Source: Microcoleus vaginatus HSN003 | GTDB taxonomy: Bacteria; Cyanobacteriota; Cyanobacteriia; Cyanobacteriales; Microcoleaceae | DNA length: 64,000 nt | Assembly (NCBI RefSeq): GCF_022701255.1 | Contig: NZ_CP031705.1 | Location: 5,394,001 to 5,458,000, forward strand | Reading direction: 5' to 3' | Part shown: positions 1 through 64,000 of the stretch, one piece after another | Layout of the letters: each line of letters opens with the position of its first letter | Numbering within the stretch: the stretch's first letter is position 1 | Notes under the pieces: generated by a model | Database searches by the model: none | What the model was told of the DNA's origin: nothing | What the model saw: only the letters and a program-made list of their open reading frames with translations | Position numbers and translations under genes: made by a program

Positions 1-50
1 CTGCGTGCATTTGGGTTGAAAAACCAAAAATACAATTTAGATGCAAGACA

Positions 51-86
51 GCCAACAGCCAACAGTCAACAGCCAACACTCAACCA
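51..86. repeat. Heptamer tandem repeat (STRR)
   Basis: About five 7-bp units of the form GCCAACA/GTCAACA lie end to end and run into the last codons of the helicase gene on the minus strand, supplying its TGA stop. The same unit family recurs at 42.6 kb and, as the reverse complement, inside gcvP. Such heptamer arrays (STRRs) are typical of filamentous cyanobacteria. Confidence 0.75.
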
Positions 87-2830
87 CTTTCTGGCGTTGC
101 AGCTTCATTCACGGGGAATCGATCGATTAACTGCATCGCCCGACAAGCATTCCTCCGCAAAGAATCCGAAACATGAGGAACATGAGGAATCTGAGACAAG
201 AAATCCAAAGTCCGGCGCAAAATCCGCACCACATCCCCTTCATCCAAACTCGTATGGCTAATCAGTTCCAGCCATTCAACGCCCAGAGCCCACTGTTCGA
301 CCAAAGTCACTAAATCCCGTTCCAGCCAAATCGGGATTGCAGCTTCATGACGGTACTGCACTTGAAACAATCGGCGACGCAAGCCTTTTTGTAGATTGTC
401 CAAAGGTGCCAAAACTTCTGGCGACAGCGAGTAGTGAGTCCAACTGTCGGGCCTGGAAACTTCTGTAACTAAGGCCGCGCAAGCAGCAGCGAGGTGGTGG
501 GGGTCGAGTTCGTCAAACTCCGCAGACATCAGGGACAAACCCAGCCACAGTTCGTTATCGCCGCGAATGGCGGCGCAAGCTTGACCCAAGATTGTGGGTA
601 CCAATCTGTCGGAGGAATCATCTCGGTTTCCATGTGCCGAAACTACTTTTTCCAAGCAGCCGAAATTCAGCAAGATGTCGATTAAGTTGAGAAATTGCTC
701 CCAGTAGCGAGATCGCTGCTTTTCTAACTCTTGTTCGCTTTTGCGGATTTCTTTTTTCAATTCTTCCCGGCGGCGCTGGCGTTTGAGCAAAGTACCGGGA
801 TTACCCCATTCTAGAACCGGGTGAATTTCTAGCTGAGCTTCTAGGGCTGCGATTTTCTGCTGTTGTTCGATCGCCTCTGGGCTCGGTTCTGGTGCGGGCA
901 ATTCTGGGATCGATGCAGCAATTGAAGCAGTTTCTTCATTTGCCAAGCGGCACTGGCCGAGTCTCAGGGGCATTTCCGACGGCGGGTTCAAGGTATCTGC
1001 AACGGTCAAGCGGGGTAATTCCGCGTGCAGGGTAGCAACATCGCTAATGGCGACGACATACCAGCGGTTATCTTTGCCCAAGCACACCAAATTTGGTGCT
1101 TGGCCGGAACCTGCGATTTTGGCAACCAATACGGCGGGTACAGGATTTGTGTGCGATCGTTTGGCTGTCGGAACGTGTTTACCTTTGAGGCTCAGAACCG
1201 TGCCGAGCACTGCAAAAGCCACAACTACGGACATCTCTTTAAATCGCGCTTCTTCAGCTTGCTGCAATAGAATTTTGAGCAAACGTTTGTCTTCTTTGAG
1301 TCTTCCCTGCAATTTTTCGTAATGGGCCAGGTGTTTTTCCAGGGTGGAGACATTTCCTCCAGCGGCCAAGGACTGTTCGAGCACCGCCAATTCTGTTTGC
1401 AGCCGGTCTAATTCTGATTGCTGCGGCTGCAAGTACAAGGTAGACAGGTATTGACCAAAACTTCGCTCTACCAACTCTTGAGCTTCGTCGAGAGTGTGAG
1501 TTTGCAGCAAATTCAGCACCATGCCGTAGCTGGGCGTAAACTGACTGGCGAGGGGGTCGGCTTTGGCTGTTGCCAAATACGAGGCTTCTTTTGCGCCTTC
1601 AAAGCGCGTCTGAACTGCCACGACGTGCCCCAGCTTGTCCATGCCCCGCCGACCAGCCCGACCGGCCATTTGCAGGAATTCTGAAGCGTTTAGCAGTCGG
1701 TGCCCCTTGTCGGTGCGCTTGGACAGAGTGGAAATGACTGTGGTGCGGGCGGGCATATTAATCCCGGCTGCTAGGGTTTCGGTGGCAAATACCACTTTAA
1801 TCAAACCTCTGCCAAAGAGTTCTTCTACTAAACCTTTCCAAGCGGGCAAAATGCCTGCGTGGTGGGCGGCGATGCCTTTTAAAAGAGCTTCTTTTTGACC
1901 GAAGCGTTCTGCTTCTGGGTTTCGCTGTAAAAAATCGTCAATGATGCGTTTGAGTTCGGCTGTTTCGGCTTCGTTAACCAGGGAGAAATTGCCGACTTCT
2001 GCGACTGCTTGGTCGCACCCGCGACGGCTGAAGATGAAGTAAATTGCTGGTAGCATATCTCGATCGTCCAACCGGGCCAAAACATCGGTCAAACTCGGAG
2101 TGGGGATGCTGCCTCTTTCTACTTTTTGCTGCTTCTTTTTGGGGACTAAGCGGACATTGGCTCTTTTGCCGGTGTCGTCTAGCAGGGGAAATATCCCTTT
2201 TTGGTTGGCGAAGTGGAATTGCAGCGGCACTGGCCGAAAGTCTGAGTAGACGAGCTCTGTGGGCCCGTGGACTTTGTTAATCCAGTCTGTGAGTTGCTCG
2301 CTATTAGCAACGGTTGCTGAGAGGGCGAGCAGTTGAATTTCGCTCGAACAGTAGATGATCGATTCTTCCCAGACGGTACCACGCTGGCGATCGTTCATGT
2401 AGTGACACTCGTCGAGTACCACGGTTTCGACTCCGGTGAGGGAAGTACCGACTTCTCCTATAGGCGTACCGTAGAGCATATTCCGAAATATTTCGGTAGT
2501 CATCACCAAAATCGGCGCATCTCGATTGACGGAGATGTCGCCCGTGAGCAAACCTACGTTGTCGTCTCCAAATTGACTGCGGAAGTCGCGCAGCTTTTGG
2601 TTAGAAAGAGCTTTGAGGGGAGTGGTGTAGAAGACGCGCCGCCCCCTGGAGAGTGCTTGATGGATGGCGTATTCCCCGATTAACGTTTTCCCCGAGCCTG
2701 TGGGAGCGCACACGACAACGGATTTACCTGCATCGAGGGCGGCGATCGCCTCTCTCTGAAAGTTATCTAGCTCGAAGGGAAATATGGTCTTCAGATCCAG
2801 CTCTGGGCGGTTCTGGGCAGTGTCTTGCAC
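80..2830 (-). CDS. Ski2-like DExH-box RNA helicase
   Basis: A 916-residue superfamily 2 helicase, probably acting on RNA in the cytoplasm. The N-terminal core has the Walker A motif APTGSGKT near residue 42, motif Ia in YTTPLKALSNQK, motif II DECH followed by YMNDRQRG, motif III LSATV, and motif VI QMAGRAGRRG near residue 390. The QMAGRAGRRG box and DE-C-H motif II are those of the Ski2/Mtr4 family; plastid ISE2 is a known relative. A long C-terminal half contains a coiled-coil-like stretch (about 660-720) and a helical domain resembling the DSHCT domain. The start is a GTG with no strong ribosome binding site. The stop lies in a heptamer array, so the last residues may be repeat-derived. Family assignment is firm; the exact substrate is unknown. 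Confidence 0.9.
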   Translation of the reverse strand: MQDTAQNRPELDLKTIFPFELDNFQREAIAALDAGKSVVVCAPTGSGKTLIGEYAIHQALSRGRRVFYTTPLKALSNQKLRDFRSQFGDDNVGLLTGDISVNRDAPILVMTTEIFRNMLYGTPIGEVGTSLTGVETVVLDECHYMNDRQRGTVWEESIIYCSSEIQLLALSATVANSEQLTDWINKVHGPTELVYSDFRPVPLQFHFANQKGIFPLLDDTGKRANVRLVPKKKQQKVERGSIPTPSLTDVLARLDDRDMLPAIYFIFSRRGCDQAVAEVGNFSLVNEAETAELKRIIDDFLQRNPEAERFGQKEALLKGIAAHHAGILPAWKGLVEELFGRGLIKVVFATETLAAGINMPARTTVISTLSKRTDKGHRLLNASEFLQMAGRAGRRGMDKLGHVVAVQTRFEGAKEASYLATAKADPLASQFTPSYGMVLNLLQTHTLDEAQELVERSFGQYLSTLYLQPQQSELDRLQTELAVLEQSLAAGGNVSTLEKHLAHYEKLQGRLKEDKRLLKILLQQAEEARFKEMSVVVAFAVLGTVLSLKGKHVPTAKRSHTNPVPAVLVAKIAGSGQAPNLVCLGKDNRWYVVAISDVATLHAELPRLTVADTLNPPSEMPLRLGQCRLANEETASIAASIPELPAPEPSPEAIEQQQKIAALEAQLEIHPVLEWGNPGTLLKRQRRREELKKEIRKSEQELEKQRSRYWEQFLNLIDILLNFGCLEKVVSAHGNRDDSSDRLVPTILGQACAAIRGDNELWLGLSLMSAEFDELDPHHLAAACAALVTEVSRPDSWTHYSLSPEVLAPLDNLQKGLRRRLFQVQYRHEAAIPIWLERDLVTLVEQWALGVEWLELISHTSLDEGDVVRILRRTLDFLSQIPHVPHVSDSLRRNACRAMQLIDRFPVNEAATPESG

Positions 2831-2935
2831 AAGGATTATTATAAGGTTTCAGGGTAAGTATGCTTAAATCTTGCTCAAAGCAAGTCAGCAGGGGACTGTA
2901 TTGATTTTAGACCTTCGTCAGCAAATCGGCTATGA

Positions 2936-3061
2936 AGTCATTAGTCATTAGTCATTAGTCATTAGTCATTAGTAACAATTACCAATTACCAGTTACCAAT
3001 GCCCCATGCCCCATGCCCCATGCCCCATGCCCCATGCCCAATTCCCCATTCCCCATTCCCC
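2936..3061. repeat. Long composite heptamer array
   Basis: About 18 consecutive 7-bp units change type along the array: GTCATTA four times, then AATTACC-type units, then ATGCCCC five times, then ATTCCCC-type units, all keeping the 7-bp register. The array fills the gap between the divergent helicase and aspartoacylase genes. Its ATGCCCC units contain repeated in-frame ATG codons that artificially extend the downstream reading frame. Confidence 0.85.
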
Positions 3062-3073
3062 GTTTCCTTGTCT

Positions 3074-4207
3074 ATGATTCCAGTTATTTCGACTATTCCT
3101 GTGGTGCAGCTTGCTTCGGGCGATCGGCTTTCACTGCAAGTCTATCAGTTCCAAGGTGCGATTCCCGGCAAAAAAGCTTATCTCCAATCTAACCTGCACG
3201 GTGCTGAGATTAGCGGTAATGCTGTGATTCACCAATTAATTGAGTTTTTAATGTCTTTGGACAGCAGCCAGTTAAGCGGGGAAATTTGGCTAGTTCCTGT
3301 TTGCAATCCTGTGGGTGTCAGCCAGCGATCGCACCATTTTTCCCCAGGCCGTTACAATCTGTATGATGGGGTAAATTGGAACCGGATTTTCTGGGATTTT
3401 GAAAAACAAGGGGAAGATATTCTTGGTTTTGCTAAGTCTCACATCCATCTCGATGCCGATACTGTCAAAGTTAATTACAGAAAAGCGATTGCTTTGAGTT
3501 TTGCCAAAGAGTTGGCAAAAATTAACGCTCCTAGTTGCCGCCCCTACAGCGAACTTTACCGATATCAGCTACAATCTTTGTGTTTGGATGCGGATTATGT
3601 GCTGGATTTGCACAGTTCTACGAATCAAAGTTTAGATTACCTTTACTGTTTTAATTCCCGCCAGGAGAGTGCGAAAGCTTTTTTGCTCGATCGCGCAATC
3701 TTGATGAACGAGTACGACGGCGATGCTTTTGACGAGGCGTTTCTCAAGCCTTGGCTGGCTTTGGAGAAGATGTTAGCAGAGTTGGGAAGTGCGCTCAAAT
3801 TTGACGTGGAAGCTTGGACTTTAGAATTAGGTTCGGGGATGGAAATGAATCCCGAGTCGGTGGCAAATGGCTTGCGGGGCATCAAAAATTACTTAGCAAG
3901 TAAGGGTTTATTGAAAATAGATGGATTTCCCCTCCCGGAAACTGCGGCGCATCAAGTTATTTTCACACCCAAGAATTCGGCGCTCAAATACTACGCGCCG
4001 GCGGGCGGGATGATTCAAAATCGAGTGCAAGTGGGGAGTTATGTCAAAAAGGGCGATCGGCTTTATCAAATTCTCAGCTTTAATAAGAATGGGGAATTTC
4101 CGAGTTTGGTTGATGTTTGTGCTGAGTCGGATGTTTTCATTTTTGATGTTTCGACAAATCAGTCAGTAAATCAAGGAGAGTATGTGTTGTCTGTGATGGC
4201 CGATTGA
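3074..4207 (+). CDS. Aspartoacylase/succinylglutamate desuccinylase family protein
   Basis: A zinc carboxypeptidase-like amidohydrolase of the AstE/AspA family, about 377 residues from the chosen start. Visible features are the first metal-ligand motif NLHGAEISGN (His and Glu), the PVCNPVGVSQR and NWNR segments, and the second metal ligand in LDLHSST. The C-terminal third forms the usual beta-rich domain with GGMIQNRVQVGSYVKKGD, resembling a biotinyl/lipoyl-like fold. The reading frame is open upstream to 2999, but the extra 25 residues are translated heptamer repeats, so ATG 3074 (MIPVIST) is taken as the start. Substrate is not determinable from sequence: an N-acyl amino acid or peptide amide is the family norm. 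Confidence 0.82.
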   Translation: MIPVISTIPVVQLASGDRLSLQVYQFQGAIPGKKAYLQSNLHGAEISGNAVIHQLIEFLMSLDSSQLSGEIWLVPVCNPVGVSQRSHHFSPGRYNLYDGVNWNRIFWDFEKQGEDILGFAKSHIHLDADTVKVNYRKAIALSFAKELAKINAPSCRPYSELYRYQLQSLCLDADYVLDLHSSTNQSLDYLYCFNSRQESAKAFLLDRAILMNEYDGDAFDEAFLKPWLALEKMLAELGSALKFDVEAWTLELGSGMEMNPESVANGLRGIKNYLASKGLLKIDGFPLPETAAHQVIFTPKNSALKYYAPAGGMIQNRVQVGSYVKKGDRLYQILSFNKNGEFPSLVDVCAESDVFIFDVSTNQSVNQGEYVLSVMAD

Positions 4208-4215
4208 GAATACCA

Positions 4216-4247
4216 AGAAACCCGGTTTTTGAATAAATCGGGTTTCT
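4216..4247. terminator. Hairpin between convergent genes
   Basis: AGAAACCCG and CGGGTTTCT form a perfect 9-bp stem around a 14-nt loop, midway between the convergent ends of the aspartoacylase gene and the FHA kinase gene. It could serve as a terminator in both directions, although there is no clean T-run. The AAACCCGGTTTCT core is also a common dispersed cyanobacterial repeat, seen again near 9355 and 10901. Confidence 0.45.
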
Positions 4248-4275
4248 GAAAAGCTATGGGTAGTCGAACCATAAA

Positions 4276-5637
4276 TTACGATATACTATTGAATAGGGCT
4301 TGTTTAAATTCCGCTGCACTTTTATAATAAATATTAGGATTGTCAATTAAAGCGCGATCGATAACTGTGGCTAGCGGTTGAGGAATCGCAGAAGTGCGAT
4401 CGTCCACAGGAACCGCATCAGTTGGCAACACCGCCAAAAACGGGTCTTGATCCGGGAAATTGCGCGGGGAATATCCCGTTATCATCACATACAAACAAGC
4501 CACCGCCGCCCAAACATCACCATCCGGTTGCGCGTACTTATAATCTACTACTTGCTGTCGCGGCAGAAAATACGGCGTACCCACAACATTACCAGTCATA
4601 GTTTGGCCACTTAAACCTGCTTGGTCAAAAGCCTTTGCTAACCCATAATCCCCAATTTTGGCAACTTGTTTCCCACCCACATTCGCCAAAAAAATATTCC
4701 CCGGTTTCAAATCCCGGTGAATCAAACCCCGTCCCTTTACAAAACTACCATCAGCCAATCTGACATTGGGAATTTCTGCATTGTGCGTGTAAGTCAAACC
4801 ATCTAAAACTTGCAAAATAATAGCCACAGCCTCACCAATCGGCAAAGTGCTGCAACCTCGTTTTTCCATCAAATCCACAACACTGCCACCGTCGCAGTAT
4901 TCCATCGTGAAAAAGAAAGTTTCATCAGCATAACCAAACTCTTTTAATCCTACCACATTGGGATGTTTTAAAACTTTCTTATTTTCAACTTCCCGCAAAA
5001 ACCAATTAACAGCCCGCTGATTTGCCGCTACTTTTGGCAGCATCACTTTCAGCGCAACTTGTTCGTTAGTTTGTTTGTGGCGCGCCAAATAAACTAAACT
5101 AAAACCTCCCCTACCCAATTCTTTGAGCAAAACGTAATCGCCGAGAACTCCGATATTGCTTTCATTCGCCACTGCTTTCAACAGAAAAGCTTTGAGCATT
5201 TCCCACAGATTCGCTTGAGTTGAGGGAATGACAGGGGGTATTTGATGTTCGGCAGTTTTGACCATTTCCGGCTCAATGGCAATGCCAACTCGAAAAGAAG
5301 TATCGCTTAGTGTAAATTCATCTCCCCCTTGCAAGTCGTATTCTGGAAATTGAATTTGAGCAGCTTCTTCGGGAGTTTGATTGGGTTCTCGCTGACCGAT
5401 TTTTTTGCCATTAACAAAAGTGCCATTTTTGCTACCGAAATCGCGCACCCGGATATCGGGAGGATTGATATCCAGCAAGCAGTGATAGCGGGAAATGGTG
5501 CGGTGTTTTTCGTCGTCGGGAATCTTAGGATAGCAATCTTTAGCGCGGCCAATAATGCAAGTTGTGCCAGTGTCAAAGGTAAATTCTCGGCCTTTGAGAT
5601 TCCCGGAAGTGATGGTGAGGGTAACTTTTGAGCTCAT
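4276..5637 (-). CDS. FHA domain Ser/Thr protein kinase
   Basis: A 453-residue protein with an N-terminal FHA phosphothreonine-binding domain (about residues 5-115; GRAKDC, SRYHC and GSKNGTFVNG visible) and a C-terminal Hanks-type kinase (about 165-450). Kinase motifs are GRGGFSLV, the VALKVM lysine, HRDLKPGN (His about 307), and DYG instead of DFG at about 330, followed by the GTPYFLP activation segment. It is predicted cytosolic, with no membrane segment. FHA-kinase fusions usually bind their own autophosphorylated form or recruit phosphorylated partners. The Phe to Tyr change in DFG keeps the Mg-binding Asp, so activity is expected. Two further FHA proteins are encoded at 49-52 kb. Confidence 0.88.
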   Translation of the reverse strand: MSSKVTLTITSGNLKGREFTFDTGTTCIIGRAKDCYPKIPDDEKHRTISRYHCLLDINPPDIRVRDFGSKNGTFVNGKKIGQREPNQTPEEAAQIQFPEYDLQGGDEFTLSDTSFRVGIAIEPEMVKTAEHQIPPVIPSTQANLWEMLKAFLLKAVANESNIGVLGDYVLLKELGRGGFSLVYLARHKQTNEQVALKVMLPKVAANQRAVNWFLREVENKKVLKHPNVVGLKEFGYADETFFFTMEYCDGGSVVDLMEKRGCSTLPIGEAVAIILQVLDGLTYTHNAEIPNVRLADGSFVKGRGLIHRDLKPGNIFLANVGGKQVAKIGDYGLAKAFDQAGLSGQTMTGNVVGTPYFLPRQQVVDYKYAQPDGDVWAAVACLYVMITGYSPRNFPDQDPFLAVLPTDAVPVDDRTSAIPQPLATVIDRALIDNPNIYYKSAAEFKQALFNSIS

Positions 5638-5758
5638 ATCGATTTCGTATTTGGGATTTTGGACTATCGAAACTCTTACTCCCCCCCCTTAACAAGGGGC
5701 TAACTCTTACTCCCCACCTTAGCAAGCTATGCCTTACTCACATCTTTCTTAACAAAGG

Positions 5759-5780
5759 CGCTCCGGCTCAAGCCGGAGCG
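5759..5780. terminator. Hairpin near the left end of IS copy 1
   Basis: CGCTCCGGCT and AGCCGGAGCG form a perfect 10-bp stem with a 2-nt loop, 32 bp inside the element and about 95 bp before the transposase start. There is no T-run. In IS10/IS50 comparable structures limit expression from outside promoters; that role is inferred here. The same hairpin is present in copy 2 (about 12561-12582). Confidence 0.5.
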
Positions 5781-5874
5781 ACCTCCGGGCGCTCGCTCCC
5801 TTGGAGTAGGATTGACAACCAGGAACCGAATCAAGTAAGCCTGAAATTACGGTATCAGAGGCGAGTGAGGAACT

Positions 5875-7302
5875 ATGACGGCAGAATGGGCAGTAGCAGA
5901 ACTACAATTTGCTTGTTTAGGCGATCGGCGTCGCCAGAAAAGACTGGTGCGAATTGTCTCAGACTTAGCCTCACAGCCCCATGCCACTATGCCACAAGCA
6001 TCAGGGGATTGGGCAGCCACCCAAGGGGCTTATGACTTTTGGTCATCTCCACGAGTCTCGTCAGATGCGATTCGCCAAGCCCACCAAAGAAGTACCATCG
6101 AACGAATCAAAGTACACCCAATGGTTCTGGCGATTCAGGACACCACAGAACTGAATTTCACCCACCATCCCAGCAAGAAAGGAATGGGACACTTGGATAG
6201 TGCCACCAGTCGGGGTCTGAAAGTTCACTCAGTATTTTGTAGCTCTGCCAATGGAGTACCATTAGGAGTGTTGCACCAACAAGTATGGGCGCGAGATCCT
6301 GCGACTATTGGTAAGAAGCATTCCAGAAATCAAACCGAAACCAAAGACAAAGAAAGCCAACGTTGGTTAACAGCTCTTGATGCGACCCAGAAGGTGATGC
6401 CAGAATCAATTACTGTACTAACGGTAGCCGATCGCGAAGCCGACATCTATGACTTTTTAGCGACTGAAAGACCTGAGAATTCTCAGTTGTTAATTCGCGC
6501 CTATCACAACCGTCAAGTCAAGAACTCTGATGGTACAAAAGAAGTAGAGCGACTACAAGGTGCGATCGCCAAAGTACCGATCGCCGGACAACTGGACTTG
6601 GAATTGCGAGCTAATCCGCAGCGAGAAGCTCGTAAAGCGACTCTGAACCTGCAGGCTACAACAGTCGAAATTCTACCTCCTCAAAGCCACCCTCACCACC
6701 AAAATTTACAGCCGCTGACAGTGCAAGTGATTCTGGCTAGTGAAAACAACCCACCGACCACAGAGAAGCCTGTAAGCTGGTTGTTATTGACCACCTTGCC
6801 CATTAATGGTTTCTCTGATCTTGTCCAGTGCTTACGCTGGTACAGTTACCGTTGGTTAATCGAACGCTATCATTACGTTCTTAAAAGTGGATGCGGTTTA
6901 GAACAGCTACAATTAGAAACTGCCGAGCGCATCGAACGGGCAATCTCAACCTACACAATTGTGGCATGGCGGTTATTGTGGATGATTTACGAATCTCGTC
7001 ATCATCCTGAGCTGGGAGGGGACACCATTCTCGAAACCCATGAATGGCAAGCACTTTACTGCACAATTCATGGGACTCCTATCCCTAGTGAATCACCCCC
7101 AACTTTAAGTAATTGCATTCGTTGGATTGCAAAATTAGGTGGATTTTTAGGACGTTCATGTGATGGTGAACCGGGTGTCAAGACCCTGTGGCGAGGCTGG
7201 CAACGTTTGCATGACATTGCTGGTACATGGAAATTAGTTTCCACCCATTCCCCCCCGGATGTCAAGCCTGATTTTGTTAAGAAAGATGTGAGTAAGGCAT
7301 AG
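5875..7302 (+). CDS. IS4 family transposase (copy 1)
   Basis: A 475-residue DDE transposase. The N-terminal region has the GDRRRQKRL and GDWAATQGAYDF features of the IS50/Tn5 branch of IS4. Candidate catalytic residues are D89 (AIQDTTEL), D186 (VADREADIY) and E330 in the IS4 signature Y323-x2-R326-x3-E330-x6-K337. It is full length with no disruption. It differs from copy 2 by one visible residue (Met39 here, Val there), which implies very recent duplication. ATG 5875 follows GAGGAACT. Confidence 0.93.
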   Translation: MTAEWAVAELQFACLGDRRRQKRLVRIVSDLASQPHATMPQASGDWAATQGAYDFWSSPRVSSDAIRQAHQRSTIERIKVHPMVLAIQDTTELNFTHHPSKKGMGHLDSATSRGLKVHSVFCSSANGVPLGVLHQQVWARDPATIGKKHSRNQTETKDKESQRWLTALDATQKVMPESITVLTVADREADIYDFLATERPENSQLLIRAYHNRQVKNSDGTKEVERLQGAIAKVPIAGQLDLELRANPQREARKATLNLQATTVEILPPQSHPHHQNLQPLTVQVILASENNPPTTEKPVSWLLLTTLPINGFSDLVQCLRWYSYRWLIERYHYVLKSGCGLEQLQLETAERIERAISTYTIVAWRLLWMIYESRHHPELGGDTILETHEWQALYCTIHGTPIPSESPPTLSNCIRWIAKLGGFLGRSCDGEPGVKTLWRGWQRLHDIAGTWKLVSTHSPPDVKPDFVKKDVSKA

Positions 7303-7711
7303 CTTGGTAAGGGGGGGAGTAAGAGCGTTTTTTTAGTTTGTTCGTTGGTTGTTTGGTTTTTTAACTGCCGAAACCATCCGAATGCTTCGCCCAATTCACG
7401 CGAGTAAACTCGAATCTTCAGGGTTATCACTAATCAGGGTGCGTTTACCAATATCTGCGGTGGGAAATCAGATAAATCAAATTCTAAAACATCGGAATTG
7501 TATCTGGCGCGGAAGCCTGGGCGAAGCATTCGGGCCATATATTGTCGGTTTTGAAGCTCATATTTTTCGCGGAATGCTTCGCCCCTACAGTTAATAATAA
7601 AGTTTATCTTATAGTCATGGTAACTCGGGGTTTTAGGTATTAACTTAGAAGTGGCGATCGTGGTTTTGGGCTTTGTTATAAATCTTTATGAAATCCTGAA
7701 ACGCTTAGATG
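7303..7711. other. Non-coding stretch right of IS copy 1
   Basis: No convincing gene. It begins with the G-rich half of the IS target palindrome and contains three scattered GAATGCTTCGCCC-type motifs (about 7379, 7507 as reverse complement, 7573), a short dispersed repeat. Small open frames here show no recognisable protein features. Confidence 0.5.
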
Positions 7712-9307
7712 TTACAGTCTACAAGTCTCGACGCGAGAGAAGAGATACCAAACCTTCAGGTTCCACAAAACACTCGCCTCCCAAACCTCTGCAAGGTTCA
7801 GGCCAGGGAGATGACCTTCTGGTGCTTTCTCTGAAAAAGTGAGGTTGTTGTAGGACAGCCATTCGTTATTTTTTCTCCAGCCTACCCGATCGGCAAACGT
7901 TTTCCAATCTTCCCAATCATTTTCCAAATCTTCCGTATCATATTTCCTGGTTCTCCCCAGACTTTGATAGATGCGCTTCTGCACGCTCCTTTTCCAATCT
8001 TCCCAATCATATTTCCTGGTTCTCCCCAGACTTTGATAGATGCGCTTCTGCACGCTAAAGCCGAAGCGCCCATTGCTGTATTTTACCCAAAGTTGGTCAA
8101 TGGTACGCAAGTCCTCGCAGGGGAATTTTTCTATACTTATTTCATCCAGCCATCCTTCTTTCTCCCTACCCGCCACCTTCAGCATCACTCTCGCGGTTTC
8201 CTCATCGGCTTCTTTCCACTTTTTCGCCGCCAATAAATTTCGCAAGTTTATATAATCCATCCCCACGGCTGAAATCAATTGCACCGTCTCCGCCTTTTTA
8301 GGTATCCCTAAATCTAACAAATTAAATTGCACCGTCTCCGCCTTTTTAGGTATCCCTAAATCCAAAGCAGCTTTCTTAGGCATCACTAAATCCAACCATT
8401 CCTGCACCGACTGCGGGCGATTTTGCGGTTCCAACTCCATCCCTTTCATAATCGCCGCATTCACCCTGTCGCTAATCTTAGAATTGTGTTGCTTCGGCGG
8501 AGTTACAGGGTCAATTGGTCTTCTGAATCTTGACGGACAGGGTAACTCACCTGTCAGCATTACGTAAAGAGTTACAGCCAAGGAATAAACATCAGTATAA
8601 GGGCCGCGTTCTGCCCGTCTTTCATACTGTTCGATGGGGGCAAAACACTCGGTACCAAAAACGCTACTACTTTTCAATTGCCCCGGTACTGTCAACTCCC
8701 GCGCCAATCCAAAATCAATCAAAACTGCTTCTAAACCCCGCCGTCTGAGCATAATATTTAGGGGTTTAACATCGCGGTGAGTCAGGTTTTGCTGATGCAC
8801 AAAACTCAGGGCGCTTCCTACTTGTTGAATCATTGGCAAAGCTTTTTCTTCCGACAAAATGCCGTTATCTTCGAGATATTCTGCTAAATTAGTGCCGTCG
8901 ATTAATTCCATCACCATGCACCACAATTGAAGATTTCCTACCATTTCGGGAAATACTTCCTCAACTCGGACGACGTGGGGATGGCTGCAGCGGGCTAAAG
9001 ATAAAGCTTCGTTGAGAAATTTGGTTTGTAATTCCTGAAAGTTTGGTTTACCTTGAACGTTGGCATTTAGGGTTTTGATGGCGACTACTTCGCCTTTTTT
9101 GAGGTTTTGGGCGCGGTAGGTGACACCGAATCCGCCACCGCCCAGGATTTCTTCGATGATGTATTTGCCGTTGTGTATTTGTTGTCCGGGGGGCCAGTGC
9201 CTCATGGCGGGTATGTGGGGGTGGAGAGGATGGTTTTGATTGTAGCTGAGATGGGGAAATTTTGTTGAGGGTTTTCGTGGGGTGTTGAGGGTTTCGACTT
9301 CGCTCAA
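7712..9307 (-). CDS. Ser/Thr protein kinase with C-terminal GUN4 domain
   Basis: A Hanks-type kinase (about residues 47-310: GGGGFGVTY loop, VAIKTL lysine, HRDVKPLN, IDFGLA, APIEQY) is followed by a linker and a GUN4-type domain (about 345-495, ending EGHLPG). GUN4 binds Mg-protoporphyrin and related tetrapyrroles, so a tetrapyrrole-responsive kinase is plausible. Two in-frame tandem duplications are visible: a 16-residue unit in the linker (IPKKAETVQ twice, 48-bp spacing near 8281-8365) and a unit inside GUN4 (VQKRIYQSLGRTRKYD twice, near 7915-8055). The frame opens with TTG at 9307, but the first residues come from a dispersed repeat; a methionine near 9205 (MRHWPPGQQ), just before the kinase fold, is a likelier start. 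The last 30 residues lie beyond the GUN4 fold. The gene lies between two inverted IS copies. Confidence 0.85.
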   Translation of the reverse strand: MSEVETLNTPRKPSTKFPHLSYNQNHPLHPHIPAMRHWPPGQQIHNGKYIIEEILGGGGFGVTYRAQNLKKGEVVAIKTLNANVQGKPNFQELQTKFLNEALSLARCSHPHVVRVEEVFPEMVGNLQLWCMVMELIDGTNLAEYLEDNGILSEEKALPMIQQVGSALSFVHQQNLTHRDVKPLNIMLRRRGLEAVLIDFGLARELTVPGQLKSSSVFGTECFAPIEQYERRAERGPYTDVYSLAVTLYVMLTGELPCPSRFRRPIDPVTPPKQHNSKISDRVNAAIMKGMELEPQNRPQSVQEWLDLVMPKKAALDLGIPKKAETVQFNLLDLGIPKKAETVQLISAVGMDYINLRNLLAAKKWKEADEETARVMLKVAGREKEGWLDEISIEKFPCEDLRTIDQLWVKYSNGRFGFSVQKRIYQSLGRTRKYDWEDWKRSVQKRIYQSLGRTRKYDTEDLENDWEDWKTFADRVGWRKNNEWLSYNNLTFSEKAPEGHLPGLNLAEVWEASVLWNLKVWYLFSRVETCRL

Positions 9308-9428
9308 CCACCGGGGGTTTTTCGGAGTTTTTGGGTTGTAGTTAGTTATTGTCGTAAAAACCCGGTTTCTTGAGGGTTTCGACTTCGCTCAACCACCGGG
9401 GTTTTTTCCGAGTTTTTGGGTTGTAGTT
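9287..9428. repeat. Tandem ~87-bp duplication upstream of the GUN4 kinase
   Basis: A unit starting GAGGGTTTCGACTTCGCTCA and containing AACCCGGTTTCTT occurs twice in a row (9287 and 9374). The second unit is interrupted by the 1451-bp IS at 9430, and its remainder continues at 10881. The first unit contributes the possible first codons of the kinase gene. Confidence 0.7.
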
Positions 9429-9429
9429 A

Positions 9430-10880
9430 CAATACTCCGGACAGTTTTTAAAGAGGGATACGATCGCTTTTGCAGCAGAGAAGTGAAAAAAGTGAGTGCA
9501 ATCTGAACCCACAATCAACAGAAAAAAAGGCACTCTTTTCGGTTAAGCTATAAAAACACACAAGCTCAACAGATTGCCTTATGAAAATCATTGAATCCAT
9601 CTTACAACAAATGCCAGGGATTAGTCAACCCCAAAAGAAGTTTTTAATCACTTTATTCTCAACTATCTTGCTGGCTTATGGCAAGGTCAACTTCACAAAT
9701 CTCAGTCGTTATAGTTGTTTGAGCGAAAAAACCTACCGTCGTCACTTTCTCAAAAGCTTTAATTTTCCACAATTTAATCAATATTTCCTCGAACAAGCTT
9801 TAAATCCTGAACACACAGTCATTGCTGTTATTGATTGTTCTTTTTTAAGAAAAAGTGGCAAAAAAACTGACGGCAAGGCTTATTTTTATAATGGTGTAGC
9901 TGGTAAATCGGAACAGGGATTGGAAATTTCTGTGATTTCTATTGTCGAAATTGAGACTCGTTTATCTTATAGCTTAAGCGTGCAACAAACTCCATCACGT
10001 CCTCAAATAAAGCCCGGGAAAAAACTGCCACAAAAACCGAAGAATAGCTGCTCAAAAAAATCTCGCAAAAAACAGGAGTCTCAAAGCTCAACGCCTGACA
10101 TCACAAGAGTTGATGATTATGCAAAACATCTAAAGAATACTCGTTGTTCCTTCCCAACTTCTGTACGTTATTTGGTGGCTGATGGCTATTATTATCGCTC
10201 TAAATTCTGGGATGCTGTGCGGGAGTTGAATTTAGACTTTATTGGCAAGCTAAGAGTTGATGCTAACCTACGCTATCTCTATACAGGTGAACAAAATAAA
10301 CTGGGAGCACCTCGCAAATATGATGGTAAGGTTAACTGCCAAGATCTGAGTCGTCTTAAGTTTGTTAAACAAATTAAACCGGGAGTTTCATTATATACAT
10401 TAGTAGAAGGCGAGTTGTTGTTTAAATTGCCAAATTAGCTTGGCTTGTATTTCTGAGGTTCAAGCCAATGGGAAAATCAAAAATACTTTATTATTTAGCA
10501 CTGATATTCATCTACCACCTGAGCAAATTGTTGAATATTATCAGGCTCGTTTTCAAATCGAATTTATTTTTCGTGATCCTAAACAATTTACGGGATTGTC
10601 TGATTGTCAAGCTCGTCATTTACCACGGCTTGATTTTCATTTTAATGCCAGTCTGATTGCCTTAAATCTAGCCAAATATGAACTCTCTAGTTGTCATTCA
10701 TCTGCCAAATCTTTTGTGTTTTCTATGGCTTCTTATAAACGTCTGGAATTCAATAAGCATCTACTTTCTACCTTTATTGATAAGTTAGATTTAGACCCGG
10801 ATTTGATTTTAAATCACCCTAACCTTCCTTCAGTCTTGTCTTATGGTACTCTGGCTGCTTAAAAACTGTCCGAACTATTG
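9430..10880 (+). mobile_element. 1451-bp IS with CAATA/TATTG ends
   Basis: The terminal inverted repeats start CAATACTCCGGACAGTTTTT on the left and CAATAGTTCGGACAGTTTTT on the right, as read inward. They are flanked by the 6-bp target duplication TAGTTA (9424-9429 and 10881-10886). The element interrupts the second unit of a tandem repeat, proving insertion. It encodes one transposase split by a frameshift. A 176-bp element at 21816-21991 has matching ends and also a 6-bp duplication. Confidence 0.88.
9581..10862 (+). pseudogene. Frameshifted DDE transposase (IS4-like)
   Basis: Two adjacent frames encode one transposase. The first (9581-10438, 285 residues) carries the N-terminal DNA-binding part and candidate catalytic Asp residues in AVIDCSFLRK and YLVADGYYYRS. 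The second (frame open from TTG 10440 to 10862) carries the IS4 signature Y-x2-R-x3-E-x6-K in EYYQARFQIEF..DPK. The frame change lies near 10420-10438 and corresponds to +1. No slippery heptamer is evident, so a decay mutation is more likely than programmed frameshifting. If not suppressed, the element is immobile without a helper. Confidence 0.75.
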
Positions 10881-11038
10881 TAGTTAGGTATTGTCGAAAA
10901 AACCCGGTTTCTTGAGGCCTTTCGTGGGGTGGATTTCGGCATCTATCAAACCCGGAGATCCCCCCTAGCGGGCGGGCACGGGGGCACCGCCCCTACAAGG
11001 GGGGAACCGGAAGCGTTCTCAAAGTCCCCCTTCTTAAG

Positions 11039-12466
11039 CTATGCCTTACTCACATCTTTCTTAACAAAATCAGGCTTGACATCCGGGGGGGAATGGGTGG
11101 AAACTAATTTCCATGTACCAGCAATGTCATGCAAACGTTGCCAGCCTCGCCACAGGGTCTTGACACCCGGTTCACCATCACATGAACGTCCTAAAAATCC
11201 ACCTAATTTTGCAATCCAACGAATGCAATTACTTAAAGTTGGGGGTGATTCACTAGGGATAGGAGTCCCATGAATTGTGCAGTAAAGTGCTTGCCATTCA
11301 TGGGTTTCGAGAATGGTGTCCCCTCCCAGCTCAGGATGATGACGAGATTCGTAAATCATCCACAATAACCGCCATGCCACAATTGTGTAGGTTGAGATTG
11401 CCCGTTCGATGCGCTCGGCAGTTTCTAATTGTAGCTGTTCTAAACCGCATCCACTTTTAAGAACGTAATGATAGCGTTCGATTAACCAACGGTAACTGTA
11501 CCAGCGTAAGCACTGGACAAGATCAGAGAAACCATTAATGGGCAAGGTGGTCAATAACAACCAGCTTACAGGCTTCTCTGTGGTCGGTGGGTTGTTTTCA
11601 CTAGCCAGAATCACTTGCACTGTCAGCGGCTGTAAATTTTGGTGGTGAGGGTGGCTTTGAGGAGGTAGAATTTCGACTGTTGTAGCCTGCAGGTTCAGAG
11701 TCGCTTTACGAGCTTCTCGCTGCGGATTAGCTCGCAATTCCAAGTCCAGTTGTCCGGCGATCGGTACTTTGGCGATCGCACCTTGTAGTCGCTCTACTTC
11801 TTTTGTACCATCAGAGTTCTTGACTTGACGGTTGTGATAGGCGCGAATTAACAACTGAGAATTCTCAGGTCTTTCAGTCGCTAAAAAGTCATAGATGTCG
11901 GCTTCGCGATCGGCTACCGTTAGTACAGTAATTGATTCTGGCATCACCTTCTGGGTCGCATCAAGAGCTGTTAACCAACGTTGGCTTTCTTTGTCTTTGG
12001 TTTCGGTTTGATTTCTGGAATGCTTCTTACCAATAGTCGCAGGATCTCGCGCCCATACTTGTTGGTGCAACACTCCTAATGGTACTCCATTGGCAGAGCT
12101 ACAAAATACTGAGTGAACTTTCAGACCCCGACTGGTGGCACTATCCAAGTGTCCCATTCCTTTCTTGCTGGGATGGTGGGTGAAATTCAGTTCTGTGGTG
12201 TCCTGAATCGCCAGAACCATTGGGTGTACTTTGATTCGTTCGATGGTACTTCTTTGGTGGGCTTGGCGAATCGCATCTGACGAGACTCGTGGAGATGACC
12301 AAAAGTCATAAGCCCCTTGGGTGGCTGCCCAATCCCCTGATGCTTGTGGCACAGTGGCATGGGGCTGTGAGGCTAAGTCTGAGACAATTCGCACCAGTCT
12401 TTTCTGGCGACGCCGATCGCCTAAACAAGCAAATTGTAGTTCTGCTACTGCCCATTCTGCCGTCAT
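11039..12466 (-). CDS. IS4 family transposase (copy 2)
   Basis: A 475-residue intact transposase matching copy 1 except for Val instead of Met at residue 39. It carries the same D89, D186, E330 candidate triad and Y-x2-R-x3-E-x6-K signature. Its TAG stop lies in the terminal inverted repeat, so the gene ends exactly at the element boundary. Confidence 0.93.
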   Translation of the reverse strand: MTAEWAVAELQFACLGDRRRQKRLVRIVSDLASQPHATVPQASGDWAATQGAYDFWSSPRVSSDAIRQAHQRSTIERIKVHPMVLAIQDTTELNFTHHPSKKGMGHLDSATSRGLKVHSVFCSSANGVPLGVLHQQVWARDPATIGKKHSRNQTETKDKESQRWLTALDATQKVMPESITVLTVADREADIYDFLATERPENSQLLIRAYHNRQVKNSDGTKEVERLQGAIAKVPIAGQLDLELRANPQREARKATLNLQATTVEILPPQSHPHHQNLQPLTVQVILASENNPPTTEKPVSWLLLTTLPINGFSDLVQCLRWYSYRWLIERYHYVLKSGCGLEQLQLETAERIERAISTYTIVAWRLLWMIYESRHHPELGGDTILETHEWQALYCTIHGTPIPSESPPTLSNCIRWIAKLGGFLGRSCDGEPGVKTLWRGWQRLHDIAGTWKLVSTHSPPDVKPDFVKKDVSKA

Positions 12467-12614
12467 AGTTCCTCACTCGCCTCTGATACCGTAATTTCAG
12501 GCTTACTTGATTCGGTTCCTGGTTGTCAATCCTACTCCAAGGGAGCGAGCGCCCGGAGGTCGCTCCGGCTTGAGCCGGAGCGCCTTTGTTAAGAAAGATG
12601 TGAGTAAGGCATAG
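11039..12614 (-). mobile_element. IS4-type insertion sequence, copy 2 (1576 bp)
   Basis: Exactly the same length as copy 1, in opposite orientation, with the same terminal inverted repeats and internal hairpin. It is flanked by a perfect 9-bp duplication, CTTCTTAAG. In the parts compared it differs from copy 1 by a single base within the transposase. The pair could recombine and invert the 3.7-kb segment between them. Confidence 0.92.
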
Positions 12615-12680
12615 CTTCTTAAGGGGGATGCGAGGGGGATCTAGACTCGGAGACAAACGAGATTTACATGGATTTCAATC

Positions 12681-15647
12681 TTAAGTGTAAGCCTCCATAG
12701 GCAAACAAGAACAGACAAAATTACGATCGCCAAACGCATTATCTATCCGACCCACCGCCGGCCAAAACTTATGTTCGCGAGTCCAAGGTGCCGGATAAGC
12801 CGCTTGCGCGCGAGTATAAGGACGATTCCACTCATCAACCATCAGAGATTCTGCCGTGTGTGGCGCATTTTTCAAAACGTTATTTTGCGCGTCAACATTA
12901 CCGTTTTCAATCTCCGCAATTTCGCCTCGAATCGCAATCATCGCCTCGCAAAAACGGTCTAATTCCTGCTTCGATTCGCTTTCCGTCGGTTCCACCATCA
13001 CCGTACCAGCGACCGGCCAAGAAACCGTCGGCGCGTGATAGCCGTAATCCATCAACCGTTTAGCGATATCTTCCACTTCTATAGCCGCAGACTTTTTGAG
13101 CGATCGCAAATCTAGAATACACTCGTGCGCCACCAAACCCGCTTTCCCTTTGTACAAAACCGGATAGTAAGATTCTAAGCGTTTTGCCATGTAATTAGCA
13201 TTAAGAATTGCTACTTTTGTTGCCTCAGTTAAACCCACTCCTCCCATCATCCGAATGTACATCCAAGAAATAGGCAAAATGCTAGCACTTCCCCAAGGCG
13301 CGGCGGAAACAGCACCAACTGATGTTTGTTGACTGTTGACTGTTGACTGTTGACTGTTCGCTGTTGACTGTTGACTGTTAAGAACAGAATTACTGGGCAA
13401 AAATTCTACTAAATGAGACATTACCCCAATCGGCCCCATTCCCGGGCCGCCGCCACCGTGAGGAATACAGAAAGTTTTGTGCAGATTCAAGTGACAAACA
13501 TCAGCACCAAAATCACCGGGGCGGCACAAACCAACTTGAGCATTCATATTCGCGCCGTCCATATAAACTTGTCCGCCGCAGTTGTGGACAATCTCGCAAA
13601 TATCTTTAATTTCTTCCTCAAAAACGCCGTGCGTAGATGGATATGTCACCATCAAAGCCGCCAATTCATTTTTGTGCTTCTCGGCTTTTTTCCGCAAATC
13701 GGCAACATCAATATTGCCCTGATAATCGCACTCGACAGCAACTACTTTCATCCCCGCCATCACCGCGCTAGCCGGATTTGTACCGTGGGCTGACTGGGGA
13801 ATCAAACAGATATTTCGGTGAGATTCGCCTCGGTGTTCGTGGTATTCGCGAATAACTAACAAACCCGCGTATTCGCCTTGGGAACCAGCGTTTGGCTGCA
13901 AAGAAATTCCCGCAAAACCTGTGATTTCTGCCAGCCACTGTTCTAGTTGCACGAACATCATTTGATAGCCGCGAGTTTGATCGCGGGGTGCAAAGGGATG
14001 TATCTTGCCAAATTCCGCCCAAGTCACCGGCATCATCTCTGCTGTTGCATTCAATTTCATTGTGCAAGAACCCAAGGGAATCATCGATGTGTTTAGCGAT
14101 AAATCTTTGGCTTCTAAACGGTGCAAATAGCGCAAAAGTTCAGTTTCTGAATGATAGCTGTTGAAAACTGGATGGGCGAGATAGCTGCTGGTGCGATCGC
14201 AAAAATCTGGTAATGTCAAATAGCCACTCAATGCGTCTGCATCCAGCGGAATGTTGAGAGCCTTCTGCCCGTCCGGCCTGATATAATCGTTATCCCGGGC
14301 AAAAATTTTCCACAACTCTTGCACATCTTCAACGGTGACAGTTTCATCTAACGTGATTCCCACTGTCGAATTATCGAAAATTCGGAGATTAATTTTGCGA
14401 ACTTTAGCAGCTTCTAGAATTTCTGACAGCGGTTTATCTCCCAATTCTACCCGCACAGTATCGAAGAAATGTTGAGAACCAATTGTGTATCCAAAACTTC
14501 TTAAACCGGATGCCAAAAGTGCCGTTAAACTCCATACTTTCTCAGCAATGTCTTTCAGTCGAGACGGGCCGTGATAAACAGCATACATACTCGCCATCAC
14601 TGCCAGCAAAACTTGAGCAGTACAAATATTGCTGGTTGCTTTTTCGCGGCGGATGTGCTGTTCGCGAGTTTGCAAAGCCAAACGCAAAGCAGATTTGCCG
14701 TTAGCATCTTTAGAAACGCCGACAATTCGCCCGGGAACTTGCCGTTTAAACTCTTCTCGCGTGGCGAAATAGGCTGCGTGGGGCCCTCCGAATCCCATCG
14801 GCACTCCGAAGCGCTGAGTGCTTCCTACGGCTATATCCGCGCCGAATTCGCCGGGGGGTGTGAGCAAGCAAAGGCTCAAAATGTCGGCCGCAACTGTGAC
14901 TAATGCGCCGACTTCGTGAGCCGATCGAATAAAATCGGTATAGTCGTAAATTGCGCCGTCTGTGGCGGGGTATTGCAGGAGAGCGCCGAAGATTGTACGA
15001 TCGAACTCAAAGCTTTGATGGTCGCCGACAATTACCTCAATTCCCAACGGCTTAGCGCGAGTTTGCACCACTTCAATAGTTTGAGGGTGGCAATCTTGGG
15101 AAACAAAAAACGCTTTTGCCTTATTTTTACTGGCGCCGTAACTCACCGCCATCGCTTCCGCCGCCGCAGTCCCTTCATCCAGCAAAGAAGCGTTGGCAAT
15201 TTCCAAACCCGTGAGGTCAATTATCATGGTTTGGAAGTTCAGCAAAGCTTCCAATCGCCCTTGAGCAATTTCGGCTTGGTAGGGAGTGTAAGCTGTATAC
15301 CAGCCGGGATTTTCTAGGATATTCCGCTGGATGACGGGGGGAGTTATGCAGTCGTGATATCCAGTGCCGATGTACGATCGAAATACCTGATTTTTTGCAG
15401 CAATTTCTTTCAATTCTGCCAAAGCGCTGTACTCGCTTTGCGCTGCGGGAAGTTGTAGGGGTGCAGAAATGCGAATCGCCGCTGGAACCGTTTTGTCAAT
15501 CAACTCATCGAGGCTGGAAATGCCCAAAACATTGAGCATTTGCTGGATGTCGCTGGGTGTCGGGCCAATGTGCCGCGCCGCAAAACCATTAATCGGGGAA
15601 AAGTTTTGCTGCTGGCTGGGTTCAAGGGGCGGGCTGTAGAGTACCAA
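12681..15647 (-). CDS. gcvP: Glycine dehydrogenase (decarboxylating), P-protein
   Basis: The 988-residue PLP-dependent P-protein of the glycine cleavage system decarboxylates glycine and passes the aminomethyl group to lipoyl-GcvH. Visible landmarks are FAARHIGPT at the N-terminus, [15 protein letters not shown]-type segment (here YIGTGYHDC), [10 protein letters not shown], and the PLP-lysine motif [15 protein letters not shown] (Lys about 724). The start is a TTG, well supported by AGGAGA seven bases upstream. Residues of about 756-777 are an in-frame insertion encoded by a 7-bp repeat array (NSQQST-type units) right after the GGGGPG loop. The gene lies upstream of nothing on its strand except gcvH and gcvT, which are separate units. 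Confidence 0.96.
13328..13379. repeat. In-frame heptamer array inside gcvP
   Basis: About seven units of TGTTGAC-type heptamers, one of them degenerate (TTCGCTG), lie inside the gcvP reading frame. Three heptamers make 21 bp, so the peptide repeats every seven residues ([14 protein letters not shown]). The unit is the reverse complement of the GTCAACA arrays at 51-86 and 42611-42645. Confidence 0.85.
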
Positions 15648-15958
15648 GGCGGATTCTCCTGAATAGACTTGTGCTTCTTTGTTTGTAACATTTTGCTAAG
15701 AAAACCAGGAAGATTTTCTGCGTCTATCAAAGTCCGACAGTCCGACAGGGGTTGAAACCCCTGTCTCATAGCTAAAGTCGTCTGAAGACGACTGTAGATT
15801 AAGGCGCACTTATCGCCACTCCCCACGCAACTGGTTAGTATTTCAGTCGTCTTTAGACGACTTGTGCTAAAAGCCCCGTGGGTTTCAACCCCTGGCGGAT
15901 TGTGGAGGAATCAACGAGCCCTATGCCCAAATTCCCACTCAAAACTCCCCACTCAAAA
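15648..15958. repeat. Intergenic palindromic repeat cluster between gcvP and gcvH
   Basis: No gene. The stretch holds a composite repeat: GACAGGGGTTGAAACCCCTG (about 15743), AGTCGTCTGAAGACGACT (about 15776), the related AGTCGTCTTTAGACGACTTG (about 15845), and a degenerate GGGTTTCAACCCCTGGCGG (about 15880). The same family recurs inside the phosphodiester glycosidase gene (36.2-36.5 kb) and in part near 39038. It separates gcvH from gcvP, so the two may not share a transcript. Confidence 0.6.
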
Positions 15959-16348
15959 CTATTCCCCTTCCACCATTTTGCGATACTCCGGGGCCGAGAA
16001 AGCCTCGTCTGCGTCGCTGGTGTTGTCAACGCGCACTTTCAGCAGCCACCCAGCGCCATAGGGGTCTTCGGCCAAATTTTCGGGAGACTCTACAATGTCA
16101 TCATTGCGTTCTACGACTGTACCGGTAACGGGCGCTTTCAAATCTTCAACGGCTTTTACTGACTCGACTGTACCGAAAGCTTCGCCTTTTTCCAACCCTG
16201 CACCGACTTCGGGTAAATCTAGAAACACGATATCGCCGAGTTGGTCAACTGCAAAGGCACTAATGCCGATGGTGGCTATTTCGCCTTCGAGTCGAATGTA
16301 TTCGTGAGTGTCTAGGTATTTCAGGTCATCGGGGTATGTTAGTGCCAT
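15959..16348 (-). CDS. gcvH: Glycine cleavage system H protein
   Basis: A 129-residue lipoyl carrier that shuttles the aminomethyl group between P, T and L proteins. The lipoylation motif ESVKAVEDL places the modified lysine at residue 65. The N-terminal [18 protein letters not shown] and C-terminal NPYGAGWL-type segment (here [11 protein letters not shown]) are characteristic, and the length is normal. It is divergent to the neighbouring alpha/beta hydrolase and about 310 bp upstream of gcvP on the same strand. ATG 16348 follows GAGAAAAGAC. Confidence 0.97.
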
Positions 16349-16408
16349 GTCTTTTCTCGCAATAAAGAAAGTATCAAGTAAATCTTAGTGAACTATGAGC
16401 CTTTAGTG

Positions 16409-17242
16409 ATGGCTAACTGGAACAAAAAAAATATTAAACGCTTGCTTTTTGGAGAATTTTCTGTCAAACGACTGATGCGATCTATAATTTTTATTTACGC
16501 ATTTCTGTGTTTTTACGGTTTCTTTTTTTCAGAACGGCTAATTTTTCAACCTCCGCCATCTAGTCAGAGTGATAGCAGGGAATTTATCAAAGTTAGCTCA
16601 GCTAATGGCGTGAAAATTTCTGCTGTTCATTTTCCTAACCCGCAAGCTAAATATACCATACTTTACAGTCACGGGAATGCGGAAGACTTGGGCGGCATTT
16701 TGTGGCTACTCGAAGAGATTCGAGATAGCGGGTTTGCTGTGTTTGCCTATGATTATCAAGGTTACGGCACGAGTCAGGGAAATCCTTCTGAGTATAATAC
16801 TTATCGTGATATTGATGCGGCTTACAATTATTTAACCCAACAGTTGGGAGTACCTGCACAGCAAATTATTCTTTATGGCCGTTCGGTGGGGGGTGGGCCG
16901 GCAATTGATTTAGCTTCGCGGCAAAAAGTCGGCGGTTTGGTGGTTGAAAGTTCCTTTGTTTCGGTTTTTCGGGTGTTGACGCGGATTCCGATTTTACCCT
17001 TTGACAAGTTTGTGAATATTGATAAGATTGGCAAAGTGCGATCGCCTGTTTTGGTGATTCATGGTAAGGCTGATGAGGTGGTGCATTTTTGGCATGGAGA
17101 GCAGTTGTTTGCCACCGCCAACGAGCCGAAATTAAATTTTTGGGTTGATGGGGCCGGTCATAATGATTTGATGGATGTGGCGGGCGATCGCTATGCTGAA
17201 ACTTTGCGACAATTTGCTAAGCTTGTAGATCACTCTTCTTGA
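16409..17242 (+). CDS. Alpha/beta hydrolase of the BEM46/ABHD13 type
   Basis: About 277 residues. A hydrophobic N-terminal segment (about 24-42, IIFIYAFLCFYGFFF) should anchor it in a membrane. The hydrolase fold shows the oxyanion region YSHGNAEDLGG, the nucleophile elbow GRSVGG (Ser about 159), the acid in GKADEVVHF and the base in GAGHNDL. The open frame begins at GTG 16388, but ATG 16409 (MANWNKK) is preferred. It lies between gcvH and gcvT on the opposite strand. A link to glycine metabolism is not evident. Substrate is unknown; esters or thioesters are typical. Confidence 0.82.
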   Translation: MANWNKKNIKRLLFGEFSVKRLMRSIIFIYAFLCFYGFFFSERLIFQPPPSSQSDSREFIKVSSANGVKISAVHFPNPQAKYTILYSHGNAEDLGGILWLLEEIRDSGFAVFAYDYQGYGTSQGNPSEYNTYRDIDAAYNYLTQQLGVPAQQIILYGRSVGGGPAIDLASRQKVGGLVVESSFVSVFRVLTRIPILPFDKFVNIDKIGKVRSPVLVIHGKADEVVHFWHGEQLFATANEPKLNFWVDGAGHNDLMDVAGDRYAETLRQFAKLVDHSS

Positions 17243-17253
17243 CCAATATGAGC

Positions 17254-17272
17254 AACGGGCTAGAAGCCCGTT
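17254..17272. terminator. Hairpin between convergent hydrolase and gcvT
   Basis: AACGGGCT and AGCCCGTT form an 8-bp stem with a 3-nt loop just after the hydrolase stop and before the gcvT stop on the other strand. It has no strong T-run. The ACGGGCTAGAAGCCCGT core is a common cyanobacterial dispersed palindrome, so a terminator role is plausible but not certain. Confidence 0.45.
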
Positions 17273-17351
17273 CCACAACAACACGTACACTTCACTTTTT
17301 TTTCGGTCGTTGCTCCTAGTCGGCCCCTGAATTAAGGCTTACCTACTTAAT

Positions 17352-18503
17352 TTAACTCGGGCGGTTTTGCGATCGATAAAATGGTTTTTTCACCACACTA
17401 GCCGGATAGTTTTTCCCGCGAATTTCCACCTCTAATTGCTGACCGATTTTCGCTAATTTTGCCGGAACAATCGCGAGGCCCACCGCCCGATTCAAAGTAG
17501 GCGATAATGTACCGCTAGTAACTTCTCCTACTGTTTCGCCTTCAAATATTACCGGATAGCCGTGGCGCGCAATGTGCCGCCCCTGCATTTCTAACCCTAC
17601 CAACCGCTTTGATACTCCACTCGCTTTCTGCTGTTCCAAAACCTCGCGACCAATAAAATAGCCTTTGGTATCGAGGTGAACTACCCAACCCAATCCAGCC
17701 TCTAAAGGCGTGATATTGTCGTCGATATCTTGACCGTAAAGAGCCATTGCTGCTTCTAAACGCAAGGTATCTCTGGCACCCAAACCGCAGGGAACAACGC
17801 CAGCAGCTAACAATTTTTGCCACAGTTCTTTTCCTACTTCGGCATCCACCATGATTTCAAACCCATCTTCGCCGGTGTAACCCGTTCTGGCGATAAAACT
17901 CGGCTGTCCCAACAGATTTGTTTCTAAGTGACCGAATGCCTTAATTGGTGCGAGGTTGTCTTCCACAAAAGACTGGAGATAGTTAACAGCTTCCGGGCCT
18001 TGAATTGCAATTAAAACTTTATCTTCGGAGATGTCGGTAAAACAGAGTTCGCTCAATTCTAAGTGCGTGGTGATCCATGCTTTGTCTGAAAGGCGAGTGG
18101 CGGCGTTGACAATAATTACTGCACGTTCTTCGCTAGTGATAGCGTCGGGTTCTTGCCAGTAGAAAATAATGTCGTCTAAGATGCAGCCTTTGGCATTTAG
18201 CAAGACTGTATATTGAGCTTGACCGGGTTGCAAGCGGCTCAAGTCTGAGGGTACTAATGGTTGAAATTTTTCTATTATTTGTTTCCCTCTCAAACCAAAT
18301 TTTCCCATGTGGGAAATGTCGAACATTCCTGCTTGCTGGCGTACTGCTTGGTGTTCGCTGCTAATCCCTGCGTACTGCACCGCCATCTCCCACCCGGAAA
18401 AGGGCACCATTCGGGCTTTGAGTTCTAATGATAGGTCGTACAGAGGCGTGCGGGCAAGTTGGCTCGGACTCTCTGGATTGTTGGGTTCAGTTGACTTTGC
18501 CAC
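17352..18503 (-). CDS. gcvT: Aminomethyltransferase, glycine cleavage T protein
   Basis: A 383-residue tetrahydrofolate-dependent aminomethyltransferase that releases ammonia and forms methylene-THF from the GcvH-bound intermediate. Features are TPLYDLSLELKARMVPFSGWEMAVQY, DISHMGK, the folate-binding TGYTGEDGFE and GARDTLRLEAAM, and C-terminal GEVTSGTLSPTLNRAVGLA. The start is GTG at 18503. No glycine riboswitch core was recognisable in the roughly 190 bp upstream. Confidence 0.96.
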   Translation of the reverse strand: MAKSTEPNNPESPSQLARTPLYDLSLELKARMVPFSGWEMAVQYAGISSEHQAVRQQAGMFDISHMGKFGLRGKQIIEKFQPLVPSDLSRLQPGQAQYTVLLNAKGCILDDIIFYWQEPDAITSEERAVIIVNAATRLSDKAWITTHLELSELCFTDISEDKVLIAIQGPEAVNYLQSFVEDNLAPIKAFGHLETNLLGQPSFIARTGYTGEDGFEIMVDAEVGKELWQKLLAAGVVPCGLGARDTLRLEAAMALYGQDIDDNITPLEAGLGWVVHLDTKGYFIGREVLEQQKASGVSKRLVGLEMQGRHIARHGYPVIFEGETVGEVTSGTLSPTLNRAVGLAIVPAKLAKIGQQLEVEIRGKNYPASVVKKPFYRSQNRPS

Positions 18504-18696
18504 AGGTAGCGCTTTGGTTGCGGGTAGACTGTTTTGATTTTACGGGAAAATTGGTTTTCGCGGTGTGTAGCGCGATCGAATTTAACGACACGCCAATGCT
18601 TTTTCCCTATCACTAAGTACACGGCGATGAGGACAGGGCAGTGCCGTTTCCCTACGAGTAAGGGTACAGGAGTAATTTATCCCTAATCTTGATTTA

Positions 18697-18769
18697 TGGA
18701 GAATAGCGGGCTCGAACCGCTGACCCCTACAATGCCATTGTAGTGCTCTACCAACTGAGCTAATTCCCC
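18697..18769 (-). tRNA. tRNA-Ala (anticodon GGC)
   Basis: Read on the minus strand, the 73 nt fold as a cloverleaf: acceptor GGGGAAT with ATTCTCC (one G-U pair), D arm GCTC..GAGC, anticodon stem CTACA/TGTAG with loop ATGGCAT (anticodon GGC), and T arm AGCGG-TTCGAGC-CCGCT. The discriminator is A, and the 3' CCA is not encoded, as is usual in cyanobacteria. Confidence 0.95.
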
Positions 18770-18922
18770 TTTCTTTTCGCGCTCTCAATCATGCCTTAAC
18801 TGACCAATATTTGTCAAGCTTTTTGGGGAAATTAGTTTTGAGCCTTCGGCTGGCAAGGCTTTGGGCTTTTTTTCCACAAAACTCTCCTCGCTTCTGGACA
18901 ATGGTCAATCCCCTACTTTGAT

Positions 18923-19126
18923 CTAGTAAGTGTGTTGGGATATTTCGGTCAAGTGGCTCAAACAAGACCCCATGAGAAAGTAGACGACTACCAGAGCGGC
19001 GGCTGAGACAGCAACTAGAGCACCTGCTAGCATTAGTGAAAATTCCCGTTGCGCGATCGCCTCTTGCATCAAGTGCAAAGACCAGGCAACGAGGGCAACG
19101 TCAATTATTAAAATAGAAACCAGCAT
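18923..19126 (-). CDS. Small two-helix membrane protein, unknown function
   Basis: 67 residues with two predicted transmembrane helices (about 2-19 and 32-52: VSILIIDVALVAWSL and LMLAGALVAVSAAALVVVYFL). Length and composition resemble small conserved cyanobacterial membrane proteins, but I recognise no family. It lies downstream of no obvious partner. Coding status rests on the clean hydrophobic pattern only. Confidence 0.55.
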   Translation of the reverse strand: MLVSILIIDVALVAWSLHLMQEAIAQREFSLMLAGALVAVSAAALVVVYFLMGSCLSHLTEISQHTY

Positions 19127-19487
19127 AAGTTACGATTTGTAACAGCTTACCTATTGTAACAAAACTTTTCGCTCCGTGCAGATCAGCTCAGGCGTATTTA
19201 ACTTTTGCTGTCAAACCCGCAGGGAGCAGCGAAAAGCTACTGAGAAAAAATGATAGCTTTCGTGGCTAATTACAATATGCAAAGTAAATGAGAGCTAGCT
19301 CAGCTTTAGAGGTGGCGTTTTTGACTCTTGAGCGAGCGATTCCCTAGGGGATAGCCGCGTTTCACACGCTTTTTTGAGGCGGAAGGGTGCGATCGACCTT
19401 TGAGTATAACTGATTTGATAACAGAAGGTCTGAGCCGCTGTTGCACTTGGATGCTGTAAAATTAACTTTATTAACCTGCTTGAAAAG
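19127..19487. other. Non-coding stretch with dispersed repeat
   Basis: No gene seen. At about 19336-19365 it contains the repeat GCGATTCCCTAGGGGATAGC followed by CGCGTTTCAC; close copies lie at 29013-29043 and, reversed, at 59594-59629. Confidence 0.5.
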
Positions 19488-20137
19488 ATGACAAATCGCT
19501 CTACTCGCGCCCTTTTTCACAGCAAAACACTCAACACTGCTTTGCGTGCTTTTAGCTTTCCGCAAGATATGGAAGTGCGCCACCAAAAATTGGGAACGTG
19601 GATTGCTGCACTTAAAACTGGTACGTTAGACGAAGTTAAAGAAATTTCGCTGCACGGCAATTTTATTAAGGATATTTTTCAGGATATTTTGGGATATTGC
19701 TCGGTAATTCAAGGTGGACTGACTCAATTCGTGCCGAAGTCGAATTAATTGTCAGCCGTTTAATTGAAATCGCCAAAACTAATCAAGAAACTCACCGAGA
19801 TGTCTTGCAATGGCTATAAATCACTTATTTAATTGATAAACTCGGACAAAAACTCGAAGATTTTTCTGCCCTTTCCTTTGCAGAGTTCGTAGCAGAAATC
19901 AGAAAGCGAATGCCGAAAACTAAATCCTCCGATCCTCTGGGCGTTGCTGGATTAAAAGCAGTCCGCGAAACTTAGAATGAATATGCACCGGCCATTCAAT
20001 CTCGCAAAGCGGAGGCGTTGAGACTAGAACACCGTTTATCGGACTTAGTTAATCAAGCTTACGGATTGACACCGGAAGAAATAGATTTGATGTGGAAAAC
20101 AGCACCTCCGCGAATGCCGATCGCCCGACCGATTTGA
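19488..20137 (+). pseudogene. Eco57I-type DNA methylase/restriction enzyme remnant
   Basis: The N-terminal 70 residues (MTNRSTRALF.., LHGNFIKDIFQDILGY) match the start of the large single-chain Eco57I-like restriction-modification proteins of cyanobacteria. The frame then jumps over a large internal deletion. The C-terminal pieces follow: LIVSRLIEIAKTNQETHRDV, LGQKLEDFSALSFAEFVAEI, and LTPEEIDLMWKTAPPRMP, broken by stops near 19817 and 19973. The whole methylase core (normally around 1000 residues) is missing. It sits beside a VapBC pair, as expected for a decayed defence patch. Confidence 0.75.
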
Positions 20138-20172
20138 TATAATGTTATATTTGCTGAAACTATTATATCAAA
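20133..20172. promoter_or_regulatory. Inverted repeat upstream of vapBC
   Basis: TTTGATATAAT (20133-20143) and ATTATATCAAA (20162-20172) form a perfect 11-bp inverted repeat with an 18-bp spacer, 87 bp before the antitoxin start. It could be an autoregulatory operator for the VapBC complex or a weak AT-rich terminator of the dead methylase gene. The role is inferred from position alone. Confidence 0.35.
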
Positions 20173-20258
20173 AATTTGTGTTTTTTGGGGAAGATTTGTT
20201 AGACTGGGAGTGTTAGCTAGCGAGTCGATAGACCATATTGTACGCGAGGTGAATCATT

Positions 20259-20492
20259 ATGCTCCAAGCATTTGAAGGAATTTACAGAAATGGAGTCATC
20301 GAACTGTTAGAATTTCCTGAAAACATTTATGAAAGTCGCGTGGTGATTACTTTTTTGGCTGCGCCATCCATTCCTCGAACGCCTACATTTATCCAGTTTG
20401 GAATGTTTGCAGGTTCTCATCAATCCACCGAAGCTGATTTCGAGATTGCCGAATTTCAAGGGGATACTGACGATGAATTAGATTGGTCATAG
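20259..20492 (+). CDS. VapB-type antitoxin
   Basis: 77 residues, beginning with a short beta-rich segment (FEGIYRNGVIELLEFPENIYESRVVITFL) typical of antitoxins of the DUF104/DUF2281 sort, then an acidic C-terminal tail (EADFEIAEFQGDTDDELDW) that would bind the toxin. GAGGTG precedes ATG by seven bases. It ends 6 bp before the PIN toxin gene, so the two are co-transcribed and probably translationally coupled. Confidence 0.75.
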   Translation: MLQAFEGIYRNGVIELLEFPENIYESRVVITFLAAPSIPRTPTFIQFGMFAGSHQSTEADFEIAEFQGDTDDELDWS

Positions 20493-20498
20493 CTGCCG

Positions 20499-20897
20499 AT
20501 GAAATATGTCATTGATACCCACGCGCTGATCTGGTTTCTCGAAGGAAATCAAAGATTGGGGACTCAAGTCCAAGCCATTCTCTCCAATTTGGACAGTCAG
20601 CTTGTTTTACCTGCGATCGCCTTGGCTGAAGCTGCATGGATTGTAGAACGAGGAAAAACATCAATTCCATCTGTTAATGCGTTGTTCAATGCGATTAATA
20701 GCGATTCTAGAATCGCAGTTTATCCACTCGATCGAACTATCATCAATCAAACGCTCAGCTTATTGAGCATCCATGAAATGCACGATCGTCAACTTGTAGC
20801 AACCGCAATGATTTTGCAAAATCAAGGTGAAACTGTGGCGCTGTTGACGTGCGATGGAAATATTACGGCTTCCGGTGTAATTTCTGTTATCTGGTGA
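20499..20897 (+). CDS. vapC: VapC-type PIN domain toxin
   Basis: 132-residue PIN ribonuclease. Acidic metal-binding residues are D6 (YVIDTHAL), E44 (LAEAAWI), D96 (MHDRQLVATA) and D119 (LTCDGNI). VapC toxins cleave tRNA or rRNA and are silenced by the cognate antitoxin encoded just upstream. The gene is intact. Confidence 0.88.
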   Translation: MKYVIDTHALIWFLEGNQRLGTQVQAILSNLDSQLVLPAIALAEAAWIVERGKTSIPSVNALFNAINSDSRIAVYPLDRTIINQTLSLLSIHEMHDRQLVATAMILQNQGETVALLTCDGNITASGVISVIW

Positions 20898-20929
20898 TTA
20901 ATAAAACAACGGTTAAAAGAGGAAAGCCA

Positions 20930-21082
20930 ATGGTGACGAACCTAAAGGTGGATACGGCACTGCTGCAAGAGGATCTCGAACTGGAGCGAGAAATTGCGAT
21001 CGAAACCTTAGTGGAAATCGCCTTGCGCGAATACATTCAACGGTTTGCATTGGATCGGATTCATGTCTTTTGTCAGTTCTAG
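20930..21082 (+). CDS. Orphan ribbon-helix-helix VapB antitoxin, short form
   Basis: 50 residues from ATG 20930, with AGAGGAAAG ahead of it. MVTNLKVDTALLQEDLEL and LREYIQR are the usual N-terminal ribbon and helix of VapB proteins of the DUF2191 type. The C-terminus after IQRF (ALDRIHVFCQF) does not look like a toxin-binding tail, and no second PIN gene follows. It is probably a truncated antitoxin remnant. Confidence 0.55.
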   Translation: MVTNLKVDTALLQEDLELEREIAIETLVEIALREYIQRFALDRIHVFCQF

Positions 21083-21209
21083 CCCTTGGGTTGGAGTGCC
21101 TATGGTTGTAGGACTTATACCTGTGTTAATAATTGTACCTACTTTATTCTTAATAGTATTTAGTAGTCTAATGTCCGGTGCTGGTAACTCAAATAATGGT
21201 GATAGATAA
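21063..21209 (+). CDS. Possible 48-residue membrane peptide
   Basis: An open frame from ATG 21063 to TAA 21209 overlaps the end of the orphan antitoxin in another frame. It encodes a single strong hydrophobic segment (MVVGLIPVLIIVPTLFLIVF) followed by SSLMSGAGNSNNGDR. There is no clear ribosome binding site. It resembles a small hydrophobic toxin-like peptide, but this rests on composition only. Confidence 0.3.
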   Translation: MSFVSSSPWVGVPMVVGLIPVLIIVPTLFLIVFSSLMSGAGNSNNGDR

Positions 21210-21320
21210 GTTGAAAATTGCGAAAGTTTTTGACTTTTTAAATCAAAAAATAATCACTTTTAAATCAAAGGATAACCACTCAAAAGTACATTGTGACCTA
21301 AGAATTTATCTTCATGGTAC

Positions 21321-21767
21321 TCAGTATTTCAGCGTTTCTTTGACTCCGAGTTTGCTTGGCTCAAAGATAGAGACCATTCGACAGAATTTATGGAATACTG
21401 TGTAATACTCTTCCCCACTATCAAGATCGTGCCAAAATCTTTGGTTGTGCATTGCTTCTCTTGCATAATAGCCAAATGTGTACAGTGCAATTTCCTTTTT
21501 CATTATACCCGACATAATCATAAAGTAAATCTCTTCCAAAAAGCAGATAAATACCTCTTTTTCCTGTTTGGTGACGGATATGCGGCTAGAGCTATCATGC
21601 AAAAGCTTACAGACTTTCTGAATTGACTCGTTCTCATCGAATCTTTTGCTCATCTCATGAAACTTCTCATATCTACGTATCCTATTGAGGTCTACGAACT
21701 CAATAATACCTTTCACAAAAGCTATGATTCCTATTAGTTGAGCAATAACTTCAATAAAGTTTTTCAT
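21321..21767 (-). CDS. Hypothetical protein with N-terminal membrane helix
   Basis: 148 residues. One hydrophobic segment (about 4-24, IEVIAQLIGIIAFVKGIIEFV) precedes a charged soluble part with YEKFHEMSKRFDENESIQKV and FLEEIYFMIMSGIMKKEIALYTFGYYAREAM. I recognise no family with confidence. The base composition is AT-richer than the neighbouring core genes, in keeping with transfer. A plus-strand frame (21196-21405) overlaps its 3' end and is not counted as a gene. Confidence 0.55.
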   Translation of the reverse strand: MKNFIEVIAQLIGIIAFVKGIIEFVDLNRIRRYEKFHEMSKRFDENESIQKVCKLLHDSSSRISVTKQEKEVFICFLEEIYFMIMSGIMKKEIALYTFGYYAREAMHNQRFWHDLDSGEEYYTVFHKFCRMVSIFEPSKLGVKETLKY

Positions 21768-21815
21768 GATTATATATCAAGTGGGAAGAGATGATAATTA
21801 TTCCCTATTATACTG

Positions 21816-21991
21816 CAACACTCCGGACAGTTTTTGGAACAATAATACAAGCTTTACAGCCCAAGGATCATAAATAAAGTCCAATTAAATGCAACGAGCG
21901 GGGTGAATCTGACATTGATTTAATTATCCACAGTGGCTCAAAGTCCTACAGAATAAGCCATTGGGCAATATAAAAACTGTCCGGACTATTG
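21816..21991. mobile_element. 176-bp MITE related to the 1451-bp IS
   Basis: The ends read CAACACTCCGGACAGTTTTT on the left and CAATAGTCCGGACAGTTTTT inward from the right. They are flanked by the perfect 6-bp duplication ATACTG (21810-21815, 21992-21997). The interior (about 136 bp) has no coding capacity. Ends and duplication length match the IS at 9430-10880, so the same transposase family probably moved it. Confidence 0.82.
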
Positions 21992-21997
21992 ATACTG

Positions 21998-22231
21998 ATG
22001 ATCGGCAAAAAAGTCATGGTGGGGCTCACCAGTATTTATACTCATCGCAAAAATGACACGCTCCCATTCAACGTCGTAAACAGCCGCAGCATCTCAAACT
22101 CAGCTTTGGAGAATCTCAAGCGTGCATTTCGTGAAAAATATCAACTGCATGAACTGGGTTTAAATCCTGATGAAATTTGGGGAGATATTCGCGATCAAAC
22201 TTTTGCAGGAGGCGAGGTCATTTTTGAATGA
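21998..22231 (+). CDS. Short unknown protein next to the MITE
   Basis: 77 residues from ATG 21998, which lies directly at the right target duplication of the MITE. No family is recognised. The C-terminal half (LENLKRAFREKYQLHELGLNPDEIWGDIRDQTFAGGEVIFE) looks protein-like, the N-terminus less so. It may be the tail of a gene whose front was lost to the insertion. Confidence 0.35.
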   Translation: MIGKKVMVGLTSIYTHRKNDTLPFNVVNSRSISNSALENLKRAFREKYQLHELGLNPDEIWGDIRDQTFAGGEVIFE

Positions 22232-22283
22232 CGCTAAGGAATGATTAAACCGCAGAGAGCGCAGAGGGCGCTGAGGAAGAGAA

Positions 22284-23896
22284 CTGGAGTTTAGACTAAG
22301 CACCTCTTAAAGCACGGTTAGATTTCAACTTAAGAACGGCAATGGTCGCTGGTGAAGAGCTATGAGGCTCAACCACTAGCATAGATGCCGACGACCGTTG
22401 ACGTTCTCTTCGGCTGACAACCTCAAAAAAAAACTGTCTGCGATAGTTTCAACAGACAGCGTAAGGGTAGAAGATTGAGAATTCAGCTAAAAATCTCAAA
22501 TCTACCTGCCATGAAGTTTGAACAATTACGGGAATTTCGTCAACAAGCTTATGAATGTCTCGGCAATGCCAAAGACGCCACCTTTGAACTAGCAGACGCG
22601 ATAATGACGACTCGCCACGTCTCATGTTTAGGAGATTTAGCCCTCAATCCCTTATTTCGGCGTGAGTGGTCAAGCGTCTACGAAGCGCTGCAAGATTGTA
22701 GACCAGACCGAGACCAATTGATGCAACTATATATCCAACAGATGTCACAAGTGGAACGTCCAGTATTAGCGATCGATCATACAGCATGGTTGAGACCCCA
22801 TGCACCTACTCTCAAAGAACGGACCTATGAACATCAACCCACAGCCTTACCTCACGGCATACCTGTTGGTATCGGTCAAGGATATAGTACGATCGCACTG
22901 ATACCAACGATTAGCGGGAGTTGGGCGCTGCCATTAAGACACGAACGTATTACCAGTTGGGACAACCCAATCGGTAAAGGCGCTGAACAATTGGCACAAG
23001 TCTGTGAATATCTTCAGAATAGACCCATCGCCCTATTTGATAGTGAGTATGGGTGCGCCCCTCTGGTTAAAGCTACTGCTGCGATCGCCGCTGATAAACT
23101 AATGCGTATTCGCTCCAATCGTTGCTTATGGTCAACACCCCCAGCCTATAGTGGTAGAGGACGGCCAAAAATTCATGGAAACCAGTTTAAGCTTAACGAC
23201 TCCTCAAGCTGGTGGGAACCAGAACAAACCCTGGAATCCCTTGAGCCGAAACTCGGACGAATCAGGTTGAGAACATGGGATAACTTACATTTCCGAGGTA
23301 GTCCCAAACATCCGATGACTCTGATTTTAGTAGAACGCTTAGACACTGTAACGGGTCAATTAAAAACTCAACCTTTGTGGTTAGTTTGGGTTGGTGTTCA
23401 AATGCCACCTCTTACAGAAATTTGGCAACTATATCTACGTCGTTTTGCCATCGAACACTGGTATCGCTTAGCGAAACAAACATTGCATTGGACAATTCCG
23501 AAGCTAAGCACTCCAGAACAATGTGAACGATGGAGTGATTTGATGCCATTGCTAACTTGGCAATTATGGTTAGCTCAAGATTTAGTCAGGGAAATTCGTC
23601 TACCCTGGCAAAAGCCTCTCCCTGAATTGACACCTGGAAGGGTTGCACAATCAATGCTTCCACTTTTAATTAGGATTGGGAGTCCGGCTGTTGCTCCCAA
23701 ATCCCGAGGAAAATCGGCTGGATGGTCATCCGGTAAACTGCGCGCTCAAAGATGTCGCTATCCCGTGGTCAAAAAGGGTAAAGGTCGGTTCCAAAACTCT
23801 CCCAAATTCGTAATTTAACCTTAGAAAACTCTTTCTAAATTCACTAGAATTTCACTCAGCGTTAGCTGAGTCAATTTGTGCTTAGTCTAAACTCCA
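22284..23896 (+). mobile_element. IS701-like insertion sequence (1613 bp)
   Basis: Perfect 19-bp terminal inverted repeats, TGGAGTTTAGACTAAGCAC, bound the element. A direct repeat AAGAGAA lies on both sides (22276-22282 and 23897-23903, one base from the left end), consistent with a target duplication. It contains one intact transposase gene and a 200-bp leader. Confidence 0.82.
22511..23818 (+). CDS. IS701/IS4-related DDE transposase
   Basis: About 435 residues from ATG 22511 (MKFEQLREFRQQAYECLG). The open frame reaches back to TTG 22475, but family members start at this Met. Candidate catalytic residues lie in LAIDHTAWLRP (first Asp), ALFDSEYG (second Asp) and FAIEHWYRLAKQTLHW (Glu, with downstream Lys). 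RGRPKIHG is the conserved basic segment after the second Asp. The gene is undisrupted, so the element may be active. Confidence 0.85.
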   Translation: MKFEQLREFRQQAYECLGNAKDATFELADAIMTTRHVSCLGDLALNPLFRREWSSVYEALQDCRPDRDQLMQLYIQQMSQVERPVLAIDHTAWLRPHAPTLKERTYEHQPTALPHGIPVGIGQGYSTIALIPTISGSWALPLRHERITSWDNPIGKGAEQLAQVCEYLQNRPIALFDSEYGCAPLVKATAAIAADKLMRIRSNRCLWSTPPAYSGRGRPKIHGNQFKLNDSSSWWEPEQTLESLEPKLGRIRLRTWDNLHFRGSPKHPMTLILVERLDTVTGQLKTQPLWLVWVGVQMPPLTEIWQLYLRRFAIEHWYRLAKQTLHWTIPKLSTPEQCERWSDLMPLLTWQLWLAQDLVREIRLPWQKPLPELTPGRVAQSMLPLLIRIGSPAVAPKSRGKSAGWSSGKLRAQRCRYPVVKKGKGRFQNSPKFVI

Positions 23897-23949
23897 AAGA
23901 GAAGAGAGAGATGAATAATTTCGATACCAAGGGATTTGATATGAAGATG

Positions 23950-23976
23950 AAAAAAGGGGCAACTTGCGTCGCCCCT
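23950..23976 (-). terminator. Rho-independent terminator of the glutamate synthase gene
   Basis: On the minus strand GGGGCGAC, loop GCAA, GTTGCCCC forms an 8-bp stem followed directly by TTTTTT. It lies 24 bp beyond the glutamate synthase stop codon. Confidence 0.85.
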
Positions 23977-23999
23977 CATCTATTTAATCAACTGCAAAA

Positions 24000-26900
24000 T
24001 TAAACTTCCACAGCTATCTTTTGTTCCGAAGCCTCCGGCGAATTCGCTTCACTCGGCGGCACAACTTGCCAGAACTTAGGCAAATATTCCGACCAATTTG
24101 CTAAAATCTTCTCAGCTTTCTTGCTACCAGTTCGATCGCACTGAGCCTCAATCAACTCCTTCAACTGCGCCTCCCCAGCGGCCGTACAAACCCGCTGCAT
24201 CTTCACAATCTCCCCGTTGACGTGAGCCGGGAAAGTCCCATCTTCATCGAGGAAATAAGCCAAGCCGCCAGTCATTCCAGCGCCGACATTCCGGCCGACT
24301 TTTCCTAACACGACAATCACGCCGCCAGTCATGTACTCGCAGCAGTGATCGCCCGCACCTTCAATGACTGCTTTCGCCATCGAGTTACGCACCGCAAACC
24401 GTTCGCCAGCTTTACCCGCAGCCAACAGAGTTCCCCCCGTCGCACCATACAAACAAGTGTTACCGACGATCGCATTTTCGGAAGCATCATAAGTTGCACC
24501 AGCCGGCGGTGCGATCGCAATTTCGCCACCGTGCATCCCCTTACCAACGTAGTCATTGGCTTGGCCTGACAGTACCAGCGTCATCCCCGGCAAATTGAAC
24601 GCGCCGAAGCTTTGGCCTGCGCTACCAGTGCAATTGAGGGTGATTTGACCGCTAAAGCCGGTGTTGCCGTGTTGCTGTGCGAGCGCACCTGCTAAACGTG
24701 CGCCTACAGTGCGATCAGTATTCACCAATTTTACATTCTTGCTAACAGTGCCGTGATTGGCGATCGCACTTTGAATCTCAGCATCCGCGAGCAAATCATC
24801 GTCTAACACTGGCCCGTTTGTGTGTACCTCGCCGTGCACCAAGAAAGATCGATCGCTCTTAGTATCCGGTAACTTGGTCAAACAATCCAAATTAATTGCT
24901 TGCGTTTTAGTTAGTTGCACCCCATCGCGCATTTTCAGCAAATCCGCGCGGCCGATGATATCTGCGATCGACTTATAACCCAATTTCGCCAGCAAACTCC
25001 GCACTTCTTGTGCTACGAAATAGAAGAAATTAACAACGTGTTCCGGCGTTCCGGGGAACCGTTTCCGCAAGTGTTCTTGTTGAGTTGTCACCCCCACCGG
25101 ACAACTATTCATGTGGCAAACGCGAGCCATAATACAGCCTTCTGCAATCATTGCCACCGTGCCAAACCCGTACTCTTCGCCGCCCATCAAAGCGCCTACA
25201 ATCACGTCCCAGCCGCTTTTAAAGCCACCGTCAACGCGCAGCAAAACTCGATCGCGCAATTTATTTTCCATCAGCACCCGGTGAACTTCTGTCAAACCGA
25301 GTTCCCACGGAGAACCTGCGTGCTTAATCGAACTCAGTGGCGAAGCACCGGTGCCGCCATCGTGGCCGGAAATTTGAATCACATCAGCATTTGCCTTGGC
25401 GACACCAGCCGCTACAGTCCCGATGCCGACTTCCGACACCAACTTCACCGAAACTCCTGCTTTCGGATTGATTTGGTGCAAGTCAAAAATCAACTGCGCC
25501 AAATCCTCGATCGAATAAATGTCGTGGTGAGGAGGAGGAGAAATCAGCGTGACACCCGGTTTCGATCGGCGCAAATAAGCAATATACTCGCTCACTTTCG
25601 CCCCTGGCAATTGACCGCCTTCACCTGGTTTCGCACCTTGTGCGATTTTAATTTCGATTTGTTGGGCGTTCATCAGGTACTCAGGAGTCACCCCGAAACG
25701 TCCAGAAGCTACTTGTTTGATGGATGAAGAAGCTGTATCGCCGTTCTGCAAACCTTTTAAGTGAGGTAGCGTTTGTGAGAAACCCGCCTCGCTCACATCG
25801 TTTAGCACTTTGTAGCGCACCGGGTCTTCCCCGCCCTCGCCGGAGTTGGATTTGCCGCCGATGCGGTTCATCGCAATCGCTAGCGTTTCGTGGGCTTCCG
25901 GGGACAAAGCGCCGAGAGACATACCGCCGGTGGCGAACCGCTTGACAACATCTGCTACAGATTCTACTTCTTCGATGGCAATGGGAGGGCGATCGCTCGC
26001 AAAGTCGAGCAAATCCCGCAAAGCCGTTACCGGGCCATTTTCTAGCTGTTGCTTGTAAACCTCATAATGGTCGTAGGCACTTTCACCATTTTTGTCCACC
26101 GTCGTGGAAGTTTTTGCTTGGGCCCCGTTACCGTTACCGTTAGTCTGAGCCTTAAAAGTAGTCACAGCCTTGTGCAAAGCCTTCGCCATTTCCGGGCTGT
26201 TCCTGTGATATTCACCACCCCGGCGGTACTGCACGAAGCCGAAGTTTTCCAGCTTTTTGAGGTGCAATTCTGGGAAAGCCTGACTGTGGAAAGACATTAC
26301 CTCGTTAGCCAGTTCCGCCACACTCAAACCGCCGATGCGGGAAACAGTGCCTTTGAAACCCAAATCGAGCAAATCACCGCCAATGCCGATCGCCTCAAAG
26401 ATTTGTGCTCCCTGATAGCTAGACAGCAGCGAAATCCCCATTTTCGAGAGAATCTTCAGCAGCCCATTTTCCACCGCTGTGCGGTATCTAGCTTGAGCCT
26501 GCGTCACGGTAATATTGGGAACTTTGCCGTGCTGCATCAAATTTTGAGTCTTGGCGTCAGACCACCAGGCGCGCACGCTTTCCAAAGCCAAGTAAGGACA
26601 AACAGCGATCGCCCCGTAACCAATCAAACAAGCGAAGTGGTGAGTGCTCCAACATTGGGCGGTATCCACAACCAGCGAAGTTTGCATCCGCAGGCCGACG
26701 TTAATTAAGTGGTGGTGAACCGCACCAACTGCCAGGAAGGGCGGAATATAAGTGCATTCTGCACTCAATCCCACAGAAGATTCGCCTTCTTGCTTCGAGA
26801 CTCGATCGCTCAAAACCAGAATTCTCGAACCCTCGCGCACCGCTTGAGCCGCGTTTTGACAAAGTTGCTCGACTGCGGTTTTCAAACCTCCAGGCCCGGC

Positions 26901-28727
26901 AGCAATTTTGTAAAGCGTTGACAATTCGGTTGCGGGGAAAGACTTTTGCTCTTTCAAGAAAGACAGTTCAGCGTCGTTGAGTACGGGGGAATCAATTTTC
27001 ATGCGCTTGGCATTTTCTGGTACTGCTTGCAGTAAATTGCCCCGCAGGCCCACATTCATCGTCAGCGACATCACCATCCCCTCGCGCAGGGGGTCGATCG
27101 GCGGATTTGTCACTTGAGCGAACCGCTGTTTGAAATAGTTGTACAGCAACTGAGGCTTTTCTGACAACACAGCTAAGGGAACGTCATCGCCCATGCAGAA
27201 AGTCGGTTCTTTCCCAGAACTCGCCATCTCGACGATTACCATGTCCAAATCTTCGGCTGTATAACCGAAAGCAGTTTGGGTTGCTAACAGCGTTTGCGAG
27301 TCGAGGGTTGCTGTTTCGGCAAAAGGCTGCGGTTCCAAGGTTTCGCGGTTTTGTTGCAGCCATTCGCCGTAGGGATGCCGCTTAGCAATTCGCTGTTTGA
27401 GTTGCCAATTTTTGAGAATTTCTTGAGTTTGCAGGTCAACTGCAATCATTTGTCCGGGGCCCAAACGGCCTTTTTCGACAATATCGGCTTCGGGAATATC
27501 CACAACTCCGGCTTCGGAAGCCACAATTACCAAACCGTCTTTAGTAATGCAGTAGCGGGCCGGCCGCAAACCGTTGCGATCGAGCGTAGCACCTACTTGT
27601 TTGCCGTCGCTAAACACCAGCAGTGCGGGGCCGTCCCAAGGTTCTTGAATGCCGCTGTAATATTCGTAAAAATCAACAATTTCTGGATAGTCAGCCAAAT
27701 CCGGCTGATTTTTGTAAGCTTCGGGCACCAGAATTGTCAAGGATTCCAGCGGGGTGCGGCCGGAGTGTACCAGCAACTCCATCACGTTGTCCAAGTTTGC
27801 CGAATCGCTGCTGTCGGGATTGACAATTGGGTTAAACGTGTCGATATCAGCTTGACTCCAATTGGGGTGAGCTAAATTCGCTTGTCGCGCCCTCATCCAA
27901 GTAATATTGCCCAACAGCGTGTTAATTTCCCCGTTGTGTCCCAGCAAGCGCATCGGCTGGGCTAAGTGCCAGCGGGGCATTGTGTTGGTGCTGAAGCGCC
28001 GGTGATAGACGGCAAAGGAGCTTTTATAAGCGGGATTTTTCAGGTCTGGGTAAAATTCTGCCAGTACGGCCGATCGCACCATGCCTTTATAGACGATCGT
28101 GCGGCAGGAAAAAGAGCAAGTATAAAAGTCTTGGCGGGTGAAGTTGGGGCGATTTGACAGCGCGTGTCCGATCGTGCGGCGCGCCAGAAATAGATGTTTG
28201 TCGAGTTCGTCTCCGGCTAAGTGCGGTGAACTGACAATTACTTGTTCGATTTGAGGTTGATTTTCTAGCGCTTGCTCGCCCAAAACCGACGGTACAATGG
28301 GAACTTTGCGCCATCCCAAAAGTTTCAGCCCGCGATCGGTCAGAACTTGCTCAACCACCTGCCGCGCTATAGTCGCTTGAAATTTATCTTGAGACAGAAA
28401 CAGCATTCCCACGCCGCAGTTTTCCCGCGCCGGAGGCACAATTCCCTGTTCGGCAAACCAAGTATCCAGCAATTCCCAAGGAATCGCGGTCATCAAACCC
28501 GCACCGTCGCCGGAATCTTGGTCGGCACTGCAACCGCCGCGATGTTCTAGACAAGTTAAAGCTGGGAGCGCTTTCTCAATAATCGAGTGGGTGGCTTCAC
28601 CGCTTTGGTTGGCAATAAAGCCCACACCGCAGGCATCTCTTTCTTCCACTAACCAGCTTTGGCCGGCATAGGGAGTTCCTCGCTGAGTCTGATGCACGTT
28701 TCTGTTTGGATCGATCGTGTTACCCAT
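24000..28727 (-). CDS. Glutamate synthase large chain, probably ferredoxin-dependent
   Basis: 1575 residues converting glutamine and 2-oxoglutarate to two glutamates, the second step of ammonium assimilation. The propeptide is followed by the glutamine amidotransferase nucleophile C33 (RDACGVGF; about 33-440). The central and FMN-binding synthase domains follow, with [21 protein letters not shown] and PGEGGQLPG. The 3Fe-4S cysteines lie in [16 protein letters not shown] (about 1198, 1204, 1209), and the GXGXG beta-helix domain is C-terminal. In cyanobacteria both ferredoxin (glsF) and NADH (gltB) types exist; no small subunit gene (gltD) lies nearby, which favours the ferredoxin type. A Fd-loop check by alignment would settle it. 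No NtcA box (GTA-N8-TAC) was found close upstream. Confidence 0.93.
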
Positions 28728-29899
28728 GTTGATTGAATGTTATTTCCGTGATTGTGTGGTGGATGTGTTTTTATAGCTCGGAGAGAGAAGGCTGCCGAGC
28801 GGTGGGAGCCTAGTAAACTTTAAGACAGCACATTGGAAGCTGATTTGATTAAAAATTTACGTCTATGCGGCCTGTACTTAGCACTGAAACCCTGTTTGCA
28901 GATTTTAAATTATCTCGCTCGCATCGCCTCGGAGATGTCTCCTAGAATACCCTGCTGTTAAAAAGCAGTGATTCTTTGGGCAATCGCCGCCCTGCAACTA
29001 GATACATTGCAGGCGATTCCCTACGGGATAGCTGCGCTTCACGAGTTTTTTGTGTGTTTTTCTCCTGAGTCCGCAAGGGTAGCCTTGCAGCGAACACAGG
29101 TAGATAGTAAATCTAGCGTTATTTTGCTTGCTGCGCTGTTGAGTTGCTTTCGTCAGCGCCCGCAGACACAAAAGCCACCTGCCCGCTCAGTCGGTAGGTG
29201 CAATGTTGTAGCAGCGCGGTTCACAACTGGTAAAACCTGTCTTATTGTGCAGTCAACCCTCGGGCCGCGAACATCAAGTGTATCAAGAAATGGATAAAAT
29301 TTCACCGCTTACAGTCCGAGTTTGCACGCAAGTCTAGTCAGCGATCGTCCAGAACCCAGGCTAAGAGGCCTAGCCGAAAAAGGTTGACAGTTGTGCATAA
29401 CTCTAATTTGTATTTTTTTACCCACAAACGTTTGTAACTCATCAATGAAGGTTATTTCAACGATTTCTGACAAATTAGGAGCATCTGGTAGATCCAGCGC
29501 AGCCTTTTTGACCACGCCCAAAAACGGATGCTTGACTTTCTCACAAAAGCCGGGGAAAGGCAAAAATTTTAGACTCTTGTTCAAGCTTCCAGGTTCATCT
29601 CTCCCGTAATTCTCAAATCTCAAATCTCAAATTGACTGACGCCCACAAACTTGACCTTGGTAATTTTATTTAGCTCAATGGTGGCCGTTTTTGCGGATTT
29701 GAGTGGATTGCATTTGGGAGATTTTATTTCTATCTTTTATAAAAAAAGGTCGGTAAACGGAAAAGGAGCGAGACTTTAGGCGGCTTGCAAGGGACACGGG
29801 GGAATTCACTCTTGAGTGAATAGTTGTAAAATATGGAGATTAATTGCACAATTTTTATAATTTTATGTTATGATAAACTAAGCGTAATTAATCGGCTAA
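28728..29899. other. Gene-poor region upstream of glutamate synthase
   Basis: No supported gene. The first 150 bp should hold the glutamate synthase promoter and leader (minus strand), including a short CTCGG/CCGAG hairpin about 50 bp from the start codon. At 29013-29043 lies a copy of the GCGATTCCCTACGGGATAGC repeat. Two open frames of about 105 codons have no recognisable protein character. Confidence 0.5.
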
Positions 29900-30165
29900 A
29901 TGCTTTATAAAATTCAAAAATTACGGCAAACAACAAAAGTTTATTGCTGTTAATGAAGCTTGAGAGACAGTGTGTTTGCGATCGCCCTCATAATGCAGCT
30001 AGAAATATCCTCCAGAAGAAAAGGCGTACCGTAGGGCCTAGGGGAACTTGGGGTGACACCCTAATGCTTGTGGACAGATGACCTCTACGGAGGCTGGAGA
30101 AATCCTGTATCAACAAGCCGCCTCTTTTAATCGAGAATCTCAGTTTCTTTAGGGCCCAGAGTGTC
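29900..30165 (+). pseudogene. Degraded TnpB (IS200/IS605) C-terminus
   Basis: Translated in two frames, this stretch gives KNYGKQQKFIAVNEA and then VCDRPHNAARNIL followed by RTVGPRGTWGD. These match the late RuvC/zinc-finger part of TnpB proteins (AVNEAYTSKT; C-x-x-DRDHNAARNIL; TVGHTGT). A stop after NEA, a frame change and a further stop near 30078 mark it as a relic. No TnpA or right-end RNA scaffold was identifiable. Confidence 0.5.
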
Positions 30166-30463
30166 AAAAGTCATCCCCTAATGATGCCACGCCTATTAAT
30201 TAGCTTCTTAAATTCCTATTTAATGAACCGTTGTCGTTCAATCAGCGTTAGCAGCCTTCATTTTCTACTTAGTCTCAACTCTAGTATCAACATCTCTTAC
30301 ATAAAATATTAAATTTTGTTGGGAAAATAGCTTTTTCATAATTTAAGCTACAAAGTAGATTAAACTAAGTATAGTTAATCAATAGCACGGCCCATAGAGC
30401 GAAAATAGTAAATAGTAACTCTAAAAAGCTTCAGCTAGACAGAAGCAGTAGGAAGACGTAAAT

Positions 30464-33400
30464 ATGGCTAGCATAACAAATATTTTTCTCGGATACCATA
30501 TTAACGAGCAAATATACGCAGGTAATCGAACTCTAGTTTATCGTGGCCTTCGCTCTTCCGATCAGCAGCCAGTCGTGATTAAACTGCTACGAAATGACTT
30601 TCCTCGCTTCAACGAACTCGTTCATTTCCGCAACCAGTACGTCATTGCTAAAAACTTACAAATCCCCGGCACTGTCAAGGCATACAGCCTGGAGACTTAC
30701 AATAACCACTATGCTCTGGTAATGGAAGACTTTGGGGGAATTTCGTTAAGTAGCTACCTCGCTAGTTTAGTGTTCGCGAGCAACGAACCCCTCAAAGGCT
30801 TGCCTATTAACGAGTTTCTTCCCATTGCAATTCAAATTGCTAACTCACTCGATGGACTTTATCGCCACCACGTCATCCATAAAGACCTCAAACCTGCCAA
30901 CATTCTAATTAACCCCGCCAGCAAACAAGTGAAGCTGATTGACTTCAGCATCGCTTCCCTGTTGCCGCGCCAAACCCAAGAAATTCAAAATCCCAACGTC
31001 CTCGAAGGCACTTTACCTTACATATCTCCAGAACAAACTGGGCGGATGAACCGAGGCATTGATTACCGCACGGATTTCTACTCTCTGGGAGTCACATTCT
31101 ACGAACTGCTGACGAGACAGTTGCCTTTCCAAAGCGACGATCCGATAGAGTTAGTACACTGTCACCTTGCCAAGCAGCCTCTCCCAGTCCATCACCTCAA
31201 CAAAGGCGTTCCGTGGGTGGTGTCTGAAATTGTTAGCAAATTGATGGCGAAGAATGCTGAAGATAGGTATCAAAGTGCGATCGGACTCAAGTTTGATTTG
31301 GAAACTTGTTTGCACGAATGGGAAGAGACAGGTCAAATTACTTCCTTTAAATTGGGAACGCGAGATTTGTGCGATCGCTTCATTATTCCCGAAAAATTAT
31401 ATGGTAGAGAGAGCGAAGTATTCTCCCTACTCGCCGCCTTCGATCGCGTGAGTGCAGGAAGCGCCGAAATGATGCTGGTGGCTGGCTTCTCAGGCATTGG
31501 CAAAACCGCCGTAGTCAACGAAGTTCACAAACCGATTATTGCAGCTAGAGGCTACTTCATCAAAGGCAAATTCGACCAATTTGGGCGCAGCCAACCCTTC
31601 TCAGCTTTTGTACAAGCTTTTCGCGATTTAATGAACCAATTGCTGAGCGAAACCGATGCTAAAGTTGAGGAGTGGAAGACTCAAATCCTGGCAGCATTGG
31701 GCGAGAATGCTCAGGTAATCGTTGAGGTAATTCCCGAACTAGAGCGGATTATCGGCGAGCAACCACCTGCACCAGAACTCGTCGGCAGTGCTGCCCAAAA
31801 TCGCTTCAATCGGTTATTAGAGAAGTTCATTCAACTTTTCACCACCCAAGAACATCCCCTCGTCATCTTCTTAGACGACTTGCAATGGGCCGACTCAGCC
31901 TCATTGAACTTGATTCAACTTCTGACGAGCGATCGCGATCGGCGCTATCTCTTATTAATTGGAGCGTATCGAGATAACGAAGTCAGTCCCGTACACCCTT
32001 TAGTGCTGACATTATCAGAGATCCAACAAACGGGAGCTACAGTAAACACCATTACTCTCGCGCCGCTCGATTGCTTCAATTTAAATTGTTTAATTGCCGA
32101 TACCTTAGTTTGTTCTAGAGCGTTGGCTCGGCCCTTAACAGAACTGGTCGATCAAAAAACCCAAGGCAATCCATTTTTTAGCACGCAATTTCTCAAATCT
32201 TTGCATGAAGATGGGTTAATTACTTTTAATTTTGAGGCGCGGTATTGGCAGTGCGATATCGCCAAAGTGCGAACCTTAGCCCTGACAGATGATGTTGTCG
32301 AGTTCATGGCGCTTCAATTGCAAAAGTTGCCACCCGAGACGCAAGAAGTTTTAAAGTTAGCTGCCTGCATTGGCAACGAATTCGATTTAGCAACGCTGGC
32401 GGTAGTTTGTGAAAAATCTTCGTCAGAGACGGCAGCAAACTTGTGGCCTGCTTTGCAAGCAGGATTGATTCTTCCCCTGACTGAAGTTTATAAGTTTTTC
32501 ACTTCAGAGGAGTTTGAATTCATCAATCAGAATTCAGAAGGAGAAAGAAATACTTCTGACTCCTGGTTCCAGAATCCCGACTCGTGTTATTACAAATTTC
32601 TGCACGATCGCGTACAGCAAGCAGCTTACGTTTTGATTCCCGAATCCCAGAAACAATCCACTCACCTCAATATTGGTCAACTTTTGTTGATTAATACTCC
32701 GAGAACAGAAAGGGAAGAGCAAATTTTTAATATCGTCAACCAGTTGAATTATGGTGTTGATTTAATTGCCGAACCCACCCAGCGCGACGAACTGGCTGAG
32801 TTGAATTTGATCGCGGGACGCAAGGCGAAGACTGCTACCGCTTATGCTGCGGCACGCAAATATTTAAGTTTTGGCAGGCAAATCCTAGCTGCCGATAGCT
32901 GGCAAACTCACTATGAAACAGCCCTCGAACTCCACGTATTAGGGGCAGAAACTGCATACCTGAACTATGATTTTCAGGACATGGAGGAATTAGCTCATTT
33001 AGTCCTGCACAATGCCAGAACGCTGCTGGATAAGGTGAAAGTGTATGAAATCGAGCTTTCTGCTTGTACGGCGCAAGTCAAACCCAAACAAGCCGTTGAA
33101 ATGGGCTTAGCAGTTCTCAAACTCTTGGGAATCTGCTTCCCAGAAAATCCAACTCCGGCAGATATTCAGCAGCGATTAGAACAAACCGCGTCACTTTTTG
33201 CGGGTAAAAAAATCGCGGAGTTTATTGATTTGCCAGAAATGGAAAATCTCCAAAAGCAAGCAGCCTTGCGGATTCTATCAGGTTTAGTTTCTCCAGCCTA
33301 CATCACGGCTCCACTTCTCCTGCCGTTGGTTATTTTGGAAATGGTTAATTTATCGGTTAGTTATGGGAATGCTCCCTTATCGGCATTTGCTTACGGCTTG

Positions 33401-35956
33401 TATGGATTGGTATTAAGCGGGGTAGTTCAAGACATTGAAACAGGCTTTGATTTTGGGCAATTGGCGTTAAATATTGTGGAGCGATTTAATGCCAATTACC
33501 TCAAAACCAAAGTATTTTATACAGTCGGGGTTCATATCATACATGGTAAACATCATGTCAAAGAAACTATCCCTCTTTTAAAAGAAGGTTACGCGATAGG
33601 ACTGGAAACGGGAGAACTTGAATTGGGATATTCAGCCAAAGAAATTTCTCAATATTCATATTTAATCGGTCGAGAAATCGCGGGGCTAGAAGAGGAAGTA
33701 GCGACCTATTGCCATGCGCTGGTTCAATTCAAACAAGAAGCAGCGTTAAATTATACTCAAATCGTTCATCAGGCTTTATTAAATCTGCTGGGGCGCTCAA
33801 AAAATCCATGTCAATTTGTGGGAGATGCCTACCATGAAGAAAAAATGCTCCCCTTTCACATCCAAGCAAACGATCGCAACGGACTCCACTATTTTCACTT
33901 TCATAAAATGCTTGTGTGTTACCTGTTTGGAGAAACAGCGCAAGCTTTAGAAAATGCTCGGCAAGCCGAACAGTATTTAGACGCGGTGACGGGTATGCTC
34001 AATGTGCCGATGTTCTACTTTTATGACTCTCTAGCACGGCTGGGAGTTTATAGGGAGGAGGGTTCCTGCGAAGAGAAACACGAACATCTGGAAAAAGTGA
34101 AAAGCAACCAAGAAACCCTTCATAAATGGGCGCATCACGCCCCCATGAATTTCTCGCACAAATTTTACCTAGTGGAAGCCGAACTGTTCCGAGTGCTGGG
34201 TGAAAATGTGTCGGCGATGGAGACTTACGATCGCGCCATTTTTCTTGCTAAAGAAAACGATTATCTCAACGAGGAAGCTCTGGCGAATGAATTGGCTGCT
34301 AAATTTTACTTGGCATGGGGGAAGGAAAAAGTTGGTCAGGTATATCTAATAGATGCTTACTATGCTTATGCGCGGTGGGGAGCGAAAGCAAAAATCGAGG
34401 ATCTAGAACAACGCTATCCCCAACTTCTGGCCCCTATCTTAAAACCGGAAAAAGCTCATTCCTTCGACGCAGGTGCTACCTCCAATGAGACTTCATTCAT
34501 TTCTAGTAATCACCAAACAATTAGTGGGAGTACCAGCATCGCAGTCCTAGATTTACCCACGGTTATCAAAGCTTATCAAGCTCTGTCTAGCGAAATAAAG
34601 CTTGAACAATTGCTCACTACCCTGATGGAAGTGGCGATTCAAAATGCAGGCGCTCAAACAGGAGTATTGATTTTGAAAGAAGAGGACGACTGGAAAATTG
34701 CTGTCCACTGTAGCGATCGCCAAGGCTGTCTTCTGCAAGAAACTATTGCGATCGAGGAGAGCCAATCAATTCCCCAGACAGTCATTAATTACGTCAAACG
34801 CACCCACAAAACCCTAGTTTTCGATGATGTCAAGACTGAATTAATATTTACTTCTGACCCCTATATCAAGCAGCACGAACCTAAGAGCATCCTATGTACT
34901 CCGATTATCCATCAAGGCAAAATGATGGCAATTCTGTATTTGGAAAATAATCTGACAATGGGGGCATTCACTGGCGATCGCGTCGCCCTCCTCAACATCC
35001 TGTGCTCCCAAGCTGCCATCTCGTTGGAAAACGCCCGCCTGTATCAGCAATCTCAACAGCTTTATCAACAATCTCAGGATTACGGTCAAAAATTAGAGCA
35101 CTCTATCAAGGATCTCAAACAGATGCAGTTGCAATTGGTGCAGGGTGAGAAGATGTCTGCTCTGGGAAATTTAGTCGCAGGGGTAGCCCACGAAATTAAC
35201 AATCCCGTAGGCTTTATCGCCGGTAATTTGCAACCTGCTCAAGAATACGTGGGGGATTTATTCAATTTGATTGATTTGTATCAAGAAAAATTTCCCAATC
35301 CGGGAGTGGAAATTGAAACAGAAATTGAGGATATAGACTTGGAGTATTTGCGAGAAGATTTGCCCAAATTGATTGGCTCGATGAAAGAGGGAGTCGAGCG
35401 CATCCGCAATATCAGTACGAGTTTGAGAACGTTTTCGAGGGCAGATAGCGATCGACCCGTTTCTTTCAATATTCATGATGGACTCGACAGCACTCTGCTG
35501 ATTCTCAAGCACCGTTTAAAAGCGAGCGAGTTCCGCCCTGCGATTGAAGTTGTGAAAGAGTATGGTAACTTGCCCCTAGTGAAATGCTTTCCCGGACAGT
35601 TGAACCAGGTATTTATGAATGTGCTGGCTAATGCGATTGACGCTCTGGAAGAGTCAAATAAGGAGCGCAGTTTTAGGGAAATTAAAGCCCTACCTAATCA
35701 AATCACGGTTCAAACTGCTCTCAGCGAAGACAAAAATCAGGTTTTGATTCGCATTAAGGATAATGGAGTGGGGATGTCGGCGGAAGTCAAGGAAAACATC
35801 TTTAACCACTTATTCACCACCAAGCCTGTGGGTCAAGGAACCGGATTAGGATTGTCGATCGCCCACCAAATTGTTGTGGAAAAACATGGAGGTACGTTAC
35901 TCGTGAATTCTTCCCTGGGTCATGGTTCGGAGTTTGTGATTTCTATTCCGAGGTGA
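30464..35956 (+). CDS. Hybrid Ser/Thr kinase, AAA ATPase, GAF, histidine kinase
   Basis: 1830 residues in the architecture known from cyanobacterial HstK-like proteins. A Hanks-type kinase (1-290) has HKDLKPANI and DFS in place of DFG, both usual in this family. An AAA_16-type ATPase (about 305-620) has Walker A GFSGIGKT and Walker B LVIFLDDLQW. A long helical TPR-like region (about 750-1340) and a GAF domain (about 1385-1540) follow. The histidine kinase core has the phospho-acceptor His about 1576 in GVAHEINNPVGF, N-box NVLANAIDAL, G1 DNGVGMS and G2 GTGLGLS. No response regulator is adjacent. AGGAAG precedes ATG 30464. It is predicted cytosolic; the ligand of the GAF domain is unknown. Confidence 0.9.
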   Translation: MASITNIFLGYHINEQIYAGNRTLVYRGLRSSDQQPVVIKLLRNDFPRFNELVHFRNQYVIAKNLQIPGTVKAYSLETYNNHYALVMEDFGGISLSSYLASLVFASNEPLKGLPINEFLPIAIQIANSLDGLYRHHVIHKDLKPANILINPASKQVKLIDFSIASLLPRQTQEIQNPNVLEGTLPYISPEQTGRMNRGIDYRTDFYSLGVTFYELLTRQLPFQSDDPIELVHCHLAKQPLPVHHLNKGVPWVVSEIVSKLMAKNAEDRYQSAIGLKFDLETCLHEWEETGQITSFKLGTRDLCDRFIIPEKLYGRESEVFSLLAAFDRVSAGSAEMMLVAGFSGIGKTAVVNEVHKPIIAARGYFIKGKFDQFGRSQPFSAFVQAFRDLMNQLLSETDAKVEEWKTQILAALGENAQVIVEVIPELERIIGEQPPAPELVGSAAQNRFNRLLEKFIQLFTTQEHPLVIFLDDLQWADSASLNLIQLLTSDRDRRYLLLIGAYRDNEVSPVHPLVLTLSEIQQTGATVNTITLAPLDCFNLNCLIADTLVCSRALARPLTELVDQKTQGNPFFSTQFLKSLHEDGLITFNFEARYWQCDIAKVRTLALTDDVVEFMALQLQKLPPETQEVLKLAACIGNEFDLATLAVVCEKSSSETAANLWPALQAGLILPLTEVYKFFTSEEFEFINQNSEGERNTSDSWFQNPDSCYYKFLHDRVQQAAYVLIPESQKQSTHLNIGQLLLINTPRTEREEQIFNIVNQLNYGVDLIAEPTQRDELAELNLIAGRKAKTATAYAAARKYLSFGRQILAADSWQTHYETALELHVLGAETAYLNYDFQDMEELAHLVLHNARTLLDKVKVYEIELSACTAQVKPKQAVEMGLAVLKLLGICFPENPTPADIQQRLEQTASLFAGKKIAEFIDLPEMENLQKQAALRILSGLVSPAYITAPLLLPLVILEMVNLSVSYGNAPLSAFAYGLYGLVLSGVVQDIETGFDFGQLALNIVERFNANYLKTKVFYTVGVHIIHGKHHVKETIPLLKEGYAIGLETGELELGYSAKEISQYSYLIGREIAGLEEEVATYCHALVQFKQEAALNYTQIVHQALLNLLGRSKNPCQFVGDAYHEEKMLPFHIQANDRNGLHYFHFHKMLVCYLFGETAQALENARQAEQYLDAVTGMLNVPMFYFYDSLARLGVYREEGSCEEKHEHLEKVKSNQETLHKWAHHAPMNFSHKFYLVEAELFRVLGENVSAMETYDRAIFLAKENDYLNEEALANELAAKFYLAWGKEKVGQVYLIDAYYAYARWGAKAKIEDLEQRYPQLLAPILKPEKAHSFDAGATSNETSFISSNHQTISGSTSIAVLDLPTVIKAYQALSSEIKLEQLLTTLMEVAIQNAGAQTGVLILKEEDDWKIAVHCSDRQGCLLQETIAIEESQSIPQTVINYVKRTHKTLVFDDVKTELIFTSDPYIKQHEPKSILCTPIIHQGKMMAILYLENNLTMGAFTGDRVALLNILCSQAAISLENARLYQQSQQLYQQSQDYGQKLEHSIKDLKQMQLQLVQGEKMSALGNLVAGVAHEINNPVGFIAGNLQPAQEYVGDLFNLIDLYQEKFPNPGVEIETEIEDIDLEYLREDLPKLIGSMKEGVERIRNISTSLRTFSRADSDRPVSFNIHDGLDSTLLILKHRLKASEFRPAIEVVKEYGNLPLVKCFPGQLNQVFMNVLANAIDALEESNKERSFREIKALPNQITVQTALSEDKNQVLIRIKDNGVGMSAEVKENIFNHLFTTKPVGQGTGLGLSIAHQIVVEKHGGTLLVNSSLGHGSEFVISIPR

Positions 35957-36071
35957 GAATTTCCTAGTAGGGGTTTAGCGCAATTAGCGCCGTTTAGTAA
36001 AAAGAAACATACGGATATTCCGGGTTTCTAGACACCCATGCGTTTAGAAGTGAAATAGTGAGTTGTAAGCT

Positions 36072-38330
36072 GTGAAACGTAATTTGTCCTCTTGGCGTCC
36101 CATATTCTCAGTTTCGATTTTACCCGTACTGGCGATCGCCCCGTCTTTGCTCTGGAATCAACCCGGAAGATCACAACAGGGGGACAGGGCTGGGCTGATT
36201 CATGCTTCGATCTCCCGCCAGGGAATGAATTCCCTGGCTGATAGCGAAAGTCGCTTAAAAGTGAGATGTTGCACCATTGTCAATTACTTGTTTAGGAACA
36301 GGCAAGATGCCTGTTCCACAAGAGATGAATTTTATTGTGGAACAGGCATCTTGCCTGTTCTTGAGAATGGTGCAACATCTCAGTTAAAAGCGACTGAAAT
36401 ATTGACCTATAGTCCTCTTGAGAGGACTTCCGCTATGAGACAGGGGTTTCAACCCCTGTCGGACTCTAGGCTTTTGAGTCAATCCCTACCGCCAGCTTCC
36501 ACAATCAAACAAGGCCGCCAAGTTTCTCTAAACGGCCGCATTCTGCCCCTAGCTTGGACTCAGCAGCCGGCAAACAGCACTTCTGGGAATTTCCGAACTT
36601 GGATTGCTGATGTTGGATTGATGCAAAGTGCGGGAGTGGATTTGCTCAGCAGCGCCGACAGTGCCAAACAACCAGTGCAGTGGTTTTCGGTATCTTTAAG
36701 CGGCGCTCAAAGCTTAGCAGCGAGGGCAACAGGCTCGTATCGTTACTTAGATGTTACCGATTTTGCTAGACTTGCGGGCTGGGAGATATCTGCTGAGGGG
36801 AATATTCTAAAAATTACTTCTCAAACTGCAAGTGTTACCGGAATTCGGCAAGCAGAAATAGAATCGGGCGATCGCATTGTAGTAGATCTCGATCAACCCG
36901 CCCCTTGGCAAGTCAACTTTGTCGCTAAACCAAGCCCGTCGCCGACACCCACACCCAACCCCCCCGACGACCCCACAAAGCCCGTTATCCAACCGAGAAC
37001 CCCCGCAGCGCCAAACCTTGAAACACCAGACGACCCGACCAAACCCACTCTCCCGCTGCAAATAACGCCATTACAGCCGATCGTCGGTCAAGAATGGTCG
37101 ATCGCGATCGATGCCAAAGTCGCTCCCGCCTTACTTCAGGGCACTTTTCAAACCAGCAAACAATTGCTATCACTAAAAGTCGAACCTGACGGCGATCAAA
37201 CTAAAGTCAAAGTGAAGATTCCTTTAGGTTGGCGGCCGCAAGTTTTCAGCCTGGGAAATCCCAATCGATTAGTTATCGACATTCGGCCAGATTCGTTAGT
37301 AGAAAAAAACATTGTTTGGGCGCCCGGTGTGCAGTGGCGGCAGCAGTATCAAAATTTAGGAACTGCTCGTTTTCCAGTAGTTTGGTTAGAAGTTAATCCG
37401 CGTCAATCCGGTGTAAAAATTAGACCAATTCTCAGCAATCCGCCGACAGATCAAGGCACTGCACCTTTATTGCAAACAGCAGAAGTTTCGGGTGCGGCTG
37501 CTGCGATTAATGCAGGTTTTTTCAATCGAATTAATCGCTTAGCTTTAGGGCCAATTCGCCGTGACAATAAATGGCTTTCCGGGCCGATATTGAACCGGGG
37601 GGCGATCGCCTGGAACGATCGGGGCGAATTTGCGATCGATCGTTTAACTTTGCAAGAAACTTTGATCACTCCGGCAAATCAATTTTTGCCCGTTTCTCAT
37701 CTCAATAGTGCCTACCTACAACCGGGAATCGGTCGCTACACTCCTGATTGGGGAACAACTTATACTCCGTTGTCTGGCAATGAAATAGTTGTGACAGTTG
37801 CGGGCGATCGAGTTGTCAGCCAATCGCCCGGAGGTGCGCCGGGAACAACAACTTTTCCCATTCCAGTTAACGGTTATATTTTGGCTTTGCGTTCGGATTT
37901 TTCCCCTGCATCTGAACTCTCCATCGGCACTTTATTGCGTCTGGAAACTAACACTTTTCCTGCTGATTTTAACCGTTTTCCTTACATTCTCGGCGGTGGG
38001 CCTGTGTTGGTACAAAACAGTCGAGTTGTGCTGGATGCTAAGGCGGAAGGGTTTAGCGATGCCTATGTTCGACAGACAGCAATTAGAAGTGCGATCGGGC
38101 GAAATGCTGCGGGGAATTTGCTGATTGTAGCCGTGCACAATCGCGCAGGCGGGGCGGGGCCAAATTTCGCAGAACTGGCGCAGATATTGCAGCAAATGGG
38201 TGCTGTGGAGGCTTTAAATTTGGATGGGGGAAGTTCGACGAGTTTGTATTTGGGAGGTAGTTTGCTCGATCGACCTCCGTCAACTGCTGCGAGAGTTCAT
38301 AATGCGATCGGCATTTTCATTCAACCATAA
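36072..38330 (+). CDS. Secreted phosphodiester glycosidase family protein with repeat insertion
   Basis: 752 residues. A signal peptide (about 1-35, FSVSILPVLAIAPSLLW) is followed by about 85 residues encoded by two nested palindromic repeats (about 48-134). Next comes a copper-amine-oxidase-N/AMIN-like segment (about 145-285, QVSLNGRILPL, IVVDLDQPAPW) and a Pro-rich linker with PTPTPNPPDDPTKP. A second AMIN-like segment precedes the NAGPA/DUF2233 phosphodiester glycosidase domain (about 440-752: AAAINAGFFNR, ILGGGPVLV, ALNLDGGSSTSLY). It probably acts in the periplasm or cell wall on sugar phosphodiesters; substrate is not deducible. The repeat insertion separates the signal peptide from the enzyme without breaking the frame. 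Confidence 0.82.
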   Translation: MKRNLSSWRPIFSVSILPVLAIAPSLLWNQPGRSQQGDRAGLIHASISRQGMNSLADSESRLKVRCCTIVNYLFRNRQDACSTRDEFYCGTGILPVLENGATSQLKATEILTYSPLERTSAMRQGFQPLSDSRLLSQSLPPASTIKQGRQVSLNGRILPLAWTQQPANSTSGNFRTWIADVGLMQSAGVDLLSSADSAKQPVQWFSVSLSGAQSLAARATGSYRYLDVTDFARLAGWEISAEGNILKITSQTASVTGIRQAEIESGDRIVVDLDQPAPWQVNFVAKPSPSPTPTPNPPDDPTKPVIQPRTPAAPNLETPDDPTKPTLPLQITPLQPIVGQEWSIAIDAKVAPALLQGTFQTSKQLLSLKVEPDGDQTKVKVKIPLGWRPQVFSLGNPNRLVIDIRPDSLVEKNIVWAPGVQWRQQYQNLGTARFPVVWLEVNPRQSGVKIRPILSNPPTDQGTAPLLQTAEVSGAAAAINAGFFNRINRLALGPIRRDNKWLSGPILNRGAIAWNDRGEFAIDRLTLQETLITPANQFLPVSHLNSAYLQPGIGRYTPDWGTTYTPLSGNEIVVTVAGDRVVSQSPGGAPGTTTFPIPVNGYILALRSDFSPASELSIGTLLRLETNTFPADFNRFPYILGGGPVLVQNSRVVLDAKAEGFSDAYVRQTAIRSAIGRNAAGNLLIVAVHNRAGGAGPNFAELAQILQQMGAVEALNLDGGSSTSLYLGGSLLDRPPSTAARVHNAIGIFIQP
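36200..36466. repeat. Nested palindromic repeats inside a coding sequence
   Basis: An outer repeat of the 15.7-kb family (GAGACAGGGGTTTCAACCCC at its right side, CCAGGGAATGAATTCCCTGG at its left) is split by a copy of the ~120-bp GGCATCTTGCC element (36263-36381). The join is marked by CGCTTAAAAG on the left and TTAAAAGCG on the right. All of it is read through in the glycosidase frame. Confidence 0.75.
36263..36381. repeat. Palindromic element, copy A (within CDS)
   Basis: A 119-bp element with outer arms GAGATGTTGCACCATT / AATGGTGCAACATCTC. Two inner units each contain GAACAGGCA-AGA-TGCCTGTTC-type palindromes that also pair with each other. It reads in frame as CCTIVNYLFRNRQDACSTRD and following residues. 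Other copies: 38895-39013, 40390-40585, 49041-49150, 49170-49288, 51444-51564. Confidence 0.85.
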
Positions 38331-38444
38331 GTAGTTAATCTTCGACATTAATTTTCGGCGGCTAGAAACCGCTACTACACAAACAAAGTCCACCTAAGTA
38401 GGTAGGAGCGTAAATTATCTTTTTAAACTTAAATTAAACAGGTT
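38331..38444. other. Short spacer after the glycosidase gene
   Basis: Contains a small GGCGGCTAGAAACCGC hairpin-like motif (about 38357), which may end transcription of the glycosidase gene. No other structure was seen. Confidence 0.3.
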
Positions 38445-38770
38445 GTGTACCTAGGAAACCATAGTGCCAAGACATTTGAGCCTTCATGGGAGTTAGTTAG
38501 TCAATGGCAATACTATTTTTATGTCACCCATGGCCCGAAAGTTTATCCAATGTTGATTCCCGCAGAAAACCCAATTATTTGTAAAACTTACATGACCCAA
38601 GTTGAAGGTAAAAACACAAGATTAAGACATTATCTAGCTCGAATGCACAGAAAAAATCTGTGTTATTCTAAATTAGACAATTAGTTGCTCAGATCTTCTA
38701 TCAAGTTACTAATTCATTATCTGAAATTCGACGATGTGCCGATTCCCTATTCGAGTAATTATTCATTTTA
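38445..38770 (+). pseudogene. IS1 family transposase, C-terminal fragment
   Basis: An open frame of 79 residues, NHSAKTFEPSWELVSQWQYY through GKNTRLRHYLARMHRKNLCYSK, matches the catalytic C-terminal half of IS1-type transposases. After a stop at 38684 the remaining residues are still recognisable in the following bases (SSIKLLIHYLKFDDVPIPYS). There is no N-terminal half upstream; a separate N-terminal fragment lies at 40173-40352. Confidence 0.72.
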
Positions 38771-38894
38771 AGGAGTATTCAATCCCCTCTATTTATACGT
38801 CATACCTCTATTCAGCAACGCCGAAAATTTATCTTTTGTGGAACGAGTCCCAGAACCCGTTAAGCGAGAATGATGCAAGATGTGAGTTTTAACT

Positions 38895-39013
38895 GAGATG
38901 TTACACCATTCTCAAGAACAGGCAAGATGCCTGTTCCACAAGAGATGAATTTTCTTGTGGAACAGGCATCTTGCCTGTTCATAAAAAGCTTATTGAAAAT
39001 GGTGCAACATTTC
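38895..39013. repeat. Palindromic element, copy B
   Basis: A 119-bp copy of the GGCATCTTGCC palindromic element between the IS1 fragment and the MBL gene. The arms are slightly degenerate (GAGATGTTACACC / GGTGCAACATTTC). It is followed by a partial copy of the GAGACGGTTTCAACCCCCGT repeat near 39036. Confidence 0.85.
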
Positions 39014-39122
39014 AGTTTTAACCGACTTGTGCTGTGAGACGGTTTCAACCCCCGTCGGGATGTCGGCGGTTCTAGTTATAGTAAGTTACCATAATTTATA
39101 TGGGTTATTGAGAGGTAGAAAA

Positions 39123-39995
39123 ATGGCTAACATTAATCGGAGGCGTACTGAAAATGTTAACGGTAACTTTTATGTAGACAGTACCTGCATTGACTGTGAT
39201 ACTTGTCGGTGGATGGCACCTGAAGTATTTAGTCAAGAGGGAGAACAGTCTGCGGTTTACCACCAACCAACTAACGAGATGGAAGAAATGCGATCGCTCG
39301 CGGCTCTTTTGTCTTGTCCCACCAGTTCGATAGGGACTGTAGAAAAACCCAAAAGCATCAAAGAAGCCCAGCAACTGTTGCCCGCCCTCGTAGCAGAAAA
39401 TGTCTATCACTGTGGCTACCACTCAGAGAAATCCTACGGCGCAGCCAGCTATTTAATTGTCCGCCCCGAAGGAAACATTTTAGTTGATTCTCCCCGTTTT
39501 GTGCCGCCGCTAGTTAAAAATATCGAAGCAATGGGTGGCATTCGCTATCTGTACTTGACTCACCGCGACGACGTAGCAGATCATCAACAATACCACGATC
39601 ATTTTGGGTGCGATCGCATTCTCCATGCTGACGAAATTAACGCGGGTACTCGCAGTGTAGAAATTCAATTTTCTGGTAGCCAATCGCCTCAAATCGCAGA
39701 TGATTTGTTGATTATTTCTGTTCCAGGTCACACGAAAGGTCACACTGTTTTGCTTTACAATAACAAGTTTTTGTTCAGCGGCGATCATCTTGCTTGGTCG
39801 GAAAGTTTGCAGCAGCTAGTTGGCTTTCGCCAAGCCTGTTGGTATTCTTGGCCCGAACAAATCAAATCTATGCAGAATTTGGCTAATTACTCGTTTGAAT
39901 GGGTGTTGCCGGGACACGGCGCCAGGTATAATGCCGATCGACAAACAATGAGCAATCAAATGCAACAGTGTATTGCTTGGATGCTCGATGCTTAA
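39123..39995 (+). CDS. Ferredoxin-like domain fused to metallo-beta-lactamase hydrolase
   Basis: About 290 residues from ATG 39123, which has GAGAGGTAG ahead of it; the open frame extends to 39027 but that part is repeat-derived. The N-terminus holds four cysteines, C22-x2-C25-x2-C28 and C65-Pro, arranged like a single 4Fe-4S ferredoxin cluster. The MBL fold follows, with the metal motif THRDDVADH, SVPGHTKGH, FSGDH and the late VLPGHG. MBL proteins with an N-terminal cluster domain are widespread in cyanobacteria and plants; substrate and redox role are unknown. Confidence 0.82.
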   Translation: MANINRRRTENVNGNFYVDSTCIDCDTCRWMAPEVFSQEGEQSAVYHQPTNEMEEMRSLAALLSCPTSSIGTVEKPKSIKEAQQLLPALVAENVYHCGYHSEKSYGAASYLIVRPEGNILVDSPRFVPPLVKNIEAMGGIRYLYLTHRDDVADHQQYHDHFGCDRILHADEINAGTRSVEIQFSGSQSPQIADDLLIISVPGHTKGHTVLLYNNKFLFSGDHLAWSESLQQLVGFRQACWYSWPEQIKSMQNLANYSFEWVLPGHGARYNADRQTMSNQMQQCIAWMLDA

Positions 39996-40389
39996 TGCGA
40001 TCGGGTTCATCACTCCGACTCAGCCACATTCAGTTGACCCCGGTAGCCTGTGAAAATCCGACTGTCATCTTTCAGAATATGAATCTCCATCTGATCGCTC
40101 ACCCAAGTGAGGGGTAGGAAATTCAGAGAATGCTACCAACCCCATAAGGGTTACTCTCAAGGAGTTAAGCATGAATGTCTAAAAATGTATGTCAATGGTA
40201 TGGGTTTTCGAGCGATAGAGAGAATCAAAGGTGTTCATCATACGACAATAATTAATTGGGTCAAACAGGTGGGATAACTTCTACCACAGGCTTACGAACC
40301 AGATACAATTCCCGATGTCGGAGAACTAGATGAATTAGAAGCATTTAGTCGCTCAAAAAAAATATCATACCTGAATTTAGCAACGCCAA
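39996..40389 (+). pseudogene. IS1 family transposase, N-terminal fragment in a non-coding stretch
   Basis: Bases 40173-40352 translate as ECLKMYVNGMGFRAIERI, then HHTTIINWVKQVG, a stop, and YEPDTIPDVGELDELEAF. This is the helix-turn-helix and following part of IS1-type transposases. The stop and the missing remainder make it a relic. The rest of the stretch (39996-40170) has no recognised gene. Confidence 0.7.
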
Positions 40390-40585
40390 CTTTTCTTGTG
40401 GAACAGGCCGGAAAGCGTGTTCATAAAAGGATTATTGACAATGGTGCAACTTATAAGTTTGAACTTAAATCTTGCACCATTGTCAAGAACGGGCTCTCCG
40501 GCCCATTCCACAAGAGATGAATTTTCTTGTGGAACAGGCATCTTGCCTGTTCCTAAACAAGTAATTGAGAATGGTGCAAAATATA
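40390..40585. repeat. Palindromic element, copy C, one and a half units
   Basis: A right-hand half unit (about 40390-40455, with a variant GGCCGGAAAGCGTGTTC inner arm) is followed by a full unit whose left inner arm is GAACGGGCTCTCCGGCCCATTC. The variant arm pairs with neither half as well as the canonical one, showing divergence between subtypes. It abuts the 3' end of the protease gene. Confidence 0.75.
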
Positions 40586-40602
40586 AGTTTGAATCAACTA
40601 TT

Positions 40603-41892
40603 CTACCGCTGCTGATCCGCTGGAAAAGCACCCGCTTTCACCGCCACAGTAACAGGTTGTCCGCTGCGGCTTAATTCAAGCTGCAGATCGCTGCCCACTG
40701 TAGCTTTCTCGACAATTTGCTGTACGCTGCCAGCATCACTGACTTCTGTACCGTTGATTTTCTTGATCACATCGGCAAGGCGAACTCCAGCTTGTGCCGC
40801 CGGAGAATTTTTCGCAACTCCCAAAACTAACACGCCTTTATCTTCAGTCAGCCTCAATTTAGTGTTGGGATTGTTATTAAATTCTCTCTTGATTGCGGGA
40901 GTAATGCTCAACATCCGAACGCCGAGATAAGGATGTTCGGCTTTTCCTGTTGTGACTAATTGGTCGGCAATTTGTTGTGCTCGATCGATCGGAATCGCAA
41001 AACCCAATCCTTGAGCGCCTTGAATAATCGCTGTATTCATGCCGATAACTTGACCGCGCTGGTTCAGCAGCGGGCCACCAGAATTGCCGGGATTGATCGC
41101 AGCATCGGTTTGAATAAAGTTGACGCGCTTGTCGGGAACACCGACATCGGCGCTAGAACGCCCTGTAGCGCTAATAATGCCCACAGTCACAGTATTGTCC
41201 AAACCGAGGGGATTACCGATCGCGATCGCCCATTCTCCCGGCTGTAACTCTTCAGATTTGCCCAAACTCACCACAGGCAAATTGTTAGCTTCAATTTTAA
41301 CAACAGCCACATCAGTAACTGTATCTACGCCTAAAACTTTGCCGACAAATTCGCGGCCATCCTTCAGTTTTACCGTCACCGTATCCGCGCGGTCAACGAC
41401 GTGAGCGTTAGTCAAAATGCGACCGTCGGAACCAAAAATAAAACCCGAACCCGAACCCCGTTCTACTCGATTTCCCGGTGCAATCGGAGATTCGGAACCG
41501 AAGAAGCGGCGGAATTGCTCAGGTATCTCATCTGGAACTTGGTTCGTCACCGTGCGAGAGGAGTTGATCCGCACCACCGCCGGGCCGACTTCCTGCACAA
41601 CTTTACTGACAAAATTAGAGTCTTGAGAGGGCAGTATATTGGCTGGCAACGCTGAGATTGGTGCTGGACTTGAAGGTTCAGCTTGAATGGCGTTAGAACT
41701 TCCAGGAACTTGAGAAGTTAGGGCGTTGCACCCAAAAGTTGCGGTGGAGCCGAGCAAAATGAGGGATAAAAAAGCAAGTTTTTTAGGCAAATAAAAACGG
41801 CTAGAACGCTGAGCTGAAGCAGGCATATTTTGGGTTGACATAGTATTAATTTGGTGAGAGTTAGAGGGAGAGTTATAATTAGGGTTTTGCAT
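40603..41892 (-). CDS. HtrA/HhoA-like serine protease with PDZ domain
   Basis: About 429 residues. A basic N-terminus and hydrophobic segment (LAFLSLILLGSTATFGC) indicate export; the Cys could be lipidated, although the box is not canonical. The trypsin-like triad is His (TNAHVVD), Asp (DVAVVKIEA) and Ser (PGNSGGPLL), at about 167, 197 and 274 counted from the GTG. One PDZ domain follows (about 325-420, GVLVLGVAKNSPAAQAGVRLADVI). ATG 41892 (MQNPNYNS) is preferred over GTG 41901 because AGGTG lies six bases ahead of it. Its role is periplasmic protein quality control, as known for HhoA, HhoB and HtrA of Synechocystis; which paralogue it is cannot be told. Confidence 0.9.
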   Translation of the reverse strand: MQNPNYNSPSNSHQINTMSTQNMPASAQRSSRFYLPKKLAFLSLILLGSTATFGCNALTSQVPGSSNAIQAEPSSPAPISALPANILPSQDSNFVSKVVQEVGPAVVRINSSRTVTNQVPDEIPEQFRRFFGSESPIAPGNRVERGSGSGFIFGSDGRILTNAHVVDRADTVTVKLKDGREFVGKVLGVDTVTDVAVVKIEANNLPVVSLGKSEELQPGEWAIAIGNPLGLDNTVTVGIISATGRSSADVGVPDKRVNFIQTDAAINPGNSGGPLLNQRGQVIGMNTAIIQGAQGLGFAIPIDRAQQIADQLVTTGKAEHPYLGVRMLSITPAIKREFNNNPNTKLRLTEDKGVLVLGVAKNSPAAQAGVRLADVIKKINGTEVSDAGSVQQIVEKATVGSDLQLELSRSGQPVTVAVKAGAFPADQQR

Positions 41893-41901
41893 TTTTAGCA
41901 C

Positions 41902-42704
41902 CTACTGTAATTAAGTTAGAAGTAAAGGGTCTTTAATTTTAATTCAAGCATTTATAGTATCTGGTTGACTGGTGGGGTTTACCCTACAAGCTGGGGTAGA
42001 AACCAGACAGTCGCAGGCAAATTGTGTGTGGATTCGACCTTTGGAGTGCGATCGAGCTGGGTCGGCACTGGTGAATTGCTGTCTGATTGCGATAATATAA
42101 ACTACGCTAGCCACCTCGCATATTCCGCATTTCTCCCGAAAATTTCACAGGATTGATATCCGAAGTCAACAACAATCCTAGAGTCAAAAAAACCAGGTTT
42201 TTACGCCAAATATTCGTTGTGAGCGATCGACCTTAACGTAGAAACGGGAGCATCTGACTTTTGCAGCCAAGCTAGAAATTAGAGTTGGGAGCCAGGAACC
42301 CGGAGGAAAGAGTCAGAAGGAAGGAGGAAGAAGGAAAGAGCCAGAAGAAGTGTTTTTACAAATATGAGATGCTCCCGTAGAAACGGGATTTTTGACCCCG
42401 CCTGCATCGAGGCATGATAGCAGCTAAAGCACCGGAAAGCCTCACCCTAAAGCAGGAAGTAAAAAACCTCTAAAGCCTCCAGCTAAACTACCAACTATAC
42501 CCCAGTCAAAATAGCCTGCCAAAACTCTCTTCATATCGTTTCCGGTTGCATCGAAATAATAAAATCGAGTCAACAGTTAACACTCAACCATTCAGTTTTT
42601 CGAGCCGCCCGTCAACAGTCAACAGTCAACAGTCAACAGTCAACAATAATTCCGGTGCAACCGGAATTGATATCAACTCTAAAATTTGAACCTATGGAGG
42701 AATT
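41902..42704. other. Non-coding stretch with heptamer array
   Basis: No gene supported. It contains the presumed protease promoter on the minus strand, a polypurine stretch (about 42300-42350), and a (GTCAACA)5 heptamer array at 42611-42645 near the end of the permease gene. Confidence 0.5.
42611..42645. repeat. Heptamer tandem repeat (STRR)
   Basis: Five consecutive GTCAACA units lie about 60 bp beyond the stop of the AI-2E family permease gene. It is the same unit as at 51-86 and, reversed, within gcvP. Confidence 0.85.
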
Positions 42705-43787
42705 TTATTGCTCCATAGGTTCAATGGAACTAACCGAATCGATTTCGCTCGACTTGTTCCTCGAACTCTCAAAAATATCAACAGTATTCTTAATAAAACC
42801 AGCCATCGGCACAGCCACTAACAAACCCGCTACTCCGGCCACCTTAATCCCCACCAGCAGCGCCACTAAAATCCACACAGGATTGAGACCGATAAAACTG
42901 CCTAATAACCGAGGAGCAACCCCGCTTTCAATTATTTGCTCAATTACTGTAGCGACAGCTAAAACTGTGACGCCGAGCCAAAAGTTGTTTAATGTGATCA
43001 GCAAACTGACAATGCAAATACTGAAAGGTGCCCCGAAGGGAATCATAGTCATTACACCCACACCCAAACCGAACAGAAGTCCGAAGGGAACTCGCAAAAT
43101 TAAAAAAGCAACAGTTATAGACAGTCCCATCAAACCCGCCAAAGTTGCTTGCCCGACGAAGTAGTTGTGGAAGCTTCGCGCCAGCAACTCTCGCAATTGA
43201 AGGCTCAGCTTGGAAGGAAACCATTTAAACAATCCTTCCCAAACGCGATCGCCGTGCAAGAGCAAGTAGAATGTCACGACTATTGTGAGGAGGAAATTCA
43301 ACAGACTGTCTGCCGCACCCAAGCCAAATTTGAGAACTTCGCCAGTGAGAGACTGCAACTGAGCTGAAAGTCGATCGCTCAATTTGGTAGTCAAACCGCT
43401 AACATCAATGCGGAGATTGCGATTTTCCGCCCACTTGTTGAACGCTTCAATCTGTTCTGTGCCAGAAACTATCCAAGTCGGCAGTCGGGTGGCAAGTTCA
43501 GTAATTTGGTTTAGCAGAATGGGGGCGAGAGTCAGACCTAAAACCACCAATAGCAGTAAAGTCAAAAACAATACCGACAAAACTGCTCGATCGCGCTTCA
43601 AGCCGTATCTGTGCAGAAAGCGCACTGGATAATCTAGCAAAAAAGACAGAACGGTAGCAACTACCAACACTGTAATCAAGGCGCGAAAATATTCAAAGAC
43701 TAGGAGAGCTAACCAGCAGTTGAGTACCGCTAGGGGAAATACCAGCCCGTAAGTCCACCACTGCGGCAGTTGAGTGAAACGTCTCAT
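42705..43787 (-). CDS. AI-2E family (PerM-like) membrane permease
   Basis: 360 residues with about seven or eight transmembrane segments in the pattern of the AI-2E exporter/PerM family. The N-terminal pair is LVFPLAVLNCWLALLVFEYF and ALITVLVVATVLSFLLDYPV. A long extracytoplasmic segment (about 95-160) follows, then the conserved GVMTMIPFGAPF and GLNPVWILVALLVGIKVAG motifs. Transported substrate is unknown; family members export AI-2 or act in sodium/proton exchange. The acidic C-terminal tail overlaps the region just after the heptamer array. Confidence 0.88.
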   Translation of the reverse strand: MRRFTQLPQWWTYGLVFPLAVLNCWLALLVFEYFRALITVLVVATVLSFLLDYPVRFLHRYGLKRDRAVLSVLFLTLLLLVVLGLTLAPILLNQITELATRLPTWIVSGTEQIEAFNKWAENRNLRIDVSGLTTKLSDRLSAQLQSLTGEVLKFGLGAADSLLNFLLTIVVTFYLLLHGDRVWEGLFKWFPSKLSLQLRELLARSFHNYFVGQATLAGLMGLSITVAFLILRVPFGLLFGLGVGVMTMIPFGAPFSICIVSLLITLNNFWLGVTVLAVATVIEQIIESGVAPRLLGSFIGLNPVWILVALLVGIKVAGVAGLLVAVPMAGFIKNTVDIFESSRNKSSEIDSVSSIEPMEQ

Positions 43788-44048
43788 CTAAGTTAACCGA
43801 GTTAAAATTTGAGATGCAAGATGTGAGATTGACACTGCTATTTGCCGTTCTCCGTTAACCATTTTATGTTGTATTTATTTATACCCGACTGCTGAAAGTT
43901 CCCAGTTGCTCGACCCGCAGCGGAAATTAGGTTGTTGGCAGGCACTGCCTGCCACAACCATGTTATATCGTTTCCGCTGGTATGGATATATTAACTGCGA
44001 AAAAAATATTTTTTGCTGTTGGCAAGGCAGCAGTTTGCAACTGGCAAT

Positions 44049-45119
44049 TCAACCTTTTTCCCCGTGCCGTTCGAGAGCTAATTGAATTAAACGGTCTACT
44101 AATTCAGGGAAAGAGATGCCGTCCGCTGCCCACATTTGCGGATACATACTGGTAGCTGTAAAGCCAGGAAAAGTGTTGATTTCGTTAATCAAAACTTCTC
44201 CGGTTGATTCAATGTAGAAAAAGTCTACTCGCGCTAAACCTGCTGCGTCTATAGCCAAAAATGCTTGCACTGCCATTTCTTGGATTTTCGAGACGATCGC
44301 AGCGCTGACTTTTGCCGGGATTGAGCAGTCGGCTTGTCCCTGGGTATATTTAGTTTCGTAGTCGTAGAAATCGCTTTGAAAAGTAATTTCTCCCACCGTT
44401 GAAGCTTGAGGATTATCGTTACCCAAAACTGCACATTCTAATTCTCTAGCAACCACACCCGCTTCGACAATTATCCGCCTGTCGTAGCTGGCGGCGCTAT
44501 CGAGAGCTGCTTCTAATTCAGCGCGCGATCGAGCTTTAGAAATCCCCACAGACGATCCCAGATTAGCGGGTTTTACAAAGCAAGGATAGCCCAACTCAGC
44601 TTCAATTTTGTCGCACAGTTTGGGGAAAACGCAAGGATTAGACCAGATTTCGGAACGGTTGACAGCGATGTATTTTACCTGCGGCAAACCAGCCTGAGCA
44701 AAAGCCATTTTCATGGCAATTTTATCCATTCCCAGCGCCGAACCTAAAACCCCGGAACCGACAAAAGGAATTTGCATTAATTTCAGCAATCCTTGCACCG
44801 TACCGTCTTCGCCGTTTGGCCCGTGCAAAACAGGGAACCAAACATCTACGGCATTAAAATTAGGAAACTGTCCAGCGGGAGAGTCATTTTGTGCTGTTTG
44901 TTCCTCTATTTCCAGAGGTTTTCCGCTGGCTAAGACTTGTTGAGGTAATGTTCCCGACAGCCAGCGACCGTTTTTTTGGATGTAAAAGGGCAGAACTTCG
45001 TATTTAGAGGCATTTTCGTCAGCAGCGAGGGCACGGGCGATCGCCCGCGCTGAACTAATTGAGACTTCGTGTTCGCCCGATCGCCCCCCGAACAATAGCC
45101 CGATCCGCATCGTTGTCAT
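44049..45119 (-). CDS. ddl: D-alanine--D-alanine ligase
   Basis: ATP-grasp ligase making D-Ala-D-Ala for peptidoglycan. Landmarks are [59 protein letters not shown], and the C-terminal metal site [22 protein letters not shown]. About 356 residues from ATG 45119 (MTTMRIGLL). The frame opens earlier, at 45173, but GGGAG lies upstream of the chosen ATG and family members begin here. The gene is intact. Confidence 0.95.
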
Positions 45120-45652
45120 TTTTCCATACTCCCGGTACTTTTTGACAAATATACACGCAGTTAGCGCAGCCAACGCAGAAACGAACCGCCTTAAAACTAC
45201 TTATCTCCTCCCTCCCACTCTTCCTCTGTGTTCTCTGCGCTCTCTGCGGTTAAAATCCCCCTCCCGCCTGTCAAAAGCCTGAATTCCCCCCCGGTCACTT
45301 TCAGTTAAAACGTCGCCACAATCCACAGCAAACAGCCACATTTAATCGAAAATTGCATCATTTCCCTCCGCATTCGATTCGGGTTTCTTGCCCTGGCTTG
45401 AAACAGTTTATTTCCTTCATCGTCTTTTCGCGCACTTAGATAATCCCGGAACTCAATACTCCAGCCATGCTTATTTTTAAGAAGAGGTGTTTGCAGGAAA
45501 ATGCGACTTAGTTTCAGCATGATTGGCTGCTGATATTAAATTACTTTTTCCCACAAATCTAGTTGCGATTTAACACCCTACGCTTTATGTTTTGAGTATT
45601 GAGTTGGCTAACATTATTTTTGGTAATTCAACCCAAAACTCAAAACTCAAAA
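45120..45652. other. Mostly non-coding stretch between ddl and miaB
   Basis: It contains CTCTGCGCTCTCTGCGGTTA (about 45234), whose reverse complement occurs at about 22243, and CAAAACT heptamers near 45636. A 71-codon minus-strand frame (45305-45520) reads LLKNKHGWSIEFRDYLSARKDDEGNK.. and has some protein character but no recognised family, so it is not called as a gene. Confidence 0.4.
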
Positions 45653-46996
45653 CTATTCCACCATTTCTCCTGTTAAACTAAAAGCGCGAATATCTGTAAC
45701 TTTAACCCGCACAATTTTACCCGCCAATTCCGCAATATCGCCCTTAAAAAATGTGAGACGATTGCCGCGAGTGCGTCCCATCACCTGAGTTGGATCTTTG
45801 AGATTTTGGACTTCCACCAAAACCTCTTCAGTGCGTCCGAAATAGCGCTGCGATCGTTCCATCGCCGTTGTTGTGACTACATGATTGATTCGTTGCAGGC
45901 GATCGGCTTTCACCTCCTCACTCAACTGATTTTCCCACAAAGCCGCCGGTGTCCCAGGGCGCGGCGAATAAGCAGCAGTATTCACCAAATCGAAACCAAC
46001 ATCTTCGATTAACTTCAAAGTCTTCTCAAACTGGGCTTCCGTCTCCCCAGGAAAACCGACAATCGCGTCCGCCGTAATCGACGCATCCGGCATATAACGG
46101 CGAATTGTATCAATAATCCGGCGATATTTTTCCTGAGTATAACCCCGCGACATCGCTTTCAAAATATCATTATCTCCCGACTGAAAAGGAATGTGAAAAT
46201 GTTCGCAAACCTGCGGTAATGCAGCACAAGCCTTAATCAATCTCTCTGTAAAATAGCGCGGGTGGCTAGTAGCAAATCTGAGGCGATCGACTCCCGGCAC
46301 ATCCTGCACAAAATAAAGCAAATCCGTCAAAGTATGCTGGTTGCTGCCGTCCGCTTTTGTCCCCGGCAAATCGCGTCCGTAAGCATCAATATTTTGCCCC
46401 AACAAAGTTACTTCCTTGTAACCTTGACGGCCCAAATCCTCCATTTCCGCGCGAATTGCCTGCGGCATTCGCGACTGTTCAACCCCGCGAACATTCGGCA
46501 CAACACAATAAGTGCAGCGTTCATTGCAGCCGTAAATTACATTCACCCAAGCAGTCACCTTGCTGTCGCGGCGCGGCTTAGTAATATCCTCCATAATCTC
46601 AACAGCTTCAGTCGCCACAACTTGATTGCCCTCAAAAACTTGTTCCAGCAAATCTTCAAGTCGGTTAGCGTGTTGTGGCCCCATTACTAAGTCTAATTCC
46701 GGCACTCTCCGCAGCAGCGCTTCACCTTCCTGCTGCGCCACGCATCCAGCTACAATTAAAGTTAAACCCGGTTCTTGGCGTTTACGATGAGCTTGCCTTC
46801 CGAGGTTAGAATAAACTCTTTGTTCGGCATTGTCGCGAATCGTGCAAGTATTGTAGAGAATCAAGCTAGCTTCGTTCGGGTCTTCCGAGAACTCAAAGCC
46901 CATATTTTCCAGAATGCCGGCCATCCGTTCCGAGTCGGCTTTATTCATCTGGCATCCGAAAGTAGTGATGTGATAGCGGCGGGGTTTAACGGTCAT
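45653..46996 (-). CDS. miaB: tRNA methylthiotransferase MiaB
   Basis: A 447-residue radical SAM enzyme converting i6A37 to ms2i6A37 in tRNA. The N-terminal UPF0004 domain carries cluster cysteines C15, C51 and C85; the radical SAM motif GCNERCTYC has C157, C161 and C164; the C-terminal TRAM domain (about 380-445) ends the protein. The signature [12 protein letters not shown] and [14 protein letters not shown] are those of MiaB rather than MtaB or RimO. Length is normal. A TATAAT-like box lies about 45 bp upstream on the minus strand. Confidence 0.95.
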
Positions 46997-47191
46997 GGCG
47001 AATTGCAGGCAAATAAAAAATATAGGTTTTCAACCTTAACACTTTATTATAACACTTCTCTGTTCAACGACATACGTCTGGGAATTGGGAATTTTAATAA
47101 TTATAGGGTGTGCAATGCGCCCCTTATCCCTACAAATAGTTTTAGATACCGACAAAATCTGCGAAGTCTAGTATCTGGCTATTCTGTTTTT

Positions 47192-48331
47192 TTAGTGAGA
47201 TAAAAACTGTAAAATTGTTTTGGCAATACCTTGTGCAGCCAAATAAGGAACCCCATTGCCAACCGTTTTAAACATATTAGTCAACGTCATCTTAGCCGGC
47301 AGTGCAAACTCTTTTGGCAGTGACTGAATAGCCAGTGTTTCTGCAACAGAAAGCCGGCGAAGTTTGTAAGGGTGCAAGTGAACTTCGTTATTGCCGTAAC
47401 AAGCTGTTGGCGAATAACGCCATCGGTGCAATCGCTTGTAAGATTTTTTTGAATCATCTCCTTCATCAACGGAAGCAAATCGCTTCAGGCCAGCTTTTGG
47501 TTGAAAATAATGTTGGGCATTGGGATGGTTTACAACATCATTTTTTTGGAACCAAAACTCAACCGTTAAATTTTGGGGCAGGTGATCAGGACAAGGCAAG
47601 AAATCATCGGCTGCAAAGGCGTTTCTCTCAGGCCAAGGATGAGAAAAAACTTCTGATTTGGGATATAATATGTGACTTAGCCAGGGAAATAATTTTTCCG
47701 GTAACATTTGGCTTTTTGGGTCTAGGGAAATGCCTAAATTTTTGATGATATTGTTTCTAAAGCCAATCAAAATAATTCTGTCTCTATCTTGGGGTACACC
47801 GTATTCGATCGCATTAATTAAACGTTCGACAAAAACGTATCCCGAATCAGCCAACTGATGTTTTAGTTCGTCGTAAAAAGCTTTATGTTTTTTGGTTTTC
47901 CACAAACCTTTGACATTTTCAAATAAAAAGAAATCGGGCTGCTGCTGACAAATCAATTCAATGTAGGAAGCTGAAAGTTGACCTTTATCTCCTTCCCCAC
48001 CCCGGTTTTTGCCACCAATAGAAAAGTCAGGACAAGGCGGCCCCGCGATAAATCCTACAATATCGTGATGCTTGCGCGCATCCTGCATCAGTTCCCGCAG
48101 GCGAAAAGCTGGTTCTCCCCCTACAAGTCGAGTTACATCTGCTTCCTCTCCTTCGCAATATCCGTATTCGGGTAGCGGCAAATTCAGGCACTGCCGAGAA
48201 TAGCGGTATGCTTGCATGAAAGGTGGGAAAATTTCATTGACATACGCTACATTAAAGCCGATCGACTCAAAACCCAGATCGAGCAAGCCAGAACCCGAAA
48301 AAAATGAGAAAATACAAGGAGGACGGCGCAT
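47192..48331 (-). CDS. DNA (cytosine-5-)-methyltransferase
   Basis: 379 residues with ordered C5-methylase motifs: I FSFFSGSGLLDLGFE, IV GPPCPDFS with catalytic C100, VI FENVKGL, VIII QDRDRIILIGF, and X TVGNGVPYLAAQGIA. The target recognition region (about 215-330) contains HRWRYSPTACYGNNEVHLHP and cannot be assigned a target. No restriction endonuclease gene lies on either side (miaB and a membrane protein), so it looks like an orphan methylase or one with a distant partner. It is intact. Confidence 0.9.
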   Translation of the reverse strand: MRRPPCIFSFFSGSGLLDLGFESIGFNVAYVNEIFPPFMQAYRYSRQCLNLPLPEYGYCEGEEADVTRLVGGEPAFRLRELMQDARKHHDIVGFIAGPPCPDFSIGGKNRGGEGDKGQLSASYIELICQQQPDFFLFENVKGLWKTKKHKAFYDELKHQLADSGYVFVERLINAIEYGVPQDRDRIILIGFRNNIIKNLGISLDPKSQMLPEKLFPWLSHILYPKSEVFSHPWPERNAFAADDFLPCPDHLPQNLTVEFWFQKNDVVNHPNAQHYFQPKAGLKRFASVDEGDDSKKSYKRLHRWRYSPTACYGNNEVHLHPYKLRRLSVAETLAIQSLPKEFALPAKMTLTNMFKTVGNGVPYLAAQGIAKTILQFLSH

Positions 48332-48502
48332 TGAAGGATCACAGCAATTTTGAGTTGAGCTTACTATAAATTATGTTGGGAGTCTAGGGATGGGTACACC
48401 TTACTAGAAATTCTATGGGGAATTAGGAATTGGGAATTGGTAGAAGAGCCGGGGCGGGTTTGAGGCGATTATTGTTGGTAAAACCCGGCGCTACAGGTAT
48501 TA

Positions 48503-48931
48503 TTACAACCATTGCCCGCCTCGGAAACGCCAGTGGGGAAACAAAATTCGCATCAGTGTTTGCGATGCCAGATAAATAGCCAGCCACACTAAACTATAAT
48601 GCAAAGCAAAAGCTCCCAAGTCAAAATGTTGTGCAGGTATCCCCGGCAAACCGATAATTTTGATTAAAAATAACACAAAAAGTGCTTCCCAAATTCCAGC
48701 GAGTAATTGAAACGCGCCGGGCCAATCTCGATCCCAGCGAAACTGCTGGATGTATATATATAAAGCATCCCAGCCGAAGCCCAAAATCGCTACATATCCT
48801 AAAATCCAAAAAAAGATTGAGCCTGATTGGGCGGTAATTAAACCCAGAAAAAAGGGCAGCGTTACTAAAACGCCTACGGTTGCAAATAACAGTAACCGAG
48901 TTTGCCAACGGCCGAGTAAGGTGGGAGTCAT
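48503..48931 (-). CDS. Conserved four-helix membrane protein, unknown function
   Basis: 142 residues with four hydrophobic segments (LLLFATVGVLVTLPFFLGLI; IFFWILGYVAILGFGWDALY; GIWEALFVLFLIKIIGL; YSLVWLAIYLASQTLM). A hydrophilic loop YIQQFRWDRDWPGAFQ lies in the middle and the C-terminus is FPHWRFRGGQWL. The pattern is that of an uncharacterised cyanobacterial membrane protein; no function is suggested by neighbours. Confidence 0.7.
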   Translation of the reverse strand: MTPTLLGRWQTRLLLFATVGVLVTLPFFLGLITAQSGSIFFWILGYVAILGFGWDALYIYIQQFRWDRDWPGAFQLLAGIWEALFVLFLIKIIGLPGIPAQHFDLGAFALHYSLVWLAIYLASQTLMRILFPHWRFRGGQWL

Positions 48932-48933
48932 GC

Positions 48934-49008
48934 GATTTTAGATTTTAGATTTTAGATTGAATGGGAAGGTTGTTCGATTTTAGATTTTAGATTTTAGATT
49001 GAATGGGA
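48934..49008. repeat. Heptamer array in duplicated block
   Basis: ATTTTAG units (three to four each) occur in two blocks separated by ATTGAATGGGAAGGTTGTTC, so the whole ~37-bp block is itself duplicated. It starts at the start codon of the membrane protein gene and could affect its expression. Confidence 0.7.
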
Positions 49009-49040
49009 ACCTCGTTTAAATCAGTTAAATATGACATTTT

Positions 49041-49150
49041 TTACCATTTTTAAGAACAGGCAAGATGCCTGTTCCACAAAGAGTGAGTTTTATTGTGAGG
49101 TAGGCATCCTGCCCGCCCGTAAAAAAACTATTGAAATAGTGCAATATCTC
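49041..49150. repeat. Palindromic element, copy D (degenerate)
   Basis: A copy of the GGCATCTTGCC element with changes in its right half (GTGAGGTAGGCATCCTGCCC) and a shortened outer arm. It lies head to tail with copy E. Confidence 0.7.
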
Positions 49151-49169
49151 AGTTAAATCTATTAAATCT

Positions 49170-49288
49170 GAGATGTTGCACCATTCTCAAGAACAGGCAA
49201 GATGCCTGTTCCACAATAAAATTCATCTCTAGTGGAACAGGCATCTTGCCTGTTCCTAAACAAGTAATTGACAATAGTGCAATATCTC
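49170..49288. repeat. Palindromic element, copy E
   Basis: A well preserved 119-bp copy with outer arms GAGATGTTGCACCATT / AATAGTGCAATATCTC. The central spacer (AATAAAATTCATCTCTAG) is the reverse complement of that in other copies, meaning the core is inverted relative to the arms. Confidence 0.82.
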
Positions 49289-49342
49289 AGTTAAATCCAT
49301 TAAATCCTGTACATTGCTTGTTGCCCAACTTCGTCCTTCAAG

Positions 49343-51346
49343 TTAGCCGGGAGATTTATTGAAAATCCATTTCAACCATTGCACGAACGATCGCCAAACG
49401 CTCAATTTCCGCACGCCAGGAACTCGGTTGGCGGCCAGACTTTCAACCGAACGCAAGGCGGCGTATTGCAAGCCCAAAAAACTGTCTACGGGCGCGTAAG
49501 GCCCCCCCAAAGTAATCGCGCCTGCTGCGTATATCCGGCCTTCTGTGTTGCTAGCAGAAGAATTCCGCAATTCGGGCACTTCAAAATCGTTGTTAACACT
49601 CAGCCGGCCCAAACTGTTGAGGGGAAGATTATATTGAGCTACCAAATCGTTTAACAGGGGACTGGTTTTTACCTTAGCGTCCAAACCCGTAGCATCAATA
49701 ATAAAATCAGCCTCTAACTTAATTTGCCCCTTGAGTTCCTTCTCCTGAATGTACGTCACCGTGCGGTTTTGAATGTCGCGCTCGACTCGCTCGACTTCAC
49801 CGAAGGTAATTTGATACCATCCTTGACTTAAACCTTCTTTGACAATCCGCCGCCAGTCGCTGCGCTGGGCTGTAGTAGTGCCGCCCCAGTCGGTGAGCAA
49901 CTGCGGCCGAAATTCCGGGGCGGCTTGTTCCAAAAGTACGCGGAGTTCCCCGCCCCAGCAAGCTTTCGGCCAGTTGAAAGGTTGAAATTCGTAGTGATTT
50001 TCGACTCTTCGCTGAGCGAGTTTAAATTTGTTACCTTGAGGTTTGGGCGATCGCATCAAATGCAAGACTTGAATATTACTGTTCCGCTGTCGCGCTTCGT
50101 AAATTCGCTGCACCACCCGCGAAGCCACAATTCCCCGGCCTCTAATTAACACGCTGCCGCCACTGGCCTCCAATTTTTCGTAAACGCCGTCGTGGCTTTC
50201 ATAAGCGTTGACAACCGACTCAAAATCCTGGGTTTTTTCGCGGTAAGCTTGCAAGTCTGGCAGAAATTGAATGGCGGGATAGCCGGTGGCTAAGTGTACG
50301 TATTTAGCGATTAAAAAAGCGTGCTCGCGGTGATCCGCATCCGATCGAGAATAAGCGATCGCGTACCTGCCGTTATCTGTTTTGCGAATTCCCCGCACTC
50401 TACCGTAGCGAAACATCTGATTCCACCCAATTCGATCGACTTCCCTGTCAATAGAATCAAACACATTCCCCGCGCGAGGCGTATAAGTTTCGGCAAAAGT
50501 CGGTTCAGCAAACACCTGCCACATCAACTTTAACGACATCCCCAAACGCCCTTTGAGCAATTCCTGCCAAGCTTCCCGCAAAGCATAGGGAGGCCAGCCC
50601 CAAATGTTGTCTGGACAAGAGTCAGAATTCGATCGTAGGCGTTCCCGCAGCGGAATTTGAGAATTCAGGCACAAACGCAGGTAGCGCGCATAAGGCTGGT
50701 TTTCCATGCCCAAAACCGCAATTCGATCTGTTTTCACCCCGCAAATTCTCAGCAAATCCACCCAAATAAAGCTGCCCAAACCGCCGCCAACGGCAGCCCA
50801 ATCAACTTCTGTCACAGGGAGTCCCATAGATTCGAGCGATCGCATTGACACTTGAGAAGCGTGCAAAAATGCGATCGGCGGAAATTCTCCCCTACTAGCT
50901 GTTTGAGGAAGCTGCAACACCGTTTGCTGGCCCAACGCGGGATCTGGCCCATTGGTCTGCGGGTTAAAGAAAATGTGAAAATTGACCGACGGCGTTTCAG
51001 GCGAATTCACAGCAAAAGAAATGCCGATCGCGTAGGGCCCAACTTGCAGCATATCCCCGTTTGCCAGCACGCACCGGGTTTGGCGAACGCCGTTAACAAA
51101 AGTACCGTTGCGACTACCCGTGTCAGTGAGTACAATACTGTTGCCTTCGCTGCCAATCACTGCATGAAAGCGAGAAACTTGACTGCTGCTGAGGGCAATT
51201 CGAGAAACTCGTTCCCCGTTGATTGTGGCCGGCATAGCTTCAAAAATTCGTCCCAAAGCGATGGGTAAGTCGAGTATCGGGGCTCGACAATCCCCCGTAG
51301 CTGTATCTGTCCAAGTCAGTCGCAGGCGCAAGGGTTGAGAATTCAT
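49343..51346 (-). CDS. FHA domain fused to an FAD/NAD(P)-type oxidoreductase-like protein
   Basis: 667 residues. The N-terminal FHA domain (about 10-115) shows SSQVSRFHAVIG and DTGSRNGTFVNGVRQ. After a linker, a large domain (about 165-640) resembles flavin-dependent NAD(P)-binding oxidoreductases. It has AVGGGLGSF at its start, the nucleotide-binding-like VLIRGRGIVASRVVQRI, and IDATGLDAKV with a late GRIYAAGAITLGGPYAPVDSFLGLQYAAL flavin-site-like segment. The first glycine motif is atypical for a Rossmann loop. Function is unknown; the fusion suggests an enzyme or scaffold recruited to phosphothreonine proteins. It is followed on the same strand, about 230 bp upstream, by another FHA protein gene. 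Confidence 0.7.
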   Translation of the reverse strand: MNSQPLRLRLTWTDTATGDCRAPILDLPIALGRIFEAMPATINGERVSRIALSSSQVSRFHAVIGSEGNSIVLTDTGSRNGTFVNGVRQTRCVLANGDMLQVGPYAIGISFAVNSPETPSVNFHIFFNPQTNGPDPALGQQTVLQLPQTASRGEFPPIAFLHASQVSMRSLESMGLPVTEVDWAAVGGGLGSFIWVDLLRICGVKTDRIAVLGMENQPYARYLRLCLNSQIPLRERLRSNSDSCPDNIWGWPPYALREAWQELLKGRLGMSLKLMWQVFAEPTFAETYTPRAGNVFDSIDREVDRIGWNQMFRYGRVRGIRKTDNGRYAIAYSRSDADHREHAFLIAKYVHLATGYPAIQFLPDLQAYREKTQDFESVVNAYESHDGVYEKLEASGGSVLIRGRGIVASRVVQRIYEARQRNSNIQVLHLMRSPKPQGNKFKLAQRRVENHYEFQPFNWPKACWGGELRVLLEQAAPEFRPQLLTDWGGTTTAQRSDWRRIVKEGLSQGWYQITFGEVERVERDIQNRTVTYIQEKELKGQIKLEADFIIDATGLDAKVKTSPLLNDLVAQYNLPLNSLGRLSVNNDFEVPELRNSSASNTEGRIYAAGAITLGGPYAPVDSFLGLQYAALRSVESLAANRVPGVRKLSVWRSFVQWLKWIFNKSPG

Positions 51347-51443
51347 GATTTTTTAAACATCAGGCGTCGGCTTTGAGCTTTCTGCAAAAAAAGATTTTTG
51401 AATTTGAGAGTGTTTAGCGGATAGCCCGATTTTCCCTTTTTCT

Positions 51444-51564
51444 TAAATCTTGCACCACTGTCAAGAACGGGTTCTCCGGCCCATTCCACAATAGATGAAT
51501 TTTCTTGTGGAACAGGCATCTTGCCTGTTCCTAAACAAGTAATTGAGAATGGTGCAAGATGTGA
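51444..51564. repeat. Palindromic element, copy F
   Basis: A copy with the GAACGGGTTCTCCGGCCCAT variant left inner arm, as in copy C, and a canonical right inner arm. It sits between the two FHA genes. Confidence 0.8.
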
Positions 51565-51577
51565 GTTTTTCAAACTT

Positions 51578-52108
51578 TCACGGAGAGATCATCACACTCG
51601 CCGCCGCCGCCAAAGAAGTACCGCACCACGGACACCCCGCATTCAACTGCGCGTAAGGCGAAATTCGGCTGCACTTAGGACACTGCAAACCATATTTTGA
51701 AGGCCCCGTCTGCTGAAAGTTACCAGGTGCGGGAGGCCCAGACAGCAAAACTGTCTGCGGCGCGGCTACCTGCACCGGTGTCACATTCACCACCTCGATT
51801 TGCACTTGGCCTAAATGGATATGGCTTCCCGAGTTCAATTTTGCTTCGCCTCGGGCGAGAATTTGTCCATCTACCAGCGGCGGATTGCTTTCGCGCAAAT
51901 TCCGCACTGCATACTCCTGCAATTCCTGATTAAAAAATATTTCAACGTGCAGCCCCGATACGCTGGGATGCGAAAATACTAAATCGCACTTCGCCGGATC
52001 GCGCCCTAGTCTCACGGTTCCCGGATTTTTGCTCGGCTGTCCGTTTTGAATTGTCAGAGTTTGACGCACCCCAGCTTCTGTCCATGCTAAAGTGAGCTGG
52101 TTTGTCAT
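51578..52108 (-). CDS. FHA domain protein with C-terminal zinc ribbon
   Basis: 176 residues. The FHA domain (about 10-110) has VRLGRDPAKCDLVFSHPSVSG and LHVEIFF. A Pro/Gln-rich linker leads to a treble-clef or zinc-ribbon-like tail with CPKC and CPWC pairs (about 144-161). It probably acts as a phosphothreonine-reading adaptor. It lies upstream of the FHA-oxidoreductase gene on the same strand, so the two may be functionally linked, although a palindromic repeat separates them. Confidence 0.78.
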   Translation of the reverse strand: MTNQLTLAWTEAGVRQTLTIQNGQPSKNPGTVRLGRDPAKCDLVFSHPSVSGLHVEIFFNQELQEYAVRNLRESNPPLVDGQILARGEAKLNSGSHIHLGQVQIEVVNVTPVQVAAPQTVLLSGPPAPGNFQQTGPSKYGLQCPKCSRISPYAQLNAGCPWCGTSLAAAASVMISP

Positions 52109-52572
52109 GATTTTATAGTTAGCTCAAAAATATAAAAAAATATTAGCTGATTTATTTTGAGGACGGACTTTCTCACCAAAAAACTTAATTAGAATTATTG
52201 ACGCAGACTCGATCTTGCGTTCTGAAAATATTATGTGCAGCTAAACAAAAAAGCCCCGAAGTCGGGGCTTTTAGTGCTCGTATTGGCTTTTTTTGAGAGA
52301 CTGACTCGCGCTTGCCAGCTTTTCTTTGCCGCAAAATCATAGACCCCAGCGCAGCTTTGTTAAAAATTTGCCAGCGATTGCTAAAAACTAATTGCTGTGG
52401 GGTTTTCCTATTTGCGAAGCTTGGGTGCGCTAGTAAGGATTTTTGGAGGTGGGGCGATCGAACTCGCTCTGGAAATTCGATGCCCCACCTCCTCAAACCC
52501 TCACTGTCTAGCGTGATGAATCTTAGACTGCAACTGTGCAATCTGAGAGTTGCAGTCTGAGAGTTGAGAGAC
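52109..52572. ncRNA. Structured region downstream of the KGG gene (possible small RNA or long 3' UTR)
   Basis: Three strong inverted repeats follow the KGG stop codon on the minus strand: AGACTGCAACT/AGTTGCAGTCT (52525-52558), GGAGGTGGGGC/GCCCCACCTCC (52445-52492) and the terminator at 52249-52272. There is no credible reading frame. It may be an extended 3' UTR or a separate RNA ending at the terminator. Confidence 0.35.
52249..52272 (-). terminator. Rho-independent terminator
   Basis: GCCCCGA and TCGGGGC form a 7-bp stem, lengthened by AAAA/TTTT, with a run of six T on the minus strand. It fits termination of transcription coming from the KGG gene, about 300 bp after its stop. Confidence 0.85.
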
Positions 52573-52803
52573 TTAAGCTTCGCTCTTGCGGCTTTTCCGA
52601 CCGCCTTCGCGACCAATTTGAGCCATGTGTTCGCGATTTCTGCTGACAGCTTCGCCGCCTTTTTGGCCAGCTTGTCTGGCTTCTTCAGGGGTGAACTCGT
52701 GTGCAGTTCCTTTCTCGTGTGCAGCTTTTCCGCCTTTGCTAGCAATTGCGCGCTGTTTTTCTGCATCCATAGAAGCGAATCCGCGTTTGCTTTTCTCAGC
52801 CAT
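52573..52803 (-). CDS. KGG-repeat stress-induced protein
   Basis: A 76-residue, highly charged protein with the KGG motif three times: KGGKAAHEKG, KGGEAVSRN and a degenerate REGGRKSRK. This matches the YciG/GsiB-like general stress family, which is thought to be disordered and induced by osmotic or stationary-phase stress. A larger reading frame on the same strand (52185-52859) is a frame artefact. A stem-rich region follows it. Confidence 0.88.
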   Translation of the reverse strand: MAEKSKRGFASMDAEKQRAIASKGGKAAHEKGTAHEFTPEEARQAGQKGGEAVSRNREHMAQIGREGGRKSRKSEA

Positions 52804-53257
52804 GACTGTCTCCTTGTTTGTTTCTGATTTTTTAGCTCGATCGCGCCTTCGCCTCCCACTGTGTGGTTACTTCCACTAAGTGGTGAGATATCCGACGGTA
52901 AATTATGAAACCTTATCAGACGAATCTCAGCTTTGGGTTTAACTCGCAGAATTAATTTTTCATAACTTACAAATGTGAACTAAAAATAGTTCACGCCCGG
53001 GCACTAGAGTTAGAGCCACCAATGTTTTAAGCTGGTTACTGTCTTTCAATCATTCTATAAACCCCCCCTACTTTTATACCTCTTTCTCAGGTATAGTAAT
53101 TCTTTAGTTCGCTGGAAGGATGGAACTCAAAGCTGATTGGCGGTAGACTCAGAGAATTTTTTCGACTCGGGTGGCGACACCTCAAAAAAATTAAAAGTCC
53201 AAAGACAGATGCTTTTTGTGTCTTTTTACTTTTTTTTGCTGCTTTGGCGTTTGCCAG
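52804..53257. other. Intergenic stretch upstream of the KGG gene
   Basis: No gene supported. On the minus strand the first 200 bp should carry the KGG promoter. Short open frames on the plus strand lack protein character and overlap the nfi gene antisense. Confidence 0.45.
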
Positions 53258-53911
53258 TTATCCCGATGTTAGGTGGTCTGCCGATCGAGTTGTTTCTGGT
53301 AAGCGATATTTTGGGGCGCAGCGCAGGACGTACTCGATCGCACTTATCAAGTTTACCTTATGACCGATCGAAACATACATCGGCTTGACCCCTGTTTGCG
53401 TCCTTAGCGCTGCGCCTATCGTTGATCCCTCCAGCAGCAAGGGTTGCCAACTGCCCCGGTCGAGTCCGACTTCTGAATGTTCTCCAATAAATCGATTTTT
53501 GGCAACGCCGATCGTGGCAATCCCTGTCAAAACCCCCAAATGGCAGGCAAGACCGAACCTGCGGGGATGCGCTAGTCCTTGACCGTCGCACAATATCAAG
53601 TCTGGCCTCAAACTGATATTTTCCAACGCCTCAAGGACTGCCGGCACTTCTCGAAAAGACAGGAAACCCGGAAGGTAAGGAAAAGTTGTAGGACTGCGAA
53701 CCACAGCTTGCTGCTGCAATTGCAAGTCAGGAAAGCTCAGAACTGTTACAGCGGCCCGCGATACCTCGTTTGCACTGTCGTAGCCGACATCCACACCCGC
53801 GACGTACCGAACTGTCTCCAGTTGATTTTCGGTAATTACCTCTGACCGAAGTTGTTCTTGAATGGCGATCGCCTCTTCAATTGTCTGCGGCCAAGGGTGT
53901 CGCTGCAACAT
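53258..53911 (-). CDS. nfi: Endonuclease V (deoxyinosine 3' endonuclease)
   Basis: A 217-residue DNA repair nuclease that nicks beside deoxyinosine. Landmarks are the first catalytic Asp, D41, in AGVDVGYD, the PYLPGFLSFRE strand-separating motif (Y79, E88), and D109 in LILCDGQGLAHPRR followed by GVAKNRF. Length is normal. Confidence 0.94.
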   Translation of the reverse strand: MLQRHPWPQTIEEAIAIQEQLRSEVITENQLETVRYVAGVDVGYDSANEVSRAAVTVLSFPDLQLQQQAVVRSPTTFPYLPGFLSFREVPAVLEALENISLRPDLILCDGQGLAHPRRFGLACHLGVLTGIATIGVAKNRFIGEHSEVGLDRGSWQPLLLEGSTIGAALRTQTGVKPMYVSIGHKVNLISAIEYVLRCAPKYRLPETTRSADHLTSG

Positions 53912-54564
53912 TAGACCTCTATTTAACCGTTCTCATCTAAGCGTAACTTATTTTCGGCCATTTTTAAACTGAGAGTTTTATCGTTTTTCGCTATAAATTC
54001 CCCACTTGCCCAAGGAGTCTTTTTTTCTACTCAGGAGGGTTGAGCAAGGCTGGCCCAGGCCAATTCTATATATAAAGTCTGTACGTCGTAGACTGAAATT
54101 TTCTCTTTCGCCTGTGCTTGCACCAACCCCTAAAGGTTTTACCTGCACGCACCTGCCATTTTCTACTCAAAATTTACAAAAAATACCTATTTGATGCTGA
54201 TTTTTTAGCTTTCTAGAAAGCTTTCTCTTTCCGATCGCCTTTTTATCGCTTGCCAAAGAGCGATCGAGCTATCTATTTACTTCTTCTTTATCTAAAATCC
54301 TCCCTATTGTCAAGATCATTGAAACATTTATTAATCAATAATTTCAACTAGGTACAAATGCCATTGTTCATACCAGAGCCTCAATGTAACGGCAATCTAA
54401 TATCTTTTTGATTTAAAAAGCTTTCCGACCCTCAAAATTCTATGACTTTTATGATAAAAATAAAGGAATTTATGAGTTGTTGCACCATTAAAAGGGAGTT
54501 ATAATCTTAGATAAGAGCGAATAGAAAACTAACATCAAGTAAAACAACCTAGCTGAATTAAAAT
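53912..54564. other. Intergenic stretch between nfi and the prohibitin gene
   Basis: No gene, RNA or strong repeat recognised. It is AT-rich towards the prohibitin start, where the plus-strand promoter should lie. Confidence 0.45.
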
Positions 54565-55398
54565 ATGAAAACCATGCAAGGTGTTCGGTACAACCTAGCT
54601 CTCTACATCGTCGGTGGCATCGTCTTCATCATCGCCGCCTTAAATTTAAAACCTTTTGCCCTCGTCGGCGCAGGGGAACGCGGCGTTATGATGCGCTTCG
54701 GGAAAGTTCAAGACGCGATTTTAGATGAAGGCATCCACCCGATTTTACCGATCGTCACCTCTGTAAAAACTCTCAGCGTGCGGGTACAAAAAACAGATTT
54801 GAAAGCAGATGCAGCCTCCAAAGATTTGCAAAGCATTACTGCAGATTTGGCAGTTAACTGGAATGTTGACCCCGCCAAAGTTAATCAAGTTTTTCAACAA
54901 GTGGGAGACGAAGAACAAATTGTTACCAGCATTCTGAGTCCGGCAATTTCGGAAGTTCTCAAAGCAGCAACCTCTAAAAAAACCGCCGAAGAAATTATCA
55001 CTAAGCGCACCGAACTCAAAACAGAAATCGACAACAGCCTCAAAAAGCGCTTGGAACCTTACGGCGTCATTGTCAGAGATGTTTCTTTAATAAATTTTGG
55101 CTTTTCTCCAGAATTTAGCAAAGCCATCGAATCCAAACAAATAGCAGAACAAGAAGCTAAACAAGCAGAATTTACAGTTCAAAAAGCCACCCAAGATGCT
55201 CAAGCTGAAATTAACCGTGCTAAAGGTAAAGCTGAAGCTCAACGCTTGCAGCGGCAAACTTTAACTGCCGAAATTTTGCAGCAGCAAGCGATTGAAAAAT
55301 GGAACGGCCAGTTTCCGACAGTAATGGGAGGAGGGGGAACTTTGCCATTAATTAATATTGCGCCGCCGAGTTCTCAAGCTGCAACTCCTGCTAAATAA
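54565..55398 (+). CDS. Prohibitin-family SPFH membrane protein
   Basis: 277 residues: an N-terminal membrane anchor (about 10-30, LALYIVGGIVFIIAALNL), an SPFH/PHB domain (about 32-190, with GERGVMMRFGKVQD and GIHPILPI), and a coiled-coil segment rich in Glu, Ala and Gln (about 185-240). It is close to the cyanobacterial prohibitin homologue (Slr1106-type), which forms large membrane rings in thylakoid or plasma membrane. A flexible tail ends the protein. Confidence 0.92.
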   Translation: MKTMQGVRYNLALYIVGGIVFIIAALNLKPFALVGAGERGVMMRFGKVQDAILDEGIHPILPIVTSVKTLSVRVQKTDLKADAASKDLQSITADLAVNWNVDPAKVNQVFQQVGDEEQIVTSILSPAISEVLKAATSKKTAEEIITKRTELKTEIDNSLKKRLEPYGVIVRDVSLINFGFSPEFSKAIESKQIAEQEAKQAEFTVQKATQDAQAEINRAKGKAEAQRLQRQTLTAEILQQQAIEKWNGQFPTVMGGGGTLPLINIAPPSSQAATPAK

Positions 55399-55667
55399 GC
55401 TGCTGCGGATCGTGATGGCCAGGGCGCGGGGAGAAGGGGAGAGGGGGAGAGAGTCTGAGGGGGAGAAGAATTGAGGGGTTTTCAGTGGGGAAGTGAAGAG
55501 GTGCTTTTTTAAATGCCCAACAGCAAGCGTAGAAAATACAAGTAACAACTAACGTGAAATCCAGCTTACTTAAATGCCGAGATACAATTTAGGTTGCGCG
55601 AGTCCGGAAAAACGTTAGAGTAAGTAACAATTCGGAAATTGTAAAGGTTTGCTTGAAAGTTCGGCTG

Positions 55668-58600
55668 ATGGGAGATCGGGAGAACCAGTCAATTTCTAAT
55701 TTAGGTGAAGTGGGGCGTGTCGGCGATCGCCATACTGCGTCAGGCGCACTGGGGCTGAGCGATCGAGCTTTGGCCGCTACTAGCAGCGGCATTGTGATTG
55801 CTGACGCCAATGCACCCGACTGTCCCATAATTTATTGCAATCCGGCCTTTGAACGGATGACAGGTTACTGCGCGGATGAAATCTTGGGGCGCAATTGCCG
55901 ATTTTTGCAAGGCCCGGATACCGATCGAACTACCGTGGCTAAGATCCGCGACGCCTTGCGCCAAGGTCAAGAAATCCAGACAACAATCAAAAATTACCGC
56001 AAAGACGGCACTCCTTTTTGGAGCAAATTGTCGCTATCTCCGATGCGAGACAACAACGCTAATTTGACTCACTTTGTAGGAGTTCAGTCTGACTTGTCGG
56101 AACCAATAGGTGAAGTGCAGCAAGCATTGCAGCAAGCTAACGACCAACTGCAAACGATTTTGGAAGCAGTTCCGGGAACAGTATCTTGGATTACCTCGGA
56201 TTTGCGCTATTTGGGGGTTAACCAGCACTTAGCCAAACTGCATGGTTTGCGGCCCTCGGCTTTTGTCGGTCAAGATATTGGTTTTCTGGGCGCGAGCTCG
56301 GATTTTAACTCTTTTGTGGTGGAGTTTTTTGCCGGCGATGCTACGGAAGCGGTTAAAGAACTCAACGTTAAGGTACAAACCGACGGGGGAGAGTCGGAGG
56401 GATACTATTTGATTGTGGCTCAAAAGTACGATCGGGGCAAAGCAGCTTGTCTGGTAGGGATTGACATTACCGATCGCAAGCGGGTAGAACAAGCTCTGGT
56501 GCTGACTCGCAAGGCGGTGGAAAGTTCGAGTGACGCGATCGGCATCAGCGATGCGAACGGCACTCACATTTATCAAAATCAAGCGTTTTCTCAGCTATTT
56601 GAATGGGACACCGCAGAGGAACTTAAGTTAGCTGGAGGTATAGCGACAGTTTTTGCTGACTCTGCAGTCGCCAGTGAGGTTCTCGATACGATCGCCCAGG
56701 GTTATTCTTGGTCAGGTGAAGTTACCAACCGCACTAAAATTGGCCAAATTTTGCCAATGCTGCTGCGGGCAGATGCGATTAAAGACCCCACAGGGAAAAT
56801 TATCGGTCTGATTTACATGAATACCGATATTACCGACCGGAAGCGCACGGAACAAGAGCTGCGGCAAAGCGAGAAGCGCTTTCGCTCGTTGATTGAAAAT
56901 GCTAGAGACATTATTGTAATTCTCGACGAGAAAGGCTTTTGCCGCTATGTCTCTCCTTCCCTAGAGCGGATTTTGGGCTACCCGACGGCGGAAGTGCTCG
57001 GCAGATCTATATTTGACTTGATTCACCCTGACGAATTGCTGATAGTGGATCAAGTGTTCCAAGGTGTCATGCAAATGCCCAGAGTTAGCCTGGGAATGGC
57101 GGAATACCGAGTGCAGCACAAGGATGGTTCCTGGTGCGTGTTGGAAGCGGTGGCGACGAATTTGCTCAAGGAACCTTCGGTGCGGGGAATTGTGGTCAAC
57201 TGTCACGACGTGACTGAGCGCAAGATGGCTGAAGAACAACTGTTGCACGATGCTTTGCACGATGCGCTGACAGAGTTGCCAAACCGCGCTTTGTTGACTG
57301 ACAGGTTGGGACAAGCTTTTGCTCGCGCCCAACGACATCCGAGCTATCAGTTTGCGGTGTTGTTTCTGGATTTGGACAGGTTTAAGGTGATTAATGACAG
57401 CCAGGGACACCGCACGGGCGATCGGCTGTTGGTGGCTGTGGCTCGCCGTCTCTTGACTTGTTTGCGATCGGGCGATACGGTGGCTCGTCTGGGGGGAGAT
57501 GAGTTTGTGATTTTGCTGGAAGAAATTCACGGTGTGGATGAGGCGATCGCCCAAGCAAAGGAAATTCTCAGAACGATCGAACGACCGCTTTATTTGGAAG
57601 GTAATAAAGTTTTAATTACTGCTAGTATCGGCATTGCTTTGAGTACGGACAAATATCAGTGGCCGGGAGATATTTTGCGCGATGCTGATATTGCGATGTA
57701 CCGCGCCAAAGCTCTGGGTAAGGCTCGCTACGAAGTATTTACCAGTGCGATGCACACTAAGGCTGTGGCTTTGATGCACTTGGAACACGATTTGCGGGAG
57801 TCAGTTGAAGAACTAAATTTTAAATATTCGATAGTGGATTTCGCCTGTGGGACGGCGCCAGAAAACTCGCAGATGAGCGAAACCGATCACAAGTTGGAGC
57901 ATCCGAAGTCGCAATTTACTCCTTTTAAATTGGCCTGTCCTTTTACTGTTTATTATCAGCCGATCGTTTGTTTAAAAAGCGGCTCAGTTATCGGATTTGA
58001 GGCGCTGGTGCGCTGGCTGCACCCGGAACGGGGTTTAGTTTCCCCAATGGAATTTATTGCGATGGCGGAGGAAACAGGGTTAATTACGCCTTTGGGTTTG
58101 TGGGTTTTGAACGAAAGCTGTCGCCAAATTATTAAGTGGCAGAGTTTGAATTTACCTGTGGAAAATTCGCCGCTGACAGTCGCAGTAAATCTTTCGGGGA
58201 GGCAGTTTGCAGAACCCGAGTCGATCGAACAAATTAAGCAAGTTTTGCTGGAAACAGGTGTTGACGCCCGCTGTTTGAAGTTGGAGATTACTGAGAGTGT
58301 GGTGATGGAGGATGGAGAAGCGGCGGCGGCGATGCTTTCGCAGTTGAGAGACTTGGGTATTGGGCTGTGTATTGATGATTTCGGCACTGGTTATTCGTCG
58401 CTGAGTTATTTGCACAAGTTCCCGATTAATATTTTGAAGGTCGATCGCTCTTTTGTTACCCGCATCGGGGAAATGGGCGAAAATTTGGAAATCGTGCGGG
58501 CGATCGTCATGCTGGCCCGCAGTTTGGGGATGGAGGTAGTGGCAGAAGGGGTCGAAACCGCCGCCCAATTGGCTCAAATGCGGGCGATCGGCTGCGAGTA

Positions 58601-58679
58601 CGGTCAGGGGTACTTTTTCTCTAAACCTCTCGACAGTGAGGCAGCTACAGCCTTATTGAGGCGATCGCCCAAATGGTAA
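55668..58679 (+). CDS. LOV-PAS-GGDEF-EAL protein, predicted blue-light c-di-GMP enzyme
   Basis: About 1003 residues from ATG 55668 (TTG 55653 is open too). The first PAS (about 30-150) is a LOV domain with the flavin-adduct motif GRNCRFLQ (Cys77), followed by the expected NYRKDGTPFW. Three further PAS segments (about 155-270, 280-395 and 400-530) come next. The GGDEF domain (about 535-700) keeps RLGGDEFV, and the EAL domain (about 755-1000) keeps GFEALVRW, ESVVMEDGE-type and DDFGTGYSSL. Both active sites look intact, so it may be bifunctional. Predicted cytosolic. No linked photoreceptor partner is nearby. Confidence 0.9.
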   Translation: MGDRENQSISNLGEVGRVGDRHTASGALGLSDRALAATSSGIVIADANAPDCPIIYCNPAFERMTGYCADEILGRNCRFLQGPDTDRTTVAKIRDALRQGQEIQTTIKNYRKDGTPFWSKLSLSPMRDNNANLTHFVGVQSDLSEPIGEVQQALQQANDQLQTILEAVPGTVSWITSDLRYLGVNQHLAKLHGLRPSAFVGQDIGFLGASSDFNSFVVEFFAGDATEAVKELNVKVQTDGGESEGYYLIVAQKYDRGKAACLVGIDITDRKRVEQALVLTRKAVESSSDAIGISDANGTHIYQNQAFSQLFEWDTAEELKLAGGIATVFADSAVASEVLDTIAQGYSWSGEVTNRTKIGQILPMLLRADAIKDPTGKIIGLIYMNTDITDRKRTEQELRQSEKRFRSLIENARDIIVILDEKGFCRYVSPSLERILGYPTAEVLGRSIFDLIHPDELLIVDQVFQGVMQMPRVSLGMAEYRVQHKDGSWCVLEAVATNLLKEPSVRGIVVNCHDVTERKMAEEQLLHDALHDALTELPNRALLTDRLGQAFARAQRHPSYQFAVLFLDLDRFKVINDSQGHRTGDRLLVAVARRLLTCLRSGDTVARLGGDEFVILLEEIHGVDEAIAQAKEILRTIERPLYLEGNKVLITASIGIALSTDKYQWPGDILRDADIAMYRAKALGKARYEVFTSAMHTKAVALMHLEHDLRESVEELNFKYSIVDFACGTAPENSQMSETDHKLEHPKSQFTPFKLACPFTVYYQPIVCLKSGSVIGFEALVRWLHPERGLVSPMEFIAMAEETGLITPLGLWVLNESCRQIIKWQSLNLPVENSPLTVAVNLSGRQFAEPESIEQIKQVLLETGVDARCLKLEITESVVMEDGEAAAAMLSQLRDLGIGLCIDDFGTGYSSLSYLHKFPINILKVDRSFVTRIGEMGENLEIVRAIVMLARSLGMEVVAEGVETAAQLAQMRAIGCEYGQGYFFSKPLDSEAATALLRRSPKW

Positions 58680-58842
58680 ACTGAACCAAATATTTAATTT
58701 GTATTTTGAAAAATATTAAAACTATTGCGGCCTGTGCTTATTGGAAAGTCAATAAGGGCGATCGATCTTTTGGTAATCGATGTCTTGAGTGTTAAAATTA
58801 CAATTGAGTATAATAGCAAACTATAGAGATAGGTAAAAATAT

Positions 58843-59580
58843 ATGTCTCAATCTATTGTGCCAGCAGTCGAAGAAAAACAGCTCGATACTTCCCCGACAT
58901 TAACTTTTGAAGAATACAGAGTTTATCAAAGCAATGACGATGTAAAATACGAACTGTACAAAGGCAAATTAATACCGATGGCAACGGCTAGCGCATTACA
59001 TACCAGCATCTGCGAATATTGGGTTTACAAATTGCAGCGTTACCTAGCTGAACATAATCTCGATTTAGTCGTAAAAACTTCTGTAGGAGTGAGAACAGAA
59101 GAGGCTACATCTCGCATTCCCGATGTAGTTGTTTGCACAGAAAGTTTGTGGGAACAAGCTCTTGCAAGACGCGGATCGGGAATACTTGACTTTGATGAAA
59201 CGCCGTTATTAGTAATAGAAGTAGTTAGCCAAGATCGGCGGGCAGACTATATAACTAAACGAGGAGAGTACGAACAAGCTAACGTGCCGGAATATGTAAT
59301 AGTTGACCCAGCAGCAAACAGACAACGAGTGCGAGTTATGGCATTTCTCGAAGGTGATGACATTTATACAGAGGTAAATTACTGGCCGGGTGAGGAAATG
59401 GTATCTGTAGTATTTCCCAATTTGAGATTATCAGTCAATGAAATTTTATATCCGCCATTGGTGGAAGGGTTAATTAAGGCAGAACAAGCTCAATTGCAGC
59501 AACTACAAACAGTCGAACAACGCGCTGAAAGATTGGCGGCGAGGTTGCGAGAATTGGGTGTAGATCCTGATAGTGTGTAG
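58843..59580 (+). CDS. Uma2 family (DUF820) endonuclease-like protein
   Basis: 245 residues of the PD-(D/E)XK fold family common in cyanobacteria. Features are LTFEEYRVYQ.., KYELYKGKLIPM, the metal-site strands SRIPDVVVC and LLVIEVVSQDRRADYITKRGEYEQANVPEYVIVDP, and a C-terminal coiled coil rich in Gln and Glu (about 205-240). Function is unknown; these genes are multicopy and often mobile. It is convergent with the DUF1802-nuclease gene. Confidence 0.88.
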   Translation: MSQSIVPAVEEKQLDTSPTLTFEEYRVYQSNDDVKYELYKGKLIPMATASALHTSICEYWVYKLQRYLAEHNLDLVVKTSVGVRTEEATSRIPDVVVCTESLWEQALARRGSGILDFDETPLLVIEVVSQDRRADYITKRGEYEQANVPEYVIVDPAANRQRVRVMAFLEGDDIYTEVNYWPGEEMVSVVFPNLRLSVNEILYPPLVEGLIKAEQAQLQQLQTVEQRAERLAARLRELGVDPDSV

Positions 59581-59593
59581 GAAATTGGATGAA

Positions 59594-59629
59594 GTGCGCG
59601 CGGCGAAGCTATCCCGAACGGAATCGCCC
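59594..59629. repeat. Dispersed GCGATTCC..GGGATAGC repeat, reversed
   Basis: CGGCGAAGCTATCCCGAACG and GAATCGCCC form the reverse complement of the repeat at 19336 and 29013. It lies between the Uma2 gene and the nuclease gene. Confidence 0.6.
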
Positions 59630-59639
59630 TTGACGCATC

Positions 59640-61100
59640 TCAATCATCCAGCGGCAAATCGCGCAGGAAATAAAAGCGATCGCGCCCTAAATTCTCGCCT
59701 TTCATTCGCCCTGCATAACCTGTCAGCGGAGAAGAAAGTTCCACTAACATTTCGTGCAACTCTTCGCGGGACAACTTCTTGGGTGGGTTAGACATTGAAT
59801 ACGCACCGCTAAGAGCATCCACACTTGCTTGTTCAGAACCAGAATTTTCGTGATACTTTTTCAGAATTGAAAGAACGTGCGATCGCACTTTAATTTCTTG
59901 TTCAACTTGCTCAATATATTTAGCAACCTCATCATCAGATTGTCCCGGTTTTAAGTATTCTTTCAGTTTAAATAAGTCCACCGAGTTAGGATAGTTGCTT
60001 TGAAGTTTAACCAGTTTTTCCAGCGTCTCAGGGTTCATAATTGCCATACCGTGTACTTTTGCTGCATCCATAAGTTGAGTAGTTGGAACGCCAGGGCCAA
60101 TAATCAACTTAGTTGCTTTTGCGAGTATTTCATTATCTTTGAGCCGTAGCGTTCCTAAATTCAGCAATTGAACTGCTGTATCATTGGGGATTTTTTTACC
60201 CGCTTTGCACTCGCCAACTAAGGGGTAAGGTTTGGAGCATAATAAATCTAAGCCACCAGCACCACCTTTGTGGGCATAATCAATGGTAAATCCCAAAAAC
60301 TCAAGGCTATCGCGCACTACAATTTCAAAGTCTGTTCCTGCTTGATAGTTGCTTTTGTCTTTATCTAGTTCTTTGGTGCGATTTCCCAAAGCTGCTATAG
60401 TCTTTATCCAAGATAAATCCGGTTTGATTGGTTTTACAGGCTTATCGCTACTCCAACCTAGAAACATTTTGATTTCTGCGTCTAGTTGTTTGGCTTTTGG
60501 GTTGGTGGTGGATAAATGCACTAATGCACTTTGCAACTCTTCCAATTCTGGATGTTCAGGAGGCTCTAGTTTTTCCAGCTTTTGACGGCGTTTGGCAAAG
60601 ATAGACTCGCTCACCACAGGCGTTGAATCAGTAACATTTAGGGATTTTGGCAAAGGTACAAAATTCCCGCTGGGATGCACAGACATTTCCAGGGGCTGAG
60701 GCAGCAAATAAACCCGCAGGTAAGCTACAAAAATAAAAGGACGCTGCTGGAGAATTTGCTGTAATGCCTCTGTTTTCCAGACTGTTAACAGCGACAAAGC
60801 CTCTAATGATTCAGGTTCATTCACCATTTGGCACAATTCGCACCTAGCCCAAGCTTTGATCGAAACTTTATCTGAATTTAACTGAGTAAGTGCCTTTTGA
60901 GCAACGGGCAAAAAATGCGATCGATAATATCGATCGCCCGATAGCAAATCAACCGAAAGATTAGCTGGATACAAAGCAAATGTCCGCCCCGGATTCAGAA
61001 ACATCCGAGGCATAGCTGCAATCATTCGTCCTTGGATTAAAGCTTCAATATCTGGATTTGGTAAAGCCAGAGCTGTTTGAAGCAAAATTAATTTGCTCAT
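59640..61100 (-). CDS. DUF1802 domain fused to a PD-(D/E)XK nuclease domain
   Basis: 486 residues. The N-terminal part (about 1-145: IQGRMIAAMPRMFLNPGRTFALYP, WARCELCQMVNEPESLEALS, LRVYLLPQP) is a DUF1802 domain. After a linker with a Lys/Glu-rich coiled segment (about 165-200), a nuclease domain follows (about 253-370) with E259, D285 in GGAGGLDLL and E297-x-K299 in VGECKAG, the expected PD-(D/E)XK triad. The C-terminus has a Lys/Glu-rich helical stretch and the ending LPLDD. It starts 2 bp after the ATPase stop codon, so the two are almost certainly co-translated. Confidence 0.78.
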   Translation of the reverse strand: MSKLILLQTALALPNPDIEALIQGRMIAAMPRMFLNPGRTFALYPANLSVDLLSGDRYYRSHFLPVAQKALTQLNSDKVSIKAWARCELCQMVNEPESLEALSLLTVWKTEALQQILQQRPFIFVAYLRVYLLPQPLEMSVHPSGNFVPLPKSLNVTDSTPVVSESIFAKRRQKLEKLEPPEHPELEELQSALVHLSTTNPKAKQLDAEIKMFLGWSSDKPVKPIKPDLSWIKTIAALGNRTKELDKDKSNYQAGTDFEIVVRDSLEFLGFTIDYAHKGGAGGLDLLCSKPYPLVGECKAGKKIPNDTAVQLLNLGTLRLKDNEILAKATKLIIGPGVPTTQLMDAAKVHGMAIMNPETLEKLVKLQSNYPNSVDLFKLKEYLKPGQSDDEVAKYIEQVEQEIKVRSHVLSILKKYHENSGSEQASVDALSGAYSMSNPPKKLSREELHEMLVELSSPLTGYAGRMKGENLGRDRFYFLRDLPLDD

Positions 61101-61102
61101 GG

Positions 61103-63145
61103 TTAACTAAATAGGTCACTTAGATCCCCATCATCTGTATCATCATTGGTGGGAGGGTTGAAAATGTCTTCTAAAAGTAGGCTTTCATCAGACGGATCGC
61201 TAACCGCAGGAATTTGAACGGACGGATCGCTAACCGCAGCATTTTGACCTGACGGAGCGATAACCACAGGCATTTCACCGGAGGGATCGCTCAAAATTTC
61301 CCGCAGTAAAGAATTTTCAAAAGTGAGATGCTTCTGAGATATGAACTCAAAAACCTGGTCTTCTGTTAAATTGTAATCTCGGCATTTTTTACAAACAGCA
61401 CGGAGAGCCAGCAGCGGTTTTATTTGCTCTTCAATCAAATACACTACCTCACCGCCTTTTTCAACTGAAACAAGTTCTTCTAGAAGCTTATAGGCTTTAG
61501 AATTTTTCTTAATTGTCTCTATTTTTGATTGGGAACGGACTAAACAACCCCGCGTTAAATCAAATTTTTGATAATCAGTTAAGCGCTTTAGTCCAGCAAC
61601 TAATTCTGATTGAGAAAATTGCATAACTGCAACCCCAATCCTGATATCTCTGCCGTTTTCTGTACCAATAATTTTGAATTTTATCCAATTCGCATTTGGT
61701 ATTTTTGGTTGAATTTCTGTGGTAATATCATCAATTGTTACCTTGTCCACAGTCTGACCTTTCAAGGTTTCAAAACCAAAGTAAATAGCCTTAGCAATTG
61801 TGGCATCATTCTCCATATCCTCTCGGATATCTTCCTCAAGTTCCTTGGTGAAAGCAAACTCAAACCGCTCAACAGGATCTTCTGGAAGTTCAGGCATTGG
61901 AGGCATAAAAACTTTAAAATTCTCAGCACACCATGTCAAAGCTTCCCGTACAGTTGGCTTACCTCTGCCATATTCTCTCAATTGACTTTCATCAAATGGA
62001 TAGAGCGGATGAGGAGGGTTTAAATTCCTGACTTGATAAAAATCTTGTAACCATAACTTGACTAAATCAACTAAAGAATCGCCATTCAAGTGTTTTAACT
62101 CTATTGGTTTTCGCTTTGTGTATGTTGAAACTCGCTCAAGTATACTGGTAGGCATCAGGTTAACTGTTGTTATCCACGTATCTGGTGCCATTACTGTGAT
62201 AATAACCAAACCTTGACCGAGATCGGAGTGTTCGAGAGTATCGTACAAACGCTTAACAAGATCGACAATTACCTGCGGTGTTGTCAAGCCATCATCTCTA
62301 CAACTTGTATTTGCATCTATTTCATCAAAACAAATGATTACAGGACTGTAGTAACTCACCAAATTTAAAATTTGCTGGACATTATTCAGGGATTCTGCTT
62401 CTCTGTCCTGATTAGTCTTGCCGGAATTAGACGGCAATCCTAATTTCTCAGCTTTAGAGTTATCTAACTCTTCACCAGATAACCATTTGATAGCAAAAGG
62501 TGTTTCAGATTCCGATAAAGTCCACAAAACAGCTCGAACAATATAAGGATCTGCCTTTGATTTGGCTTTGAGAACTTGCTTAGTTAGGGTGTTCATGAAA
62601 TTCCTATTTTTAGTTGCCCAACTAGCACATACTTTGTCAAATCGATCTATCAGTTCTTGAGCAGAAAGATTTTGGGAAGCAGAATTGATAGCTTTGAAAC
62701 CTTCGTTTGCCATTGCTGCGGCTGTTTCCTGCCATTGCATGACGCTTTGGCTACCTGTGTGGCTCAAACTGTTAGCTAAAGTTTGCTGAAATTGGTATTT
62801 TATCAAGTTTAAGTCCGTGTAATTGTTCACACTGGCATAAACAAATAAAGCACCACCATTAGTTTCTAGTCTGTGGCGAGTACGACTTAAAATGTGGCTT
62901 TTCCCCACTCCCTGTTGAGCGGTTAATACCAGTGAAGTGACCTTTTCTTGGCTAGATTGACTTGTCTGTACTTTTTCAACTGCCTGAAAAATGGCATCGG
63001 AAGCGTGAGCATTTAAACTCGGAATATCGGGGAACCCTTTTCCCCAAATGTCTTGTTCTTTGACAATTCCAGCTTTGGTAAATGGATTGTGATTTTGGAT
63101 TGCAGCATTGAGGGCTTCTATCGGAGAAACTGGTATATTGTTCAT
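61103..63145 (-). CDS. P-loop ATPase, second gene of putative defence operon
   Basis: 680 residues. Walker A is AQQGVGKS (about 76-83) and Walker B is VIICFDEID (D274, E275), giving a STAND/AAA-like ATPase of the ORC/Cdc6 or DUF499-like sort. The conserved core ends near residue 400, then an acidic region (PEDPVERFEFAFTKELEEDI) and a C-terminal domain with a possible helix-rich fold (about 480-600). The last 70 residues carry about four degenerate 10-residue repeats (DPSxxxPAVx) and a very acidic end (DDTDDGDLSDLFS). No transmembrane helix. It is 47 bp downstream of the winged-helix gene and 2 bp upstream of the nuclease gene. Confidence 0.75.
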   Translation of the reverse strand: MNNIPVSPIEALNAAIQNHNPFTKAGIVKEQDIWGKGFPDIPSLNAHASDAIFQAVEKVQTSQSSQEKVTSLVLTAQQGVGKSHILSRTRHRLETNGGALFVYASVNNYTDLNLIKYQFQQTLANSLSHTGSQSVMQWQETAAAMANEGFKAINSASQNLSAQELIDRFDKVCASWATKNRNFMNTLTKQVLKAKSKADPYIVRAVLWTLSESETPFAIKWLSGEELDNSKAEKLGLPSNSGKTNQDREAESLNNVQQILNLVSYYSPVIICFDEIDANTSCRDDGLTTPQVIVDLVKRLYDTLEHSDLGQGLVIITVMAPDTWITTVNLMPTSILERVSTYTKRKPIELKHLNGDSLVDLVKLWLQDFYQVRNLNPPHPLYPFDESQLREYGRGKPTVREALTWCAENFKVFMPPMPELPEDPVERFEFAFTKELEEDIREDMENDATIAKAIYFGFETLKGQTVDKVTIDDITTEIQPKIPNANWIKFKIIGTENGRDIRIGVAVMQFSQSELVAGLKRLTDYQKFDLTRGCLVRSQSKIETIKKNSKAYKLLEELVSVEKGGEVVYLIEEQIKPLLALRAVCKKCRDYNLTEDQVFEFISQKHLTFENSLLREILSDPSGEMPVVIAPSGQNAAVSDPSVQIPAVSDPSDESLLLEDIFNPPTNDDTDDGDLSDLFS

Positions 63146-63192
63146 GGTTATCGGGTGTGAGGTAACGAACTACAAAAAGATTGAGAACAATT

Positions 63193-63915
63193 TTATGGAT
63201 TTAAGCGCTTGGCGTAGTAACGCAATGTACCACCAGGAATGATGATTGAGTCTTCACGTTTATCTGGGGTGATATCTCGCATATCTCCAGCCATTAGCTG
63301 AAAAATATCATTAGCCTGCATTTCCAACAGCCACTCATTGAACTCCGATCGCCCTACCATTTCCCCGATCGCCCGACGCATCCGATAAATCGGCACTAAA
63401 TCGTCTAAGTTATAATCCCGGTTTAAGCTGTCATACACATCGATCGCCACAGCCTTAAAATCGTCATAGGATGCGATCGTCCCTACATCCGCCTTCCCCT
63501 TATCAACAGCAACACTCGCCGCACCATCCTGATGGCGAATCCACTTCAACAAAGAATTTCCCAGCCGAGTACCAATTTGAGAACCATCAAACTCAAACAA
63601 AGAATCCCGACTTTTCAGCCCCTGCGCTAAAACTTCTTTCCCTTTCGCCGTCAATTCCACCAGCGTCACCCGATTTACCAGCGAATACTCGATCGCCCCA
63701 GTCGCCTGCAACTCACCGAGCACTTCCACATATCTCTGACTCGTCTCATTAGTCCGCACAATCCGCTTAGTCAAATCCCCCTTTTTCACCATCATCTTCC
63801 CGCCGCCCAAATCCCACAAATTCAGCAGTACCCGAACTTTTGCCTTCCCATCCCACACCGCTTGCTCTTCCGGTGTCAAAGTGTTAGACACCGCAATTTC
63901 ATCTTTCTCAGACAT
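63193..63915 (-). CDS. Winged-helix-like protein, first gene of putative defence operon
   Basis: About 240 residues. The N-terminal half (about 20-120) looks like two helices plus a winged helix (VRVLLNLWDLGGGKMMVKKGDLTKRI.., YVEVLGELQATGAIEYSLVNRVTLVELTAKGKEVLAQGL). The C-terminal half (LLKWIRHQ.., LDDLVPIYRMRRAIGEMVGRSEFNEWLLEMQANDIFQLMAGD) is helical. ATG 63915 (MSEKDE) is preferred to 63921 because AAAGGT lies six bases ahead of it. DNA binding or a regulatory/adaptor role is inferred from fold and position. Upstream genes may lie beyond the window edge. Confidence 0.65.
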   Translation of the reverse strand: MSEKDEIAVSNTLTPEEQAVWDGKAKVRVLLNLWDLGGGKMMVKKGDLTKRIVRTNETSQRYVEVLGELQATGAIEYSLVNRVTLVELTAKGKEVLAQGLKSRDSLFEFDGSQIGTRLGNSLLKWIRHQDGAASVAVDKGKADVGTIASYDDFKAVAIDVYDSLNRDYNLDDLVPIYRMRRAIGEMVGRSEFNEWLLEMQANDIFQLMAGDMRDITPDKREDSIIIPGGTLRYYAKRLNP

Positions 63916-64000
63916 ATTCATACCTTTAAATACTTGTTCTTAGTATCAAATATTATCATAAATCTTCCTGCCAAACATCTCAACTTTACCGTAAAATCCC

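Follow-up and report, generated by a model that had tools for sequence, protein, structure and literature searches.

The window analysed here is a stretch of 64,000 nucleotides from Microcoleus vaginatus HSN003 (NZ_CP031705.1), and ORF analysis placed a three-gene operon on its minus strand at 59640-63921. The operon encodes a probable winged-helix protein (WH, 242 aa), an ATPase (680 aa) and a nuclease (NUC, 486 aa), packed in one direction with gaps of 47 bp (WH-ATPase) and 2 bp (ATPase-NUC) and adjoined by a Uma2 gene, a layout that a preliminary description made from the sequence had already given and that holds on the ORFs. The WH ORF (63921-63193) has a second possible start, the ATG at 63915, which is its in-frame codon 3 and was the start chosen in that description. 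The same description had suspected that further genes might be missing at the window edge. The upstream neighbour of WH is, however, a divergent gene with a rhodanese domain (judged by eye), and the downstream Uma2 gene is convergent, so no operon gene is missing there. Scanning for promoters and terminators gave no excess over shuffled sequences. The features of the locus are the following:

63193-63921, minus strand: WH, probable winged-helix protein and first gene (ORF; weak wHTH profile match; with the ATPase upstream of NUC in 117 of 123 copies)
63562-63921, minus strand: WH_N, codons 1-120, 5' anchor (similarity between genus members broadly that of the flanking genes; no co-variation with the other modules across 16 operons of the genus)
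61103-63145, minus strand: ATPase of 680 aa with a predicted ORC/Cdc6-like AAA+ fold, in five classes within the genus (ORF, profile and model evidence)
62897-62911, minus strand: Walker A, GVGKS, residues 79-83
62321-62332, minus strand: Walker B, CFDE, residues 272-275
59640-61100, minus strand: NUC, 486 aa, DUF1802 plus PD-(D/E)XK nuclease plus C-terminal domain (ORF, Pfam, model, alignment)
60582-61073, minus strand: DUF1802, residues 10-173, predicted ASCH/PUA-like fold (Pfam PF08819; Foldseek of the whole model)
60204-60326, minus strand: catalytic residues E259 (60324-60326), D285 (60246-60248), E297 (60210-60212) and K299 (60204-60206)
59751-60458, minus strand: swappable module of nuclease and C-terminal domain, residues ~215-450, with three classes among genus members (genus comparison)
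59640-59723, minus strand: 3' tail, residues 460-486 plus stop, recurrent right junction of replacements (tail searches in relatives)
58843-59580, plus strand: Uma2 gene, convergent, downstream flank of the slot and outside the operon (Pfam Uma2 E=5.2e-33; Uma2 genes at the same flank in the genus)

Predicted folds and motifs of the three proteins

The winged-helix label of the first gene is retained as probable: an NCBIfam wHTH profile matched WH at E=0.01, far under that profile's cut-off, and no profile matched it above any curated cut-off. The WH alignment resolves into two conserved halves. Compared with PDB profiles, it left DndG and SspB unmatched at E<=5, and hhalign among the wH candidates returned no matches.

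The ATPase has the intact Walker motifs described previously, with G79, G81, K82 and D274 present in all 123 aligned copies and E275 in 104 of 123. Its predicted structure suggests an ORC/Cdc6-like AAA+ protein, since Foldseek matched the model to Drosophila ORC/Cdc6 structures (E=5.5e-4); this assignment is by fold only, as PF24389 (ORC-CDC6-like) was absent among the Pfam matches and a PDB profile search with the ATPase alignment gave general P-loop matches only. BrxC was also matched, at Foldseek ranks 11-12 (TMt 0.27-0.28). A TnsC chain appeared among the weak profile matches (E=0.06), which would fit a domesticated TnsA/TnsC-type transposition module built from a PD-(D/E)XK protein, a AAA+ protein and a DNA-binding protein. 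We consider this origin highly improbable, given that TnsC was absent among the 50 Foldseek matches listed for a model that matched ORC/Cdc6 and BrxC, that Pfam found no transposase gene in the operon, and that the operon keeps a fixed place. Residues 447-537 of the ATPase model follow a helix-strand-strand-strand-helix-strand order, as in PD-(D/E)XK folds; hhalign of this C-terminal domain against the nuclease domain of NUC gave no match.

For NUC, the proposed fusion of DUF1802 (PF08819, E=2.1e-33) to a PD-(D/E)XK nuclease was borne out, and E259, D285, E297 and K299 are conserved in 122 of the 123 aligned copies, so that the triad is far from absent in homologues. The nuclease domain resembles Pfam Mrr_cat at E=0.1, under the cut-off. 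ASCH structures were the top Foldseek matches of the whole NUC model (probability 1.00, TMt 0.49-0.66, best E 3.5e-3), which suggests an ASCH/PUA-like fold for DUF1802; the model has a pTM of 0.60, and as the Foldseek table is without aligned residues, the pairing of ASCH with DUF1802 was made from size and secondary structure. ASCH sequence profiles did not match NUC at E<=1, PDB profile searches with the NUC and WH alignments gave nothing useful, and the NUC model found no viral structure at E<=0.001.

Co-occurrence of the trio and variation of its modules

Relatives were taken as the best 80 of 249 in one homologue search, and 8 of 82 NUC rows, 14 of 77 ATPase rows, and 26 of 76 plus 5 of 45 WH rows (two sets) were excluded before alignment. 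Among the fetched loci, 117 of 123 NUC copies come with both partners, in the same order and on one strand, and of the six copies lacking a complete trio, four are cut by contig ends. Co-occurrence of the three families is thus far beyond chance. In the two locus sets, which share at least four genomes, the median of the first gap was 47 bp and that of the second 2 or 5.5 bp. One locus (L093) has three operons or parts in tandem. Within the genus, the operon is found in 24 of 29 genomes, two of these seen only partly at contig ends.

Among the 22 typeable genus genomes, the five ATPase and three nuclease-module classes were seen in 10 of 15 combinations. For example, L193 and L034 are 93% identical in the nuclease module and 92% in WH_N, with identities of only 29% in the ATPase, 31% in DUF1802 and 38% in WH_C, and the blocks are sharply bounded in the DNA. 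Across 16 genus operons, DUF1802 co-varied with the ATPase (r=0.76) and with WH_C (r=0.94) but, despite the fusion, hardly with the nuclease (r=0.11), while WH_N was uncorrelated with any other module (r from -0.11 to 0.07). The same ranking was obtained with 89 further operons. These data show three separately varying units, namely WH_N, WH_C with the ATPase and DUF1802, and the nuclease with the C-terminal domain. Because it co-varies with the ATPase, the C-terminal half of WH is suggested to be a complex partner of that protein; the regulator role that the preliminary description gave to WH is putative.

Abortive systems likewise pair an exchangeable effector with a co-varying module of sensor type. 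The operon could accordingly serve abortive infection or plasmid addiction, in which the nuclease would attack host DNA or RNA once the WH-ATPase complex senses infection, and the single best Foldseek match of the NUC model, a Zymomonas ASCH protein that we take to be an RNase, fits such a role. The Mrr-like PD-(D/E)XK domain and the ORC-like ATPase point instead to DNA, be it that of the host or that of an invader, and we regard an abortive function as rather unlikely.

The chromosomal slot, its flanks and its replacements

The locus is chromosomal and fixed in place, as opposed to a mobile island. Rhodanese/Nudix/peptidase or GGDEF genes lie beside it in 21 of 24 carrier genomes of the genus, two others have only the Uma2 flank and one has the operon elsewhere; in many Nostocales it occupies another site, also fixed and with conserved flanks. 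Occupation of one chromosomal site in nearly all carrier genus members is unlike most defence genes and counts against an immune role. Plasmid records gave no match to NUC or the ATPase, phage records none to the ATPase (the sole query there) and viral contigs none to NUC (the sole query there), and none of WH, ATPase and NUC matched a PADLOC-DB 2.0.0 family at E<=1; these results also count against that role.

A fixed location, conserved flanks and the lack of matches in the searched plasmid, phage and viral records would suit a vertically inherited housekeeping complex for DNA repair or chromosome maintenance, in which an ORC-like ATPase works with a nuclease. Such a complex is nevertheless improbable here. 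Even with stubs and lone DUF1802 proteins counted in, nuclease matches of any kind occur in only 68 of 386 genomes of the phylum, and the ATPase ORF is broken into two at L035/L081 (one genome), L059, L074, L076 and L102. Moreover, L193 and L194 carry in the same slot ATPases that are 28-29% identical to that of the window, between flanks at 82-93% (one Nudix 67%), and defence-type genes occupy the interior in some relatives.

These replacement genes (BnzB-like, PDC-S28 and SNF2 helicase) adjoin the last ~27 codons of NUC; four of the five loci also have a truncated WH gene. Both ends are kept around a BnzB-like gene with its partner (BnzB E=1e-61) and around an SNF2 helicase that has a PLD-like part; beside PDC-S28 (E=2e-276), only the NUC 3' end is kept. 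Only individually named loci were used as replacements, as the raw tail count (33 matches in 29 loci, outside annotated nuclease genes) takes in nuclease genes that were absent from the annotation used (L182, L183, L193, L194 and L204) and counts L203, a duplicate of L181.

Four further loci (L187, L189, L199 and L202) were not counted as replacements because the nuclease tail was not found there and their genes are ordinary or unclear. A PADLOC scan covered 10 proteins that occupy such places where operon remnants are lacking. At L187, two flavin oxidoreductases gave weak C3a186 matches only and were not taken as defence genes; that some operon-free genomes have metabolic genes of this ordinary kind in the equivalent position counts against an immune function of the locus. 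L200 was likewise set aside: its 1842-aa protein, a kinase/AAA/GAF/histidine-kinase fusion by Pfam, matched the protein-kinase family PD-T4-6 (best E=5e-60) in its kinase domain.

Relation to known systems and proposed function

The preliminary description knew of no named system with a DUF1802-nuclease, and none was found here, PADLOC included. The type itself has been predicted: one sentence in PMC10853773 (NAR 2024) proposes a mobile counter-invader system of ORC/Cdc6, an ASCH-REase and a wHTH protein. As far as they can be compared with the available text, the components are the same three (ORC/Cdc6-like AAA+, REase with an ASCH-like domain, wHTH-type protein), although its main text, in the parts available, names neither DUF1802 nor cyanobacteria. 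The predicted wHTH partner is a DndG-like triple-wHTH protein, whereas WH has 242 aa, two conserved halves and a weak wHTH match. The same source states, for related HerA/FtsK-linked operons, that an inactive REase domain follows the AAA+ core. In the ATPase studied here, the comparisons given above did not confirm such a domain, which is a point against the immune reading. The system predicted there is called mobile; here we find a fixed chromosomal slot, module reassortment and replacement.

Like the modification-dependent (type IV) REases of the PUA superfamily (EVE-HNH, SRA-HNH), NUC joins a PUA/ASCH-like domain and a nuclease in one polypeptide, and the operon has no methyltransferase. 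Unlike them, it has AAA+ ATPase and WH partners, and DUF1802 co-varies with these and not with the nuclease. The resemblance of the ATPase model to BrxC recalls BREX, and BrxC is placed in the ORC/Cdc6 clade by the available text of PMC12839542. However, BREX systems apparently lack a nuclease according to that of PMC9122589, whereas one is present here, and BrxC, with 1200 to 1300 aa (PMC12839542), is longer than the 680-aa ATPase. PglZ and the methyltransferase that usually complete BREX were both absent from the operon by Pfam; the ORFs on either side were judged by eye. Similarity to the DS-41 anti-phage protein (NF053860; E=9.5e-6, 24.8 of the 370 bits of the cut-off) and to the Sll1717 ATPase family (NF047389; E=7.1e-7, 28.7 of 75 bits) is confined to the P-loop region.

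Taken together, the genomic evidence strongly favours immunity, and the trio is probably an immune system of three proteins that targets DNA and belongs to cyanobacteria, chiefly filamentous ones. The earlier proposal of a defence system is thereby backed by reassortment, replacement by defence-type genes, and tandem and broken copies; conceptually, given the prediction in PMC10853773, it is not an unknown one. In the mechanism that we envisage, duplex DNA would be bound by WH and the ORC/Cdc6-like ATPase, with ATP binding or hydrolysis gating a nuclease subunit docked via its ASCH-like DUF1802. This putative docking or sensing part may in addition recognise base modification or some other sign that DNA is foreign. 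The PD-(D/E)XK domain would then cut invader DNA as a plug-in effector. As the operon is without a methyltransferase, it would fall to the sensing step to spare self, in the manner of type IV restriction.

More tentatively, and with somewhat less than even confidence, we propose that the locus could be an allele-exchange platform for immunity. The 5' part of WH and the last ~27 NUC codons would form a fixed frame inside which sensor-ATPase modules, nuclease modules and unrelated defence sets are exchanged; the NUC 3' end would be a recurrent, perhaps site-specific, cassette junction, and the ASCH-like domain would functionally belong to the ATPase, not to the nuclease fused to it.

Defence genes are usually found through their clustering in mobile islands. 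This operon of filamentous cyanobacteria diversifies strongly inside although its chromosomal slot is stable. Anchor, sensor-ATPase unit and effector nuclease can be told apart by their independent variation, from which it can be predicted which parts of the machine touch. Since other defence genes stand in place of the interior, searching between WH remnants and nuclease tails offers a route to further systems.

A complete three-gene operon with relatives across cyanobacteria

The operon under study comprises genes for a probable winged-helix protein (WH, 242 aa), an ATPase (680 aa) and a protein of DUF1802, PD-(D/E)XK nuclease and C-terminal domain (NUC, 486 aa).

58843-59580: Uma2 gene, convergent with the operon
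59640-63921, minus strand: operon encoding WH, ATPase and NUC

The three open reading frames proved as first described in order, strand, gaps and motifs. The preliminary description had allowed for missing genes at the window edge. This is refuted: in the 18 kb around the operon, a rhodanese-domain gene (identified by eye) lies divergently upstream of WH and Uma2 lies convergently after NUC, which makes the three genes a complete operon. The source genome is a single contig of 6.76 Mb. Uma2 genes abound in the genus, each of 15 genomes searched giving 7 to 31 matches.

Pfam recognized DUF1802 in NUC (E=2.1e-33), with Mrr_cat below the cut-off (E=0.1), gave generic AAA/KAP matches for the ATPase and found nothing of note in WH. 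No PADLOC profile matched the three proteins at E<=1, and NCBIfam returned only sub-threshold P-loop and wHTH matches. In Foldseek, the NUC model (mean pLDDT 85, pTM 0.60) retrieved ASCH structures first (best E 3.5e-3, prob 1.00, TMt 0.49-0.66), followed by N.BspD6I nickase, ORC/Cdc6 and EndoMS chains, none reaching E 0.001. Judging from their size and the order of strands and helices at the model's N-terminus, the ASCH matches probably fall on the DUF1802 part, a likeness indicated by none of the sequence searches. The best match of the ATPase model (pLDDT 88, pTM 0.63) was ORC/Cdc6 (E 5.5e-4), with BrxC at ranks 11-12. For a putative dead nuclease domain in the ATPase, hhalign gave no match to the nuclease domain of NUC, and for the putative wHTH domains of WH no PDB profile matched DndG/SspB at E<=5.

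The ATPase matched in 64 of 292 genomes of the phylum, often weakly, and the NUC profile in 68 of 386, lone DUF1802 proteins and stubs included. The best 80 of 249 relatives from one genome scan were kept, all cyanobacterial by record title. Besides the window's own locus, 128 fetched loci (L-numbers; genomes, G-numbers) were annotated, in two sets (80 and 48 loci) that were not deduplicated and share at least four genomes (L035/L081, L033/L083, L046/L087, L060/L156). In the 80-locus set, same-strand WH and ATPase genes precede 77 of 83 nuclease genes; the other six are four at contig ends (L112, L119, L139, L147), an additional nuclease gene that has no ATPase of its own (L132) and one with an ATPase match and no separate WH gene (L134). 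The 48-locus set has the trio at 40/40 nuclease genes, plus eight loci with the ATPase and without this nuclease. Co-occurrence of the three families elsewhere was thus confirmed, the trio being complete for 117 of 123 nuclease genes in the pooled sets, with a median first gap of 47 bp in both and a second of 2 or 5.5 bp. The active site is likewise kept: E259, D285, E297 and K299 are present in 122 of 123 aligned nucleases, a set that counts the window's copy and omits one short copy. Only the second nuclease gene in L132 deviates, having lost all four.

This depleted copy (L132:11584-13032) stands beside an intact nuclease gene and is possibly a dead partner or decoy. In Oscillatoria sp. PCC 10802, three operons or operon parts lie in tandem, along with an extra ATPase (L093:3444-21164). 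Family ATPases without adjoining WH or nuclease occur in L064, L066, L067 and L080; the neighbour in L066 resembles a vWA protein by eye. A second DUF1802 protein of the source genome stands alone (G000:C1:2552244-2552765, L169, 226-aa frame). At L061:13514-15820, 3 kb after the operon, a second WH gene precedes an ATPase-like gene whose C-terminus resembles a nuclease, near a DNA methyltransferase-like gene (both by eye). In a sister group, L077 (ATPase 6052-8112, WH 8134-8952) and L079 (WH 5943-6770, ATPase 6857-8827), the DUF1802-nuclease is replaced by a nearby protein that, by eye, combines the looks of an RNase D-type exonuclease and a Cas4-like nuclease.

Reassortment and co-variation of operon parts

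Protein identity to the window was compared over 22 loci in and near the genus, wherever the gene was found. Identities of the flanking genes are iPGM 85-94%, peptidase 72-93%, rhodanese 80-94%, GGDEF 75-97%, Nudix 66-92% and Uma2 62-96%; the ATPase stands at 78-87, 41-45 or 28% and NUC at 74-95, 58-68 or 38%, in various combinations. Sliding DNA identity of 14 operons to the window forms sharp-edged blocks. Sixteen operons from distinct genomes fall into five ATPase classes (72-97% identity within, 26-47% between) and three classes, I-III, of nuclease plus C-terminal modules (NUC residues ~215-450; 63-97% and 37-52%). All six combinations of ATPase A or B with nuclease I, II or III were found, and 22 of 29 genus genomes were typable, giving 10 of 15 possible combinations, with G387 mixed inside the nuclease module and G395 typed on roughly half of that module. 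L193 and L034 share 93% in the nuclease module and 92% in WH_N (WH codons 1-120), against 29% in the ATPase, 31% in DUF1802 and 38% in WH_C, the C-terminal part of WH.

Across the 16 operons, Mantel tests show WH_C, the two halves of the ATPase and DUF1802 varying together (r 0.76-0.98, p 0.0005), while the nuclease module is uncorrelated with them (r -0.01 to 0.11, p 0.16-0.49), as is WH_N with every other part (r -0.11 to 0.07). Without the two class C operons, these values become 0.51-0.97 within the first unit, -0.12 to -0.02 for the nuclease and -0.06 to 0.20 for WH_N, highest with the nuclease (p 0.08). The ranking recurs among 89 further operons (91 before two near-identical ones were removed), with 0.72-0.86 inside the unit, 0.18-0.33 for the nuclease against it and 0.35-0.52 for WH_N, all r values here being raised by shared ancestry. 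Linkage alone is insufficient to explain this pattern, because DUF1802 and the nuclease, in one polypeptide, are uncorrelated in the genus, whereas WH_C and DUF1802, ~2 kb apart, are correlated.

The chromosomal slot and its alternative contents

The operon was found in 24 of 29 genus genomes, with G389 and G404 partial at contig ends and G395 split across two contigs. Its neighbours in 21 are the shared rhodanese/Nudix/peptidase or GGDEF genes (the slot), in two Uma2 is the only flank seen, and in one it lies elsewhere. Many Nostocales have it at another constant place, between mdh and pgi (named by eye); among 129 loci, pgi (cluster 0) occurs in 46 and mdh (cluster 2) in 39. Searches of 72,556 plasmid records with NUC and ATPase, of 50,697 phage records with the ATPase and of viral contigs with NUC yielded no relative. 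No operon is seen in G393, G405 and G407; contigs of the latter two break in the slot, and in G407 (L195) a tail of the nuclease gene adjoins Uma2. As a result against the defence reading, equivalent places in other genomes can hold ordinary or unclear genes. Several operon-less loci keep the nuclease-gene end, some also the WH 5' part, with other genes in between.

Contents of places without the intact operon
L187, corresponding place: two flavin oxidoreductases
L185, corresponding place: NACHT protein
L189, corresponding place: RTX and CHAT proteins
L199, corresponding place: LRR and PMT proteins
L202, corresponding place: aldehyde dehydrogenase
L180 and L181/L203, genus slot: WH up to codon ~145, SNF2-helicase protein, tail
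L173, L174: WH up to codon ~92, 335- or 267-aa protein, BnzB-like protein, tail
L172, between mdh and pgi: PDC-S28 helicase (E=2e-276), opposite strand, beside tail; no WH remnant
L179, between mdh and pgi: tail alone
L171, L176: longer, decayed nuclease-gene ends

The cargo of L180 and L181/L203 is a 1083- or 1089-aa protein (SNF2 E 3e-16 and 1e-16) with a PLD-like part below the Pfam cut-off. Membership of these proteins in systems with DrmD, DpdE or the like was rejected, the matches reflecting shared helicase similarity. In L180 and L181, likeness to intact WH genes breaks off at an identical nucleotide, following a GCGATCG motif; the two share their cargo and may represent one event. L173 and L174, which may also be one event, carry PDC-M09A-like (E 3e-10 and 1.5e-13) and BnzB-like proteins (E 1e-61 and 4e-62). 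L173 keeps the upstream neighbours of the Nostocales slot and lacks both mdh and pgi; L174 lies at another place in G022, a genome with an intact operon beside pgi (L069). In L172, L173, L174, L179, L180 and L181, about four independent cases, the tail comprises the last ~27 codons, its match starting at codons ~458-460 (profile positions 21-26). A second, shorter tail class starts at positions 50-67 (e.g., L039, L115, L149, L195). Three more tails follow the intact nuclease gene of L068, all in the same orientation; these direct copies of ~75 bp (L068:3410-4947) are separated by small toxin-antitoxin-like genes (by eye).

In a full-text library, 'DUF1802' turns up in a single paper, on forest soil gene networks, and COG4293 and PF08819 are unmentioned. 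Among the matches listed for cyanobacteria with ASCH, Cdc6, defence or defence hotspots, no title or abstract opening mentions such a slot or reassortment of modules. Related work, represented there by excerpts, includes that on EVE-HNH (PMC7897488) and PMC7641849, PMC12839542, PMC13092281 and PMC9122589. Taken together, the operon is quite probably a DNA-targeting defence system, a variant of a type already foreseen in the literature: PMC10853773 predicts a system of ORC/Cdc6, ASCH-REase and wHTH components, and its main text mentions neither DUF1802, Nostoc, Microcoleus nor cyanobacteria. Three features seem to be new: the fixed slot, the independent variation of three units and the presence of other defence genes in place of the operon interior.
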